A stretch of DNA of 64,000 bases from Heterostelium multicystogenum (lineage: Eukaryota > Evosea > Eumycetozoa > Acytosteliales > Acytosteliaceae), in contig RCNN01000104.1 of assembly GCA_003667245.1 (NCBI GenBank), positions 33,656-97,655 of the forward strand. Reading direction: 5' to 3'. Below the pieces are notes generated by a model. That model was not told the DNA's origin. It saw nothing but the letters and a program-made list of their open reading frames with translations, and did not search any database. A program made the translations under genes and the position numbers. Shown in pieces: positions 1-64,000 of this stretch; within the stretch, counting starts at the first letter, position 1; the number at the start of each line of letters is the position of its first letter.

Positions 1-215
1 ATCCTATTTAAATTGATGATAGTTACACTTACTGTTCGTATACTAACACTTAAAAAGTTAAAATGAATTCATGGTTTATCACTCTTACTCATATAAATAC
101 AAATTACTTTTAATTTAATTCCCATTCATACCAATCCAAATTGCAATTTCCACCCAATAGTTTAGTAGTAAATTTCAATATTATTAGTATTTAATCAACC
201 AAATAAAGAGAAACA

Positions 216-748
216 ATGATTATAGAATTGACTGAGAATATTAATAATAAAAATAATAACAATAGTAATAATAGAATAAAAGAAAATATTAACACTAATA
301 TTTATAATAACAATAGAAAATGTTTTGAAAGAAATGGTTGATTCTGGTGGTAATGAATGGGATTCATTGAAGAGATATCAGATGCTTTCAGATTGTAGCT
401 CATTCTATGAGATTTCTCCAGAGATAGAAGAAATCGAATGTTTTCCAATCAATTATATTCCTGAGAAAATTGGTAATATGATTGAGCCTTTGGTGCAAGC
501 AACCAGCGATGATAGTGATATGGATAGTGAAATGGAGTGTTTTTTTTGAAATGCACGATGTATATTATAATGATCTATACACCCCCATGTCTGAAAATCC
601 AACTTCCGAAATCGACAGTTCCTTATCATCTGAAGTATATGAATGGATTCCAAGTATGGCATGGATTCCCAAGAGTGAAACCCACTATTCAAACAGTAAA
701 TGGTGTATAATCAATTCCAGTTTAAAAGCTGAGTCTCATATAGTCTAA
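216..748 (+). CDS. Hypothetical protein, broken reading frame
   Basis: Unrecognised small protein. An ATG at 216 opens an Asn-rich leader (about 41 codons, stop at 339). Protein-like sequence then continues in a second frame to 549 (Glu/Asp/Ser-rich, with SDDSDMDSEME near its end) and in a third frame to a stop at 748. The last frame change lies at a run of T at 540-548, a typical place for a single-base indel. No splice signals explain the changes. The gene converges on DHX35, whose stop is only 97 bp away. I see no known domain, signal peptide or membrane segment. It could also be two unrelated short ORFs, so confidence is low. Confidence 0.35.
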
Positions 749-844
749 ATTTATACTTTCCATATAAATATATATCCTACTTATTATGTATTATACAAAT
801 AAATATAAATTACAATGATTATTATTATTAATATGTTATTATTA

Positions 845-3018
<2,174 letters not shown>

Positions 3019-3630
3019 TTATTTCACAATGATGTTCACACGAGTTTGCTGGACAATGTCGCAGATTAAGATAAATAAAATTGTCATTCCAGTTTTTTTA
3101 ATTAAAGATGACCATCCGGAGGTAACACTATTCATTTTATGAAGTTTGCACAATGGGGGTGCTAAAAGGACCGGACAACAACAAAATCAAAAAATATAAA
3201 ATCAATCATCTATAGATACTATACAATCGCCTAATCCAATAGTTGTCAACAACAACTACAACCTGGTTCAACCACATTTAAAATCAAACTATATTAGTGT
3301 AGTTCAAATAAAATCTAATATTAAAGGATGATTGATACTTTTAGATATTTGTAAATACCAGTATCATAGTTTGACCAGTGGTATCATCTTCATCTCTTGC
3401 GGGAGTAAGTACCCAACAATTTCGAAAATGTCTTGACACAAGTGCAAATTTCAGTTGGGATTTAGGTGTGTGTCGTGCAAATACAATAGATTTTTAATTT
3501 ATTTAAAAGATTTTATTTAAAACAAATCTTAAATTTTATTGGCAAAAAAATTGAGATTAGTTTTAGTGTTTGTGTTATGTCTTTTGATATCATTAAAGCT
3601 TATCTATCCACTACAACAGTAATAATAATA
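3019..3630. other. Intergenic region between divergent genes
   Basis: This 612-bp stretch separates the starts of DHX35 (minus) and the acid phosphatase gene (plus), so it should hold both promoters. It is AT-rich with T and A runs typical of dictyostelid promoters. I see no ORF, RNA gene or clear repeat. Confidence 0.5.
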
Positions 3631-5674
3631 ATGATCTATTATTCAAACAGAAATATTCTTTTATTAGGGTTGATCGCTATATCTTTTATTTTTAGCACTA
3701 CTCATGCTCAACCTCTGTTGAAAGCATTTCCTGGTATGTATGGTGTGAGACAATAAGTCACTTTAGCGTGGTAGGAGCTAACCTATCTTTCTATTCGTTC
3801 ATTGTGCAATGCAGAGGTCTTGCAGCAATCAGGTGACTTTCGTAGAGATAACATGGCAGGGTATTGAAAATCCAACGAAATGGATGCTTTGGCTATTTAT
3901 TTCCCAGTAGATTCAAATTTGACTGCTCCAGTCGGATATGTTTTGCTCTCAAATTCTTCAAGTAAGTACCGCTCAAATATATATATTATGTAGCCGGAAA
4001 AACAAAGCAAGCACTAACCTTTGGGTAAATAAAGCTTGGAAAGAAGGATATGGATCATTGTCTTTGAAGTTGGTCAATGTTCGTGAAAACTATTTATTCA
4101 GAAATTTGGTGCCTGGAAGTACTCCACCAACCATCGTTTACGATAAGGTAATGGTTGTCGAATGTTGCTACTTCGAATGAAAGTAACTTTTGAGAACCTC
4201 AATATGCCAGGAAAGCAATATCTTTCAATTGACTAACAGCACAGACGAAATGAGACTCATGTGGATCTCAGGTACCAATGACACCCCAATCGTCGTCACA
4301 GTAGGAACATCTCCATCTTCGCTCAACAAACAAATTCACTGGTACTTCAGTCACTTACACAATCAATCAGATGTGCGAAAAGCCAGCAATCGATCCACTC
4401 TATTTCCGTAATCCTGGATACATCCACGATGTTGTTATCACTGGATTGGACCACGCTACTGAATACTTTATACCTTTGGTAGTAATAACGATGGCTTTGT
4501 AGGACCATTCAGCTTCATAAGTGCACCAGCACCAGCATCTGAGGCATATATTGTAGCATTTGGTGATCTCGGTGTCATGCCTTCATTCTATCCAGCAAAC
4601 AGTGATGCCCAAACACCAGCACCCCAAACTGTTGCCAACGTCTATCAAACTGTCATGGCACCATTCTCTCACTCGCCACTCGCAAAGAAGCTTGGAAAAA
4701 CATCTAGCAACGGACTCAACCCAATCCCCAACATGGACTGTCCTCCACATTGGTGACATTTCATATGCCAGAGGATATGCTTTCCTTTGGGACTACTTCC
4801 AAGATGCTATGGCCGAAGTCCTCGGTCGTGCTCCATACATGGTTTCTATTGGAAAGTAAGTAAACTATCTTAATCTAAAGAATAGACCAAAGTTATTAAT
4901 CATTATGTATCAGTCATGAATGGGATTATAAGAATCAATCATTCAACCCAAGTTGGAGTGACTATGGTACTGATAGTGGTGGTGAATGTGGTGTCCCATA
5001 CATGACTAGATATCACATGACAGGAGCAGAGAATACACCACAAAGAAACCTTTGGTATTCATTTGAAAATGGTCCAATCCATTTTACCATAATGTCTGCT
5101 GAACATGACTTTTTAGTTGGATCAGAACAATACAAGTGGCTCGAGCAAGATTTAGCTTCAGTTGATAGAACCAGAACTCCTTGGGTTGTATTCAGTGGTC
5201 ATCGTCCAATGTATGATTCTGCATTGCCAGGAGGTGAGATTGGTCTTAAAACTAATCTTCGTGCCAATATCGAACCACTTTTACTGACATATGATGTCAA
5301 TCTTTGCCTATGGGGTCACGTGTAAGTAATATCTTAGAGTATCCTATATAAACATTACCCTAACATACTCTACCACTAGTCATGTTTATGAAAGAATGTG
5401 TGGATTAATTAATGGAACATGTGCTCAGTCCGATAATGAAGCACCAGTACACGTTTTAATTGGTATGGCTGGAAATACCTACCAAGTTCCATGGACAGCC
5501 AACGACTTGTCTGGTGGTAACGGTCACGAAATTCAACCAGACTATTCAATTTTCAGAGCAATCAACTATGGTTACACCAGATTCTATGCCAACACAACAT
5601 CATTATATTTCGAATATGTTGGTAACAATAGAAATCTTGTTCATGACAGCTTCTGGCTACAAAGCAAATACTAA
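3631..5674 (+). CDS. Secreted purple acid phosphatase
   Basis: Metallophosphoesterase of the plant-type purple acid phosphatase family, which hydrolyses phosphate esters in acidic or extracellular compartments with a two-metal centre. The ATG at 3631 starts a signal peptide (IYYSNRNILLLGLIAISFIF, then STTHAQ). An N-terminal Fn3-like region carries WKEGYGSLSLKLVNVREN. All five metal-ligand blocks are present in order: AFGDLG, HIGDISYARG, NHEWDYK, VFSGHRPMYDS, and GHVHVYER across the last intron. Introns are visible at about 4855-4913 (GTAAGT...TCAG) and 5322-5380, with further ones near 3733, 3962 and 4150. Frame changes occur around 3880, 4350-4560 and 4735. The stop is at 5672-5674, 83 bp from the converging CAP-papain gene. 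The substrate cannot be inferred. Confidence 0.88.
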
Positions 5675-5757
5675 ACTAACTTTATTCCTTAAAATAAATA
5701 CTTTATTGGTCGACCTTTATATAACATAACATAACATATATATATATATATATTAAT

Positions 5758-7065
5758 TTAGAATGTTGGATAATATGAATTGTAACCTAACATGAAACAG
5801 TTATCATTAGCAGCGGTCAAGTACATATTTCCACCTACTCCCACCAAGTACCCCAGGAATTACGCAATATATAGTAGTCTTGGTCTGCATCGTATCCAAC
5901 CAATGCTACAATATGGTTTGTAGTATTTGTACTGTTGTTTACAATTAAAAATACCAGTGGAATATCTTTGGAAATCATCGTCTACCCAGAGTGCTACTGC
6001 AATTGGACCATTTTTAAGCTCTGCAAGCAGTGCTTCTTTGTTTTGAGCAGGGTATATCCATGATTGGCCCAGTAGAATCTTGATTTGCCTGGTGGTGATG
6101 TATAACTACATTCTCCACCGGTGGCCTTATATGGCTCATCTTCTTCATAAGCTATTCCGGTATTTAGGAACTCACTGAATACCTTTGAAGACCAACCTCC
6201 ATTACAACCATATGGGAGACCTATACACAATTATAATTAATATTGGTAATTTTAAAATAACAAAATAACATTATAACTTACAATTAACAGCATTTTGCTC
6301 AGCAAGATCAAGTGTATTGATTACAGAATTTCCATTCTTAATCATATATCTAGATTCAAGGGCGGCAACAGTTCCAAACGACCAACAAGAACCACAATTA
6401 CCTTGGTTTTTAATAGGTGTCACGTATCCGTTTCTCCAATCAATACTGTTGGGATTGGTAGTTGGAGGGGGTGGAGTTGGCGCAGGAGTTGGAGGTACTC
6501 CTGGTGTGTAAGGTGCAACACCATCAAATCCTGCTAGACTTTGGTATGCACATGACATATATGTGTAGGAACCACATTCAGCCTTTCCACATCCAAAACG
6601 TGTTACATTGGACCAAACCATAAATGTCCATGCCTAATGATATTAATATTAATATAAATTATTTAGAAATATATTAATTATTTCTTAACATACTTTACAA
6701 GTTGTATCAGTTTTACAAGTTTTTGTGTCCCAGTCGTAGTTGTCACCTAGCCTTCTAATATATTCCATTTGGACCTGAGGAGTAAAATAACTTGGTGGTG
6801 ACCACCAATATTGCCATTCAGAAGCAACTCCTTGGTATGCCAATGGGCTCCAGTTTCCTCTACAGGTGCTTAGTTCGGTTTGGATAACATTGGCAATATC
6901 ATAATCGTAAGTTAACAAGCTCAAAGGAGGATTGGCAGATGGTGTTGGATTACTTCTTATAGCATTATGGTAAGTAATTAAATATTGAACATCATCAGCT
7001 GAGAGTTGTCCATAAACATATGAAACAATAGATATTATACAAATTAAAACTATTTGTATTTTCAT
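5758..7065 (-). CDS. CAP/SCP domain fused to papain-family cysteine protease
   Basis: Secreted fusion protein. A signal peptide (MKIQIVLICIISIVSYVYG) is followed by a CAP/SCP domain (YHNAIRSNP, then MVWSNVTRFGCG), a Pro/Thr linker (PPTPAPTPPPPTT), and a C1A papain domain. The catalytic Cys is in NQGNCGSCWSFG, the His in TNHIVALVGYD and the Asn in NSWGTWWG. Introns are at 6634-6693 and 6221-6281, both with clean GT-AG borders. No ERFNIN/I29 prodomain precedes the protease: the linker runs straight into the mature-type start IDWRNGYVTPIKNQG. The CAP domain keeps the first His (YHN) but lacks the usual HxTQ His. Frame changes near 5860-6000 split the C-terminal part, including just before and after NSWG. 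It is divergent from the I29-like gene at 7740, which may be functionally linked (inference). Confidence 0.87.
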
Positions 7066-7739
7066 TTTAATTTAATAAATAATATAAATAAATAAATAAT
7101 ATAAATAAATAAATAAATAATAACTTGATATCTATTAGGAAATGATGAATAAATTGATCTATTTAAGTTGAAATTTCAACCGTTGAAATCTAAGGTTTTC
7201 CATCTTGAAAAATGGGTTCATGATATTCTTTGAGAAAATTTATCATAATCGATAACTAGCTCGAAAAAAGAATGTTTTACACCAATCAATGAGTTCATTA
7301 CTACAAAAAAAACAACTGATCTCCCCAACTTTGATCAATACTTGCATCATGAAACCCAAAAATTAATTAATTAATTAATCAAAGCCGTTTTAAACAAGAA
7401 ATTTTCAAAATTATCTTAAAAAAATATCCAAATCGTTTCAAAAAAAACACCAAAAAATAGATCGGCCATCTTGATGATCCAATTGAATTTTTCAATATTA
7501 AACGGAACAATTTCAGATATTTACATTTTATAATAATAGAAAATCTCACCAATGGTATAGATCATTGTTCCAGTTCCAAATTTACAAACCGGTCATAATT
7601 GAACAGAATCAACCAACTACTTTGAAATATACAATTTCTAAAGTTCTATTTGGAATTAAACTATTACCTATTATTTATTACCTATTATTAATTTATTTAT
7701 AGTTATTTATTTATTTATTTATTATTAATATTATTAGAA
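7066..7739. promoter_or_regulatory. Shared upstream region of the protease and propeptide genes
   Basis: This 674-bp region lies between two divergent starts (7065 minus, 7740 plus). It contains AAAT/TTTA tandem runs directly upstream of both starts (about 7071-7125 and 7665-7738) and a mid region of A/T tracts. I cannot point to a specific operator. Sharing of promoter elements is inferred from the arrangement only. Confidence 0.4.
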
Positions 7740-8460
7740 ATGAAATATTTATTTATTAGTATTTGTGTTTGTATATTATTTTTAAATTGTACTGCAGAAT
7801 ACCAAGCTACTGAAGCAGATTTACAAAATGTGTTTAAGTCTTGGGCAGCTGCATATCAAAAAACCTATACCAGTGAAGAATTTCAAGATGCCTATCAAAA
7901 AATGGAAGGTCAATTTTCAAAGCGGTAGTTAATCATAATTCACAATTCAAAAATTTACCAGATGCTGTCGTCAATGCTGTTCCAAACTCTATTGTAGAGG
8001 GTGAAGTAAGTAGTGCTCAGGCTGCTCAACCAACTATAACTTATCCCAAGGCCCAGTCTCAACTTCGTAAGTTCAACATATTGGAAAAAACAAAATATTA
8101 GCTCTAACATAATAATTCTTCAATTCAGAGTCCATGAATTATTTTGGAGATCTATCATATTCTGAGTTTGTCCAAACTTTTACTGGTGCTACTCCACCTG
8201 CAATTGGAGCTGCTAGTTTGGCGGCCTCCACTATTGCTGCTATAGTTGCCGGAGGTACATTGGTTGTTGCAGGTGCAGCAACTACCACAGTTGTTATTAT
8301 CAAAAAGAGAAGAGCAAACAAAAATAGAGAAATTGAACTCCAAGGTCAAGAAATTTCATCACCAACACCAATTCCAGAGGGTGCTACCAATGTATTCAAC
8401 ATGGAACCACCACATCACTCAATTACTGCAAGATTGTTTGGAGTAAAGAATAATAAATAA
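7740..8460 (+). CDS. Membrane-anchored I29 (cathepsin propeptide-like) protein without protease domain
   Basis: A signal peptide (MKYLFISICVCILFLNCTA) precedes a region like the I29 inhibitor domain of papain-family proenzymes: FKSWAAAYQKTYTSEEF, a VVNHNSQ segment, and after a 62-bp intron (8067-8128) MNYFGDLSYSEFVQTFTG, which matches the conserved end of I29 domains. Where a protease should follow there is instead a transmembrane segment (about 8205-8300, Ala/Gly/Val/Ile-rich), the stop-transfer sequence KKRR, and a cytoplasmic tail of about 45 residues. Predicted topology is type I with the propeptide outside or in the lumen. One single-base frame change lies near 7922. The intact part after the intron argues that the gene lives. 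A role as trans-acting inhibitor or chaperone of a cysteine protease is inference. Confidence 0.75.
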
Positions 8461-8682
8461 AATCTTGATTATATTATCTTAGGCTGAAATTGACTCCAAT
8501 GTTGCTGGAGGTACAAATAAAGGATTGTATTGTTTGAGTTGTATCCATGAGATTTAACATTCTCCATCTTCCACAAAGTGAGTTCGGATGCATTAGTTTG
8601 ACCATGCACCAATGATAAAAGAATAATCGATGACCATCATAGTATAAACTATGTCCGTAGTTTTAAAAGAGAGACCTATAAT

Positions 8683-10064
8683 CTAAAAATTTAATTGTTC
8701 TACTTCAACAAAATCATCATTGCTTCCTACTTTTCTGGCTAAAACTCCTTGATCCAAAAACATCCACTATTCTTCCATTCTTTCATGTCTTCACTTGAGA
8801 ATCCACTATATACATTGCCATCTCTGAGTCGATATTCCATTGATGGCTGTTAGAACTGTTTCCATTGTTGCTACCATTTGATTGTGATGGGGTTGTTGCA
8901 GGTCTTCCAATATGCTTATTTAATATAGCTTGAACTGCTTCTTTTTTATCAGAATAGATATCTTTTTGAGGGATTAGAATAGCCGAATTAGTATTTTCCA
9001 AACTTACTGATTATCTTTTCTCAGTGAACATACTCATATATCCATTTGCTAATAGGTAGTTAGATGCCTCCGTTAGATCGGAAAATTGCCGTGATTTGAT
9101 TTGAGATTCGTCTGTTTCCATTGAATCGTTTTGTTGTTCTTTAGATTGATCACTTGCTGATGCTTTCGATCTTTGTTGCTGCTGTTTCTTTTTAACTGTT
9201 TTCTTAACGGCACCTCCCAATCTTCTGAGTGCACTTGGCACTGTTTCACCGGGCTGCAATATATTGACGACCAACGTCAGCATATGCCTACGAGTGTCAC
9301 GCTCTTCTACTGTCAAACCTTTGCGCTTCTTTTCTGCCAACTCTCTATCTTCTTTTTTCCCATTGATCTTCATCGTCGTCATCATCGTCTGCGGCTTCTT
9401 GTCGTGCCATCTCTTTTCTGCTGATTTTGGGCATTTTCTTCTTCCACACTGTATCGTACTCTTGCAGCCATGCATCTTCATCGTCTTCATCATTTTCATC
9501 ACGCTCATAGGTTCCATCATCTTTGAACTTTCCCTCTGATCTCTCTTCCCTAAGATTGAAGGGAATGACATCGATTTCATCCTCAGAGTCATCGTCGTCC
9601 TCTTGCCTCTGTTTCTTAGTTTCGTCGATATCCTGTTGTTTCTTTTGTCTAGCTCTTCTCTGCATTTCAAGCTGGTCATCATCGTCATCATCGTAGACTT
9701 CGTCTTCCTCACCATCGACGCTCTGTATGAAACCTTTGTCATCAACGATATCTTTGTTTGTGGTGGATCTCTCCGAAGCAACAAAAATCTTCTCCTTCTT
9801 TTGTATCTGTGACTCACGCTCCAACTGCTTTGCATCAGCCCTTCTTATTTGCTCGAGAAGCTCGTTGTCATCATATAGCTTTACCTCATTCCTCATACCA
9901 CTATTACTACTACTACTTTGTACACTATCATTGGTACCATTATTGGAATCTATAAGCTTTACATCTACTTCCTCTTGGAATCTAACTTTTTTTTCAGATG
10001 ACTCGCCATTACCATTCTCATGCTTTCTCTTATAGCTACCATTAAATTCATCATTATCATCCAT
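8683..10064 (-). CDS. CD2BP2: CD2BP2/Snu40-like U5 snRNP protein with GYF domain
   Basis: Homologue of CD2BP2 (Lin1/Snu40, U5-52K), a spliceosomal protein with a C-terminal GYF domain that binds Pro-rich peptides. The ATG at 10062-10064 opens MDDNDEFNGSYKRK. Family blocks follow: VRFQEEVDVKL, IPFNLREERSEGKFKDDGTY and LQEYDTVW, then in another frame LQPGETVPSALRRLGG. A degenerate GYF-like end follows (HQWNID, then VYSGFSSEDMKEWKNSG and GVLARKVGSNDDF) up to a stop at 8683-8685. Asp/Glu runs at 9345-9700 are typical of the family. Frame changes lie near 9345-9400, 9005 and 8800, with homology continuing each time. The region 8461-8682 downstream holds no gene that I can see. Confidence 0.83.
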
Positions 10065-10787
10065 CTTATTTAATAATAGTAATAATAATATATAAATAGA
10101 AAAAATAAATAGAAAGAGATACTAATTTAAATTAAAAATCGAACAATGATTCTTCCATTTTTTATTGATAAATTTTCATCTTGTTCACCTCCACAATGTC
10201 GAAACAACCAGATATGGTAGCCTAGTTGAACATTATGGTTGAATCGAAACAACTCTTCCTCTTTGGGTATTAGATCAAATAAATGACCTATTAAGTACTG
10301 TCTTAATTCTTAATTTCTTAACAAAGAAATAGACTTATTTTATCTATAAATAAATGTGTACTTGGTGTGAGATAACCGAGGAAGAATCCAACAAGTTTGG
10401 ATTCGGTGATGGTGTCTCAGTTTGTTTGTGTTTATATATCGATCAAGATAATCAATCACTTGTCAGTTTCAGCAATTTCCAATTATCTTAGACGTTTGAT
10501 GCTATCAGATTGCTTATCTCCGATGTTTGTATGCCATGTGACTAAACATGAGATTGAATCATTTGACAAGATCTTCTCATTATTTATTAGCTAACTCTTT
10601 GATGCATTCATTTCAAATTACACAGTATGTTTGTTAAAAACTTTTGCAAAATTAATTTAAATAAATTTAAAAAATAATAATTTTGGTTTTTTAAAAAAAG
10701 ACGAACGAGGTTATTATTGAAATAGTGTGGAGTAAATTTATTACAAAGCCTTTTCGGTATCTATCCACTATCTCTATTGACATCGGT

Positions 10788-10818
<31 letters not shown>

Positions 10819-10841
10819 GATATACTAAATATTAGAAAGTA
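10065..10841. other. Intergenic region with possible short gene remnant
   Basis: The 777 bp between the divergent CD2BP2 and UTP3 genes include a plus-strand ATG at 10352 opening about 45 protein-like codons (start MCTWCEITEEESNKFGFG). The sequence continues in another frame to a stop at about 10594. No family is recognised. It may be a small broken gene or chance. A trinucleotide ATT run sits at about 10790-10818 just before UTP3. Confidence 0.3.
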
Positions 10842-13190
10842 ATGCCAGGTATGCCAAAAGGAAAGAAGGCAAATGCTTTGTCAAAAGCAGCCACCAATAA
10901 GAAAGAAAAGTCAATAGATGAACTATATGGTAAAGGTGAAATTGATGAGTGTATGTATTCATTGATCCTTGAATCAAACCAAAGTACTATGTTTAATGAG
11001 AATAGTACTGTTCTTAGGTGATCTTTATATATACTGATATTCTAACATCTTTGTTTGCAATCATTGATTGGTGTAGTCGTTGAAAAGAAGAGTCAGATCA
11101 ATCTTTCAAAGAAGAATAGTGCATCTACAATCACCAAAAAGAAAGAGATCCTCCCTGTAGATGTATCAGATGAGGAGGTAGAGGATTTCGATGAGGATGC
11201 TGACGATTTCGATGAGGATGCTGAAGACTTTGATGATGGTGACTTTGATGAGGACGACTTTGATGAGGAGGACGATGAAGTCGATATGGGATTGAAGAAG
11301 GCAAAGAACAACAAGGATTTGGCATCGCTGGACAATCGTATTGCCTGGGGTAAGGAGCGTGACGACTTCTATGGTAATCGTGTTGATGACGACGAAGTTG
11401 GTTCTGAAGACGAAGAAGAAGAGGAGCGTGAAGCACTTGCATTACAAGAGCAACGTAAGAAGTTGATGAAGGAAGAAGATTACCAATTCGATGACACATT
11501 CAGCTCCGTCATCTCAAAGAAGGCATCTGTCGACACCAAGCGTTCAATCGACCCAGAAGAAAAGATTTTAGACTCAATGAACAAAGACTTATCATCCATC
11601 GACTTTGGTAATAAGTAAGTTGTTGTTGTATACGATAACACCGTTAATTAGCAACCAGCTAACTAACTCATACAAATGATCATTTATGACTTCAGTCAAG
11701 ATGTAGAGTTATTACAAAAGAATCTATCGAATTTCACAAAGAAAGAGAAACTCCAATATTTGATGCAAGAGTCGCCCATTCTATTGCAGTTGCTCGACGA
11801 CTTCAAATCAAAGATTGAAGAGATTAAATATACACTCGTCCCAATTTTAGAGAAAGTTAAATCGGAGCAATTACCAACTTCTAAAGGAATCAGCTTTTTG
11901 GAAACAAAATACCGTAGGTTAACAGTTGCGGCAACTGCAAGTTGTGAATTCACATTAGGTACTAATTGCTGGATATGTTCATCTAGATTTGTTATTAAGT
12001 TACTGTTTAAATATTACATATTTCTTGATGCTAAAGGCATCTGGATCATCGATTAAGGATCATCCAGTCATAGATCAACTTGTAAAAATTCGTACCATTC
12101 TTGAAAAGATCAAACCATTGGATAATAAGCTACAGTATCAAGTTGAGAAGTTGCTCAAGACTGCCACCTTGGGTGTTGTTCAACAATCTAAAGATGATCC
12201 AACTCGTTTCAAACCAAATCTCAATGAGATGTCGAATGCCGATGATGACGACGAAGAGACAGCAATGATGCGTGAGGCAAATCTATATATGGCACCACAG
12301 ACCGCTTCGGAGCGTAGCGAAAAGGAAGCATCCATCGAGAAGAAGCGTGAGCAACGTGAGCTTGCAAGAAAGAAGAAGGCTGTTCAATCATCGATTTCCA
12401 AATTCATTATGGAGGAGTATGGTGATGCTCCAGAGGAGTTAGAGGACAACTACGACATGGCTGAGAAGGAAGACGAAGAGGATAAAGAAGTCAAAGAGTA
12501 TGAGGAGAACAACTTTACACGTATCATACAATCAAAGAAAGATAAGAAGAAAGTTAAACAAAGAAAATCAGATGAACTTAGTGTAAGTTTAAGAAGAAAA
12601 TATAGATAGATATCCAATCATGATGGATAAATGAATCAGCCTAGCTAACGCTTCTTTCTACAACTCTACAGGAATTGGCAGACTTTAATGATTTGAGTGG
12701 TATAATGGGTGAGAAGGAAGACAAGGAAGAAAGAGAAAACAGAGAGTATTTGAAGAAGAAGAGAATGGAAGCAACTTTGAGTGCTGCCAGTACAAAGAGA
12801 TCTAGATCAGCTGATGAAGATATACCATTACAAGAGAGAAAGAAGAATAAGATTGTACGTAAACAAGTGGAACAAGACGACGACGAAGTCATTGAATCCG
12901 ATGGTGAAGAGGAGTATGATGGTATTCCAAGAGCCGAAGGTGACTACTATGTAAACAACGATGTTGCAGATGGCAAGAGAAAGATTACCAAACAGATCGA
13001 AACCAATCGTGGTCTTACTCCATACCGTAGCAAGAAACATAGTACCCCACATCTCAAGAACCGTTCGAGATTCGAAGAGAAGTCAAAGAAGCTCAACAAC
13101 TCGAAATCAAAGGTTACAAGACAAGGTGGAAATTTCAAGGGAGTCAGCTCTGTACCAAGATCCGTCAAGAGTACTCCATACCAACATTAA
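10842..13190 (+). CDS. utp3: UTP3/Sas10 small-subunit processome protein
   Basis: Nucleolar protein of the SSU processome, needed for 18S rRNA maturation in known systems. The ATG at 10842 begins MPGMPKGKKAN. There are five exons, with introns at 10951-11076, 11615-11695, 11914-11986 and 12583-12671. Across these junctions the reading frame is continuous without errors. Features in order: an acidic FDEDADDFDED tract, the NRIAWGKERDDFYGN block, the Sas10/Utp3/C1D domain (LSSIDFGNNQDVELL, SKGISFLETKYHLLLSYCLN, VEKLLKTATLGV), a second acidic and Lys-rich region, and the Sas10 C-terminal domain with IETNRGLTPYRSKK. It converges on Nup35, whose stop is 107 bp away. Confidence 0.92.
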
Positions 13191-13297
13191 AAGCTTTAGC
13201 ATTCGCGACGATCTTAATAATAATAACTTATTAAATAAATATATCATTTTATTAACTTAATAGTGAAATGAATGATTCATTATTGGAGCCTGCCCGT

Positions 13298-14788
13298 TTA
13301 GATACCAAACACATACTCGGATATCTTTGAGATCAACGATGGTTTGGTTGGATTCGATTGTGAGTCGTTGTTTTTGTTGGTGTATTCAGATGGGTCGTAG
13401 TTTCTTCGATGTGGTGTATATGTTTCGATTTCTTTAAATGGTAGTTGTTGTTGCTGCTGCTGTTCTGATGCCTCTGTTTTCTATTGAATGTTATAAAGAG
13501 TATTAGTAGTTGTAATGGATCCATTACTGTTGCCTTGATAGGTTAAACTTACAATGGCTTCTTTATAAGTTGTAATACCAATCATGCAATTGCCTATAAT
13601 CAAACCGTTCTTTGCAAGTAGATCTTGGGCAATTGCTTCACTTTCAAGCTTAATATGTAACCAGTTGGAGTTACTGGATGGCGGGTACTTAATCTCTACA
13701 ATGTGTGCACTTGATTCGATTTCATCGAGGACAACGTCACTTGCAGTCTGTGGGAATCCAAAAATAGTGACCCAACGTTTGTCATACTTGTCAGCGTAGA
13801 GTGGTGGGTTGTCTAGTGCAGCTGTATAGTACAGTGATGTTGATGGCATTATTGAGCTGTTTGGGTTGATGTTTGTCGATTGTAAAGCTGAGAGTGTCAT
13901 CGCATTGTTGCCAGTTGTGTTTGGACCGAGAGTGGAGAGTGATAGTTGTTGCTGTGGTTGCATTGATATTGGAACCTGCAGTTGTTGTGGTGCTCCATAC
14001 ATGCTTGTGTTCATGGACATTTGATGTTGAAGTTGCTGCTGCTGCTGTAGCTGAAGCTGTAGTTGTTGGTTCTGTTGTTGTTGGATCATCTGACTTGCTG
14101 CAGGTGATACTGGTGTCTCGAAAAAGGAAAATGGTGAGATGTGGCCAGTTGCGCTAGATGAAGCAGCATTGCTGGGATTTGCTGTGGAAGACGACAGTGT
14201 AGAAGGAGAGTCATCGTAGATCGAAGCACGTGGTATATAGTCCTTGTCGATCATCATCGACGATTGCTGTGTTTGACTGCCTGGAAGTGATCTGAGCATT
14301 CCAGTTGTGCTAGGCATTGGCGACGACATCATCAATGAGCCAGCACCAGAGTTGGAATCACTGAATCTTGATTTTAGTGAATAGGTATATGGTGTAGTTG
14401 GTGACATCTGTTGGTAATGGTGTCCATAGTGGTGATGGCTGTGGTGGTGTTGTGGCGAAGTAGTAACGAGTGAGTTCGATTCAGGTGAAGTTTTTCGTTT
14501 ATCAGTACTTGAGAGGAGATCGCTTCGCTCCTGACTGAAGATCCGACTTGGTACATATTGCTTATCCTGTTGTGAAGGTTGCTGTTGCTGTTGTTGCTGT
14601 TGTAAAGTCTGGTACTGTGATGTCATAGATGGATTGAGGCTACTACTTCCAATTCCGGCAGCACCCGACGAAATTGAACCAGTTGATAGGGCAGTAGATT
14701 GGCCAGCAACTGAGCCACCGCCTAAACTGTAGAGACTGCTACCACCACTACTATCATAATTACTTGAATAATTTCCAAACAAAGACAT
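13298..14788 (-). CDS. nup35: Nucleoporin Nup35/Nup53 (MPPN/RRM-type)
   Basis: Nuclear pore inner-ring component. The ATG at 14786-14788 starts MSLFGNYSSNYDSSGG. A long low-complexity N half is rich in Ser, Gln and His (poly-Gln at about 14575-14600 and 14030-14070). It is followed by the dimerising RRM-like MPPN domain (WVTIFGFPQTASDVVLDEI, NSNWLHIKLESE, NGLIIGNCMIGI). A 72-bp intron at 13481-13552 separates the short C-terminal exon, which ends SKISEYVFGI, like the membrane-binding C-terminal amphipathic helix of Nup53/Nup35. The frame is intact throughout. The ATG at 14788 is preferred over in-frame upstream codons because MSLFG begins the low-complexity region cleanly and no upstream ATG exists in this frame. 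Confidence 0.92.
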
Positions 14789-16260
14789 TCCTTTAACCAA
14801 ACAACCTATCACAACACTATAAATAATCTTTAAAACAATCAGAAGAATTAATAAAATTTTGTTTTTTTTAAACTTTTACATTGAAAAAATGATTCGTTAA
14901 AAATTGTCAACATGTATCATCAAAATTCAAATACAATTTACATTTGATCAAGTGTAAATCAAAATGTTAAAGATGCAAATTACATATTAATATGTATAGA
15001 ACTCTTAATAATTTTATTAATCATTAATTTTGATTGTTATTCAAACTTGTATCAAACAAAGTATTAAATTACATCATGTTACTTTTGTTTATTTGTATTG
15101 CCAATTGATCTAATCTTATGTTATTGTTTATAGAACTCACATTTGTTTCAATATCTAAATACACCAATTAAAACAATTATAATAAACCTTTTAAAACTCT
15201 TTTAAAAATCTAGTTATAGATAGATATTATGTATCTATTACCATAGACCCATTAAATTCATAGATAAAAAGGATCTAACCACTCCATTGATGGTTGTTAA
15301 CAAAAGAAAAGAAAACCATAGTACTTAAATGTATTAAATGAAAATAATTTCAAAGATAGGAGTAGCATTGCTAGTTCATTGTATCCGCTGCTTTAAACCA
15401 CAGACAGACAGGAAGCACCACTTTGTTGTTTTTTAAATTTATTCAAGTTTTGGGCAAATGATCGAGATATGGGAAAGCAAAAACCATCACTTGATCTACG
15501 ATGTCGGATTGGTTATAACGGCTACCACCCACAATGCTTTTGTTTTTTTATTTAGATTTTTATTAATAAACATGGAAATACATTGGAGTAGTCATTTTGT
15601 CGTTTAGTATTGCCACTAAAATCAATCAACAACCACTGATTTAAATTTAAATTGTTCAATGGGGCGAGTCCCCAACTATTTTGTTGTAATTAAATGATTC
15701 TTTCAAAGAGGTTCTAGGGTCCAACAACAATCTAATCATTATAGTAGACTGAATGAATACTTGATGTCTATTCATTTTATTAGCACTCCGATGCCGGTAA
15801 AACTTGTGTGTTTAAATCCACCCACAAACTGATCAGTAAATGGATCTGAACCATTGGACATTCTTCACAGCACCTGCACCTTCGAATTCAAATCGTAGCG
15901 TCACCTCTGTGGTATTGGAATTGTTCAAATAGATGCTGGATGATTTTCCTATTATCGGGCATATTCTTTGTATTATTTTTCGAAAAAACAACAGGTGTGT
16001 CTGTGAAGCATACTTGAAAATATCCAAATGAGGTACCTCTTGTCTCGGTGCGACGATTACCATTACAATTAAAATCAAATACAAAGATATTTGTTTCCTT
16101 TGAGTTGTAAATGCAACAGGTTGATCTCTATTTAATTTGCATTTGTTGTTAATTTTAAATTTAATTAAATTTATCCTTATCCGCTACTCCTGTCTCCTAC
16201 ATCCTATTTCTATTCCCACTCTTTATTAACATTGCAAATATTAAGAAAGAATAAGGAGAA
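14789..16260. other. Long intergenic region
   Basis: About 1.47 kb between the starts of the divergent Nup35 and Sib genes. Most is AT-rich without ORFs. The part at about 15830-16170 holds a possible gene remnant, listed separately. Nothing else is recognised. Confidence 0.4.
15832..16170 (-). pseudogene. Possible remnant of a secreted-protein gene
   Basis: On the minus strand one frame reads CIYNSKETNIFVFDFNCNG and onward to VVFSKNNTKN. The sequence then continues in another frame as SSIYLNNSNTTEVTLRFEFEG and ends FRSIY with a stop at 15833. The composition (Asn/Thr/Ser and paired Cys) looks like an extracellular domain. There is no start codon in frame (a TAG precedes it), so either an upstream exon is missing or this is a decayed fragment. 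I do not recognise the family. Confidence 0.3.
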
Positions 16261-19200
16261 ATGTATTTCTTTAAAAATTCCAGGCAGATACCTCTTCTCC
16301 TATGTATTATATTTTTATCCACTTTTGTTAGTTTTTCAAATGGTAATCCATTTTCAATTCTATCTTTTTCCTATCCTATTCTATCTTACTATTTTCTGAA
16401 TATTTCCAATATGACAATTTTATTAATATCATTTTCTTTGGTTTGAAATGTAGGATCACATTTTAGATATGGATCACTAACTTGGTCCACCTCACCAACC
16501 AATCCATTGGTTTACCAATTCTCATTGAAAGCTGCTTTTAGAGCATCATATTTTAGTTCAAATCTCGCTGTAAACTCAACTATCACCTATGATTCTGTTT
16601 TACGTTTATGATTCCTTAAGTCAATATATCGATTGCTCTTATTGTTATAGCCAATATCTTCCAGCAACTTTTATAGTCAACAATGTTGATAAAGCAATGG
16701 ATTGGGCTACTGCTGAGATGCTTTTTTCTCTCACTTTCCCAGCTTCTGGAACCAGATATGTAGCATACAATGGATATGCCCGTTTATCAGATCTTATCAA
16801 TAATGCTGATGGTAAGTATTAAAATATCCAATATCAATCAATCATACTAATTATTTTAACCTTAAGGTAACTGGAATGTTGGTACTGAAATTACTTTATC
16901 TCCTAATGGTGGAAGTTCTCCTTCGTCTGGATTATTACCAATTATGAACTCTTACGTTGGAATTCAAAAGAGATGGCAAGTTCCAGTTGCCGATTCGAAT
17001 CCTAATGCTACCTTTGTTTTTTCATTTGCCTCAACCTCAGAGATGGCGGGTGAGCAGCCAACTGGAATGAGTATTTCTTCGAGCGGAGTTGTAAGTTTTA
17101 ATGCTACCCAAATTGGATTATGGTCTGCACAGTTCAAAATTATGAAATATGTTAAAGGAACTTTCCAATCATCTATTGTCATTGATTTCCTTGTAAATGC
17201 AACTCTTGTCCCTCCAGGTGGTTTAAATTCACCAGTTTTTGTTGCTCCCACTCCACCCGAAAATAAGATTCTATCTATTAATGCCACAACTACCACAATC
17301 ATTACAATTGTCGGAAAAGCATTCAAACCAACTTCAAGTGTGACAATTACTATTGGAAATATTCCAGAAGGAATGGTAGTTGGAACACAGGTCAACGGTC
17401 CAACAAATATTGGAACAATGTTGCTTACATGGGCACCTGTTTCATTCCAGGGAGGTATCTATATAGTGTCCCTTGGTTTGGTAGATAGCGATGGTAATCA
17501 GCTTGAAAAAGGTGTATATTCATTCCCTATCGAAGTTATTATCCTGTATGTGGAAATGGTGTTCCAAATCCAAACGTCGATGGACAATGTATCTGCTTAA
17601 CAGGTTGGACCGGTCCAAAATGTACTCAATGTGATGATGGTTATTATGGACCTTACTGCAAACCAAATCCACCATGCTCACACGGTACTGTGAACAGTGG
17701 TAATAATGGTGATGGAGCATGTGTATGTGATCCAGGTTGGACCGGAGTTCAATGTAATGTTAGTCTTTCTCAAAGATGTGATCCAACCAGACCAAACTAT
17801 ATTGTTTCTCAAACAAATGCTACAAACAAACTAGTTCAACCTTCTTCAATTCAACTTTACCTAAACAAATATACACCAACTCCATTTGTAATCGGTACAT
17901 CTCTACCATCTATAGTCTCAATGCCAACCGATATATATTTTGTAGTAGATATTTCATCTGCATCAACCATTTCAACTAAATACATAAAGTTCCAGCAATT
18001 GTTTGGTGATTTTGAAATTAATTCACCATATGAAAATTGTAAATATGGTTTGGGATACTTCTCTGATAGCGCTGGTCAGCCAAACACCTTCCAAATTAAA
18101 TCACTATTGAATCCAACTATCTCGGATGCAGTTCAAACTCTTGAATTCAAAACTGGAAATCCTCAAGCCAACATTCCCTATCAAGCCTTGATCCAAGCTG
18201 CTTCAACTGTTCAGTGGTCATTTACTGGTTCCATGAGAGTTATGATTTTGATTACCGACAATAACTTGCCTCCTACCGATATCACATTGGTTTCAAAACT
18301 ACAGGTTGCACTTGCCAAACAAAACATTATACTTGGTATCTATTGTGCCTCGAGTAGCACCTCTTCCTTTAATTGGTTAACACCAGATGTGGGTATTTCA
18401 GCAGTCTGGAATATTAATGATATCACATGGTACACAAACTTCTTTTCCAAGATTCTTACTCCATTGAAAACACTACCTCAAGTTACTGCCTCGGGTGATG
18501 TTTCCTATCTTTCCCAATATCCAGTAAAAGTCTCCAATGAATACTTTAAGTCTCAAATCTCCTACGTAGCACCATCAAACCCTTCTAAAACTCCATCTAT
18601 CACCATCAATGCCGTTGGATTTGGACAGCAATCCGTCCTAATTCATTTCAATCATGCACCAACCACTACATCATCTGATTATACGTTATTAGAAAGCTCC
18701 AATGTAACCTTTAATATCCCAGGATCAGATATTGATGGTAACGGCCTTACCATCATGTTTGGACAATATCCAAATTTTGGAACTTTGTACCTCAATGGCA
18801 CACAAGTAGAGGCAGGTAAATTTTACCCATTACCTGACGCCCAATCAAATCTTTTCCAATATATTCCAATTCGATTCACACAGGGTGTCGATGCTTTAAA
18901 CTATGAAATCAGTGATGGTTGTGAAAGTGCTAGTGGAGTATTAAACATCACCGTCAAGTACATAAACTATCCACCAACTTTGTAACTCATCTTCTATCTC
19001 AACCGATCAGTTTAGCCAAATTCCATTCACTGTTGAGGCAGGTGATGTAGCCGGTGATGTTGTGACCATATCATTCAAAGGTTTGTCTCTAGTTGCTCCA
19101 ATTGGTACTATCTATGGTCCAAGTAGCTTGGCAATCAGCGAGGATGTACAGTATCCAAGCAATACAAACTTTGTATTTAAACCAATACCATCTGCAATTT

Positions 19201-22012
19201 CAACTACCATTTCTATTCAAATCTTTGTTACCGACTCGAAATTAACCACACAATGTGGAATTGATATTTCCATCGTTAGGCAGCCCGTTTATCCAAGCAT
19301 CCATGTCAATTCTAAGCTCATCATGAGACCTGATTCATTATCTGTAATTCCATTTACTATAACCGATCTAGATCCAAGTGAAACTCTTATTGTTGGTTTA
19401 AATCCCATCACCAAAACAAGAGGTATACTCTACGACAGCATTAACAATACAATCACTGGTACATCCTACTCAATTGGAACATTCACCTTTTTGCCAACTG
19501 AATCCGTTTTCTTTTCATCGAATATTTCTTATCAATCAACAAATGAAAACTATGTTGGAACTAGTTTCAATATCTATGCTATTGATAATTTGGACTTTCC
19601 ACCAATGCCATGGTTGAAATTGAAGTTTCAGGAAGTATCTCTCATATCCACCAGTTGCTAGTCAAGTTGGTCCATTTGTTGCTGGCTCAAAATAATCAAA
19701 CTGATCTCTTTATTTTGAATGGAAGTCACCCATTGCAACCAAGTTATTCTGGTGGTTTCGAAATCTTATATCTAACCACTCCACAACATGGTAATCTTTT
19801 GGATATCAGTGGAAATACCCCAACTAATTTGAAGGCACCATTATCTGTCTATTACAAACCTGTGCCATCATTCTTTGGAAATGATCAATTCAGCTACTAT
19901 GTGAAGGATGACACTGGTTTACCATCAAGCCCAGTGACTGTATCAATCACCATTAACAAAGTTGTTTATGCACCAGTCATCACTCTCAATCCATCTGAAA
20001 TCTTAACAACCAATATTTGCCCTCAACAACCACAGCAAATCAACTTAACTTTATCTATCACCAAACATTAACCCAATGACCAACTTGAAAAGTTACACTT
20101 ACCAAAGCACCATCGATCGGATCTCTATTGCTAGATGGACAAGCCATTGGTGTCGGATCATTAATTGACATTACTAAATCTTTCCAATATCAACCTGCGA
20201 TCAACAACTATGTCAATTATCAGGAGTCTTTTTGAGATTGAAGCCTGTGAAGAGCAACAATGTTCTTTTTCCAATGGAAATGTAAACTCTGAAAAGTATT
20301 CCTTCTACCCCAACCGGTTCGAACAAAGAAGATATTGTCACAATCCAAATCAAGATGTAGAATTCTCTCTAGTAGGACAAGATTGCCAAGATTCAACAAC
20401 TGTTAAATACCAATTCTCTTCACTCCCCATCCTATGGTATCTTATATGACTCCAAATGGAGTAGTAATCAACTCACAACCATGTATTTCCAATCAAATAC
20501 ATTCAAAATACTCACCAAATAGAGATGAATCAGATTTAAATTCCATTGGTGGAGTTGGTCCTCTTGAATCATTCTCCTATATTGTTTACCAACAAACATT
20601 CGATAAGTTCAAACGGTTATTCAATCAAGATATCTGTCAAACCAATTCCAAGGTTCACAGGAGCCACTAACCTGACAACTCTTGAGAATGTTGAACTAAC
20701 TATTCCCATCAGAGCAACTGCGCCTGATGCGGTATCTATACATTGAACATCACAAACTTCACAGGTCGTGGACAACTCTACTACATGAAGAGTGGATCTC
20801 GAGTTGATATTCCCAAAGTGGATTGGTTTTGATTGAGCAAGCCTATGTACTTTATTATATGCCACCATTAGATACCTATGGATTCAACTTGATAATTTCC
20901 GATTCTCAATCAAACAAAAATACTCTCTGAAATCTACACTATCTTTATTGATGTTACTCGTGTATACACAGCACCATTCCTCCATCCATTGACATATACT
21001 TACAATGGTACTGTCCTCCCAATTATTAACAACAATGTAGAGTTGTTTATCAATTCTTCAACCATCATAACATTTAATGTTACCGATCAAATGATCATCC
21101 ATGGACCAGTCTTCGCGCATTGTTTCGCAACCGGAACACCATCCGGTGGTGTGGTCTGCCAATATGATCTTAAAGCCGAAAGCAATTGTGGAGCCATTCT
21201 TACCATAAACTCTCAGATTGAAAGATCAAATGATGACAACCTGTGGAGACTTGTCTATGTACCAATCAAAGGTCGTTCTGGTTTTGAAGCTAACTCAATT
21301 CACTATAATTGGAACAGACCCAATGAATATGAACAATTTCAGAAAGACTTTTCATGTCAGTACTTCGTATTAATATTCCTCCAATTGTCAATGTCAACCA
21401 ACTTCAAATACAACACCACAGCTCTTATTCAGTTACATTCAACAATGTATCCGTATTTGATCCAGATTCAACCGAAAGAAAATAACATTACCTTTACACT
21501 TAGTTTGCTATCTTCCACTACCAACGAAATCACAAAAGACGGTGTGATTGTTATTCCATTCGCTTCCCCATCATCTTGTAATATAACAACTAATCGCGTT
21601 ACCTGCCTAGATACCAACCCAATACTCAATAGATATCTGAGCACACTATCCGTTACAATCAATGGCACTGGAATATATCAGCTTGTTGTTTATGTAAATG
21701 ATCTCGGATACAATGCGATGACAGAAGCCAGTGGATTCTCAGTGACTCCAAGACAATCACAATTCATGTTGCTTCCAGCAGTAACTGGAGGTGGAGGTAA
21801 GAATAATACTGTTGTCCTCTCTGCAGCCATTGCGGCAGCAGCTGTAGCAGCAGCTTTAATTGCCATTGGTGTATGGAGAATATTGAAAGCAAGAGCACCT
21901 CCAACAGACTCAATTCTTTGGTGAGTCACCTTTCAGTGATGGTTCAGTATCGACCAATCCACTCTACCAAGACTCACCAAATTCTGGATTCAATCCACTT
22001 TATGAAAAATAA
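16261..22012 (+). CDS. sib: Sib-type integrin-beta-like adhesion protein
   Basis: Type I membrane protein of the dictyostelid Sib family, which mediates adhesion and binds talin through cytoplasmic NPxY motifs in characterised members. The signal peptide starts at the ATG at 16261. The intron at 16343-16453 rejoins to GSHFRYGSLTW. Then come a beta-rich region, two EGF-like units (CICLTGWTGPKC and CVCDPGWTGVQC, 17590-17760), a VWA domain (DIYFVVDISSAS), several cadherin-like or Ig-like repeats to about 21.7 kb, a membrane helix (about 21810-21880), and a short tail with two NPLY motifs before the stop at 22010-22012. The metal site reads DISSA rather than DxSxS. The coding length is near the family's roughly 1,900-2,000 residues. 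Frame changes occur near 16600, 17560-17690, 18985, 19640, 20070-20990 and 21920. A second intron is at about 16813-16865. Confidence 0.85.
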
Positions 22013-22485
22013 CCAATAATGAAGAGGATCAAGCTAAATTAATAAACAATAATCAGTTATTAACAGACCAATATATTGGAATAAAAGAGAAATATTGATA
22101 AGTTATTTATTCCTTTGAATTGTCGGTACTTTCTGAGGGTATCCTGTGGAAATTATTTTTTACATTATTTGAAGAAATACGCATTATCAAATTTAACAAA
22201 TTTGGGCAATTTGAACCAATTTGGACTGATGGTTTATTTTTGCACTACATACTCCATAATATTTTTAATAATATTATTTGCAAAATTGAATTTCATCCAA
22301 TTTGGTATTAAAAATACCTTAACCAGATTTCTAAATGTACTGAGGACTGGCACTTTTTTTCCTAACGGAGTATAGGATTCTACAAAGAAAAAAGTGGTGA
22401 TTCCTGATGCTTTTTGTACAGAACACTAGATAGTAGACATTAGATAGCATTAGACTAGTGGCTAAAGAGATAATAATAATAATAA
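22013..22485. other. Intergenic region
   Basis: The 473 bp between the Sib stop and the end of the unknown gene at 22486. Short overlapping ORFs near 22115-22375 are AT-rich and lack conserved sequence. A possible extra 3' exon of the neighbouring minus-strand gene could lie at about 22340-22460, but I cannot support it. Confidence 0.35.
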
Positions 22486-23594
22486 TTAAATACGTACATC
22501 AAGAACCATATCTGGCCAATAGGTATAAAGCATAGTTGTGACAGTCTTGTAAGCAATTGAATTGATTCTAGATTTTCTAACCTCCTTTGCAATGAATGTT
22601 TGATCTTTAGCCGATAAATTATAGATATGCTTATGATATGATTGGAATCCAATGGGATCTAATAACAATTATTGAATGCGGTTGTGGATCCATCGGTGTA
22701 CTTGAGGATTGGGAGTCCATTGGCCTTCAATATTGAGAAACAATTCCTCTCTTTTATCAGAGAATCGACCCAACACTTTTGCCAAGTATCTCTTCATTCC
22801 AACAGTGGATCTGATCATTCTCATATTGACTGACAATCTTGTCCAAAATGGATTTTGGAACATTCTCATCTATGTAATAAAAAAGTTAGATATCTTTTAA
22901 ATAAGTGATCTCTTTGAATGGTTGACTTACATTCTACTGTCAGATTGGTAATTAAATTACAATACAAACCTCTAACTTTAAACATAAGAGTTGATTACTT
23001 CATTTGGTCCTCCTACTTTGGGATCTTCCAAACTTTCATTATTGTTGACCAAGAATAGGTAGACTTTTTCTGGATCTACCCTTTTGGTTTGTTCGTTGAT
23101 ATATATGTCCAAATTGATTAAGTTATCCAACAATCTGTTGAAGAGTGTTTCCTCCTGGAAATAGGACCTGTAAGGCTTTATTTTCTAACAGCTTTTGACA
23201 ATACTACATTATCAGTCCTGTCTAGATAGTTTGCTATAAATATCATTGGCATTCATAGTGGATGGATTGGCTGTGGCTTTTAAGAATCCATTTATCAATA
23301 AGGTTGCACTTTTTAATGGTAAAATATTCTCCAAATCTTTTATATTTTGATTTCTAACCAACTCAATTAAACCGACAACTATAACAATGATAATTATAAT
23401 GAATTAGAAAGAATTCTTTATGAAATGATGCAATTATATAATGCCTACCATCTAAGTATAGTGTGGCTATTATATCAATACGATCAAAAAAGTCCAAATT
23501 GGCTAATCTATCCATCAAAAAAGTCTTTGTTTAACACGCTTTGAGCAGATAGTGCTACTGCAGATATAAAGTTATTATTATCTATTGGTGACAT
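22486..23594 (-). CDS. Unknown protein, family with the gene at 25558-27116
   Basis: Unrecognised protein. The ATG at 23592-23594 starts MSPIDNNNFISAVALSAQS. Segments in order: DRLANLDFFDRIDIIATLYL, then an intron (GTAGGC...TATAG, about 23390-23450), IELVRNQNIKDLENILPL, NEQTKRVDPEKVYLFLVNNN, MRMIRSTVGMKRYLAKVL, and DPIGFQSYHKHIY with KTVTTMLYTYWPDMV at the end. Helix-rich, with no signal peptide or membrane segment seen. The last segments align with the paralogue at 25558-27116 (SVGFKSYKES there; LYLINEDEETLEG matches LFLVNNNESLEDP). Several frame changes and probable introns make exon borders uncertain. The 3' end is set at the stop of the last good segment. Confidence 0.5.
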
Positions 23595-23919
23595 TGTTTT
23601 TTTTAATTAGTAAGAAAAATGATTGATTCCAGTTATGGCTTGGTTTTTTATAGAAATGTATTTTAGGATTTTTTTTTTTTTTTTAGTTGATGATCATCAA
23701 CTTAAATTTTTAAAATTACAAACACATTCTTTAAAATTACCACATGTTACCATTTTATCATAGCTCAAGGATGCACCTGAACACATTAAGAGGCGAGGGA
23801 AGAATATGACTAAATAGAAAATGTATTGTTTGGATCTATAGTATTGGAAAGGATTGGTTGGAAAACTGGAGGATATGGATTGTTGATATTAGCGATAGGG
23901 TAATATATTGGGTGTTCCT

Positions 23920-25099
23920 TCAAAAAATAACTTTCAAAATAAGATAATTAAAAAGTTTTATTGCGCGATAGCCATTGAATGATTGGGGCGCTACCTCTTT
24001 GATTTGCATATGTAATTGCCTTTGATGTGCACTGGGGTTGATTCTTTGTGTAACCAATCGAGTACCTCTATTGTTCCACTTTTCTTTAATTGCTCTTTCC
24101 ATTATTGTTGGTTTACTTGAGTCTCGGATACCATCAAAGTTTTCGATATTTGAGTAAAGCCATTTAACTGCCTCCAGGTGACCATTTTCCGCAGCTATTG
24201 CCAAAGCCTCATATGTGTAGGACCTATTCGTACGGTCCTTTAAGCCATGAAAGCAGTCGAATACTTCCATATTTTGCACAATGAATCCATTGCTATTTGT
24301 GATATAATGGTTACATTATTATTAAACAAAAGTTCTGCTATTTCAATATGATTGTTCACCACTGCTACTTGGAAGAGGTTACTTGGTATGGCATCGATTT
24401 GAGCATCTAGAAGATATCGAACCACATCCAATATGACCATAGACTACTGCAGGATAGTAGATATTACTATGCTTCCTATCTACTGATCGATGTTCTGCCA
24501 GCCACTCGAGCATATCTACTCTGCCAACACGTGCAGCCATCTCAAAAGCCGTAGAAATCTTTCCAAATAAAGAATACTGGCTAGCGGGTTGATTGATGAT
24601 CTTGGTTGTCAAAAATTTCAGTATTTCTAAGTTTCCACTAAATGGGGCGTTGTTGAAAGCGAAAAAGTATTGCCATTTGTCTTTAATCGAGCACAAGTAT
24701 TTAATAATCTCGATATTGTCAAATTTTGCTGCATGAGCCAACAGATTAGGTGATATCGAATCATATTATTTTGAAGAAAAGTCTGTACACAAATACTGCA
24801 AACAATTCCAAGGATCCAGACTGCACTGCATTTTTAAATAGATTGTCATGATTGATTCTTAATCTTCTGCATTGTTCACTATCGCTAAGACATTGCTTTA
24901 GCAGATCCAAGTATCCATTACCAGCCAAAGCCTTAGGTGAATTGATTAAATCATTCCATTGATAAGTCGATACTGGTATTCCTTCTTCAATTCTTAATCG
25001 TTTTATAGTATTAAGATTTATCAATTTAACATGAGTGAATATATTTTGATTTAGAATCCTGTTATTAAATACTTTAATAAATAGGCCTTTCTCTGTCAT
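23920..25099 (-). CDS. Ankyrin-like repeat protein with dictyostelid head module
   Basis: Starts MTEKGLFIKVFNNRILNQ, a head module shared with the genes starting at 28149 and 36745, followed by WNDLINSPKALAGNGYLDLL. The rest is degenerate ankyrin-like repeats: FDNIEIIKYLCSIKDKWQY, SGNLEILKFL, GRVDMLEWLAEHRSVDR, NNHIEIAELLFNNNV and NGHLEAVKWLYSN. Frame changes near 24765, 24440 and 24270 divide it while the repeat pattern continues. Such proteins usually scaffold protein-protein contacts; the head may be an F-box-like adaptor motif (inference). No partner can be named. Confidence 0.65.
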
Positions 25100-25557
25100 T
25101 TTCTTTTGTAGTTAAATCAACTAACTCTAAATGCTATGATCATATTTTAAATCTCTAAAGAAACTTTCCTCTTAAATAGTTATTGTAAATCTGTAATTTT
25201 TGGCTTCAAGTAGATTTTTTAAGTTTGAGGTTGGACGAAATTCCCGAGTCAAATTTTGATGTTTTTCCTGCATGTTACCGTTAAGGTACCCCCAACTTCT
25301 CCAAAGGAATTATTAGGTTTATTGTGGAATGTAAATCAGCTTGTAAAATTGAGTTGTTATTAAGATAATTCGATGATGATGAAATATCAGGTGAATTCTG
25401 AAAGATTTTCTATGATTGAATTCCGACTCTGAAACATCTTTAAAATTTCAAATTTAAGTTTTAACAAAAACAAAAAAAGGTGATCGGAAAACACATGATA
25501 TTTCATCCTCATTTAGATGAAAAAAATTGTAAAGTTACTTAGTGAATATATGAATAT
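25100..25557. other. Intergenic region
   Basis: The 458 bp between the start of the minus-strand ankyrin-like gene (25099) and the stop of the next minus-strand gene (25558). AT-rich; no ORF, RNA gene or repeat seen. It presumably holds the promoter of the ankyrin-like gene. Confidence 0.4.
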
Positions 25558-27116
25558 TTAATTTTCTTCGGATGTCGAATCGTTTGGATTGGCGATAGAG
25601 TCCAATACTTGATGAATGATTTCAGCAGATGGGATAATTTCATCAAATTGTTGGTCTGTCAAGTTTGCGACTGAGCCCATTGCCATCAGTTCTTTGAAGT
25701 TTCCATTGTTGTAAAATGTTGGAATAAAATCTGTGATTGTCTTTACTGTGATGGTAGACTTCCAATTTGGAACATATAATGCTGTGGTAAAACATTATAA
25801 TTGATGGTGTCATATTGTTATGAGAATCTATCGCTAATAAATCTACTTGTGACCAAGTATCCGGTGATTGCACTTGCAGCTAAATAACTCTACACCAATT
25901 ATTATGGAATTAGTATATTGCTAGAATCAGTTTTGGGTATTGGAGTACTTTACATTTGTTTTTATAAATAGAGAATAGTAGTGTAGAGAGAGTGGAGAGT
26001 GTTTTACGTTGGATCATAATTGATCTGTAGTTGTCAAAGGCGGTTTTGACAATCTGCTTCTCTTCGTTTGTCAAAAGTCCAAGTGATTCCTTGTATGATT
26101 TGAATCCAACTGAAGAAATGATATCATATGCTACCTGCTTTTCGAAATCGCTACCTGGGTATTGACAAATATCATAGAACTTGACCAACATCAACCCGTT
26201 TCCTGCAATGATGGTCAAAATTATTTTCTTTACATAGTCCAAAATTTTGAAATAAGGGTGGTCATTGATCTACGCAAACCATAGGTTACATTTGGATTTG
26301 TACCAAGTGCAACTACATTTTGAATAATTGAAACTGGGACATTCTTGTCTAGAAATATCATAGGTAAGTTATATTATGTTATTACCAAATTAATCGTTCG
26401 GACTTACATTTAATGGAAAGAGATTTGAGGATGTTTGAGTAGAGAGATCTCAATTGGAGAAGCGATACAATCGTTTCAGTTGCTCCTTCCAGTGTTTCCT
26501 CGTCTTCGTTGATCAAATAGAGTGGCACTTGAGTTGGGGAGTCGTACAAAGATTGAATCTTAGTTCTTTCGTCAATAATTCGAATGGACTCTAAGATAAC
26601 ATTGAAATAGGATTCAGTTTTGGAAGTTCTGTCTAAATTTCAGGGCAGAACTTGAGGAGTCCAGTAAAAGTGTCCATTGACTTGCTGTTGCAATACTTGT
26701 AGGCGAGGTTATTGGCATCTATATCTTCAGCAGTAGTGGCTGTTACAAATTGTCTCAACAATTCGGTTGCATCCTCAACATTCAAGATATGATCGTATTC
26801 ATGGATGATATATAGTCTTTTGCTTATATTCGAAATATAATGTTTACCTAAAACAGACGAGTGTTAGACCAAATGATCCAAGATCAACTAGCAAATCGGT
26901 GATCCTCAACATACCAATCAAGTAGGTACTAAAAATAAGGAATGCTTTGTCAAATTTTCGACAAGCCTTCATACTTTGAAATCCAATATTGTTTAGATGT
27001 TACATTTTGAATGATGATCTTTGAAGAATCGACTAAAAATCTTTGAAAGTTGTTCGAGCAACTCCTCTCTATTGTTGATGATGTTCATTAAACTGCTACT
27101 ATTCATTTTATAAGAT
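25558..27116 (-). CDS. Unknown protein, paralogue of the gene at 22486-23594
   Basis: Unrecognised protein. The ATG at 27114-27116 opens MNSSSLMNIINNREELLEQL. Further segments: NISKRLYIIHEYDHILNVED, DATELLRQFVTATTAEDIDA, QVPLYLINEDEETLEGATET, MDYVKKIILTIIAGNGLMLV, and a C terminus from VPNWKSTITVKTITDFIPTF to a stop after NPNDSTSEEN at 25558. Probable introns with GTAAGT-type donors lie at about 26350-26405 and 26850-26920. Frame changes are present, for example near 26640. Similarity to the upstream paralogue suggests duplication, with an ankyrin-like gene now between the copies. The function is unknown. Confidence 0.55.
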
Positions 27117-27236
27117 ATATAACTAGATTGTCAGGTTTCATATGATCAACCCAATTTAGATCCATCGGTCCTCAAAGTTCGAAAAAAAATTGCCTGATTT
27201 ATTTTTTTTATTTATTTATTTACAAAAGGATCTGAT

Positions 27237-28149
27237 CTACATTTTTATAGAAATTTGAGACTCGATATTGTTTTGAATTTCTTTGCATCTTTGTGTATAT
27301 AGAAGCTTCTTCTCGATGGTCTTAATCCACTGGATGATCTCAAGATTGCCTTTGGCTTCTGCTTTTCGAAGGGCGTTCGGTGCCATTTGACCTCGGGAGG
27401 TGTTTTCGTAGAGCCACTTGAGCATCTCGAGATTGTTGTTGTCAATGGCATGGTAGTAAGCTTCTACACTGCAACCATCGGCTCGGTTGTGGTGCAGCCA
27501 CTTGAGCATTTCGAAATTGTTGTTGTAGGAGGCGTTGTCCATGGCGGCCTTGCTACCGATACCAACCTTAGCATGATGGAGATACTTTAGGATTTCGAAT
27601 CGATTACACTTGGCAGCGTGATCAATAATCAACTTTTCGGCAACCATGTGTTTTCCGGTCTTGTGTAACTTCACCAGATATTCTATTATATGAGTGTGAC
27701 CACCCTCGATGGCCATTCGAAGAGCCAGCTCACTGTCAAATCTGAATTTGCTCTTGGACTCGTAGTATTTCACGATGGAAAGGTAGCCATTTACACTGGC
27801 CGAGGCCAGCATATCAAGTTGTAACGTTCTATTACTTCTAATCATGATTTCAAATTGGATTTCATCAATTAATATATTTGAGAATCTCCAGATTGCCAGT
27901 CCTGGTGGCATTGATAATGATGGCACTGAAGCTTAGAAGCAATGTATCAACCGTGTTCTTATAGAAGAATTGCTTGAATTCTGCGAGATAGTTGTTTCCC
28001 ACCAAAACATAAGGTCTGACCAAAACTTCATTCCAAGTGTAAACTTTGTTTTGTTTCAAACAAGAAACATTGATCCATCTGATTTTGTTGAATATCAATC
28101 TACTTAGCGTATAATTATTGAATACTGAAAGAAATGTATCTTTATCCAT
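27237..28149 (-). CDS. Ankyrin-like repeat protein with dictyostelid head module
   Basis: The head module MDKDTFLSVFNNYTLSRLIF is followed by YTWNEVLVRPYVLVGNNYL, then short ankyrin-like units: TGNLEILKYI, NGYLSIVKYYESKSKF, GGHTHIIEYLVKLHKTGKH, NRFEILKYLHHAKVG, NNFEMLKWLHHNRADGCS, NNLEMLKWLYENTSRG and KGNLEIIQWIKTIEKK. About 300 residues in all. A single frame change near 27870 joins two otherwise clean ORFs. A perfect 28-bp palindrome lies 124 bp upstream of the start. Tandem minus-strand orientation with its neighbours suggests local duplication. Confidence 0.72.
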
Positions 28150-28272
28150 AATAATAGTTTAGCAATTTTTAAGTATGTATCTTTTGCAACACACAAACTA
28201 GGTTAATTAAATGATGAGTGCGGTGTAAACTTGGATGGTTTAAATATTTAATTTACTACTAAGTAGCACATG

Positions 28273-28300
28273 AACAATGTTGTATCGATACAACATTGTT
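28273..28300. repeat. Perfect 28-bp palindrome
   Basis: AACAATGTTGTATC is followed directly by its reverse complement GATACAACATTGTT, with no spacer. It lies 124 bp upstream of the minus-strand gene starting at 28149. A dimeric regulator site or a cruciform-forming element are possible roles (inference). Confidence 0.9.
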
Positions 28301-28565
28301 TAAAATAGTCTTATTATTAATTATAATAAATAAATAAAGATAAATATTAATTAAATCAACCTAATGAAGAAGATGATTCGTTGATCACAGAAACACACAA
28401 CCACAACTTAACACTACCTTTCAATCAACCAATCAAACAATCAAATTTTAGCACCATGTTCAAAATTATACATTGGCCGTATATTTAATCAAGCATTTTT
28501 ATTATTATTTAGTTAGTTGAACATCTAACACTCTTTACTTTTATATTAATATAATTGATTTTTTA

Positions 28566-28601
28566 AGAGAGAGAGAGAGAGTTAGTGTGTGTGTGTGTGG
28601 G
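28566..28601. repeat. GA/GT dinucleotide microsatellite
   Basis: A run of GA repeats is followed by TTA and a run of GT repeats ending in GGGG. Simple sequence DNA in an intergenic region. Confidence 0.85.
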
Positions 28602-29085
28602 GCTCTTGATCATCTATCAATCTGTGTTCAACAATTCAATACACAAAAACATTTACAAGTTGTTGTTGGATATGTCACACATCCAAAAACAGAGAGTTTA
28701 AACACACTACCACTCACCCTTTTTCCCCCAACCAATTGTTTTTGATGGTTTTTGGTCTCACCCAAATAGATCAGCTTTGGGAGATGAGATACGCTTTGTT
28801 ACGATCTTTTGAATAGTTGGAACATCTTCTACTCTAGATTTGAGTGGGTGGTGACAGAGGTCATTCACTAAATCCCAATTACTAGCTTCAACTGTAGTAA
28901 ATAATATATCTCCTTTATTGTTTGGCTTCCTATACTTTTAACCAAGCAGTCAACAATAGTGATCACGATATCTAAAATAATAGTGATAAACCTTGTTTTA
29001 TTCGTAAATACAACAGAGTAACAAAGGGTTGATTATCTGTATCAAACAAATATATCTTTAACTAGGAATAATAAGCTTTCAAATA

Positions 29086-31175
29086 CTATTTTGAATATTT
29101 CCTAATAATTTTTAAACGAGCTGGATAGTTGTAACATCGATTGTATTTCGATGCTGGAGAACAACCTTCAGATCGATTCTCATGAAGGAATTTAATGAGT
29201 GGGAGATTGGCTGTTTCGATTGCTCTATCCATGGCACGTGTGGTGCACCCATCTGTTCTATTGGTGTGGAGAAACTCAACTACCGCTAAACTATCAGCTT
29301 TGTCTATAGCATTTTTCGACGCAAGCTTATTGGACTCATGCAGATAACGTACAGTCTCTAAATTTCCATGCTCCGCTGCTATATCTATCAGATAATCATC
29401 TTGTATTTCAAAGTTATTTTCAAGTATCCATTGAACGACTGCAAGATTGTTGTTTTCAATGGCGACCTTAATTGCTTGTTGGAAAGAATCGCTTTTGGTA
29501 CCCTTCCTATTTAGCCAATCCAATGATTCAATATTGTTAAATTTAGCAAAATACTCCAAAGATAACGAAGTCCATGTCATGTTGGTTCGCTCATGAAGGT
29601 ATTTGTAAATGTGAAAATGACCAAAGTATGCAGCCCTATCCAATATTGTTTGGACTCGGGCATTCTCTGTATTATCAGGGCTGATTGGTTTTTGGTAGGA
29701 GCAATATTCACTATTTCCTTCATCATCAAATGAGGGAAGAATAATATTTTCTGTTAAGAACTGAATTATCTCTAAATTTTCCACTCTTCACTGCATTGTA
29801 CAAAATCTTTTGCGAACAACCTTCGGTGCGATTGTGATACAAGAATTTTAGTATAGATAGGCATCCATTCTTGGCTGCAACATCCATGGCTCGTGACGTA
29901 CATCCATCCGTTCGGTTAAAATGCAGGAATTCTATTATTGGGAAATTGCTAGGATTGTGAGCGGATTGATCAATGGCATTGGTGGTGCACCCTTCCGTGC
30001 GTTGAAAATGAAGGAATTTCACTATTTTAAAATATCCATTTCGTGCCGCATTATCCATTGCATCTGTTGAGCAACCTTCTGTGCGGTAGGTGTGTAGGAA
30101 TTGTATAATTTTCAGATGTCCAGAGTTGGCGGCATTGTCCATAGAAAGCCAAGTGCATCCTTCTGATCTATTATAATGTAGGAACTTTACAATATCGATA
30201 TGTCCATTGTCAGCAGCGTAATCCATGGCATCAGTGGTGCAGCCCTCTGTTCGATTCTCATGCAGCCACTTGACTACCTTCATGTGTCCATTATGAGCAG
30301 CATAATCCATGGCATCAGTGGTGCAGCCTTCTGAACGATTCTTATGTAACCATTTGACAACATCAATGTGACCATTCTCTGCTGCAGAGTCCATTGCATT
30401 CGATGTGCATCCCTCTGTTTTGTTATAATGTAACCATTGAACCATTGACAGATATCCAAAAGACGAAGCATAGTCCATCACATTCAGTAAATCTCCGCTG
30501 GTTTTGGTCATTGCTTTCCTCGGCCCTAATTATTTTTTCACGAATCCACCTAAACATTGATAAATGTCCGTACAATGAAGAAACAATGCTCAGTCTGCCT
30601 GGTGTTTCCAGTTTCCAATTGTGCTTATCATTCTTTATATTTCGCTGTATAAAGTGGACAATATGTAGGTGGCCATATTTCACAGCTTTCTCGTAGATTG
30701 CTTTGAAGTCAATTTCCAAAGGCATTTGATTATATACATGTTTGATGAGGTCTAGTTTGCCAAATCTGGCCGCTGTCTTGAGCGACTTGATGAATAGACT
30801 TTTGTATGTAAGAAAAGTCTGTATGTCCTCTAGACTATAAGATCGACTATTATTTTCATTGGTTTGGACGAAATCAAAGAGCTGTATGTAGCGCTCAGAG
30901 TAGTTGAACTTGATCAGCTCCGAAGGAAAGCAACCCAAATCGTACCAATTACATCGCAGAACCTGTTTCTTTCCAAGGTTTTCTATATAGTATTTACAAG
31001 TAGGATCCTTGATGTATGTAAACAGAAGATTTCTCAAGAAAATTGAATTTAAAATTGCTCTAAACGGATGTAGTACATCACTAGATTTACTGATCCTGCA
31101 GGTTGGATTATGTGCAATTAAATCACAATTGCTATTGAAAGAAGCTTGACAGTTGTTTCCTCTCTCTGGTTTCAT
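29086..31175 (-). CDS. Large ankyrin-like protein with tandem 28-residue repeats
   Basis: About 690 codons. The N-terminal part (30423-31175) includes the variant head module HPFRAILNSIFLRNLLFTYI. The middle (29726-30511) has about eight tandem units of exactly 28 residues with the pattern NGHxxVVKWLHxNRxEGC followed by TTDAMDYAA. One unit is 29 long. The C-terminal part (29086-29784) has more divergent units (GHFHIYKYLHERTNMTW, NNLAVVQWILENN, GNLETVRYLHESNK, ANLPLIKFLHENRSEGCS). The unit lacks the beta-hairpin and TPLH motif of standard 33-residue ankyrin repeats. Frame changes lie near 30440-30510 and 29750. The start Met at 31175 is the first in frame. Confidence 0.75.
29810..30490 (-). 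repeat. 84-bp tandem coding repeats
   Basis: About eight adjacent 84-bp units encode the 28-residue ankyrin-like motif. DNA-level similarity is visible in recurring phrases such as CATCAGTGGTGCAGCC and CCATTATGAGCAGC on the plus strand. Recent unit duplication or gene conversion is likely. Confidence 0.75.
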
Positions 31176-31442
31176 CTCCTAACTGAATATGATGATTAAA
31201 TTGTTTTATTTTCATACTATATATTTTATATTATATTATTATATCATAATTTATTGTTAATAAATAAATAAATGTAAATCACATGTTTAACACGCATTTC
31301 TGATCAAAGACAAAAAATTTCATTGTAAAAAACAAATAAAAACTTTGATATAAATCATTAGTCTTGACCCCTTGGATACTAAAATTCCAATGACTAAAGA
31401 AAGAGATTTTTTTTTTTAAATTGATTTAATTATCCAGATTAA

Positions 31443-32996
31443 TTAAATATGTTTTTCGTCCTCCTCTCCATCAGATGGTTTCGATTCACTATTATAGGGA
31501 CCACTGATAGTAGCACCACTGATAGTGCCTCCACTTATAGTTCCTCCACTGATTGTTCCACCACTAATTGTACCACCACTAATAGTTCCGCCACTGATTG
31601 TTCCTCCACTGATAGTACCTCCACTTATAGTTCCTCCTGTGGTGGAGTTACCAGTTGAAGAACCGGTTTGGTGTTCCAACCAGTTGTTGATCCAGTTGTA
31701 GTATTCCATCCACCAGTTGTAGTATTCCAACCTCCAGTTGTTGATCCTGTGGTAGTATTCCATCCACCAGTTGTTGTATTCCAGCCAGTTGTTGTTCCAG
31801 AGGTAGTATTCCAACCTCCAGTTGTTGAACTAGTTGTATTCCATCCACCAGTTGAAGTATTCCATCCAGTTGTTCCAGAGGTAGTATTCCAACCTCCAGT
31901 AGTAGAACTAGTGTCCCATCCACCAGTTGAAGTATTCCAACCTCCAGTAGTAGAACTAGTGTTCCATCCACCAGTTGTAGTATTCCAACCTCCAGTAGTG
32001 TCCCATCCACCAGTTGTGGTATTCCATCCAGTTGTTCCAGAGGTAGTATTCCAACCTCCAGTAGTGTCCCATCCACCAGTTGTAGTATTCCAGCCAGTTG
32101 TTGATTCAGAGGTAGTATTCCAACCACCGGTTGTTGAACTAGTTGTATTCCATCCACCGGTCGTTGAACTAGTGTCCCATCCACCAGTTGTTGAAGTTAT
32201 ATTCCAACCAGTTGTTGATCCGGTGGTAGTATTCCAACCTCCAGTTGTTGATCCGGTTGTAGTATTCCATCCACCAGTTGTGGAACTGGTGTGTCTTCCT
32301 CCAGTTGTTATGTGCCTTCCCCCAGTGGTGGTACGATTTCTATTCCTAATGAGGCATCCAGCTTGATGTTGGATTAAAATTGTGAGATTACAGTCATCGA
32401 ATTGATATTTTGGAGTTGTATTTTCTTTTGAACAAATTACATTGATAATTGTAGATCTAAAACTAGTTTTACATGGGGATCCATTTGAAAAATGAAGAGA
32501 TAATCCATCTTGCAAATAATTAATATTAAATCAATATCGTTCATTATTCATTGATAATTTCTTACTTTCAATTTCTTTAAAATTTTTAGACTTGTAACTA
32601 CCATAGCTGGATTCAGAAAATTTCTTTAGATCCATCATACATGCCATTGTATCAGATTGTGAACAATCTCCTTTGTTTATGGAAAGTGGAGAACATAAAC
32701 TGAATTTAATTAAAGAATTCTAGTAATGAAAAATTAATTAGTTAGGGATAGATATTGGTGTAAATAATTTACTTACATCTCCTACTGGTGTAAATCTATT
32801 TCTATATTTTATAGTGACATATTTGATTAATTAATAAAGATTCCATTTCTGAAACAAAATGAACTTACTCCACTCTGATTTTGGACAGATCGTATTGATT
32901 GCCATTCTCGGTTTCTATTAAACAATAATTAGCACTGATCGTTGGTAAAACCAACAAACAAATCACAGAAAGTATAAAAAGAGATAATAATTTCAT
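31443..32996 (-). CDS. Secreted protein with MRH/Atg27-like head and Thr/Gly/Trp repeat tail
   Basis: The ATG at 32994-32996 opens a signal peptide (KLLSLFILSVICLLVLPTIS), then NYCLIETENGNQYDLSKIRV. After introns come CSPLSINKGDCSQ, LSLHFSNGSPC, RSTIINVICSKENTTPKYQF and CNLTILIQHQAGC. This Cys spacing and order resemble MRH/Atg27-type lectin-like domains. The rest is low complexity: about 30 copies of GGWNTT/STTG-type units (31640-32340), then eight GGTIS units and one GATIS, then an acidic tail ending GEEDEKHI. A frame change near 31660-31680 joins the two repeat blocks. Introns lie at about 32517-32566, 32720-32776 and 32820-32870. Thr density suggests heavy O-glycosylation, perhaps in a coat or matrix protein (inference). 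Confidence 0.6.
31498..31640 (-). repeat. 15-bp repeat encoding GGTIS
   Basis: Nine consecutive 15-bp units encode eight GGTIS and one GATIS. Codon third positions vary between units, so selection on the peptide as well as slippage is likely. Confidence 0.85.
31640..32340 (-). repeat. Thr/Gly/Trp-encoding minisatellite
   Basis: An imperfect tandem array encodes WNTTTGG, WNTTSGTTG and WDTSSTTGG variants. Seen on the plus strand it recurs as CATCCACCAGTTGTAGTATT-like units. The unit length varies in multiples of three. Confidence 0.85.
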
Positions 32997-34630
32997 TCTT
33001 TTTTATACACAAAGTTATTTACAATATATTTACAAGGAAAGTTGGTTCTTTAAATAGTGAATTTTTGATAGTGTGCAAGTATATTGTCCTTGTTTACCTG
33101 GTTTAAGCCGAAAAAAGGGTGATTTAAACTAAAGTTTTTTAAGCCTACGTCAGTGAAGGTTTGTTTTTAAACAATTTAATTTTTCACCCCAAAAAACAGA
33201 TTTTGTGGATGCAAAAATATTTTAACAGGTAGTAATTCAAGTAAAGAAGTAATTTTCGATTGATCAGTGATCTAGTTTTAGATTTAATTTATACTACGTG
33301 GTTTGTTAAACTCACTTTGGTGGAGAGGTGAACAAGATATAATAATTCATATTCTGAGTGATGTCATCAAGTTCGAAACTTATGTTTTTAGCTTGATGAT
33401 CATAGAATCATCTGGATAATGAAAAGTCTTTGGAACTTACTCCTAAAATTGATTATTTTTCAATAAGTATGATAGACCACTAGTTTATTATTTACAAAAT
33501 TCTATTCTCTTGGAATATCAAAACTGAATTCCATTATCATAATTTGTAATATTACCTTGTACAGAACCTTGGTTTAAAGGATGAAAATGATAAACTTCAG
33601 GTAGATTGTAAATTTAGCCTAAATCCTACTTTTGTATATCGTTTCAAGTAAAACATGTTGAAACATGAACATGATAACCTTAATATGGAATAGGTGTTTT
33701 TTAAAAACACCATCCACAATCCAATATGTACACTTTAAGATATTTAATTCTTATTATTCTTATTACTTTCTCAATGAAATCCAAGATTCTATATGGAATC
33801 CAAACTTGCAACGATTTACTTTGATATATTAAAAATGAATATTATATATCAATATACATATAGTCATCATTTGATTGGTTGAAATTATACATGTTTTATT
33901 TTTAGGATAAATATTTTTGGTTAATATTACAATATAATAGTTTGTAAACTGATCAAACATTAAAATAAACAACAAGAACAAACAAAAAATATTAACAAAA
34001 AATATCATTTTGAACAGTGATTGGTTCATATTTATTTTATTAGATATCCATATTATCACTGTCTATATATGTCTATCTATAAATCAATCATATAAACACT
34101 CAAAATAAATTTTAACTTGAAAATGAAGTTAACTCATTTTATATATTTCATACCCTCCCCCTCTCTCACAATTGTCAAACATTAGAATATTTGTGTGTTG
34201 AACAATCATCAACACTATGAATAGAAAGTTCGATTAAGATTCACTAGCATTTTTCGAATGTGAATCGACTATCTCATATCTACTACTATATATGTTCAAT
34301 CATTTCTCAAAATGGTAATAAATACATTTTAATAAATCCATAGAATATTTATTTTGATATTTGTAGTAGGGATATAGAGTAACATCGAACATATATGTTT
34401 ACCTAATAGGTTATATATCTTTGAATGATGAGCAATGTTGAGATTTAATTTTTATCATGCTTATCTTTTTTATATAAAAGGTTAAGATCATCATCAACAA
34501 CAGCTTTATTTTATTCATTTTTTATTACCATTTAGAAATTGATTGATTTAATCAATCCTATTAATACCAATAATATATATATAGTAGATTCTTTTAATTA
34601 ATTAATAATTTATTCTTTGTTTCTCTTAAC
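32997..34630. other. Long intergenic region
   Basis: About 1.6 kb with very high AT content between divergent genes. A 76-codon minus-strand ORF at 33829-34059 is Ile/Asn/Phe-rich and looks like chance. No RNA gene or repeat is recognised. Confidence 0.4.
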
Positions 34631-35080
34631 ATGCTACTTCTAACTAGACAACCAGACAAGTTTTATTTAAAGTTGTTAGAGGATTTTGAAAATGGAGATT
34701 TAAGATTAGATGCTTTTGAAATTCCATTCCTAACTGAAGATAGATCAATTAATACAAATGTTAGTAAGTAAGATTACAATAGTTTATTCTAATAAATTAC
34801 TAAATGAACCTTTGGTTTAGGTGGAAAGATTCATTTTGTTGTTAGAAATCAAAAAATTGATTATTTACCTTTGAGAAGACATAACGATAGTGGTAAACAT
34901 TGGAAACAAGTTGGTATGCCACACAGATTTAAAGATAAAAAAACTACCAAATATATATTTGTTTTACAAGGTGATTCCGATTTCACCTGTTGGGAATACA
35001 CAATCAACTCTCCCAATGGTGAGGCAAATAATCATTTGCTACTTCGTCATTTCTTACGAAAAAATACACAACCAGCATGA
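34631..35080 (+). CDS. Small unknown protein
   Basis: The ATG at 34631 starts MLLLTRQPDKFYLKLLEDFE. A 57-bp intron (34764-34820, GTAAGT...TTTAG) joins to SGKIHFVVRNQKIDYLPLRR. The protein has about 130 residues and ends LRKNTQPA. It is basic, with no signal peptide or membrane segment seen. The frame is intact and the intron clean, so the gene is real. The family is not recognised. It converges on the ankyrin-like gene at 35136, with 55 bp between stops. Confidence 0.7.
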
Positions 35081-35135
35081 ATGCTCATTGGAAATGAACT
35101 TTCTTTAAATAAATAAAATACATTACAATTAAAAT

Positions 35136-36745
35136 TTATTCATCGTCTTCACCTGCTAAATCCTTCTTCATGTTTTCTATTTGGCTCTTAAGAATATCTT
35201 TTAGATTTTGTTTGGTTGGTTCTTTGTTGTGTTTAATACTTGAATAGTATTGGATGAGAGAAATAATTGAAAAGTTAATGTTATCCAAGAAATATTGAAC
35301 CATTCCTGTAAAATTATATTGAATACACTTGGACATAAGTTGGTCAATTTTGATTGCTTGGAACTCTTTACGATTTTGATACATCCATATACACATTTCT
35401 AGATGGCAATTTGAAATAGCTAGGAAAAAAAATTGACTAGGCCATGCTGGGTGATCCTTTTGCTCATGTAACCATTTCAGAGTATTTATATTATTACGGA
35501 TGATTACAATCTCATAGACAGAAAGATCGCAACTATAACCTTCTGAATAAAGATACTTCACAACTTCCAAGTGGTTGTTGCTAATTGCAATATGCATCCC
35601 TTCATTTGAGCATCTTTCGGTCCGATTAGAGTGCAACCATTTCAGTACTTCTAGATTACCAGAACCACACAAAAAGTCCAAGCAATTAGTCGAGCAGTGT
35701 AGGGTTGTATTTTCGTGGAAGTACTTAATAATGTCGAATCTTTCCGTTTCGATAGCTTCACTAAATGAACCTTGATTGAATCCTTCTGTCCGATTACTGT
35801 GATACCACTGAATCATTTGTAGATCCCACGCCTTATAATATTGTCAATGGTCATAGGTGAGCATCTTACACTTATATTGTCATGTATCCATTTTATCATT
35901 TCAAAGTTTCCATTGAATGCAGCAAATTCCATTGACTTGGGCGTTGCAGTGACCATGTTTTTACTCATAAGCCATTTCATTATGTCCAAGCTATTCCTCT
36001 TTGCGGCAGTATCAAATAGTTTTCCCAAACTATTCTCTCTAACATTACTTTCATAAAGAAAATCGAGAAGATGGATGTGTTTATTATCTATGGCATGATA
36101 ATACATTTCACTGATGGCTATATCGACTGATCTATTTGGTAACAACCACTGTATCATTTCTACGTTGCTCACAGAAACAGCAGTATCAAAGACTGTATAA
36201 TAATTACTTCTATGATTGTACAATTCTATAAAATATCTCATTGGTCCGATCTCTTTTGAGGAGAATCTCGCTAAAAGATATTTAAGAATTTCAATATTAC
36301 CAGAGATGGGTGAGATAATAAATGCCCTCCCATAATCAAGATCGTCTCTTGCTACATAGCTACATAGATACTCGATGACATTGAGTCGGCCGTATCGTGA
36401 TGCATAAAACAAGAGATCTTCCGGTGCACACCCTTTCGGAATGGTATACGATGACACTTTTATCTCCTCAAACAAGTATTGGAGTATTTCATGATAGCCT
36501 CCTTTGGTTGCATTGAGGGTAACAGTATATCTATAAGGGTCATTGTAATAGCTTCGCATATTATATTTAAAGTATTGTTTTAATAGTGCCAAATAACCAT
36601 TCCCAGCCAAAACACTAGGGTTATTAATCATCTCCTCATAGGTGTAGTATTTTATCTTCTTATTAGGTGGGTATTTTACATGACTAAATACAAAGTTTCT
36701 AATGATAGTATTATTAAATAATTTTAAAAATATTTCTTTATTCAT
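35136..36745 (-). CDS. Ankyrin-like repeat protein with dictyostelid head module
   Basis: The start at 36743-36745 (MNKEIFLKLFNNTIIRNFVF) is chosen over upstream in-frame codons because it aligns with the heads of the paralogues. YTYEEMINNPSVLAGNGYLA follows. Ankyrin-like units include GRLNVIEYLCSYVARDD, SGNIEILKYLLARF, SNVEMIQWLLPNRSVDI, NSLDIMKWLMSKN, GNFEMIKWIHDNISVRCS, ERFDIIKYFHENTTLHCS, GNLEVLKWLHSNRTERCS and NNHLEVVKYLYSEGY. The C-terminal tail is charged (NMKKDLAGEDDE). One frame change near 35815 separates two clean ORFs. About 530 residues. A 28-bp-arm inverted repeat lies 98 bp upstream. Confidence 0.75.
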
Positions 36746-36842
36746 TTTAATATGCTCTATGATCTGAAAGCCATTGTTTTTGATGACAATGAAAAACTGC
36801 ACAAATTAGGTTAAAACAAATATTAGATTTTATAACGATACT

Positions 36843-36922
36843 CTTTTTAATGTTAAAGCTTCTATTATATTGATTGACAATCACATAAGAATATATATAA
36901 TAGAAGCTTTAACATTAAAAAG
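36843..36922. repeat. Perfect inverted repeat, 28-bp arms, 24-bp loop
   Basis: The left arm 36843-36870 begins CTTTTTAATGTTAAAG. The right arm 36895-36922 is its exact reverse complement. The transcript of either strand would form a 28-bp perfect hairpin. It lies between the divergent starts of the ankyrin-like gene (36745) and the mitochondrial-type gene (37131). It could be a small-RNA precursor, the two ends of a tiny MITE, or a regulatory element. Confidence 0.92.
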
Positions 36923-37130
36923 CCCTTGAAGACAATCGTAACAAGAGATACATTGTACAAGTTAGAAATAGAAGAGTCTATTTAATTGCCAATGTATTGA
37001 AAGTTTAATTAAATTAAATGGTTTTAGCAAAGTTAATAATTTGATTTTACAAAATTGATCTTCAAAAATTTCATTTTCATTTAACAACACACTTTGTTTT
37101 TTCAGTTTATTTGTTAACAAAGTGATAAAT

Positions 37131-38311
37131 ATGATCAGATCATTGAATAGATTGAGTAATGTCAATCTAATACTACCAAAGAATGTTAGCTGTTCAACCT
37201 CATTGTTTAGGACACTCAACCCAACTTTGAATCATAATAAGAGAATATCGAAATCTTATTTATTTAATAATACTTCATATTCAAGTAGATCAATTTATAA
37301 TTATACAACTTTAAATGAAAATAATGAAAATAAACAACAACCTATTCATGATAATGGTGAGAGCAAAAAGAAATGAACCACTTGAAAATCAACAGCAACC
37401 CTTAGAAAAGCCAAGCGAATTAGGTCCCTATTTGTCTTACATCACGTAGGTATCAATCTTTTTCAAGTTCATAAACTACCTTATTGACCTTATTGTTACT
37501 ATAGAAATGTACCAGATGTAGATGATATTCAAAAGCTTGGTGATGATAAAATTGAATTACCAATGATGCAAGAAGAGTACAGCGAAGAGCCAAAAATATC
37601 TGTTACAGGCCTTATTGTTTGTTCGTGGATCTAAATTGAAAAATGCTGTTGGCCTTCTATCACCTATTTTGTACATGTCCTCCCGACCCGACTATCTAAC
37701 CCATCTCTACTCATTTCTGCCTTTCTTGTTCAACAGAGATTTCCCAAATGGATTAACTTTGATGATTTTCTCACAAGTAACTACTCATGTTTAATTTATT
37801 AAAATTTGCGACTACTAATCATTGTTGCTATTTTCAGATTCGTTGTATTCAGTCTTTAGAATGATGGTTCTTGCTTTCAACAATGATGTTGATGGACTTA
37901 AAAATATTGCTGATGGCCCACAGGCTTTGTCAAAATTGTACTTTATTAGAAATATATTTTATACTCACAAGAGAATAGCCTATGAAATTTTGTTTAAGGA
38001 CTTCAAAATTAGATATATCAACACTGTAATTAAAGATGGTGTAATTAGCGTCACTGTTCAATATCAACTCTTTGGTATGTATATGATGTATGTAAATCAA
38101 TAGAATACAATTACTTAGTAACTCTCCCACAGGTCGTTTTAGTGCCAATATTCCAAAATCAGATGATATATTCATTCCCAATCAAAAATGCAGATGATGC
38201 AGAGAACTTATTCCATTGATACCAGCGATTTAATTAAGGCAACATTTAGGCTCACCATTACCAGCTTCAATGAATGAGGATGATCTTGATTGGAAAATAA
38301 ACTTAAATTAA
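37131..38311 (+). CDS. Putative mitochondrial protein, possibly Tim44/Mba1-like
   Basis: The ATG at 37131 begins MIRSLNRLSNVNLILPKN, a basic, hydroxylated, acid-free leader like a mitochondrial presequence. Later exons encode NVPDVDDIQKLGDDKIELPM, MMVLAFNNDVDGLKNIADGP, YTHKRIAYEILFKDFKIRYI, VISVTVQYQLFGRF and, near the end, LRQHLGSPLPASMNEDDLDW before a stop at 38309-38311. The beta/alpha pattern around the INTVIKDGVISVTVQYQ segment recalls Tim44-like domains found in Mba1/MRPL45 ribosome receptors, but this is only a visual impression. Introns lie at about 37442-37503, 37776-37837 and 38075-38133. Frame changes lie near 37370, 37620 and 38200. Confidence 0.5.
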
Positions 38312-38391
38312 ATGATAATAAAAATTTTTGAGATTTATATATTAAAAAGAAAAAATCTGGGACGAAAAATTAAGTCAAAATTGGACTAAAA

Positions 38392-38589
38392 TGTAATGAA
38401 GTGATTATTCATTACAAGCATTCTATATATATGAACGATGTAAAACCATAATCATGCATCGTGTAAAAACTCGATAAATAGTCGAACGAAGAATAATAAA
38501 GATCACTTTTTCGTCTTGTCGTGTTTGACAATGATAATTCAGTATATATATATATAATAATATAGAGAATATAAGCCTCTATATTATAA
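38392..38589 (+). repeat. 5' LTR
   Basis: A 198-bp repeat identical to 39249-39446. It starts with a 9-bp stem (TGTAATGAA / TTCATTACA, 7-nt loop) and ends with an 11-bp stem (ATAATATAGAG / CTCTATATTAT, 9-nt loop at 38557-38587). It contains an AATAAA-type signal in GAATAATAAAG and a TA-repeat tract near its 3' end. Confidence 0.92.
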
Positions 38590-38602
38590 TGGCGACAACT
38601 GC
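38590..38602 (+). other. Putative primer binding site
   Basis: TGGCGACAACTGC directly follows the 5' LTR. The leading TGG would pair with the CCA end of a primer tRNA whose 3' part reads GCAGTTGTCG before CCA. The tRNA is not identified. Confidence 0.6.
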
Positions 38603-39233
38603 ATATTTTTCAAATTGGTAATTAGAGATAATTTTTGAAAAAAGAGGGGGAGAGGAAAGAGATAGAGATACAGAATATTATATATCTAGAGATACATACT
38701 TTATTATTTCTTTTTATTCAGATATCGTATTTTTGTAATTAGATATATTATTATTTTAGTTTTGTTAGTATTAGTTTTATTAGTTAGTTAGTAGTTATTG
38801 AGTTATTAGTTATATAGTTATTAGTAGTTATAGAGTTATTAGAGTCAGTTATAGTTATAGTATTAGTGTTAAGAGAACACTACAGGTTTTTTTATATTTT
38901 GTTAGTTATACGAAGGATGTATAACCTAGAATAGTTTTATCAAGTTAATAGTGCCGAATTTAAGTAGTTAGATCATAGTTCAGTAATAGTTTCAATATTT
39001 AAATAGTTCAAGTAATCTATCAAATCTCCCAAATCTCTTTTTACCAATCCAAACCAGACCCGAAGAAGAGGAACATGTAAAGTGCTGTCAAGAATCAAAT
39101 AAGTGTGTACCGAGATCTTTCGTATATACCAAGTTAGTAACCAAGAATCAAGTCAAGTAGCCCAGAATCCAGTCAAGTTTCGTAAAGTCCATCGTTCATA
39201 TCAATATTTTTTTCCGCCCTGACGCACCCTTTT

Positions 39234-39248
39234 AAAATAGGGGGATAT
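39234..39248 (+). other. Putative polypurine tract
   Basis: AAAATAGGGGGATAT abuts the 3' LTR and is the only G-run in the core near that position. Similar GGGGGA tracts precede the 3' LTR in Ty1/copia-type elements. Confidence 0.65.
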
Positions 39249-39446
39249 TGTAATGAAGTGATTATTCATTACAAGCATTCTATATATATGAACGATGTAA
39301 AACCATAATCATGCATCGTGTAAAAACTCGATAAATAGTCGAACGAAGAATAATAAAGATCACTTTTTCGTCTTGTCGTGTTTGACAATGATAATTCAGT
39401 ATATATATATATAATAATATAGAGAATATAAGCCTCTATATTATAA
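39249..39446 (+). repeat. 3' LTR
   Basis: Identical over 198 bp to 38392-38589, including both terminal stem-loops. It is followed by an A run and, after 13 bp, the tRNA-Met gene in the same orientation. Confidence 0.92.
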
Positions 39447-39459
39447 AAAAAATCAACTA

Positions 39460-39531
39460 ATCAGGTTAGCTCAGCTGGCAGAGCGTAGGTCTCATAATCC
39501 TAAGGTCGTGAGTTCAATCCTCACACTTGAT
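39460..39531 (+). tRNA. tRNA-Met (CAT), elongator type
   Basis: A 72-nt cloverleaf. The acceptor arm ATCAGGT pairs with ACTTGAT (one G-T pair). The D arm is GCTC AGCTGGCA GAGC. The anticodon loop is CTCATAA with anticodon CAT, the variable loop is AGGTC, and the T arm is GTGAG TTCAATC CTCAC. No intron. The last pair of the anticodon stem is T-T. A T5 run follows, as expected for a Pol III terminator. The A1-T72 pair would also fit an initiator; the loop and T arm do not settle it. Confidence 0.9.
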
Positions 39532-40818
39532 ATTTTTAGTACAATGTTAAATATGCGCGCATTATTCATTTATAATCTAATTGTAAGAAAGGTTCATTAT
39601 ACAGACCTAAAGTTATTAAAAGATATTACTAAACTTTTTTTCTTTATTTAAATCTTAATATTCTTCACCAAACCTTTGATAAGTTAGAATCCGGACTATC
39701 CTGCATCTATCTTACAAAAGATCAGTCTTAAGTATTCTGATTAATGAAATCAAAGATGATGTCTCCCTATTTAAAAAAGGTTTTTTGTATTTTTTTATAC
39801 AGATAGTATCTGTATAACTTTCATCTTGATTTTGTTTATTATTGTTATTGTCTCTCTTTTTAACAAACCTCTTTAACCCTTAGAGATAACATATAAACAA
39901 TGTGAAGTTTTGAATCCCACTTTGGAATAAATACTATTTTAAAATAAATTTTTCTCGGTGAAGAACAAAGATAGTAGTATAGAATCGACTTTTAAAAAAT
40001 TCACTTTGGTATATTTAATACAAAAGATTTTTTCCGACCTATGTTTTTTTAATTTTATATGATAATAATTTAATTAATAAAAAAATAACAAAGATGGTAC
40101 CCAATACCTGTTAACAGAAAGTACCCAAAAGAGTGGTCCGTTCTCAAAAATAGTCTCCTCAATTTACATCATTACGTACCCAAAATGTTTCGTGATTCTA
40201 AATCATAATACTTTCCTACTCTTCCTTTACGAAGGAAGTAAATATCAAACTATTCTGTGGAACCAAATTTTGACTAATTATTCCTTTTTTTGACTATGAT
40301 TTTTCCAGAATTCTTTGAGTTAAAATTCAATTGAAATCAGTGTACACTGTTATAAACATGTATTAAGAATCATTAATATATAACAAACACCAAAACTAAC
40401 AATTCCAAAACTACTTTAAAGAAACCCGTCAAACTGAAAATCAACTATGAAACTTAGTGTAATAATGTACAATTCCAAAGATTTTTCTGTTCGACTTGAC
40501 CAGGTCATGTCATTTACAAAACCGATCTTTATTTCTAGAGAAACCATTTTACAAAAAGGTTATTATGTAAAATGTGGTTTGATTTCTAATATCTCGTGTG
40601 ACTTTACACAAAATCACTTGTTTTTTTACAAGATCTGAAAATATGCACATTTATTAAAAAATATCGGTAAAATCTGGGATTGAAACATCTTAGAAAACGA
40701 AAAACGAATTCTATTTCCAGATCGAAATATGTTAATATTTAATATGAGTGATCATTTCTAAAAGTGCTCATATATACGTTAAAACTAGTTATATTTAACA
40801 TTAAATAATATCTAAGAA
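39532..40818. other. Long intergenic region
   Basis: About 1.3 kb between the tRNA gene and the beta-helix-type gene. A 63-codon plus ORF at 40447-40638 has no recognisable features. Otherwise AT-rich, with no repeat or RNA gene seen. Confidence 0.4.
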
Positions 40819-42351
40819 ATGAAAACACTTTTATTTATTATTTAGTTATTTTTGGAGCTGTTGCTGGTCAATCACAATATACTTATTTTGTTGATCCAAC
40901 AGCCAACTATTCAATGCCATGTGGTAATTCCACACAGAATATGCTTGTCCAGATATATATACGGCACTTTTAGTCTACTCTCAATTCGAAACCTTGAATA
41001 CCAGTGCAGTCATCAATCTCAGAAATGGATCATATTCTGCAACAAACAATACCAACTTGTATATGTTCAATAGAAATTTAACAATCAGGTCTAGTCCTGA
41101 TGCAGCTATAATTTCTATGAATAGTACTGGAAATCTCATGAGTATTGATGATTCTATTCCTCTTAAATCCAACCCAACCTTTGCATCTTTGACTCTTCAG
41201 AAACTTGGTTTTGGTCAATGGAAATTCACAGTACGGTGGAGTTTATCACAATCAACATGAGCACACCCTCTGCTGTTACCTTGAATTTTGATAATGTTAT
41301 TGGTAGAGACAATATAGCAAAATATGGAGGTATTGTAGGTGTTGCCCAGTCTTGGAAACAATATAATACTGAGATTACCAATTACAAACTCTTATTTCTT
41401 TGATAATTATGCATCGAATGGATCTGTGTTTTATTCTGCTAGTCCATGCGCTCTTACCATCAAAAATTCACAATTCATTAGAAATATTGGTGTTGCACAA
41501 AGTATCATTTATGCAATTAATACCAATCTAACTTTTGACGGAGTCATTTTTGATAATAACAATGGTTACATTGATACTATCTACATGGAAAAAACACCAA
41601 ATGACAACCTACTTGAATAATATAACATTCACCAACAACAATAACTATAATCCTCAAACTGGTTTAATCAATATGGTCCAAGCCAGTGCCATGGTTATCA
41701 ACTCAAATTTCTCATCCAATTTAAGAGGTAGTATTTTCAATTTGGATTCACCCTCTGGATCTCTTGTCATTTATGATTCTATTTTTAGTAGCAACATTTT
41801 AGCAGATGTAGGTTCTGCTATCAATATTGTTACTGGATATCTCAGAGTCTATAACTCATTATTCACCAATAACATGGCAAAATAACTATTGGAGGTGCCT
41901 TGTACTTTTCTGGAAGCTCAGGTATAAACCGTTCAAAATTGCTCTTTTATTGGTAATCAAGTTAATCATGGTGGTCTTGGAAGTGCTATCTATATAGAAT
42001 CAGTTCTCTCAACTATTGAAATTAACAACACATTGATCAATTCTGTTTGAAGGAGAGACCTTAGTTGCTCCAATTTATTGCTATGGAAGGTATTTAGATA
42101 TGAATGGTATTACATCAAACAACCTCCATCTTTTACAATGTTCCTCTACTAGAAACTGCAGACTCTCTGGAGATTCCGTTGCAGGTTTTTGTCCAGTAGT
42201 TACACCAACACCAACCAAATACACTCCTAAGCCTTCCACTGCCAAATACGTTGGTATCGGAATTGGTGTAGCTGCAGGAGTTATAATCATTGTCCTTATC
42301 ATCGTTATGATCTATAGAAAGAACCGTGGTTCATACAAAGTGATTCAATAA
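40819..42351 (+). CDS. Type I membrane protein with beta-helix-like ectodomain
   Basis: The ATG at 40819 opens a signal peptide (MKTLLFII, then VIFGAVAGQS after a one-base frame change). The ectodomain begins YTYFVDPTANYSMPCGN and is rich in Asn, Ser, Thr and Ile with many N-glycosylation sequons. Repeated short strands such as NSQFIRNIGVAQS, VIFDNNNG, NITFTNNNNY, NSNFSSNLRGS and SIFSSNILADV are typical of right-handed beta-helix proteins. A Thr/Pro stalk (VVTPTPTKYTPKPS) leads to a membrane helix (IGIGVAAGVIIIVLIIVMIY) and the short basic tail RKNRGSYKVIQ. Frame changes lie near 40845, 40930, 41225-41400, 41620, 41885 and 42045. The function is unknown; a surface role is likely. It converges on the chaperonin-like gene, with 69 bp between stops. 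Confidence 0.65.
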
Positions 42352-42420
42352 AAATATATACCATATAGGTTTTATAATTTGATTTTTATTTACATTCGAA
42401 TGTAATCTAGTCTAAGGGTA

Positions 42421-44475
42421 TTAGTGATTATGATAGAAGAACAGATGACCTTTAGAATAGACTACAGCAGCATAGGTCTTCATTATTGACATTTTCCCAA
42501 ATCGTTCGCAAGTTAATTGAGGTAAGATATTGCTGTAGTAATCGATAATGTTATCTAAATTGAACTCAAATGTATCATAGGGTCAAAGATGTTCGATTGA
42601 TTGATCTCAAATGAACCAAATCTCTACAGTTGCCATTTGGGTCAATTTTGGCCAGAAGGAGTGATAAACATTGAGATTGGTCAACGTGTTTGACCATCGA
42701 ATAAAGTCACAAAGTGAGTTGATATTCTTTTCGTTAACTGGTGATAATGTGAGGGATGGGCTATAGATCAAACTACTTCCAAGTACATCTTTAAGAAAAA
42801 AATTACAGCAACTTCTCCAACGTAGAGACTCTAGAGTCAGGAATTTAATCATACGTTGGTTCGTTCAGAGTATAGCCCAATAGCAATTTGGACTCTTGCT
42901 CCGTTAGACGCTCCATGATATGTAGAAAGGTGCTTCAATGGAGAATTATAATTTATTGCAATAAATTCCCGCATGTTAAAATATCGACAATATCAGTGGC
43001 ATCTGAGCAAATCTTGAGAAATGAATGTAGCATTCGACATTTTTGATTTATGCATGTGTTGTCCAAAATATAAGATAGATGTAGCATATTGCTCCAATGA
43101 GAATCGGGTGGTAGATGAAATATCTATTTTTGACAGTATGAATTGATGAATTTCGCTGTTGAGGCATTTAGAATCCAGTTTGTATTTCTGGGTACTCGAA
43201 GAAGCGAGTGATCTTAAGCTGAAAATGACATCATCGAACTTCTTTTTGAAAATCTTGATATCTATTGTTTCTGTCTCCAATCATGATAGTTACTAAAACT
43301 GGCGGGTAAATGTGTAAAGTGATAGTGGCTTATGTATATAGAGTCATTTGAATCACCAAACATATTGATGGGCTTGAACTCTTGAATTGTAGCAATATGT
43401 CCAATATTATTCAATGATACATTGTTTTCGATACTATATACAGGTGATATTTTCAAAGTAGACACTCCAGATTGTGTACTGATAAGCAATTTTTGAAATA
43501 TAGTATCATTGATATTTTTGAAGACCAAAATGTTAGATAGATTCAAGTAATGAAGTGCAACCTTGTCAATATCTCCACTAATAAACAAAGTATTGACATT
43601 AAGTTGTACCAAGTGAAGGACCCATTTCTTATAGATTGATTCTTCGTCGCTTTGCCAGTTAAGTAAGTCATTTGTCATAGTGAATTTTAACTCTACTTGC
43701 AAGTCTTTTGATAGAGATCTCTTTAAATCACCATTAAAGAATACCACACGTGCATCTTTCATTTCATTACATCTAGAGCATCTATATATAGGTAATACCA
43801 ATCCATCTACAATGTCAATTTCACCATCCTGATCACCAAGAGATTTCATTATATTGATTGATTGCAATCTCCTATTCCAACTATCATTTTCGACGACCGA
43901 TGATGATAACATCGTTAATGCCTTTTCAATGGATTGTGAAACGATGTTGATTTGTTCATTGTTTGAATTGTTGATTAAAGATTGAATAAACTGCTCGCTT
44001 ATTGATTCGTTCAAAGAAGGTAAAGATATAACCTGCTTTGGAGCATGATTATTTAAATATTCAATAGTGTACTGTAGTCCCTGTCTATAACCATTGACTA
44101 TAACGTTTGTTTCCAAACCATTCATGACTAGTGAAAGTGCACTCTTTAACAACAACGTCGATAGTATTAATATCAATGAAAGCTGACTACTATCAGCCAG
44201 GTAATCAGAGTTTAATAGTAGTTTCTTCAAATAGAGAGCAACAGGATGCTCTACCTCTAAATACTTTAAAATAACATAAGGGTCTGAGCTTATGATAATA
44301 CTAAGCTTGGTTAAATACTATAGTATACTAAGGCTTCATAAATATATACATACGACTTTAATTGATCATTATACAATATTTTTGAAATAGATTTGCTAGT
44401 GCAATATGATATAGAATCAGTTAATGATTCTAATATATTTAGATTACATCTTAGTGTGTCAAATGTATGTAACAT
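42421..44475 (-). CDS. Divergent group II chaperonin-like (CCT/MKKS-type) protein
   Basis: The ATG at 44473-44475 starts MLHTFDTLRCNLNILESLTD. After an intron (about 44287-44353) comes IISSDPYVILKYLEVEHPVA, a close echo of the CCT equatorial segment ...ILKLLEVEHPAAK. Further CCT-like parts are the LILILSTLLLKSA helix, NGYRQGLQYTIEYLNN, and an apical-type stretch DKVALHYLNLSNILVFKN. Where CCTs carry the ATP-binding GDGTT there is LADSSQ, so nucleotide hydrolysis is probably lost. The C-terminal parts are INSLCDFIRWSNTLTNLNVY and MKTYAAVVYSKGHLFFYHNH, up to a stop at 42421-42423. MKKS/BBS-type chaperonin-like proteins are similarly degenerate. Frame changes lie near 43270, 42990, 42850 and 42600. 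Confidence 0.62.
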
Positions 44476-44525
44476 CTTGTATGTTGTTTGAGTCGAACAT
44501 TCGACTTCAAATTCGTTATTTATGT

Positions 44526-47500
44526 TTATTTTTTTGATTTTTTGCTCTTCTTTTTCTTGGATGGTGATGACTTTTTCTTTCCTTGTGGTTCTCCAGTGAT
44601 TAAATTTCTAATATCTGATTCATCTTCCTTTGGAGTTGGAGCACTTTTTGAGGCTTTTGCTTTGGTGGGTTTTGGAACAGCAACTTCTTTTTCTTCATCT
44701 TCCTCTTCTTGTCCTACATATTCATCATCAGGGATCTCTTTTACTCTCTCCTCTGTGCTTGGTTCTATTTCTTCATTTGCTTCCTCAGGGATTGCTTCAC
44801 TTTCCTCTTCATTTTCCTCAACTATCTTTTTCTTCCATATTCTCTTCATCATCAATAATATCATCTCCTTGCATCTCTGGTTCTTCTCCTCCCATCTCAT
44901 CATCATCAAATTCTTCAACCATATAGTTGGAGGTATCGGTATCGAATGAGATTTCACTATGATGAGATGTATTGAGGGGTTTAGTTGGAATGTCATCAGA
45001 ATCAAGTGCATCCAAATGTGAGGTATCTACTATTTGATCTTCATTTTGTTCCTCAATAGAAGAGATATCATGTGCTTGCTCATCAACATGGATGAGCTGA
45101 CATCTGGTATAAAGGTGTTGTTTGTTGATATGTCAGATGGTGTAGTTGAAGAAGTACTGGTGACTATGCTTGATTGATCTAATGTTACAGAGGATGTGCT
45201 TATCATCGATGTTGGTTCTACTGATTCTTGCTCTTGATTTTGTTGGATCATGTCGGACATGAATGAAACAACATTTTGCTGTTCTATCGATTCTGTTTGT
45301 TGCAGATCCGTTAAGATATTGGATGTATTAATTTGGAATGAAGCTTGATGTGCTTCATTGATTTCATCAAGCATACTCTTTTCCTCTGGTTGATTGTCTA
45401 TTGTTGATGTTTCTTGAATTTGAACCAACTGATGTTGAGCTTTAGTCTCTTCTTGTTCTTCTTGTTCTTCTTCTTGAGTTGGCTCTATTTCATCATATTG
45501 ATCTCCATCTTCATCATAGGAATTATCACTATCATCTTTGGATTGGACTGGAGGTTCATCATCAGAGTCAACAATCTCTAATGGCTCTTCTTCTGAACCA
45601 CCTTTTTTTTGTAGCTCCATGGCTTCTTCATCATATTCTTCATCGTCGTACTCTTCGTCATCATCAAAATCTTGTTCTTCTTGTGGGTAACCACGTCTGA
45701 AGTTCATTGAAGTAAACAGTGGTTTTTTGATCTGGGACATCTTCATGTACAATCATATCATCATCGTAAATGTCATCATCATAAGCATCGTCATCGTCGT
45801 CATCGTCATCGAAATCTTCCATGCCAGCAAGGTTTTTTTTGTCCGTAGCCACGTGCATTGATATTGTAAATATCATCATCGTCTTCGTCTTCTTCCTCAA
45901 GTTCATCAACTTCAGGAAATTGTACATTATCATAATCATCATCATCCTCTTCTTCTTCATCATAATCTTCATCGGATTCAAGATAAGAAGATGACTCTGC
46001 TCTCGTTTCAATTGGATACTCGATATTGAGTGACTCTTGAATGTTAACTCTGTTTGTTTTTGATGATGGGGTTCCTCTAACTTTTAATGCGGATTTCAAT
46101 GGTTGCCAAGCAGCTGGAGAAGAAACTGGACTAGATTCTTGTGTAGAATTTGAGGAAGTAGATGAGCTTGACGATGAAGGAGATCTTGAACCTGATCTCT
46201 CATAACCGTATTGCTGAATTGGGGATGGAATATCCTCTGATGGCTCTTGTTCATCCTCATCCATCATTTCTTCATCTTCTACTTCTTGATCCATATCTTG
46301 ATCTTGAATAAATTGTTGTTGTGCTTGTTCTTGGGGTACTTCTTCATTCATCTCCAAGTCTTCATCTGCTTCTTGATAAACATTATCATGCTCCATTTCT
46401 GGTTGAGTTGGGTGTGGAGCAGGTATAAAAAGACTGGTGGCCTATTCTGTGGTAGGGTACTTCTTTGAATGAAATCTTTAAATGAGTCAGTGTCCATAGA
46501 TTTAGCATCCAAGTTCATAGTGTTGGTAAACATCTTTGTTGGTGCTTTATCAAGCAACTTAGGTTGATAAATGAATGATTGGTTTATATCCTTTGGTTGT
46601 TGAGGTTGTTTGGAAGTAATTGATCTTGGTAATAATGGAATATCTTCATAGGTTTGTGCAGATTGTTCTGAAATAGAAGTATTTCTCTGCTCAAGCGGTA
46701 AGGCAATCTCATTGTTAATCATGATTGATTTGAATCCGGCTCCAATTATATTGCGAGAGATTTGGTTGAAACTGTTGACACCTTCAGAAACACGACCACG
46801 ACGAGCAAGATATAAAGGAACCAATTGGGCAGCATTGATTTTGTACAGATAGTGAATAAAGCACTGATCTTCAAAGTCATCAAGTGGCATCTCCATAAGC
46901 TTGTCTAACTTTCTGTTCTTCAAACAGTAATCACAGATGGTACGCATCAGAGGTTCATTGACATTGTGATCAAGACTTGGGAAACGTTTACGGAAGTTTC
47001 TCTCTAATAGAATAGCCTCTATTAGAGAATCATTGGACAATAATATCTTCATTGACAACATTGCCTCCTTTGAGTCTTTTGGATCAAATCCAACACTCTT
47101 CATAAAACAATAAGGCGTTCTTGTATGCACCCAAAATAAAGAATCTACTTAGAATCCAATATGCATATTTCTTTGATTTCTTTGTTGAGTTCAATAAATA
47201 ATATGCTTGCTATAATATTTCAATTGTAAGTAGAGTTATTCAAATTCTTATTGGTCAAATGTACTTACAGAAGTTGATTTTTCAATGTCGGTCTCGACAA
47301 GTGATGCACTATCTAAATACCAAATTCCAGTAATAAATGAAATGTTGGACTCTGGAATAAAGAAAGTAGTACGAAGTGATTCCAATATATTATTTGGTAG
47401 TGGTTCGACTAAATCCATATCCAATAGGAAATAATAGAGAATATCCAAAAGTTTGGTGAATTTCTTTGTTTGGAAAAGATCGAGGAAACGTTTAAGTTGA

Positions 47501-50248
47501 ATAGCTGTAGTTGGGGGATAGACCTCAGGGATTTCCATGTGCTCGTAAATCATGTCAATGAATAGTAGTTCATCTTTTTTGTTCGATGCAATATTGGCTG
47601 CAACAAGCTGTTCTTTGAGAAGCTGTCTTTCAATCAATGCGACTTTGGAAGATTTTCGAGGATTGAAATTATCTTTGGATTGAAAAGCCCATTAATGGAG
47701 GACCACTTTACGATTTCTAAATATTGTGCTGCTGAAAGTACACTATCGTATTTACTCTTTAAGTATGGAGTAACCTCCTCAGTTTTGTATTCTGCTCTAT
47801 ATCTTTCACAGAGACTCTCAAAAACCTGGAAAACATCCAACATTTTTAAGTATACATTTTCCAATCTATCTCTAAGTCGCTGTCTTCCACGCTCATCACT
47901 TGCTTGCGAGAATATCTCTGCGACTAAACAATAATAAGTTAGTTATATGTATGAAAAGTCTATCATAACTATACATACAATTCAAATTGTTATTTTAATT
48001 GTTCAAAGTATTCCCATGATAAATCCAATATCAACTTTGGATTTGATAAAATATAGGAAATATTATCATTTCCATTGAAATCTCTTGATACTGATGTGGT
48101 TGATTGTATATCTATTAATAGATTGTTAGTAAAAGGAGCACATCGATCAGTAAGTGATAAACATACAATCAGTTACAAGCGAGGACATATTATTTTTCAA
48201 GAGCAAAGAGGATAAGTTCGTTTCTTTGTTGAACTGGTTCAGTTGATGATTTTTCTTGGTTGAAGATCTTTGAGTCTATAAATCTCTGATAGACTGGAGT
48301 GGGATTGACAAACGAAAGGAATCCATTTCCTGACATATAGTCAATGGCACGATCCTGGGGATTGAAGTAAGTGTGAGAGGTAATCGATGATCCATCCAAA
48401 AGTAGAAGCAAATCAAAAACTGCTATGTGCAACTGCAATCGATTGGTAGCTGTCTTCTTCGTCAATATCTAATCCCTCTTTTGCCATAAGTCGTCTCGAA
48501 ATCGAATAAGGGTTTAACCCAGCATGCAGAAACCTGATCGTTGTGGTTGAAGGTATTCATTGAGTTGATGGGTATTTCATATAGACACTTGTCAATCTCT
48601 GTAATATCTTTTGATAGCCTCTCAAATAGGAAAAGATCAAAAAGCTTAATGTATACCTTGGGTCTACCAGTGAGGGGGTCAATTAACTGATAGATAAAAA
48701 TAGACTTGGATCTTGGAATGTCATTTCCACTTTCTGCTTCAGTGTTGATTTCCTTTGGGGTATGGAAATATGACATCTGAAGGATGTTACCACTCAAGTT
48801 GATATTGGCTGGCTGTTGATGTCCAGCACTTACAATTACGGAAGCTATGTCCAACTTTTCGTTGGTAATTTCTTGTAACGTGACGATATTCTTTGGGATA
48901 TTTGAACTGCTGGTTTGTGCTTTAATAAAGTCAACCTTGTAGAGTACAATAGATACAGCGGTTTCTTCCTGTGGTGCTGAGCCGCTTGCTACGAGAGAGT
49001 TGGAACCTCTTCCCACCCAAAGATAGGATGAGGAAGAATCAGGATCATCCTCCAACTCTTGAAGGAGGAAGTGGGTTACGGCAGGGCTACGAGTGGCAAA
49101 CTCCTTGATTGGAGAGCAATAAGTAAGCTCAAAGGTTTCACTAGAGAACAGCTGAAAGACTCCAATGCTAAATCCAATTGCAATCACACGAATTGACGAA
49201 ATATATGCGATGCTTGTAACAAATTACACTGGATCCTGGGAGCTTTAAGGTAGATTGTTCGTCATTCAAAATAGCATTGACATTGCTCTCACGAATTATG
49301 AAACCATCGGAAGGTGATCTGCTTGGGTATAAAGAATCGATGTTGCTGATCAAAGTAGTTGTCCCCAAAACTACAAAAGGAAACTGGTAGGCTTTCTGTA
49401 ACTTTTGATGAAGCTGCTCTGCATTATACTGATTGATATAGAACTGTTTGAGAGTGTGATTTGACTATCTGCTGATGAAGACTGACTGGTATTTTCAAAA
49501 TAAAGATCAATGAGCATTGCAGGACCAGAACTACGAAAACCAAGTGCAACAGGTACTCTAAACTTTGATACCCATCCAAGAGTATAGATGATTCACTTTT
49601 TTGCATTGGCTCTAATTGAGTGATTCTCGATATAACTGGACCAACATGAATAGTTTTAACAAGCAATCCATTCTGACAATCCAATATCTTGAGTATACCC
49701 TGTTGTTGATGATTCACCACTGCGGCAACCAAATATATCGTATCCAACATTCTTAATTCTGAAACTGCAGTAACGATCATCTATAAAAGCATAGATATTG
49801 ATCAATCAATGAGTTGTTTTCAATGAGATATTCAAATGTTAAGTTGTAGTAATAGTTACCTCATATTTCTGATCGATGAAACAGAATGTGGTCATACGTA
49901 TACCAGTATAAATGTCATAGATATAAATTTCATTTCGTGATACAGATATGTCCATTTACCATTAGATGTAATACCTGATGGAATTTCTCTAGGTGTTATA
50001 TTGTTAGGTCTATGTTGTTGTTGATGCTGTTGATGTTGTTGCTGTTGTTGCTGTTGAATATTCATTGAAGAGGATGATTGATCAGCATTATCAACGTTGG
50101 TTTCATGTTCAAGCATAACGATGTTATTGATATTATCGTTACTCCATGGTCGATGAGGATATAACTCTACATTCTTTGTACCAAAACTTCCACTAGCATT
50201 GTTGTTGCTGTTGCTGCTGGTATTCTGGTCATTATTAAAAGTAGGCAT
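44526..50248 (-). CDS. elys: ELYS/AHCTF1-like nucleoporin
   Basis: A very large protein. The ATG at 50246-50248 starts MPTFNNDQNTSSNSNNN, followed by a poly-Gln/His stretch. A beta-propeller-like N half includes KILDCQNGLLVKTIHVGPVI, IAIGFSIGVFQLFSSETFEL and PVYQRFIDSKIF. The ELYS alpha-solenoid is clear: LLSNDSLIEAILLERNFRKR, MRTICDYCLKNRKLDKLMEM, PLDDFEDQCFIHYL and LVPLYLARRGRVSEGVN. In animals ELYS seeds pore assembly on chromatin. The C half (44526-46400) is acidic low complexity (Glu/Asp/Ser/Gln), ending in a Lys-rich KKKKSKKSKK that could bind DNA (inference). Introns lie at about 49800-49860, 48110-48165 and 47225-47268. Frame changes lie near 44820-45030, 45690-45830, 46350-46400, 47100, 47640, 48465, 49175 and 49500. 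Confidence 0.82.
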
Positions 50249-50700
50249 TATCAATCATAGATATACTATTCAGCTGATAGTATAATAATGATAATCTACT
50301 ACTTGAACTTTCACTCTGAACTCGAAAGTTTTTGGTTGAAAAATACCAACAAAATTTAAAAAAAACAACTTTAGTTTTCAACACCCACACTTAGCAATTC
50401 ATTTCACGATTTTTAGAAAAAAAAAGGAGGGATGTTATTGGTCTGGCTATATATTTAACAAGTAAAGATATGTTAAAAGGACCACCAATCAAGATGTGAT
50501 TTCTATTGAAATCGGTCGATGGCTATTATCAATGTATGATGTTGTTGTTAGCTACTTTTATTTCTTAGTTGTTATTTGATTGATTGATTGCAAAATAATT
50601 TAAAATAAATTAAATTTTCATTTATATCATAGATCTATTGATTGACTTGGCATTTATTGTTTGAAAACATTATATATTGAAAAACCGACGACCACTAGAG
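50249..50700. other. Intergenic region between divergent genes
   Basis: The 452 bp between the ELYS-like and NTMT1 starts. It contains A runs near 50355 and 50415 and several TTGATTGATTG-like units. Presumably both promoters are here. No ORF or RNA gene seen. Confidence 0.4.
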
Positions 50701-51664
50701 ATGTCAGATACTAATAATAATAATAATAATAATAAACTAAACTATCCAAAGAGTTTACAACTAAGAGGATCCGACTCCGATGGTTACTATTATTTATAAT
50801 AATTTAGATGATTTGTGGGAGAGAGAGTTGGTCAAAGATAATAATAATGAGTCGAAATGGTATACTTCTGCAGGTATCGTATCTACAATGAACGTTTTTG
50901 GTGGCCACATGCTTCATTCACTTTTGCTCATCTTCATTTTGTTGATTATATAGCTGAATATTGGAAATCTGTTGAACCTACTGTGGATGGAATGTTGGGT
51001 GGATTGAGCTATGTTTTCAGACGCCGACGTAGAGTGTAGCCATAAATTTATTGAATCATTGGGTTCAATCGGTAAATCAAGAGCATTGGACTGTGCTGCT
51101 GGAATTGGACGTGTTACCAAGCACCTCTTACTTCCGCTATTTGAAAAGGTTGATCTACTCGAACAGAACGCACTCTTCCTTGAAGAAGCAAAAGTTATTT
51201 TTAAAGAGTATGTACATCGCTAACATTAGATAGACCGCTGGTCGCAGACACTAACTTGTGATGGCAACAATAACAGTGAGAGTAGAGTTGAAAACTACTT
51301 CCCTGTTGGACTACAGGATTTCGATTTTAAAGATAAGAATGGAGACATGATAAAGTATGATTGTATTTGGGTACAGTGGGTCATTGGACATTTGACAGAT
51401 GTTGATTTTATTACATTCATCAAGAAGTGCTTTGCATCGCTTACTGATAAGGGTGTACTATGCATCAAAGACAATGTAATGAAGAAGGGATTCATTATGG
51501 ATAAGCAAGATAGCAGTGTGACCCGTTCTGAAGAACACTTGCGTTATCTCTTCAACCAAGCTGGTGCCACTATAACTAAAACAGTATTACAACCAAACTT
51601 TCCAAAATCCTTGTTTCCAGTCAGACTGTATGCTCTCTCGCCCTCTGAGCAAACAACATCATAG
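50701..51664 (+). CDS. ntmt1: Protein N-terminal methyltransferase 1 (NTMT1)
   Basis: SAM-dependent enzyme that methylates the exposed alpha-amino group of proteins starting X-Pro-Lys. The ATG at 50701 precedes a poly-Asn leader. An 80-bp intron at 50874-50953 (GTATCG...TATAG) joins to AAEYWKSVEPTVDGMLGG, a family hallmark. SAM motif I is DCAAGIGRVTKHLLLP. Then come GLQDFDF, YDCIWVQWVIGHLTDVDF, LCIKDNVMKKGFIMDKQDSS and VTRSEEHLRYLF, to a stop at 51662-51664. The length suits the family. Frame changes lie near 50800, 51020 and 51220-51290. It is tail to tail with CIAO1, with 25 bp between the stop codons. Confidence 0.93.
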
Positions 51665-51689
51665 AACTATAGGTTAATAAAATATTTAT

Positions 51690-52815
51690 TTACTTTTCAA
51701 ACGACCATATTCTTATGGTTGAATCGTCACCTGAAGAAGCTAATATATTCGGTCTTGTTGGATTCCATCTAACTGAGTTAATGTCTGACTTGTGTGCCTT
51801 CTCTTGTTTAAAAGTACTTCGTATTCTTCGTTGGTTGTTGGCTTTTGATGATAGATGATAATAGCATCATCTCCTCCGCCTGTAACTATAAGTTGCTCAG
51901 TGGGTTCTAATTCTTTGTTGTGAGACCAATCCACTGAGAAAATTGGACGATTGTGAACAGACTCTAATCTATTGACTAGCTTCCATCTTCCAAGGGTCTT
52001 GTCGATACGCCAGAAGCATACACTTCGGTCATCACTGCATGAAACTAATCTTTCGCCACTCGAGTTGAACTGAATATCCCAAATAGTGGATTCGTGTGCA
52101 GATAATGTGTCTATACACTCCCAATCACCATCTGTATCCTGCCACATCTTTACTGTATCATCGTAGGAGGCAGATGCCAGTATCTCTAGAGTAGGATGCC
52201 ACTGAACACACTTTACATCCTGAGAGTGTCCATTGTTAATTGATATACATTCAAAACTCTTGATCATCCTCCCACTGTTTAATAGGTCAGTAAAAGTTCT
52301 ACAATGCTAGCATGAATCTATGTTCGAACATACTTTGCCAAATCCAAATAGATTTATCACGTGAACAGGTTGCCAGTAGTTGTCCTGATGCATCCCATGC
52401 CACTGATTTGACCTCAAAAGAGTGACCTTCAAGTGTAGATATATGGTTGAACTCGCCGTTGCTCAACTCCCAAATCGATGTTGATGCATCAAAAGATGCA
52501 GCTGCAAGATATCTACCATCGGGTGACCATGCAATTCGACGTACAGTTTTCTCGTGTGCCTCCAACTTTTGCATTACTACCATTTGCCTGACTGATCTGC
52601 AGAAGCAGCAGATTCCTCTTCGATCCATATATGTATAGTTTTATCGTCGGCACAACTTGCTAATAATTTACCGTCGGGCGACCAAGCAATATTCCAAATC
52701 TTTGATGGCTGAGCATCTTCAAACAAACCAACAAACAATAATATGATATACAAATCACTTTTAATCAGATACTATCCAACTTACATGTTAAAACAGCTAT
52801 CTCTTTCAATAACAT
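51690..52815 (-). CDS. ciao1: CIAO1/Cia1 WD40 protein of cytosolic Fe-S assembly
   Basis: A seven-bladed WD40 protein, the CIA targeting complex subunit that passes Fe-S clusters to cytosolic and nuclear apoproteins. The ATG at 52813-52815 (MLLKEIAVLT) is followed by an intron (about 52717-52785) and IWNIAWSPDGKLLASCADDK. Diagnostic stretches are EKTVRRIAWSPDGRYLAAAS, SVAWDASGQLLATCSRDKSI, VKCVQWHPTLEILASASYDD and LVSCSDDRSVCFWRID. The last blade reads IRIWSFEK at the stop 51690-51692. Frame changes lie near 52620, 52290 and 51800. WD repeats are common, but the order of blades and the ATCSRDKS/ASASYDDT phrases single out CIAO1. Confidence 0.92.
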
Positions 52816-53293
52816 TCTTATTCTTATAAATCGAAGATCTTTAATTAAAACATTTACAAACCAAGAAAAATTGAAAATTTTCTATGTACAAAGAAAATCA
52901 ACAAAACTAAATTATCTATGTCACACAAGACGATTGTTTTCGTTGTTAGAAAGATTAACATTTATCAAGTGTTAACTATTATTATTATTATTAATATTGA
53001 TGAAAAGATATTGTTAGGTTTGGGGTAAACAAAAATAAAGTAAACTCTCATATTTGAGAAATAAATAAAATTAAAGGAACTTGGATAATTCACATAACAT
53101 TCAACTCCTAAGAAAAGAGTAATATTTACTTATTTTACTATGAGTTAGAAGAGTTTGGTGATCTTCCAACACATCTATATTAGTTAAAAATGGGTGATTT
53201 CAAACTAATACATTATTGATATTCGTCTGGACAAATTATTTTGAAAATTTAATTTTTATAACGGTCAAAATTTTATCAGTTAATTAAAAAACA
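52816..53293. other. Intergenic region between divergent genes
   Basis: The 478 bp between the CIAO1 and TOG-like gene starts. AT-rich with ATT trinucleotide runs near 52980-53000. No ORF or RNA gene recognised. Confidence 0.4.
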
Positions 53294-55090
53294 TGCAGTA
53301 AGTAATTTTTAAGCAATCACTTCTCATCTCCTAATTATTTCAATAATAATCATCATCCTCATTAATAGATCAATAACAGTTGTTGGACTATAAGTGATAG
53401 AAACATAGCCAGCACTTGGAAGAACATTGCCACCTTATGTTAAATAACAGTAGCAAAAGTGGGGGTCGTCCTGGTGCTTCTACGACTACGGCGCCTGCTA
53501 TAGATTGGGATAATGTCGTAAAACATTTGAATGCATTGGGTAGCGAGGAACACTGCCATCAGGCATGCCAATTCCTATTGAATACTATACAGATTTTAGA
53601 TAGCCAAACAATACCTTATTTTATGGTAATTCATCAACTTGCTACTGATGTTGTTGTATTACGAATATAAAGCTAATGCTATGTACTATTGATGCTTTCT
53701 GTATCGAATGACAATGAAATGTTGTTAGAAATACTTTTTAGAAAATATCGACTCATTGAACTTACTGGCGCGAAAGGAAACAGTTAGGTTAATTGGATTT
53801 TTAGTGAGTTGGCATAAGTTGTTGGTTGTTGGATATCAGCATGATATGGTTGTTACTATATTCAAGACTTTGTTTGATAAATTTGATGGAACTGGAGAGA
53901 TCTGTTGTGAATCAATCGGAACCATGGTTAGATATTTATTGGCGAGTTCTCCAACTACATCTCCGACGCTAACTAGCCATAATGCCACAGGTGGTAGTGT
54001 ATCGACATCAGAGAAATTACAACAGCTGTTGGATTTATACTTGCTACCTTGTTTGAATATATTAGAGCAACAGGAACAGCGCAATAGGAATCCTCTTCAG
54101 AGGCAACAGCAGATCATTATTGCCAACGTTATTGGAAAGATCATTGAAAATGTACAGCCTAGTTTGTTTCGTAGTCAGATTGTCGGGATTGTCAATCGAC
54201 TAAATAAATACCTTGAATCTCAGTCCTGCTTTTGTCATGCACAAATAGTCCAGGGATTAGTATCACTTGTAAATAACCATTCTGCCTTTTCTTCATTGGA
54301 GGAAAGCGCTCCTCTACTTGCTGGCATTGGATGTAGAAGTTTATCTTCCCAGGATTGGCTCCTACGGAAGGCTTCATGCGAACTTCTAACAGCATTGGCA
54401 ACACGTATATCAAAAGAAAATGTATTTTCATTTCATGAGAAATGCATTCAATCTCTGGAACAATGTAAATATGACAAAATCAAGAGTGTACGAGAGCTAG
54501 CTATCACCAGTATATCACTCTATCAATCGATTATAAACTCATTCACATCGGAGACTCCATCGACTCCTCTCAAACAAGCACCCGTTTCTTCACCATTGGT
54601 ATCGACACCAAGTTCGGGCATCAACCAAAATTTATATATACCATCGCCTCTTAAGAAATCAACATCCACACCAACAGCAACTCCAATTTCAAATTCTTTT
54701 TCCAATTCCTCAAAATTTAACCAGCACTCGACCAACGAATATACACCCTTGAAAAGTATGGCGACTCCAACTACAACAACCACAGCAACACCAATCAGTA
54801 GTAGTAAGAATATTATAAATTATTCGCAGCAGATGAATAATAAGTCAAAATCTTCAATACTGTCGTCCACTCCGCCACCTTCGCCATCAAAAGAAACGAT
54901 TACTACTACAACCACTACAATCACCACAGACGACAACACAGTTAAGCTTCTCAACCATCTCATGAGCTCAATGAAATTATTCATGGAAGAAACAAGAGCA
55001 TCCATAAATTCTATAAACAATAGACTTTCGTATTTGGAGACATCTGTGTCATCATTGCAACAGCAGCTGCATCAACAGAATACGGAATAA
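53294..55090 (+). CDS. TORTIFOLIA1/TOG-like HEAT-repeat microtubule protein
   Basis: A probable microtubule-associated protein. Exon 1 has only five bases (ATGCA, 53294-53298). The intron 53299-53408 (GTAAGT...CATAG) rejoins to give MHQHLEEHCHLMLNN. HEAT-type helices follow (VVKHLNALGSEEHCHQACQF, IIANVIGKIIENVQ). The best match is SQDWLLRKASCELLTALATR with YDKIKSVRELAITSISLYQS, the signature end of the TORTIFOLIA1/SPIRAL2 TOG domain. A Ser/Thr/Pro-rich linker and a C-terminal coiled coil (about 54930-55085, SSMKLFMEETRASINSINNR) follow. An intron or frame change between about 53625 and 53750 is unresolved. Plant homologues track microtubule ends and guide growth direction; the role in amoebae is unknown. 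Confidence 0.75.
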
Positions 55091-55584
55091 TCTAAACTTT
55101 TTCATATAATTGTAACACTCAATGATTTCCATTTCGATTGTATAAATTTCTCGCAGTTCACAACTCTAATCCATAAAGGAATTGGAATCTCACACCTTTA
55201 AGGAGTTCCATATTATCATCACTCAAATATTTCAAATACATAAAGTGCAAGGAGGGTGGAGACTGTTGATATAGGGTGAAATGAGAGAGGTGGAAAAGCC
55301 CAACAAATTATGAGGTTTCTTTGAGTATCTGCTGATCGACTCGGTCAACACCAATTAATCATGAGAGATGATGTATTTATCGCCACCTCTTATCACTACT
55401 GGCAAATGATCAATCGAAAACTTTTGATAGAAGCTCTCCATGAAGATTAAGATTATCTCAAAGAATTATGCTAACAAGTGTTTGAAGCTCAACTTCTCTT
55501 TTTCAAGTAAAAGATGCTCAAGTTTTATAAATTTTCAAATCATTAGTTTATTTTTGTAATTTTAATATTAATACAGATAGAGAG
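55091..55584. other. Intergenic region with possible gene fragment
   Basis: The 494 bp before the prenyltransferase gene. The middle part is less AT-rich than other spacers and contains a short plus-strand reading (about 55322-55455) ending RDDVFIATSYHYWQMINRK... with a stop. It could be a decayed gene piece. No family recognised. Confidence 0.3.
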
Positions 55585-56687
55585 ATGTCAAACACATTGG
55601 ATATTGAAAAACATGTTAAGTTCTTTAAGAGATGTCTAAATGCATTACCTTCACCATACGCTAAAGGTCTTGCCAACCATTTGTCACTTAGCTACTTTGT
55701 CATCTCTGGTCTAGATTTGCTGGGCAAGTTGGACGATATCTCCATTCCCAAGAATGATATTATCGATTGGGTATATTCAAGGCAAATTCTACCATCAAAC
55801 GATCCAACAGATGGTAAGTCTATCTATCACTTTACATATGCCGGTACACGAGACTAATCAATGCCTAAGAATTTATAAAGAATTGTGGATTTAGAGGTGC
55901 CAACTTTTTAGGACAGCCATTCTGTGCTGAAGGTTGTCAATGTTTATGCATTTTCGATATGCCAAGCATTGCTAATACCTACTGTGCCTTGGCTATTCTT
56001 AGAATTATGGGTGATGATTACTCAAGAGTGAATCGTGATGCAATTACCAGTAGTCTGAAGTTGAGCCAACAACCAGACGGCTCATTTGTTGGAACTCCCT
56101 ATGCTGGTGAGAGTGATATGCGTCATCTTTATGCCGCTTGTGTATGCTCCTTCATGATGAATGACTGGAGAGGTGTGGATCGTGACGCTGCAACCAAATA
56201 TATCTTAAGTTCGCAAACCTACGAATATGGATTTGCACAGGTTCCAGGACAGGAGGCACATGGTGGATCGACCTACTGTGCACTGGCATCGTTGTCCCTT
56301 ATGGGAAGACTTGACCAGCTGAATGGTGAGCGTCGCGACAAGCTTGTACACTGGCTTGCCAATAAGCAAATCACAGGATACTCTGGACGAATCAACAAAG
56401 ACCCAGATACTTGCTACTCTTTTTGGGTGGTGCATCTCTCGCTATTTTAAATGAAACAAAGGTAGTTGATCACATGTTACTCCGTGGCTTTATTTACTCT
56501 GCTCAGGACCCAAATATTGGAGGAATCGCTAAAGTACCCCAAATCTTCCCGATTTATTGCATTCCTATATGTCACTTTCTGGTTTGAGTATTCTCAGTGA
56601 ACCAAACCTCCGCCCACTCAACCCAGCTCTTGGTATTTCACAAAGAGCAGCAGGTGATGATTGGAACTCTCAATTATTAAAAGAATA
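55585..56687 (+). CDS. pggt1b: Geranylgeranyltransferase I beta subunit
   Basis: Zn-dependent subunit of the CaaX prenyltransferase that attaches geranylgeranyl to small GTPases. The ATG at 55585 begins MSNTLDIEKHVKFFKRCLNA. An intron starts at about 55815 (GTAAGT) and ends at about 55880 (AAAG), then NCGFRGANFLGQPF. Prenyltransferase repeats include IANTYCALAILRIMGDDYSR, DGSFVGTPYAGESDMRHLYA and GLAQ-type AQVPGQEAHGGSTYCALASL. Zinc ligands are visible as DPDTCYSFW (Asp and Cys) and DLLHSY (His). The C terminus ends SQLLKE at 56687. Frame changes lie near 56440 and at the intron border. The N-terminal LEKHVKFFKRCL-type start and IDWVYSRQILP separate it from farnesyltransferase and Rab GGTase. 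Confidence 0.9.
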
Positions 56688-56852
56688 AACAATGTATTAT
56701 AAGCAATCATAATAGTGTTTTAATTGAGAATTAAAGCTTGATAGCTAAGTAAGGTGTTGATAGGTTATTGATAACGTTGAGACAGACTGAATAGCAACAT
56801 TTGATTCTAAAACTACAAGTTTTTCTTTGATACATTATAATTCACTACTGCA

Positions 56853-57376
56853 TTATTTGAATGAAATCAATTCAACCTCAAAGATAAGTGTGCTGTTAGG
56901 TGGGATATCTGGTTCTAATAGTTTGATTGAGGGATGGGTTAATGATAAATTTGGATAGCAGTGTAGATGATGTTAATAATTACCTGAACCTTCTTCACCA
57001 TAAGCAAGATCTGTGTGAAAATAAATAGAAATACTTTTATTAATAATTGGTATAAACTTGATATATCTTATGTCGAATACATACCACCAGTCATTGTAAG
57101 GATAGCTTTCTCTCCAATACTCATTTGGGCAATTCCCATATCCCAACCTTCAATGACCTCACCTACACCCAACTTAAACTTGAATGGGTGGAAAGATTGA
57201 TCAAACACGTAGCCATTGGTGAGACTTCCTTTGTATTGTACCTCGACAACATTTCCCTTGGTAGGCTTTACTCCATTACCTGGCTTAACAACTTTAATAT
57301 CTAAACCCTATTAGATCCAATATTAATCTCTATCATAACCTAAACTTGTTGTTGAACATTATATTATAATTACCAT
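56853..57376 (-). CDS. FKBP-type peptidyl-prolyl isomerase
   Basis: A small single-domain FK506-binding protein that catalyses proline cis-trans isomerisation. Exon 1 is only the ATG (57374-57376). The intron 57308-57373 rejoins to give GLDIKVVKPGNGVKPTKGN. Further exons encode VVEVQYKGSLTNGYVFDQSF, VGEVIEGWDMGIAQMSIGEK and, across two more introns (about 57005-57083 and 56919-56983), GDLAYGEEGSEPDIPPNSTL and FEVELISFK. The frame is intact. The usual FKBP drug-site pattern is largely kept (Y, FD, VIEGWD, IPPN). About 109 residues, FKBP12 size. No targeting signal, so probably cytosolic. Confidence 0.93.
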
Positions 57377-57525
57377 ATTTATTCGAAATTATAATTTGAA
57401 GATATAAATTTAATGATCACTTCATAAATGTTTTTTCGAAGAAAATTTGCTGGTACAAAAAAACTAATTAAAGAAGTTAGAATCGTTTTAATATATTTCA
57501 GAATGATTAATTAATCTTTGTTTAG

Positions 57526-59123
57526 ATGATGACGAATAGTAATAAGAATAGTTATAAAGATATTATTGACAGCATTGGTAGCCAAAGATCAATCTTAGAG
57601 TCACCTAGCTTTCCTTTACAGTGTTTTTTGATCAAAACCAAGCAAGTGTTGCTGCGTTTCTTGAGAATGAAATACACAAGCAAAGCAATCAATATGACTC
57701 TGATGTTGGCGATAACAAAGACAGCTTTTGATGATAACTACCTCCCAGATGAAATGGTCAATACTCTACTGAAACTAAAAGAAAATAGACCCGATCTCAC
57801 TACAGTGGAGAGTATCATAATGCTGAACAAAATAGAACTTCAAAGAGTCACCGAAAAGTCATTGGAGGAAACTAATGCTCTCTTGAACTACCTATCCAAT
57901 ACTCTTCTATATAGACTTTACAGCTCAAGTTCAAATATAGATGCCTCCTATACAGACAACTATGATAATGGCATAGACATGGAAATGAATTCAGAAGCAG
58001 GCTTTATCAATAAGCCCTTGTTAAAGATGATCACTGCTGCCGAAATTGAATCACTTCCCATCTCAAACATAAGCCTGTCCACAGGTTCAAACATACTGGA
58101 TCGTTATTTAAATGGTGGAATTTTGCCAAATGGAATTACCGAAATAGTTGGTGAATCAGGTTGTGGAAAGACGCAGTTGGCAATCCAACTTTGCATCCAA
58201 ACACAACTACCTTTTGAGCTAGGAGGATTAGAAGGAGGTGCTGTTTATTTAATGTCAGACTTTACCTTTCCATTTCAACGTTTGACCCAAATGGTCACAG
58301 AACGCAAACCTATTATCAACAAGCTACTGGAACAACATGGAAAGGAAGGGTTCGATATCAATTTTGAAGAAAACATAATAGTTAGAAAAGTACCAACAAC
58401 ACAACATCTCTTAGTCGTATTGACACAACAATTCTCAAAGCTAATAAGCAAAAAAAACAATAAGACTTTTGGTAATTGACTCCATAGCAGCCTTAATTCG
58501 CGCTGAATTTGGATCAGATCCAAAGGATTTCATTGAGAGAACCAATCTGCTTTGGGAGATTTCAAACCAACTTAAATTGATTAGTGAAGAGCATGGCATA
58601 ACAGTAGTTGTCATAAATCAAGTAACTGACCTTTTTAACAACGATATACAACAAAAAGACAAGGATATAGAATTAGAACAAGATGTAAATAGTGATAATA
58701 ATAGTAACAGCAACGCAATTGTAAATATAAAACAGCGACAATACAATGGTTGTATCAAATCGACCATTAAAGAGGAGAAAAAAACCTTTGGCACCAGTGT
58801 ATCAAAATAATAAACAACAGTACGCTCCATTCCTTGCGAATAGTCCAAACAAGATGGGTGGAATTGGTGCCTCAACAAACATTCCTGCTCTTGGTCCCTC
58901 ATGGTCACACTTTGTAAACACCCGATTAATGATGCTCAAAACACCAAGGCACACTCAAAAGCCTGGATCAACAAAAAAGCTACCAATCCGTCAAATGAAA
59001 ATTATCCTTTCATCAAGCCTACCCAACGATACATTCCATTTCTATATCGATACACAAGGTGTTATTGGCCTTGATTATGACTCCGAAGAATTAGATCACT
59101 ATTCCAATAAATCTCTATTGTGA
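57526..59123 (+). CDS. xrcc3: XRCC3-like RAD51 paralogue
   Basis: RecA/RAD51-family ATPase of homologous recombination. The ATG at 57526 follows TTTAG, so an upstream non-coding exon is possible. An unusually long N-terminal helical region (about 170 residues) precedes the core: LSTGSNILDRYLNGGILPNG, Walker A GESGCGKTQLAIQL, GGLEGGAVYLMSDFTFPFQR, Walker B LLVIDSIAALIRAEF, TVVVINQVTD, and NIPALGPSWSHFVNTRLMML. The GGLE(A/G)GAVY and PALGxxW phrases point to XRCC3 rather than RAD51C or DMC1. The long poly-Asn/Asp insert before the PALG block is typical of amoeba proteins. Frame changes lie near 58470 and 58750-58810. Confidence 0.87.
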
Positions 59124-59289
59124 AATTCTTTTGTAACAACCTTTTATTGCATATTTATTCAGTCAATACAGATTGGATTTTCAATGTATTGACTTTAAAT
59201 TATAGCTCAGATTATCTAATATATTATCTGGCTACATTACGTATAATTTATTAATATTTACTATGATTTATAATTGTGTAATTAATTGC

Positions 59290-60145
59290 TTATGGAGATA
59301 ATCTTTTAGTGATCCATTTGCCATGTGAAATAGGGTCTGCGCCAATACCATCGTTGTTTATTTGTGATTCTCGCTTATATTTGATGCGGTCATGTATTCT
59401 TCCGCCCCTGCCTTGCCAGAATTCAAAAGAAGTTGGGATTATTCGCCAACCACCCCAGAAATCTGGGAAAGGTACTTCGCTACACTCGTACTTTTTCTCC
59501 AATAAAATGGTATCTTCTGTCAGTTTTCTTTTTAGTCACTTCAGAGCTCTGGAATTCAGATACCCAAGCACCTATCTGGCTCATCTTTGGACGGGACTTG
59601 AAATATGTCTCGCTCTCCTCATGTGTTGTCTTCTCTACTGTACCCTCAATGCGTACCTGTCTCTGTGACCAATAAAATGTAATTGCAGCATACGGGTTCT
59701 CAATCAACTCCTTTGACTTTCGACTGTTGTAATTAGTAAAGAATACAAATCCTTTTTCATCAAAATATTTAAGTAACACCTATATTTATCTAACTATTAG
59801 CACACTTGATTGGGCTCTTCACTCCTCAGGTCAACTTACGATTCTACCAGATGGTTTACCATCTTTTGTTGCTGTACTGAGATGCATTGCATTTGGCTCG
59901 GATACATTCTTCCATAAGATTTCATCTTCAAACCATTTATCGAACTGTTTGAATGGGCTCTCCAATAGATTAGACTCATCTAAGTTACCCAATCTATAGT
60001 CCTCTCTCATGGAGGATAGCAATGGGCTCGACATCATGGTCTTTTGATTGAGCTCAGCACTACTACCTCCACTACCTCCGCTACTGTGTTGATGAAAATG
60101 ACTCTGATGTTGATCGAATCTAGTAATATGATTTTTAGCTTCCAT
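59290..60145 (-). CDS. pdxH: Pyridoxamine 5'-phosphate oxidase (PNPO)
   Basis: FMN enzyme that makes pyridoxal 5'-phosphate from PNP/PMP, the last step of vitamin B6 salvage. The ATG at 60145 starts [20 protein letters not shown]. The core follows: [40 protein letters not shown], a 60-bp intron (59780-59839), [74 protein letters not shown] and RIHDRI, ending WITKRLSP. One frame change near 59490 separates the last two blocks. All main FMN- and substrate-contact segments are recognisable. The N-terminal His/Gly/Ser-rich extension is specific to this organism. Confidence 0.94.
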
Positions 60146-61425
60146 TAATGTAATGTAAACTAACTTTATATAAAGATCTAATAAATATCTATTTATTGAT
60201 GTGAAATTTGATTATATATCTAAATGAAAATAATAAATGCAGCTACATGTAATAATCGTGAAATAAGTTAAAAAAGTAATAAACCTGTGAATGTGGTGAC
60301 TAATCAACTAAACTTTTTCTAACGTTTTTGATTTTATGAATTGTTGTTGTTGTTGTTGTTATTATATGACGTGAGCTATGTGGGTGAAACAATGTTGTTG
60401 TGTGTTTGTAGTTTTTATTTATGTAGTTGTGGTAAACTTTTAGTTAAACAGTTAATTCAGATTTCTATTATTTTACAATTATTTAAACTAATGGTATTAT
60501 CTCGATGTCGCGTCATGAAAGAAACAAGTCACTAGTTTTATTGCAGTGAAGCTTAAATAATCATTGGAGTTCATTTCCGAATTTAAAGTGAAATTAAAAA
60601 CAAAAAAAAATCAAAATTTTGGTTAACCATCAACTACCCACATTTGAGACAATTTCCTTTTTTGTTGCGAATCTCTAATGTTCCAAGCTATCTAGAAGAT
60701 TAGTCATTAGAGGTAGACAATATTATTATTTTAATTATAAATAAATTTGATATTGAATATATATAATCAGTCGATTTATTTAAGAACCGATATTTATACT
60801 CCAAAGAATTATAAAGATAAAGAATAATATTCAGGATAAAATATCTTTATTCCTTATATTTTTATTATTTTATGTTTTTTGGTTTTTTTTTAGCCCGGGC
60901 ACAATTTTGATATGTTTTTAGTTTTTTGTTGCCTTGATGTTACATACCTACTTCATATGAAACATTTAATATGAGATACGAAAAATAAAAGAAAAATTAA
61001 AAAAAAAATCAAAATTTTGAAAAAAATAAAAATTAATTATAGTCATAATCTACAATCATCATTTTTTTTCAATTAAATACTGAATATCGATTAATACATA
61101 AATGTAAGAAAGAATTGTTGATATTATTCATTATCTTCATCATCCTAGTCATCATCCTAGTCATCACCACAGTCGTCTTCAGTATTATAGTACCTGTAGC
61201 ATAAGAGACAGAAACACAGCAGCAGGCACTTTCTTTGAACATATAGATAAAAATGATCGATATATTATATTCATTATCAAAACTACACAGAGATCGATAA
61301 ACAGCACCTATGGTTAAGGTTGAAGATGCAAATGATGAAGATAATCAACTTGTGATAAATTGAAAATGATCATTCAACTTGAATTAACACTTTTGATCAC
61401 AACTTTAAACAACAACACAGATAAA
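60146..61425. other. Long intergenic region and 5' leader
   Basis: About 1.28 kb, strongly AT-rich, with a GTT trinucleotide run near 60340-60360. A short upstream ORF (ATG at 61316, 17 codons, MVKVEDANDEDNQLVIN) and an in-frame upstream ATG at 61366 precede the next gene. Otherwise nothing recognised. Confidence 0.4.
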
Positions 61426-61916
61426 ATGAGCGCTAGATTCATTGTTGCTTTCAAACAACTCTTTGTTTCCGAACTCCCAGCTGTTGCTGAAGCCTCCAGC
61501 GCCACCGCCTCACCAGCTGGTAAGCTTGTTGGTAAGTTATATCATCGAAAACCATTAATATCATTATCATTGTTTCAATAGTAAAAGCAGAAAAGTGTAA
61601 AACAAAAGGAAAATTAGAGGACAAACAAAAACAGAAACAACAAAACTTTGAAAGTTGACAATGATAATGAAACAGGTTGTTGTATTTGTAAACTAATATA
61701 AGTAATCATAAAATATATATATAATATATAGAATTCTTGAACCCACTCACTGGTGACCCAACTGCCAAGTTCATCAACTATGCTTCAGTCTTTGCTGTTG
61801 GTTATGGTCTCAAGTGTGCCATTACCATGCACCACGACCACCAAGATGTTATCTACCCATACATGAAGTCAAAGAGAACCAAGACTTTGGCTCACTTGTT
61901 CAACAAGACTGAGTAA
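61426..61916 (+). CDS. Small mitochondrial-type membrane protein
   Basis: The ATG at 61426 (AAAATGAGC context) gives MSARFIVAFKQLFVSELPAV, a basic amphipathic leader. A 200-bp intron (61532-61731, GTAAGT...TATAG) rejoins to EFLNPLTGDPTAKFINYASV, a single membrane helix (FAVGYGLKCAITM) and a basic tail ending TLAHLFNKTE. About 97 residues with an intact frame. Codons are C-ended more often than in neighbours, as in highly expressed dictyostelid genes. Size, single helix and codon use suggest a small respiratory-chain or ATP synthase subunit, but I cannot name it. A start at the in-frame ATG at 61366 would add 20 residues and is less likely. Confidence 0.7.
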
Positions 61917-62785
61917 ATTCACCTGGGTGATAGTATTTTATAAGAAGATATTTATCATTATAGCCAACTTTTAAATTTACACTGTATGAATGAAATTATA
62001 ATATCAATAAAAAAACAAAAGTAATAATACATATATTTTGTTTGATTTGTTTTTTGCAAGCCGGGTAAAGAATCAAATTTTTCCAAAAATGGATGCGAGT
62101 GGTCCTTGAAATTACAACCTGATCAGTAAAAAAAAAAAAAAAAAAAAAACCAAAAAAAAAAAAGACATAAATTAAATCAAAACTAATTAGTGCCAGCCGA
62201 ACAGAAACTTTTGACTCTAAAACGAAAATCGTATTTTCATTGTTTCACTACTTAAATCATAGATATAAATAAGATATAAATATATGTTAAACATACTTAC
62301 TACTGATTTTATATTTAGTATATTATTCATTAGAGAATTTCATAATAGTATTAATAGGTAAGTTATTCATCTTTGGAATTTGTAATTGTTTGTGTTTCTA
62401 CATACCAGGGAACCCTTGGACCAGTGTACATTCCTCAACCCACACACACATGCCCAACAAATATTATTATTTTTTATGACAAATTTTTGAGGTCAAAAAA
62501 GTTGATTTTTTTTGAAACAGTTTACATCTTAATCTTGCAGTGACTCTAAGGTCAACTTCACAAGATCACCCAATCTATCAACAATCAGTTACTAACATTA
62601 TAATAACTCTAAAAATATTAATAATAATAAATAGGAAATCAATGTAATAGATAATACCTTTATAGTTATAGTTTAGTTTTTATTTAATATTTGTATATAA
62701 TATATTGAGTGTTAAGTTTCAGAGTATATATTTAATATATAATTCCAGAGTTCAAATTTTATTTATATAAATATTTATTATCAAA
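61917..62785. other. Intergenic region with long poly-A tract
   Basis: About 870 bp. It contains poly-A tracts interrupted by CC at about 62129-62163 and T-rich stretches. No ORF or RNA gene recognised. Confidence 0.4.
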
Positions 62786-64000
62786 ATGGTTGCACCCTCC
62801 TTTCAAAGAAAGAAAACTACTTTCCTAGGTATTTCAAAGAATACCTTAAAGAAATGTTTGGTTATGTTTTTAATTGCCAATCTCGGATATGGACTTCAGC
62901 TTGCCTATTCAACTCCGGTTGCTTTATCACAAACCTATTGTAAGTATCAATCTTTGTTGCAACTAGTCCAAACGGTATTAATATTTTTTTAATTCATATC
63001 AATAGTTAGAGAATTAAATATTACAGAAGAACAATATGGATTGTTATTTTCAGTGTACTCTCTACCAAATCTATTTATGATTATCATTGGTGGAATTCTA
63101 ATTGATATCATGGGAACAGACATCATCAGTATTATATTCTGTGGAATAGCTGCATTTTCTTCAATTTTCACTGTTCTTTCGATGCCACATTTAACTTAAT
63201 GATGGTTGGTCGTTTCTTCCTTGGAATGGGTGGTGAAACACTTTTAGCTTGTGCAACAACTATGATTGTAAGTATTTTATAATATATCTATGTGACACTA
63301 ACTGATACTAGATTCACATTTAACAATTAGCCTTTGTTTTACTCACCAAGGGAAGTCCCAATTTGTATGGGTTTCTTGGCTTGCTGGTTTTATTGGGGCA
63401 ATTTAACTGCACTTCTTGCACTTCCAACTATTAACTCTTTTTGGGGATTCAGAGCTGCATTATGGTTTGTCGCAATTATATTCATTATTGAGTTTTCATT
63501 GAACTTGTTATTATGTAAATTCAGAGAGAGATTAAAATGGTCAGGTAAGTACAACCAATTTACAATGGAAAGCTTAATATTTTATTAATCATTAAATTAC
63601 AGACCAAATTGATAGAAGTGCTAGTGCAATTTCATTGAATAAGGTCAATAGTGAAGTTTCTATGATGAGTGAGGACAGAGATTTACAAGACCTGAAAATG
63701 AAAGTCCAACAATTTCAATTGAATGGAGATCAGCAAGTACAAACCGCAATTCAATCAAAGTGGGAGATATTCATCTATAAGCTATCAGAGTAAAGGATAT
63801 GAAAAAACGTTTGTCCAAGAGATTTTGGTTGTTAGCTCTTATTTGCTTCATTTCTTTCTATACTATGTTTGGTTTTGGGCAATTATTGGAACTGAGTTTT
63901 GGAACACAAGTTTGGTTTATGATGAATCAAAGGCTGCTCTTAATTATGGCTTTCAGAGGCAATTGTAAAAGGAATTTTACCAATGTTCACTGGAATGTTT
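62786..64000 (+). CDS. Major facilitator superfamily transporter, MFSD1-like (partial)
   Basis: Cut by the window end. The ATG at 62786 starts MVAPSFQRKKTTFLGISKNT. The first helix is CLVMFLIANLGYGLQLAYST. Introns start at about 62941, 63269 and 63546 and end at about 63004, 63330 and 63601. FSVYSLPNLFMIIIGGILID is the MFSD1-like loop 2-3 region. Further helices are MMVGRFFLGMGGETLLACAT, MGFLACWFYWGNLTALLALP and GFRAALWFVAIIFIIEFSLN. A long cytoplasmic loop (SASAISLNKVNSEVSMMSED) lies between helices 6 and 7, then FWLLALICFISFYTMFGFGQ. Frame changes lie near 63185 and 63740-63900. MFSD1-type proteins are lysosomal dipeptide transporters in animals; the substrate here is not inferable. Confidence 0.8.

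What the first reader, a model, noticed from the sequence alone, without database searches (positions are those of the whole stretch)
5758..8460. Papain-type protease without prodomain, divergent from a membrane-anchored prodomain without protease
The gene at 5758-7065 fuses a CAP/SCP domain to a complete papain triad but has no I29 prodomain. Its divergent neighbour (7740-8460) is an I29-type prodomain that leads into a membrane helix instead of a protease. Papain-family enzymes normally need I29 in cis for folding and latency. The split and shared promoter region suggest a two-component protease/trans-inhibitor or membrane-docking pair. The domains are seen in sequence; the functional link is inference.
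Basis: partly seen in the sequence, partly recalled or inferred. Interest (0 to 1): 0.85.

Follow-up and report, generated by a model that had tools for sequence, protein, structure and literature searches.

The report
Split protease: membrane-anchored prodomain partner gene
In this social amoeba, papain-type proteases that lack their usual built-in folding-and-safety segment sit back to back with genes for that segment tethered to a membrane, and the pairing recurs at six places in the genome and at least once in a related species, which suggests a two-part enzyme whose safety catch is a separate membrane protein.

Summary
At 5758-7065 (-) lies a signal peptide-CAP-linker-papain gene without I29; 674 bp away, head to head, at 7740-8460 (+), a signal peptide-I29-transmembrane-tail gene. 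Both are frame-broken (three breaks and one) in an assembly that seems error-prone. The window's own I29 scores below Pfam's cut-off (15.1 v 24.4 bits); all four paralogues scanned pass. The genome holds six such head-to-head pairs: 6 of 6 I29-TM genes found adjoin a CAP-papain; 6 of 7 CAP-papains found have one. Paralogues are mostly 26-40% identical, so the linkage is old. In Heterostelium album the orthologous pair has consecutive locus tags (PPL_05869/PPL_05870). Named I29-TM relatives are all dictyostelids. All 16 proteins compared keep N-x-F-(S/G)-(D/S) and a tail motif of type HxSITAR; catalytic residues are intact wherever readable. Best reading: a split zymogen, the prodomain supplied in trans as membrane-tethered chaperone, inhibitor or escort. 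Binding, co-expression and location are inferred. No adjacency was seen among the other relatives' genes found. The CAP-papain fusion is in print; my searches found no description of the partner.

The parts
5758..7065 (-). CAP-papain gene: signal peptide, CAP/SCP domain, Pro/Thr-rich linker, cathepsin L-type papain domain, no I29; exons about 7065-6694, 6633-6282, 6220-5758 (by eye); three frame breaks near 6045, 5940 and 5840
6382..6396 (-). active-site Cys motif CGSCW
5904..5918 (-). active-site His motif NHIVA
5850..5864 (-). active-site Asn motif RNSWG
7066..7739 (.). 674-bp AT-rich (GC 0.22) head-to-head intergenic region, the only candidate for shared promoters
7740..8460 (+). I29-TM gene: signal peptide, I29 prodomain-like region interrupted by an insert of about 30-40 residues, single hydrophobic helix, tail; exons 7740-8066 and 8129-8460 (by eye); one frame break near 7910
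8137..8156 (+). GNFD-type motif (N-Y-F-G-D) of I29
8227..8301 (+). predicted transmembrane helix followed by KKRR
   Evidence: hydropathy; coordinates counted by hand from the frame
8413..8432 (+). conserved tail motif HHSITAR (first 20 bases)

Best explanation
The two genes encode a split zymogen. The CAP-papain is secreted without its own prodomain. The divergent gene supplies the I29 prodomain in trans as a type I membrane protein. Most likely the I29 lumenal domain binds the papain domain early in the secretory pathway, helps it fold, blocks its cleft, and carries it as a membrane-tethered inactive complex to a place chosen by the HxSITAR tail (endolysosome, phagosome or cell surface), where acid or proteolysis frees it. 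Shown by sequence: domain content, signal peptide and single hydrophobic helix, head-to-head pairing at six loci, consecutive tags of an orthologous pair in H. album, intact catalytic residues, the N-x-F-(S/G)-(D/S) motif and the tail motif. Inferred: membrane topology, physical binding, chaperoning, inhibition, escort, release.
For: Six head-to-head pairs with the same layout in one genome. Own-genome searches with four I29-TM queries, taken together, match both halves of the protein at the six paired loci and nowhere else except in I29-papain genes; the other weak matches fall on the hydrophobic helix or vanish under a family profile. Matches that reach into the CAP region, and papain plus CAP, give the same six loci plus C89. 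So 6 of 6 I29-TM genes found are paired, and 6 of 7 CAP-papains found; the tool calls such counts lower bounds. None of the ten CAP-papains P0010-P0019 carries PF08246, while all nine I29-TM proteins and PPL_05869 do. Gln and Cys are conserved in 16 of 16, His and Asn in 14 of 16, the rest unreadable or in a truncated model. Tail motif and NxF[SG][DS] in 16 of 16, ERFNIN spacing by a relaxed pattern in 13 of 16. The I29-TM profile's best PDB match (6u7d) aligns in two blocks on either side of the insert; 14 of 16 matches are papain-family proteins or propeptides. Best folds for the protease model are CPB and cathepsins K and L. Papain-type propeptides are described as inhibitors, proposed intramolecular chaperones and address signals (PMC5454996, passages).
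Against: No direct evidence of binding. Only about 16-18 residues separate the end of the I29 region from the membrane helix, which may be too short to fill the cleft as in cis zymogens (counted by eye on P0002). I29-TM genes diverge more than their proteases: 26-34% identity among paralogues against 32-40%, apart from C122/C26 at 60% and 56%. The two distance matrices correlate at r 0.81, but 41 of 720 label permutations reach it and one joint duplication seems to drive it. No shared promoter words beyond chance. In D. cf. discoideum the one I29-TM and the one CAP-papain found lie on contigs of different length; two and two in A. subglobosum, and four further H. album genes, have no consecutive tags; T. 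lacteum gave only an I29-TM, and D. purpureum, C. fasciculata and D. firmibasis only a CAP-papain (searches limited by words and candidates). The C89 CAP-papain has a different neighbour.
Confidence: 0.5

Rival explanations
1. Ligand-receptor or self-protection pair: the CAP-papain is released and the I29-TM sits on the plasma membrane as its cognate receptor or shield, with the conserved tail sending a signal or driving uptake; pairs diversify as private couples.
For: The tail motif is among the best conserved parts of the family; several diverged paralogous pairs exist; the helix sequence (LSTGAI..I.VG) recurs in other proteins of this genome, one of them with an EGF-like cysteine pattern by eye (C400), as surface proteins might share; a CAP-papain of the C477 group carries a UniRef label 'Gamete and mating-type specific', and gmsA is described as gamete- and mating-type-specific in D. 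discoideum (PMC4910948, passages).
Against: The gmsA link is a database label only. [quoted passage not shown] No location data.
Confidence: 0.2
2. Legacy adjacency: an ancestral I29-CAP-papain region was split or two neighbours were duplicated together, and the two products no longer interact.
For: The intron in the I29 gene has, as spliced by eye, the same place and phase in all six, and C122/C26 are each other's closest relatives within this genome in both families, so duplication as a block is likely; no shared promoter words.
Against: Linkage persists at all six loci although the proteins are mostly only 26-40% identical, and I29 motifs, tail and catalytic residues stayed intact.
Confidence: 0.15
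3. The CAP domain or linker replaces the prodomain in cis, and the I29-TM inhibits other cathepsin L-type proteases (own or foreign) on membranes.
For: Free I29 proteins such as CTLA-2 inhibit cathepsin L-like proteases (PMC4089206, abstract and passages). CAP is N-terminal, where a prodomain would be.
Against: Does not explain 6 of 6 adjacency to CAP-papains rather than to the genome's other papains. A low-confidence linker separates CAP and papain in the model.
Confidence: 0.15

Closest known systems
Cathepsin L-type zymogens (C1A with cis I29 prodomain)
   Same: I29 with GNFD-type motif and ERFNIN spacing; papain domain with intact catalytic residues
   Different: Prodomain and protease are separate divergent genes; the prodomain has an insert of about 30-40 residues, a membrane helix and a tail; the protease has a CAP domain instead
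Propeptide-like inhibitors, MEROPS I29 (CTLA-2, BCPI, crammer, salarin)
   Same: I29 as an independent gene product homologous to a protease proregion (PMC4089206, passages)
   Different: As recalled, those are soluble and not genetically paired with one target; these have a membrane helix and lie beside their presumed target (one search finds 'membrane' 0 times in that paper)
CAP:C1A modular proteases of slime moulds
   Same: Same domain order, reported for D. purpureum, P. pallidum and Planoprotostelium in PMC10084794 (passages)
   Different: That paper has 'I29' 0 times in its text and mentions no partner gene in the passages shown
Lipase-specific foldase Lif of Pseudomonas (recalled, no call)
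   Same: Adjacent gene supplies a membrane-anchored steric chaperone for a secreted hydrolase
   Different: Unrelated folds; Lif is not derived from a prodomain of the enzyme's own family

Membership tests
I29 propeptide inhibitor domain (PF08246) | Profile match over the curated cut-off | tested here: met
   C122 36.7, C477 47.0, C376 29.2, C240 27.3, P0003 33.2, P0005 42.2 bits (cut-off 24.4). The window's own protein has 15.1 bits, below the cut-off; it is placed by homology. C26 was not scanned.
I29 propeptide inhibitor domain (PF08246) | GNFD-type motif and ERFNIN spacing | tested here: met
   N-x-F-[SG]-[DS] in 16 of 16; ERFNIN spacing with relaxed residues in 13 of 16 (C26 and C104 have frame breaks there; in P0001, with a longer N-terminus, the motif lay outside the searched stretch).
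I29 propeptide inhibitor domain (PF08246) | Fold: helices 1-2, strand, helix 3 | tested here: inconclusive
   plausible order of elements but mean pLDDT 47.6; the three best hits are two procathepsins and a papain entry, but at E 2.9-8.3.
Soluble propeptide-like inhibitors (CTLA-2/crammer type) | Soluble I29 without membrane anchor (recalled) | tested here: not met
   Mean hydropathy of the best 19-mer after the I29 region is 1.86-2.51 in 16 of 16, followed by basic residues in the alignments.
C1A papain, cathepsin L-type | Catalytic Gln, Cys, His, Asn and papain fold | tested here: met
   PF00112.
C1A papain, cathepsin L-type | cis I29 prodomain | tested here: not met
   No PF08246 in P0010-P0019 or in P0012, P0014, P0016.
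CAP superfamily (PF00188) | Profile match | tested here: met
   Window 36.9 bits; P0012 30.7, P0014 30.6, P0016 34.3 bits. C240, C477 and C26 were not's list; placed by alignment.
CAP superfamily (PF00188) | CAP cavity His/Glu tetrad | not tested
   Not computed.
Trans-acting prodomain/protease pair | Cognate binding or inhibition | not testable with these tools
   No tool for complexes was available.

The most novel reading that the evidence does not exclude
Dictyostelids carry a family of private protease/receptor couples: each secreted CAP-papain has its own membrane-anchored former prodomain, which both licenses folding and, through a conserved HxSITAR tail, reports or internalises the bound protease, possibly in mating or recognition between cells.
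Probability: 0.12. Interest if true: 0.9.

Novelty: new variant of a known kind. Interest (0 to 1): 0.72.

Why it matters
Papain-type proteases normally carry their folding aid and safety catch in the same chain. A recurring split into a protease gene and a membrane-anchored prodomain gene would show how a zymogen can be turned into a two-component, spatially controlled system. It gives a genetically tractable test (knock out one partner in a dictyostelid, look at the other) of whether a prodomain can work as receptor or escort. Members of both families were found under D. discoideum names.

Tried and rejected
Pseudogene pair: not excluded for this copy (four frame breaks, long branch of 1.66 for its I29-TM), but by eye frame breaks also hit a DEAH-helicase-like gene (about 1732-2099) and a phosphatase-like gene (about 4463-4859) in the same stretch, and relatives have gene models.

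Shared promoter motif: 7 seven-mers with at least two G/C in at least 5 of 6 regions against 2.73 expected (maximum 9 in 100 shuffles), no 8- or 9-mers: nothing beyond chance.

Unpaired I29-TM genes: weak genome matches at C131, C400, C236, C330, C63, C356 and C187 were checked with a ten-sequence family profile. Six match only about positions 126-185, the hydrophobic helix. C400 aligns over 84-183 (40.1 bits), but the agreement is in the helix, the I29 motif is missing, and the rest is another kind of protein. C174 gave no match at E 1. C164 has a CAP gene and no I29-TM beside it; no match. C40, C41 and C72 are I29-papain genes.

Tail motif elsewhere: 7 genome matches, 4 in the family, backwards control 1. 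C39 lies in a short stretch in another frame than the surrounding coding sequence, by eye, C143 in a frame unlike the family, C275 reads ITAS. The C376 and C477 tails differ from the pattern.

C89 as a seventh pair: its CAP-papain has a changed active site (DCSCSF) and its divergent neighbour is another signal peptide-lumenal-TM protein. hhalign with A1: E 9.3e-5 over 21 columns, probability 58.9; family profile 14.7 bits, E 0.0044. Left open.

Structure route: I29-TM model weak (pLDDT 47.6); CAP-papain model 65.1. Literature searches. One search gave one paper, on EPDR1; none, so a comparison with tgrB1/tgrC1 would rest on recall and was not used.

Full report
What is there. The window lies at G000:C104:33656-97655 of a 29.7 Mb, 528-contig genome. 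Its nearest named relative in the protein searches is Heterostelium album: 72% identity between the C122 I29-TM and PPL_04816 and 73% between the C376 CAP-papain and PPL_10051. On the minus strand at 5758-7065 is a gene for signal peptide, CAP domain, Pro/Thr-rich linker and papain domain; on the plus strand at 7740-8460 is a gene for signal peptide, I29-like region, one hydrophobic helix and a tail. The genes are divergent, with 674 bp between start codons.

Quality of the two genes. The CAP-papain is split by two introns and three frame breaks, the I29 gene by one intron and one frame break. By eye, breaks are also seen in a DEAH-helicase-like and a phosphatase-like gene in the first 6 kb and in several paralogues, so I read most of them as assembly error; decay of this copy is not excluded. 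The window's I29 alone would not pass Pfam (15.1 bits against 24.4).

Recurrence. Profiles built from three pairs were run against ORFs of the fetched loci. The same head-to-head layout was found at C104, C122, C477, C376, C240 and C26, with 542-1599 bp between start codons. The intron in the I29 gene sits, as spliced by eye, at the same place and phase in all six. Four I29-TM proteins were used to search the whole genome (P0002, P0130, P0005, P0003). Taken together they match both halves of the protein at each of these six loci. The remaining matches were I29-papain genes (C40, C41, C72) and weak stretches at C131, C400, C164, C174, C236, C330, C63, C356 and C187. I fetched those nine and scanned them with a ten-sequence family profile: seven match, six on the hydrophobic helix alone and C400 mainly there; C164 and C174 do not match. 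Matches reaching into the CAP region, with Pfam scans, gave the six plus C89. So 6 of 6 I29-TM genes found are paired and 6 of 7 CAP-papains found. Identity among paralogues is 26-34% (I29-TM) and 32-40% (CAP-papain), except C122/C26 at 60% and 56%, so the linkage has lasted long.

Other species. Two protein searches for I29-TM (each scored only the about 8,000 candidates sharing most words) returned ten confident relatives: eight named dictyostelid proteins and one EukProt entry without a species name, and PPL_05869. One further hit at E 0.04 is an I29-papain. The CAP-papain search (356 proteins passed, 120 listed) has ten relatives at the top (P0010-P0019, 539 to 341 bits); the next two (280 and 266 bits) are double papains with I29. 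The orientation in H. album was not seen. Against this, the other H. album genes found (I29-TM PPL_02963, PPL_04816, PPL_10698; CAP-papain PPL_10051), the two and two of A. subglobosum, and the one and one of D. cf. discoideum (contigs of 555,884 and 2,113,708 bases) show no adjacency. The two D. discoideum entries have different tag prefixes and cannot be compared. T. lacteum gave only an I29-TM; D. purpureum, C. fasciculata and D. firmibasis only a CAP-papain. Partners may have been missed, or may be absent.

Anatomy of the partner. All 16 I29-TM proteins compared keep N-x-F-[SG]-[DS], a hydrophobic helix and a tail motif of type HxSITAR within 23 residues of the C-terminus (C376 has R in the first place, C477 reads SISGR, PPL_05869 SITGR). 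Thirteen of 16 keep ERFNIN spacing by a relaxed pattern. Between the two I29 blocks is an insert of about 30-40 residues with an invariant P, mostly as YP or FP. The best PDB match aligns the two blocks on either side of it; two of the 16 PDB matches are amyloid precursor chains matched over the helix. An exact pattern of the tail motif is rare in the genome.

Anatomy of the protease. Gln and Cys are present in 16 of 16, His and Asn in 14 of 16; the exceptions are frame breaks in C477 and C26, and the truncated model PPL_05870. The predicted fold of the D. purpureum relative matches CPB and cathepsins K and L. No I29 is annotated in the ten relatives.

Mechanism. Propeptides of this class block the active site and have been proposed as intramolecular chaperones and address labels (PMC5454996, passages). 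The simplest reading is that these roles were moved to a membrane protein encoded next door. The tail suggests sorting or signalling. Binding itself is not shown. The short stretch between I29 and membrane would hold the protease close to the membrane and may leave the cleft only partly filled; this is inference.

Comparison. Free I29 inhibitors are known (PMC4089206, abstract and passages) and CAP:C1A proteases of slime moulds are in print (PMC10084794, passages). I found no description of a membrane-anchored I29 partner in the listings; most papers of subscription journals are not in that library. [quoted passage not shown] orthology to gmsA itself was not tested.

Verdict. Observation confirmed; interpretation partly supported and made stronger by recurrence and one orthologous adjacent pair; function unproven.

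Noticed in passing
window about 1732-3007 (-) and 4463-4859 (+): A DEAH-helicase-like gene and a phosphatase-like gene (names by eye from the translations) also change frame inside their coding stretches, pointing to an error-prone assembly.
   Followed up: partly
L011 (C89:6500-13500), CAP-papain + from 2952; neighbour - about 499-1420: A CAP-papain with an altered active-site motif (DCSCSF) is divergent from a signal peptide-lumenal-TM protein that weakly resembles the I29-TM family: possibly a seventh, very diverged pair.
   Followed up: partly
L012 (C376) I29-TM gene, about 4205-4260: This paralogue has, by eye, an extra intron inside the ERFNIN helix that is not seen in the other five.
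   Followed up: no
P0016 (DFA_07405), P0018, P0019 and C477: One member of this CAP-papain subgroup (P0016) carries a 'Gamete and mating-type specific' label in UniRef, a possible link to sexual development.
   Followed up: partly
L022, L023, L028, L029, L030, L031, L032: The helix sequence of the I29-TM family (LSTGAI..I.VG type) recurs in other, apparently unrelated proteins of the genome, perhaps a shared membrane-anchor type of dictyostelid surface proteins.
   Followed up: partly
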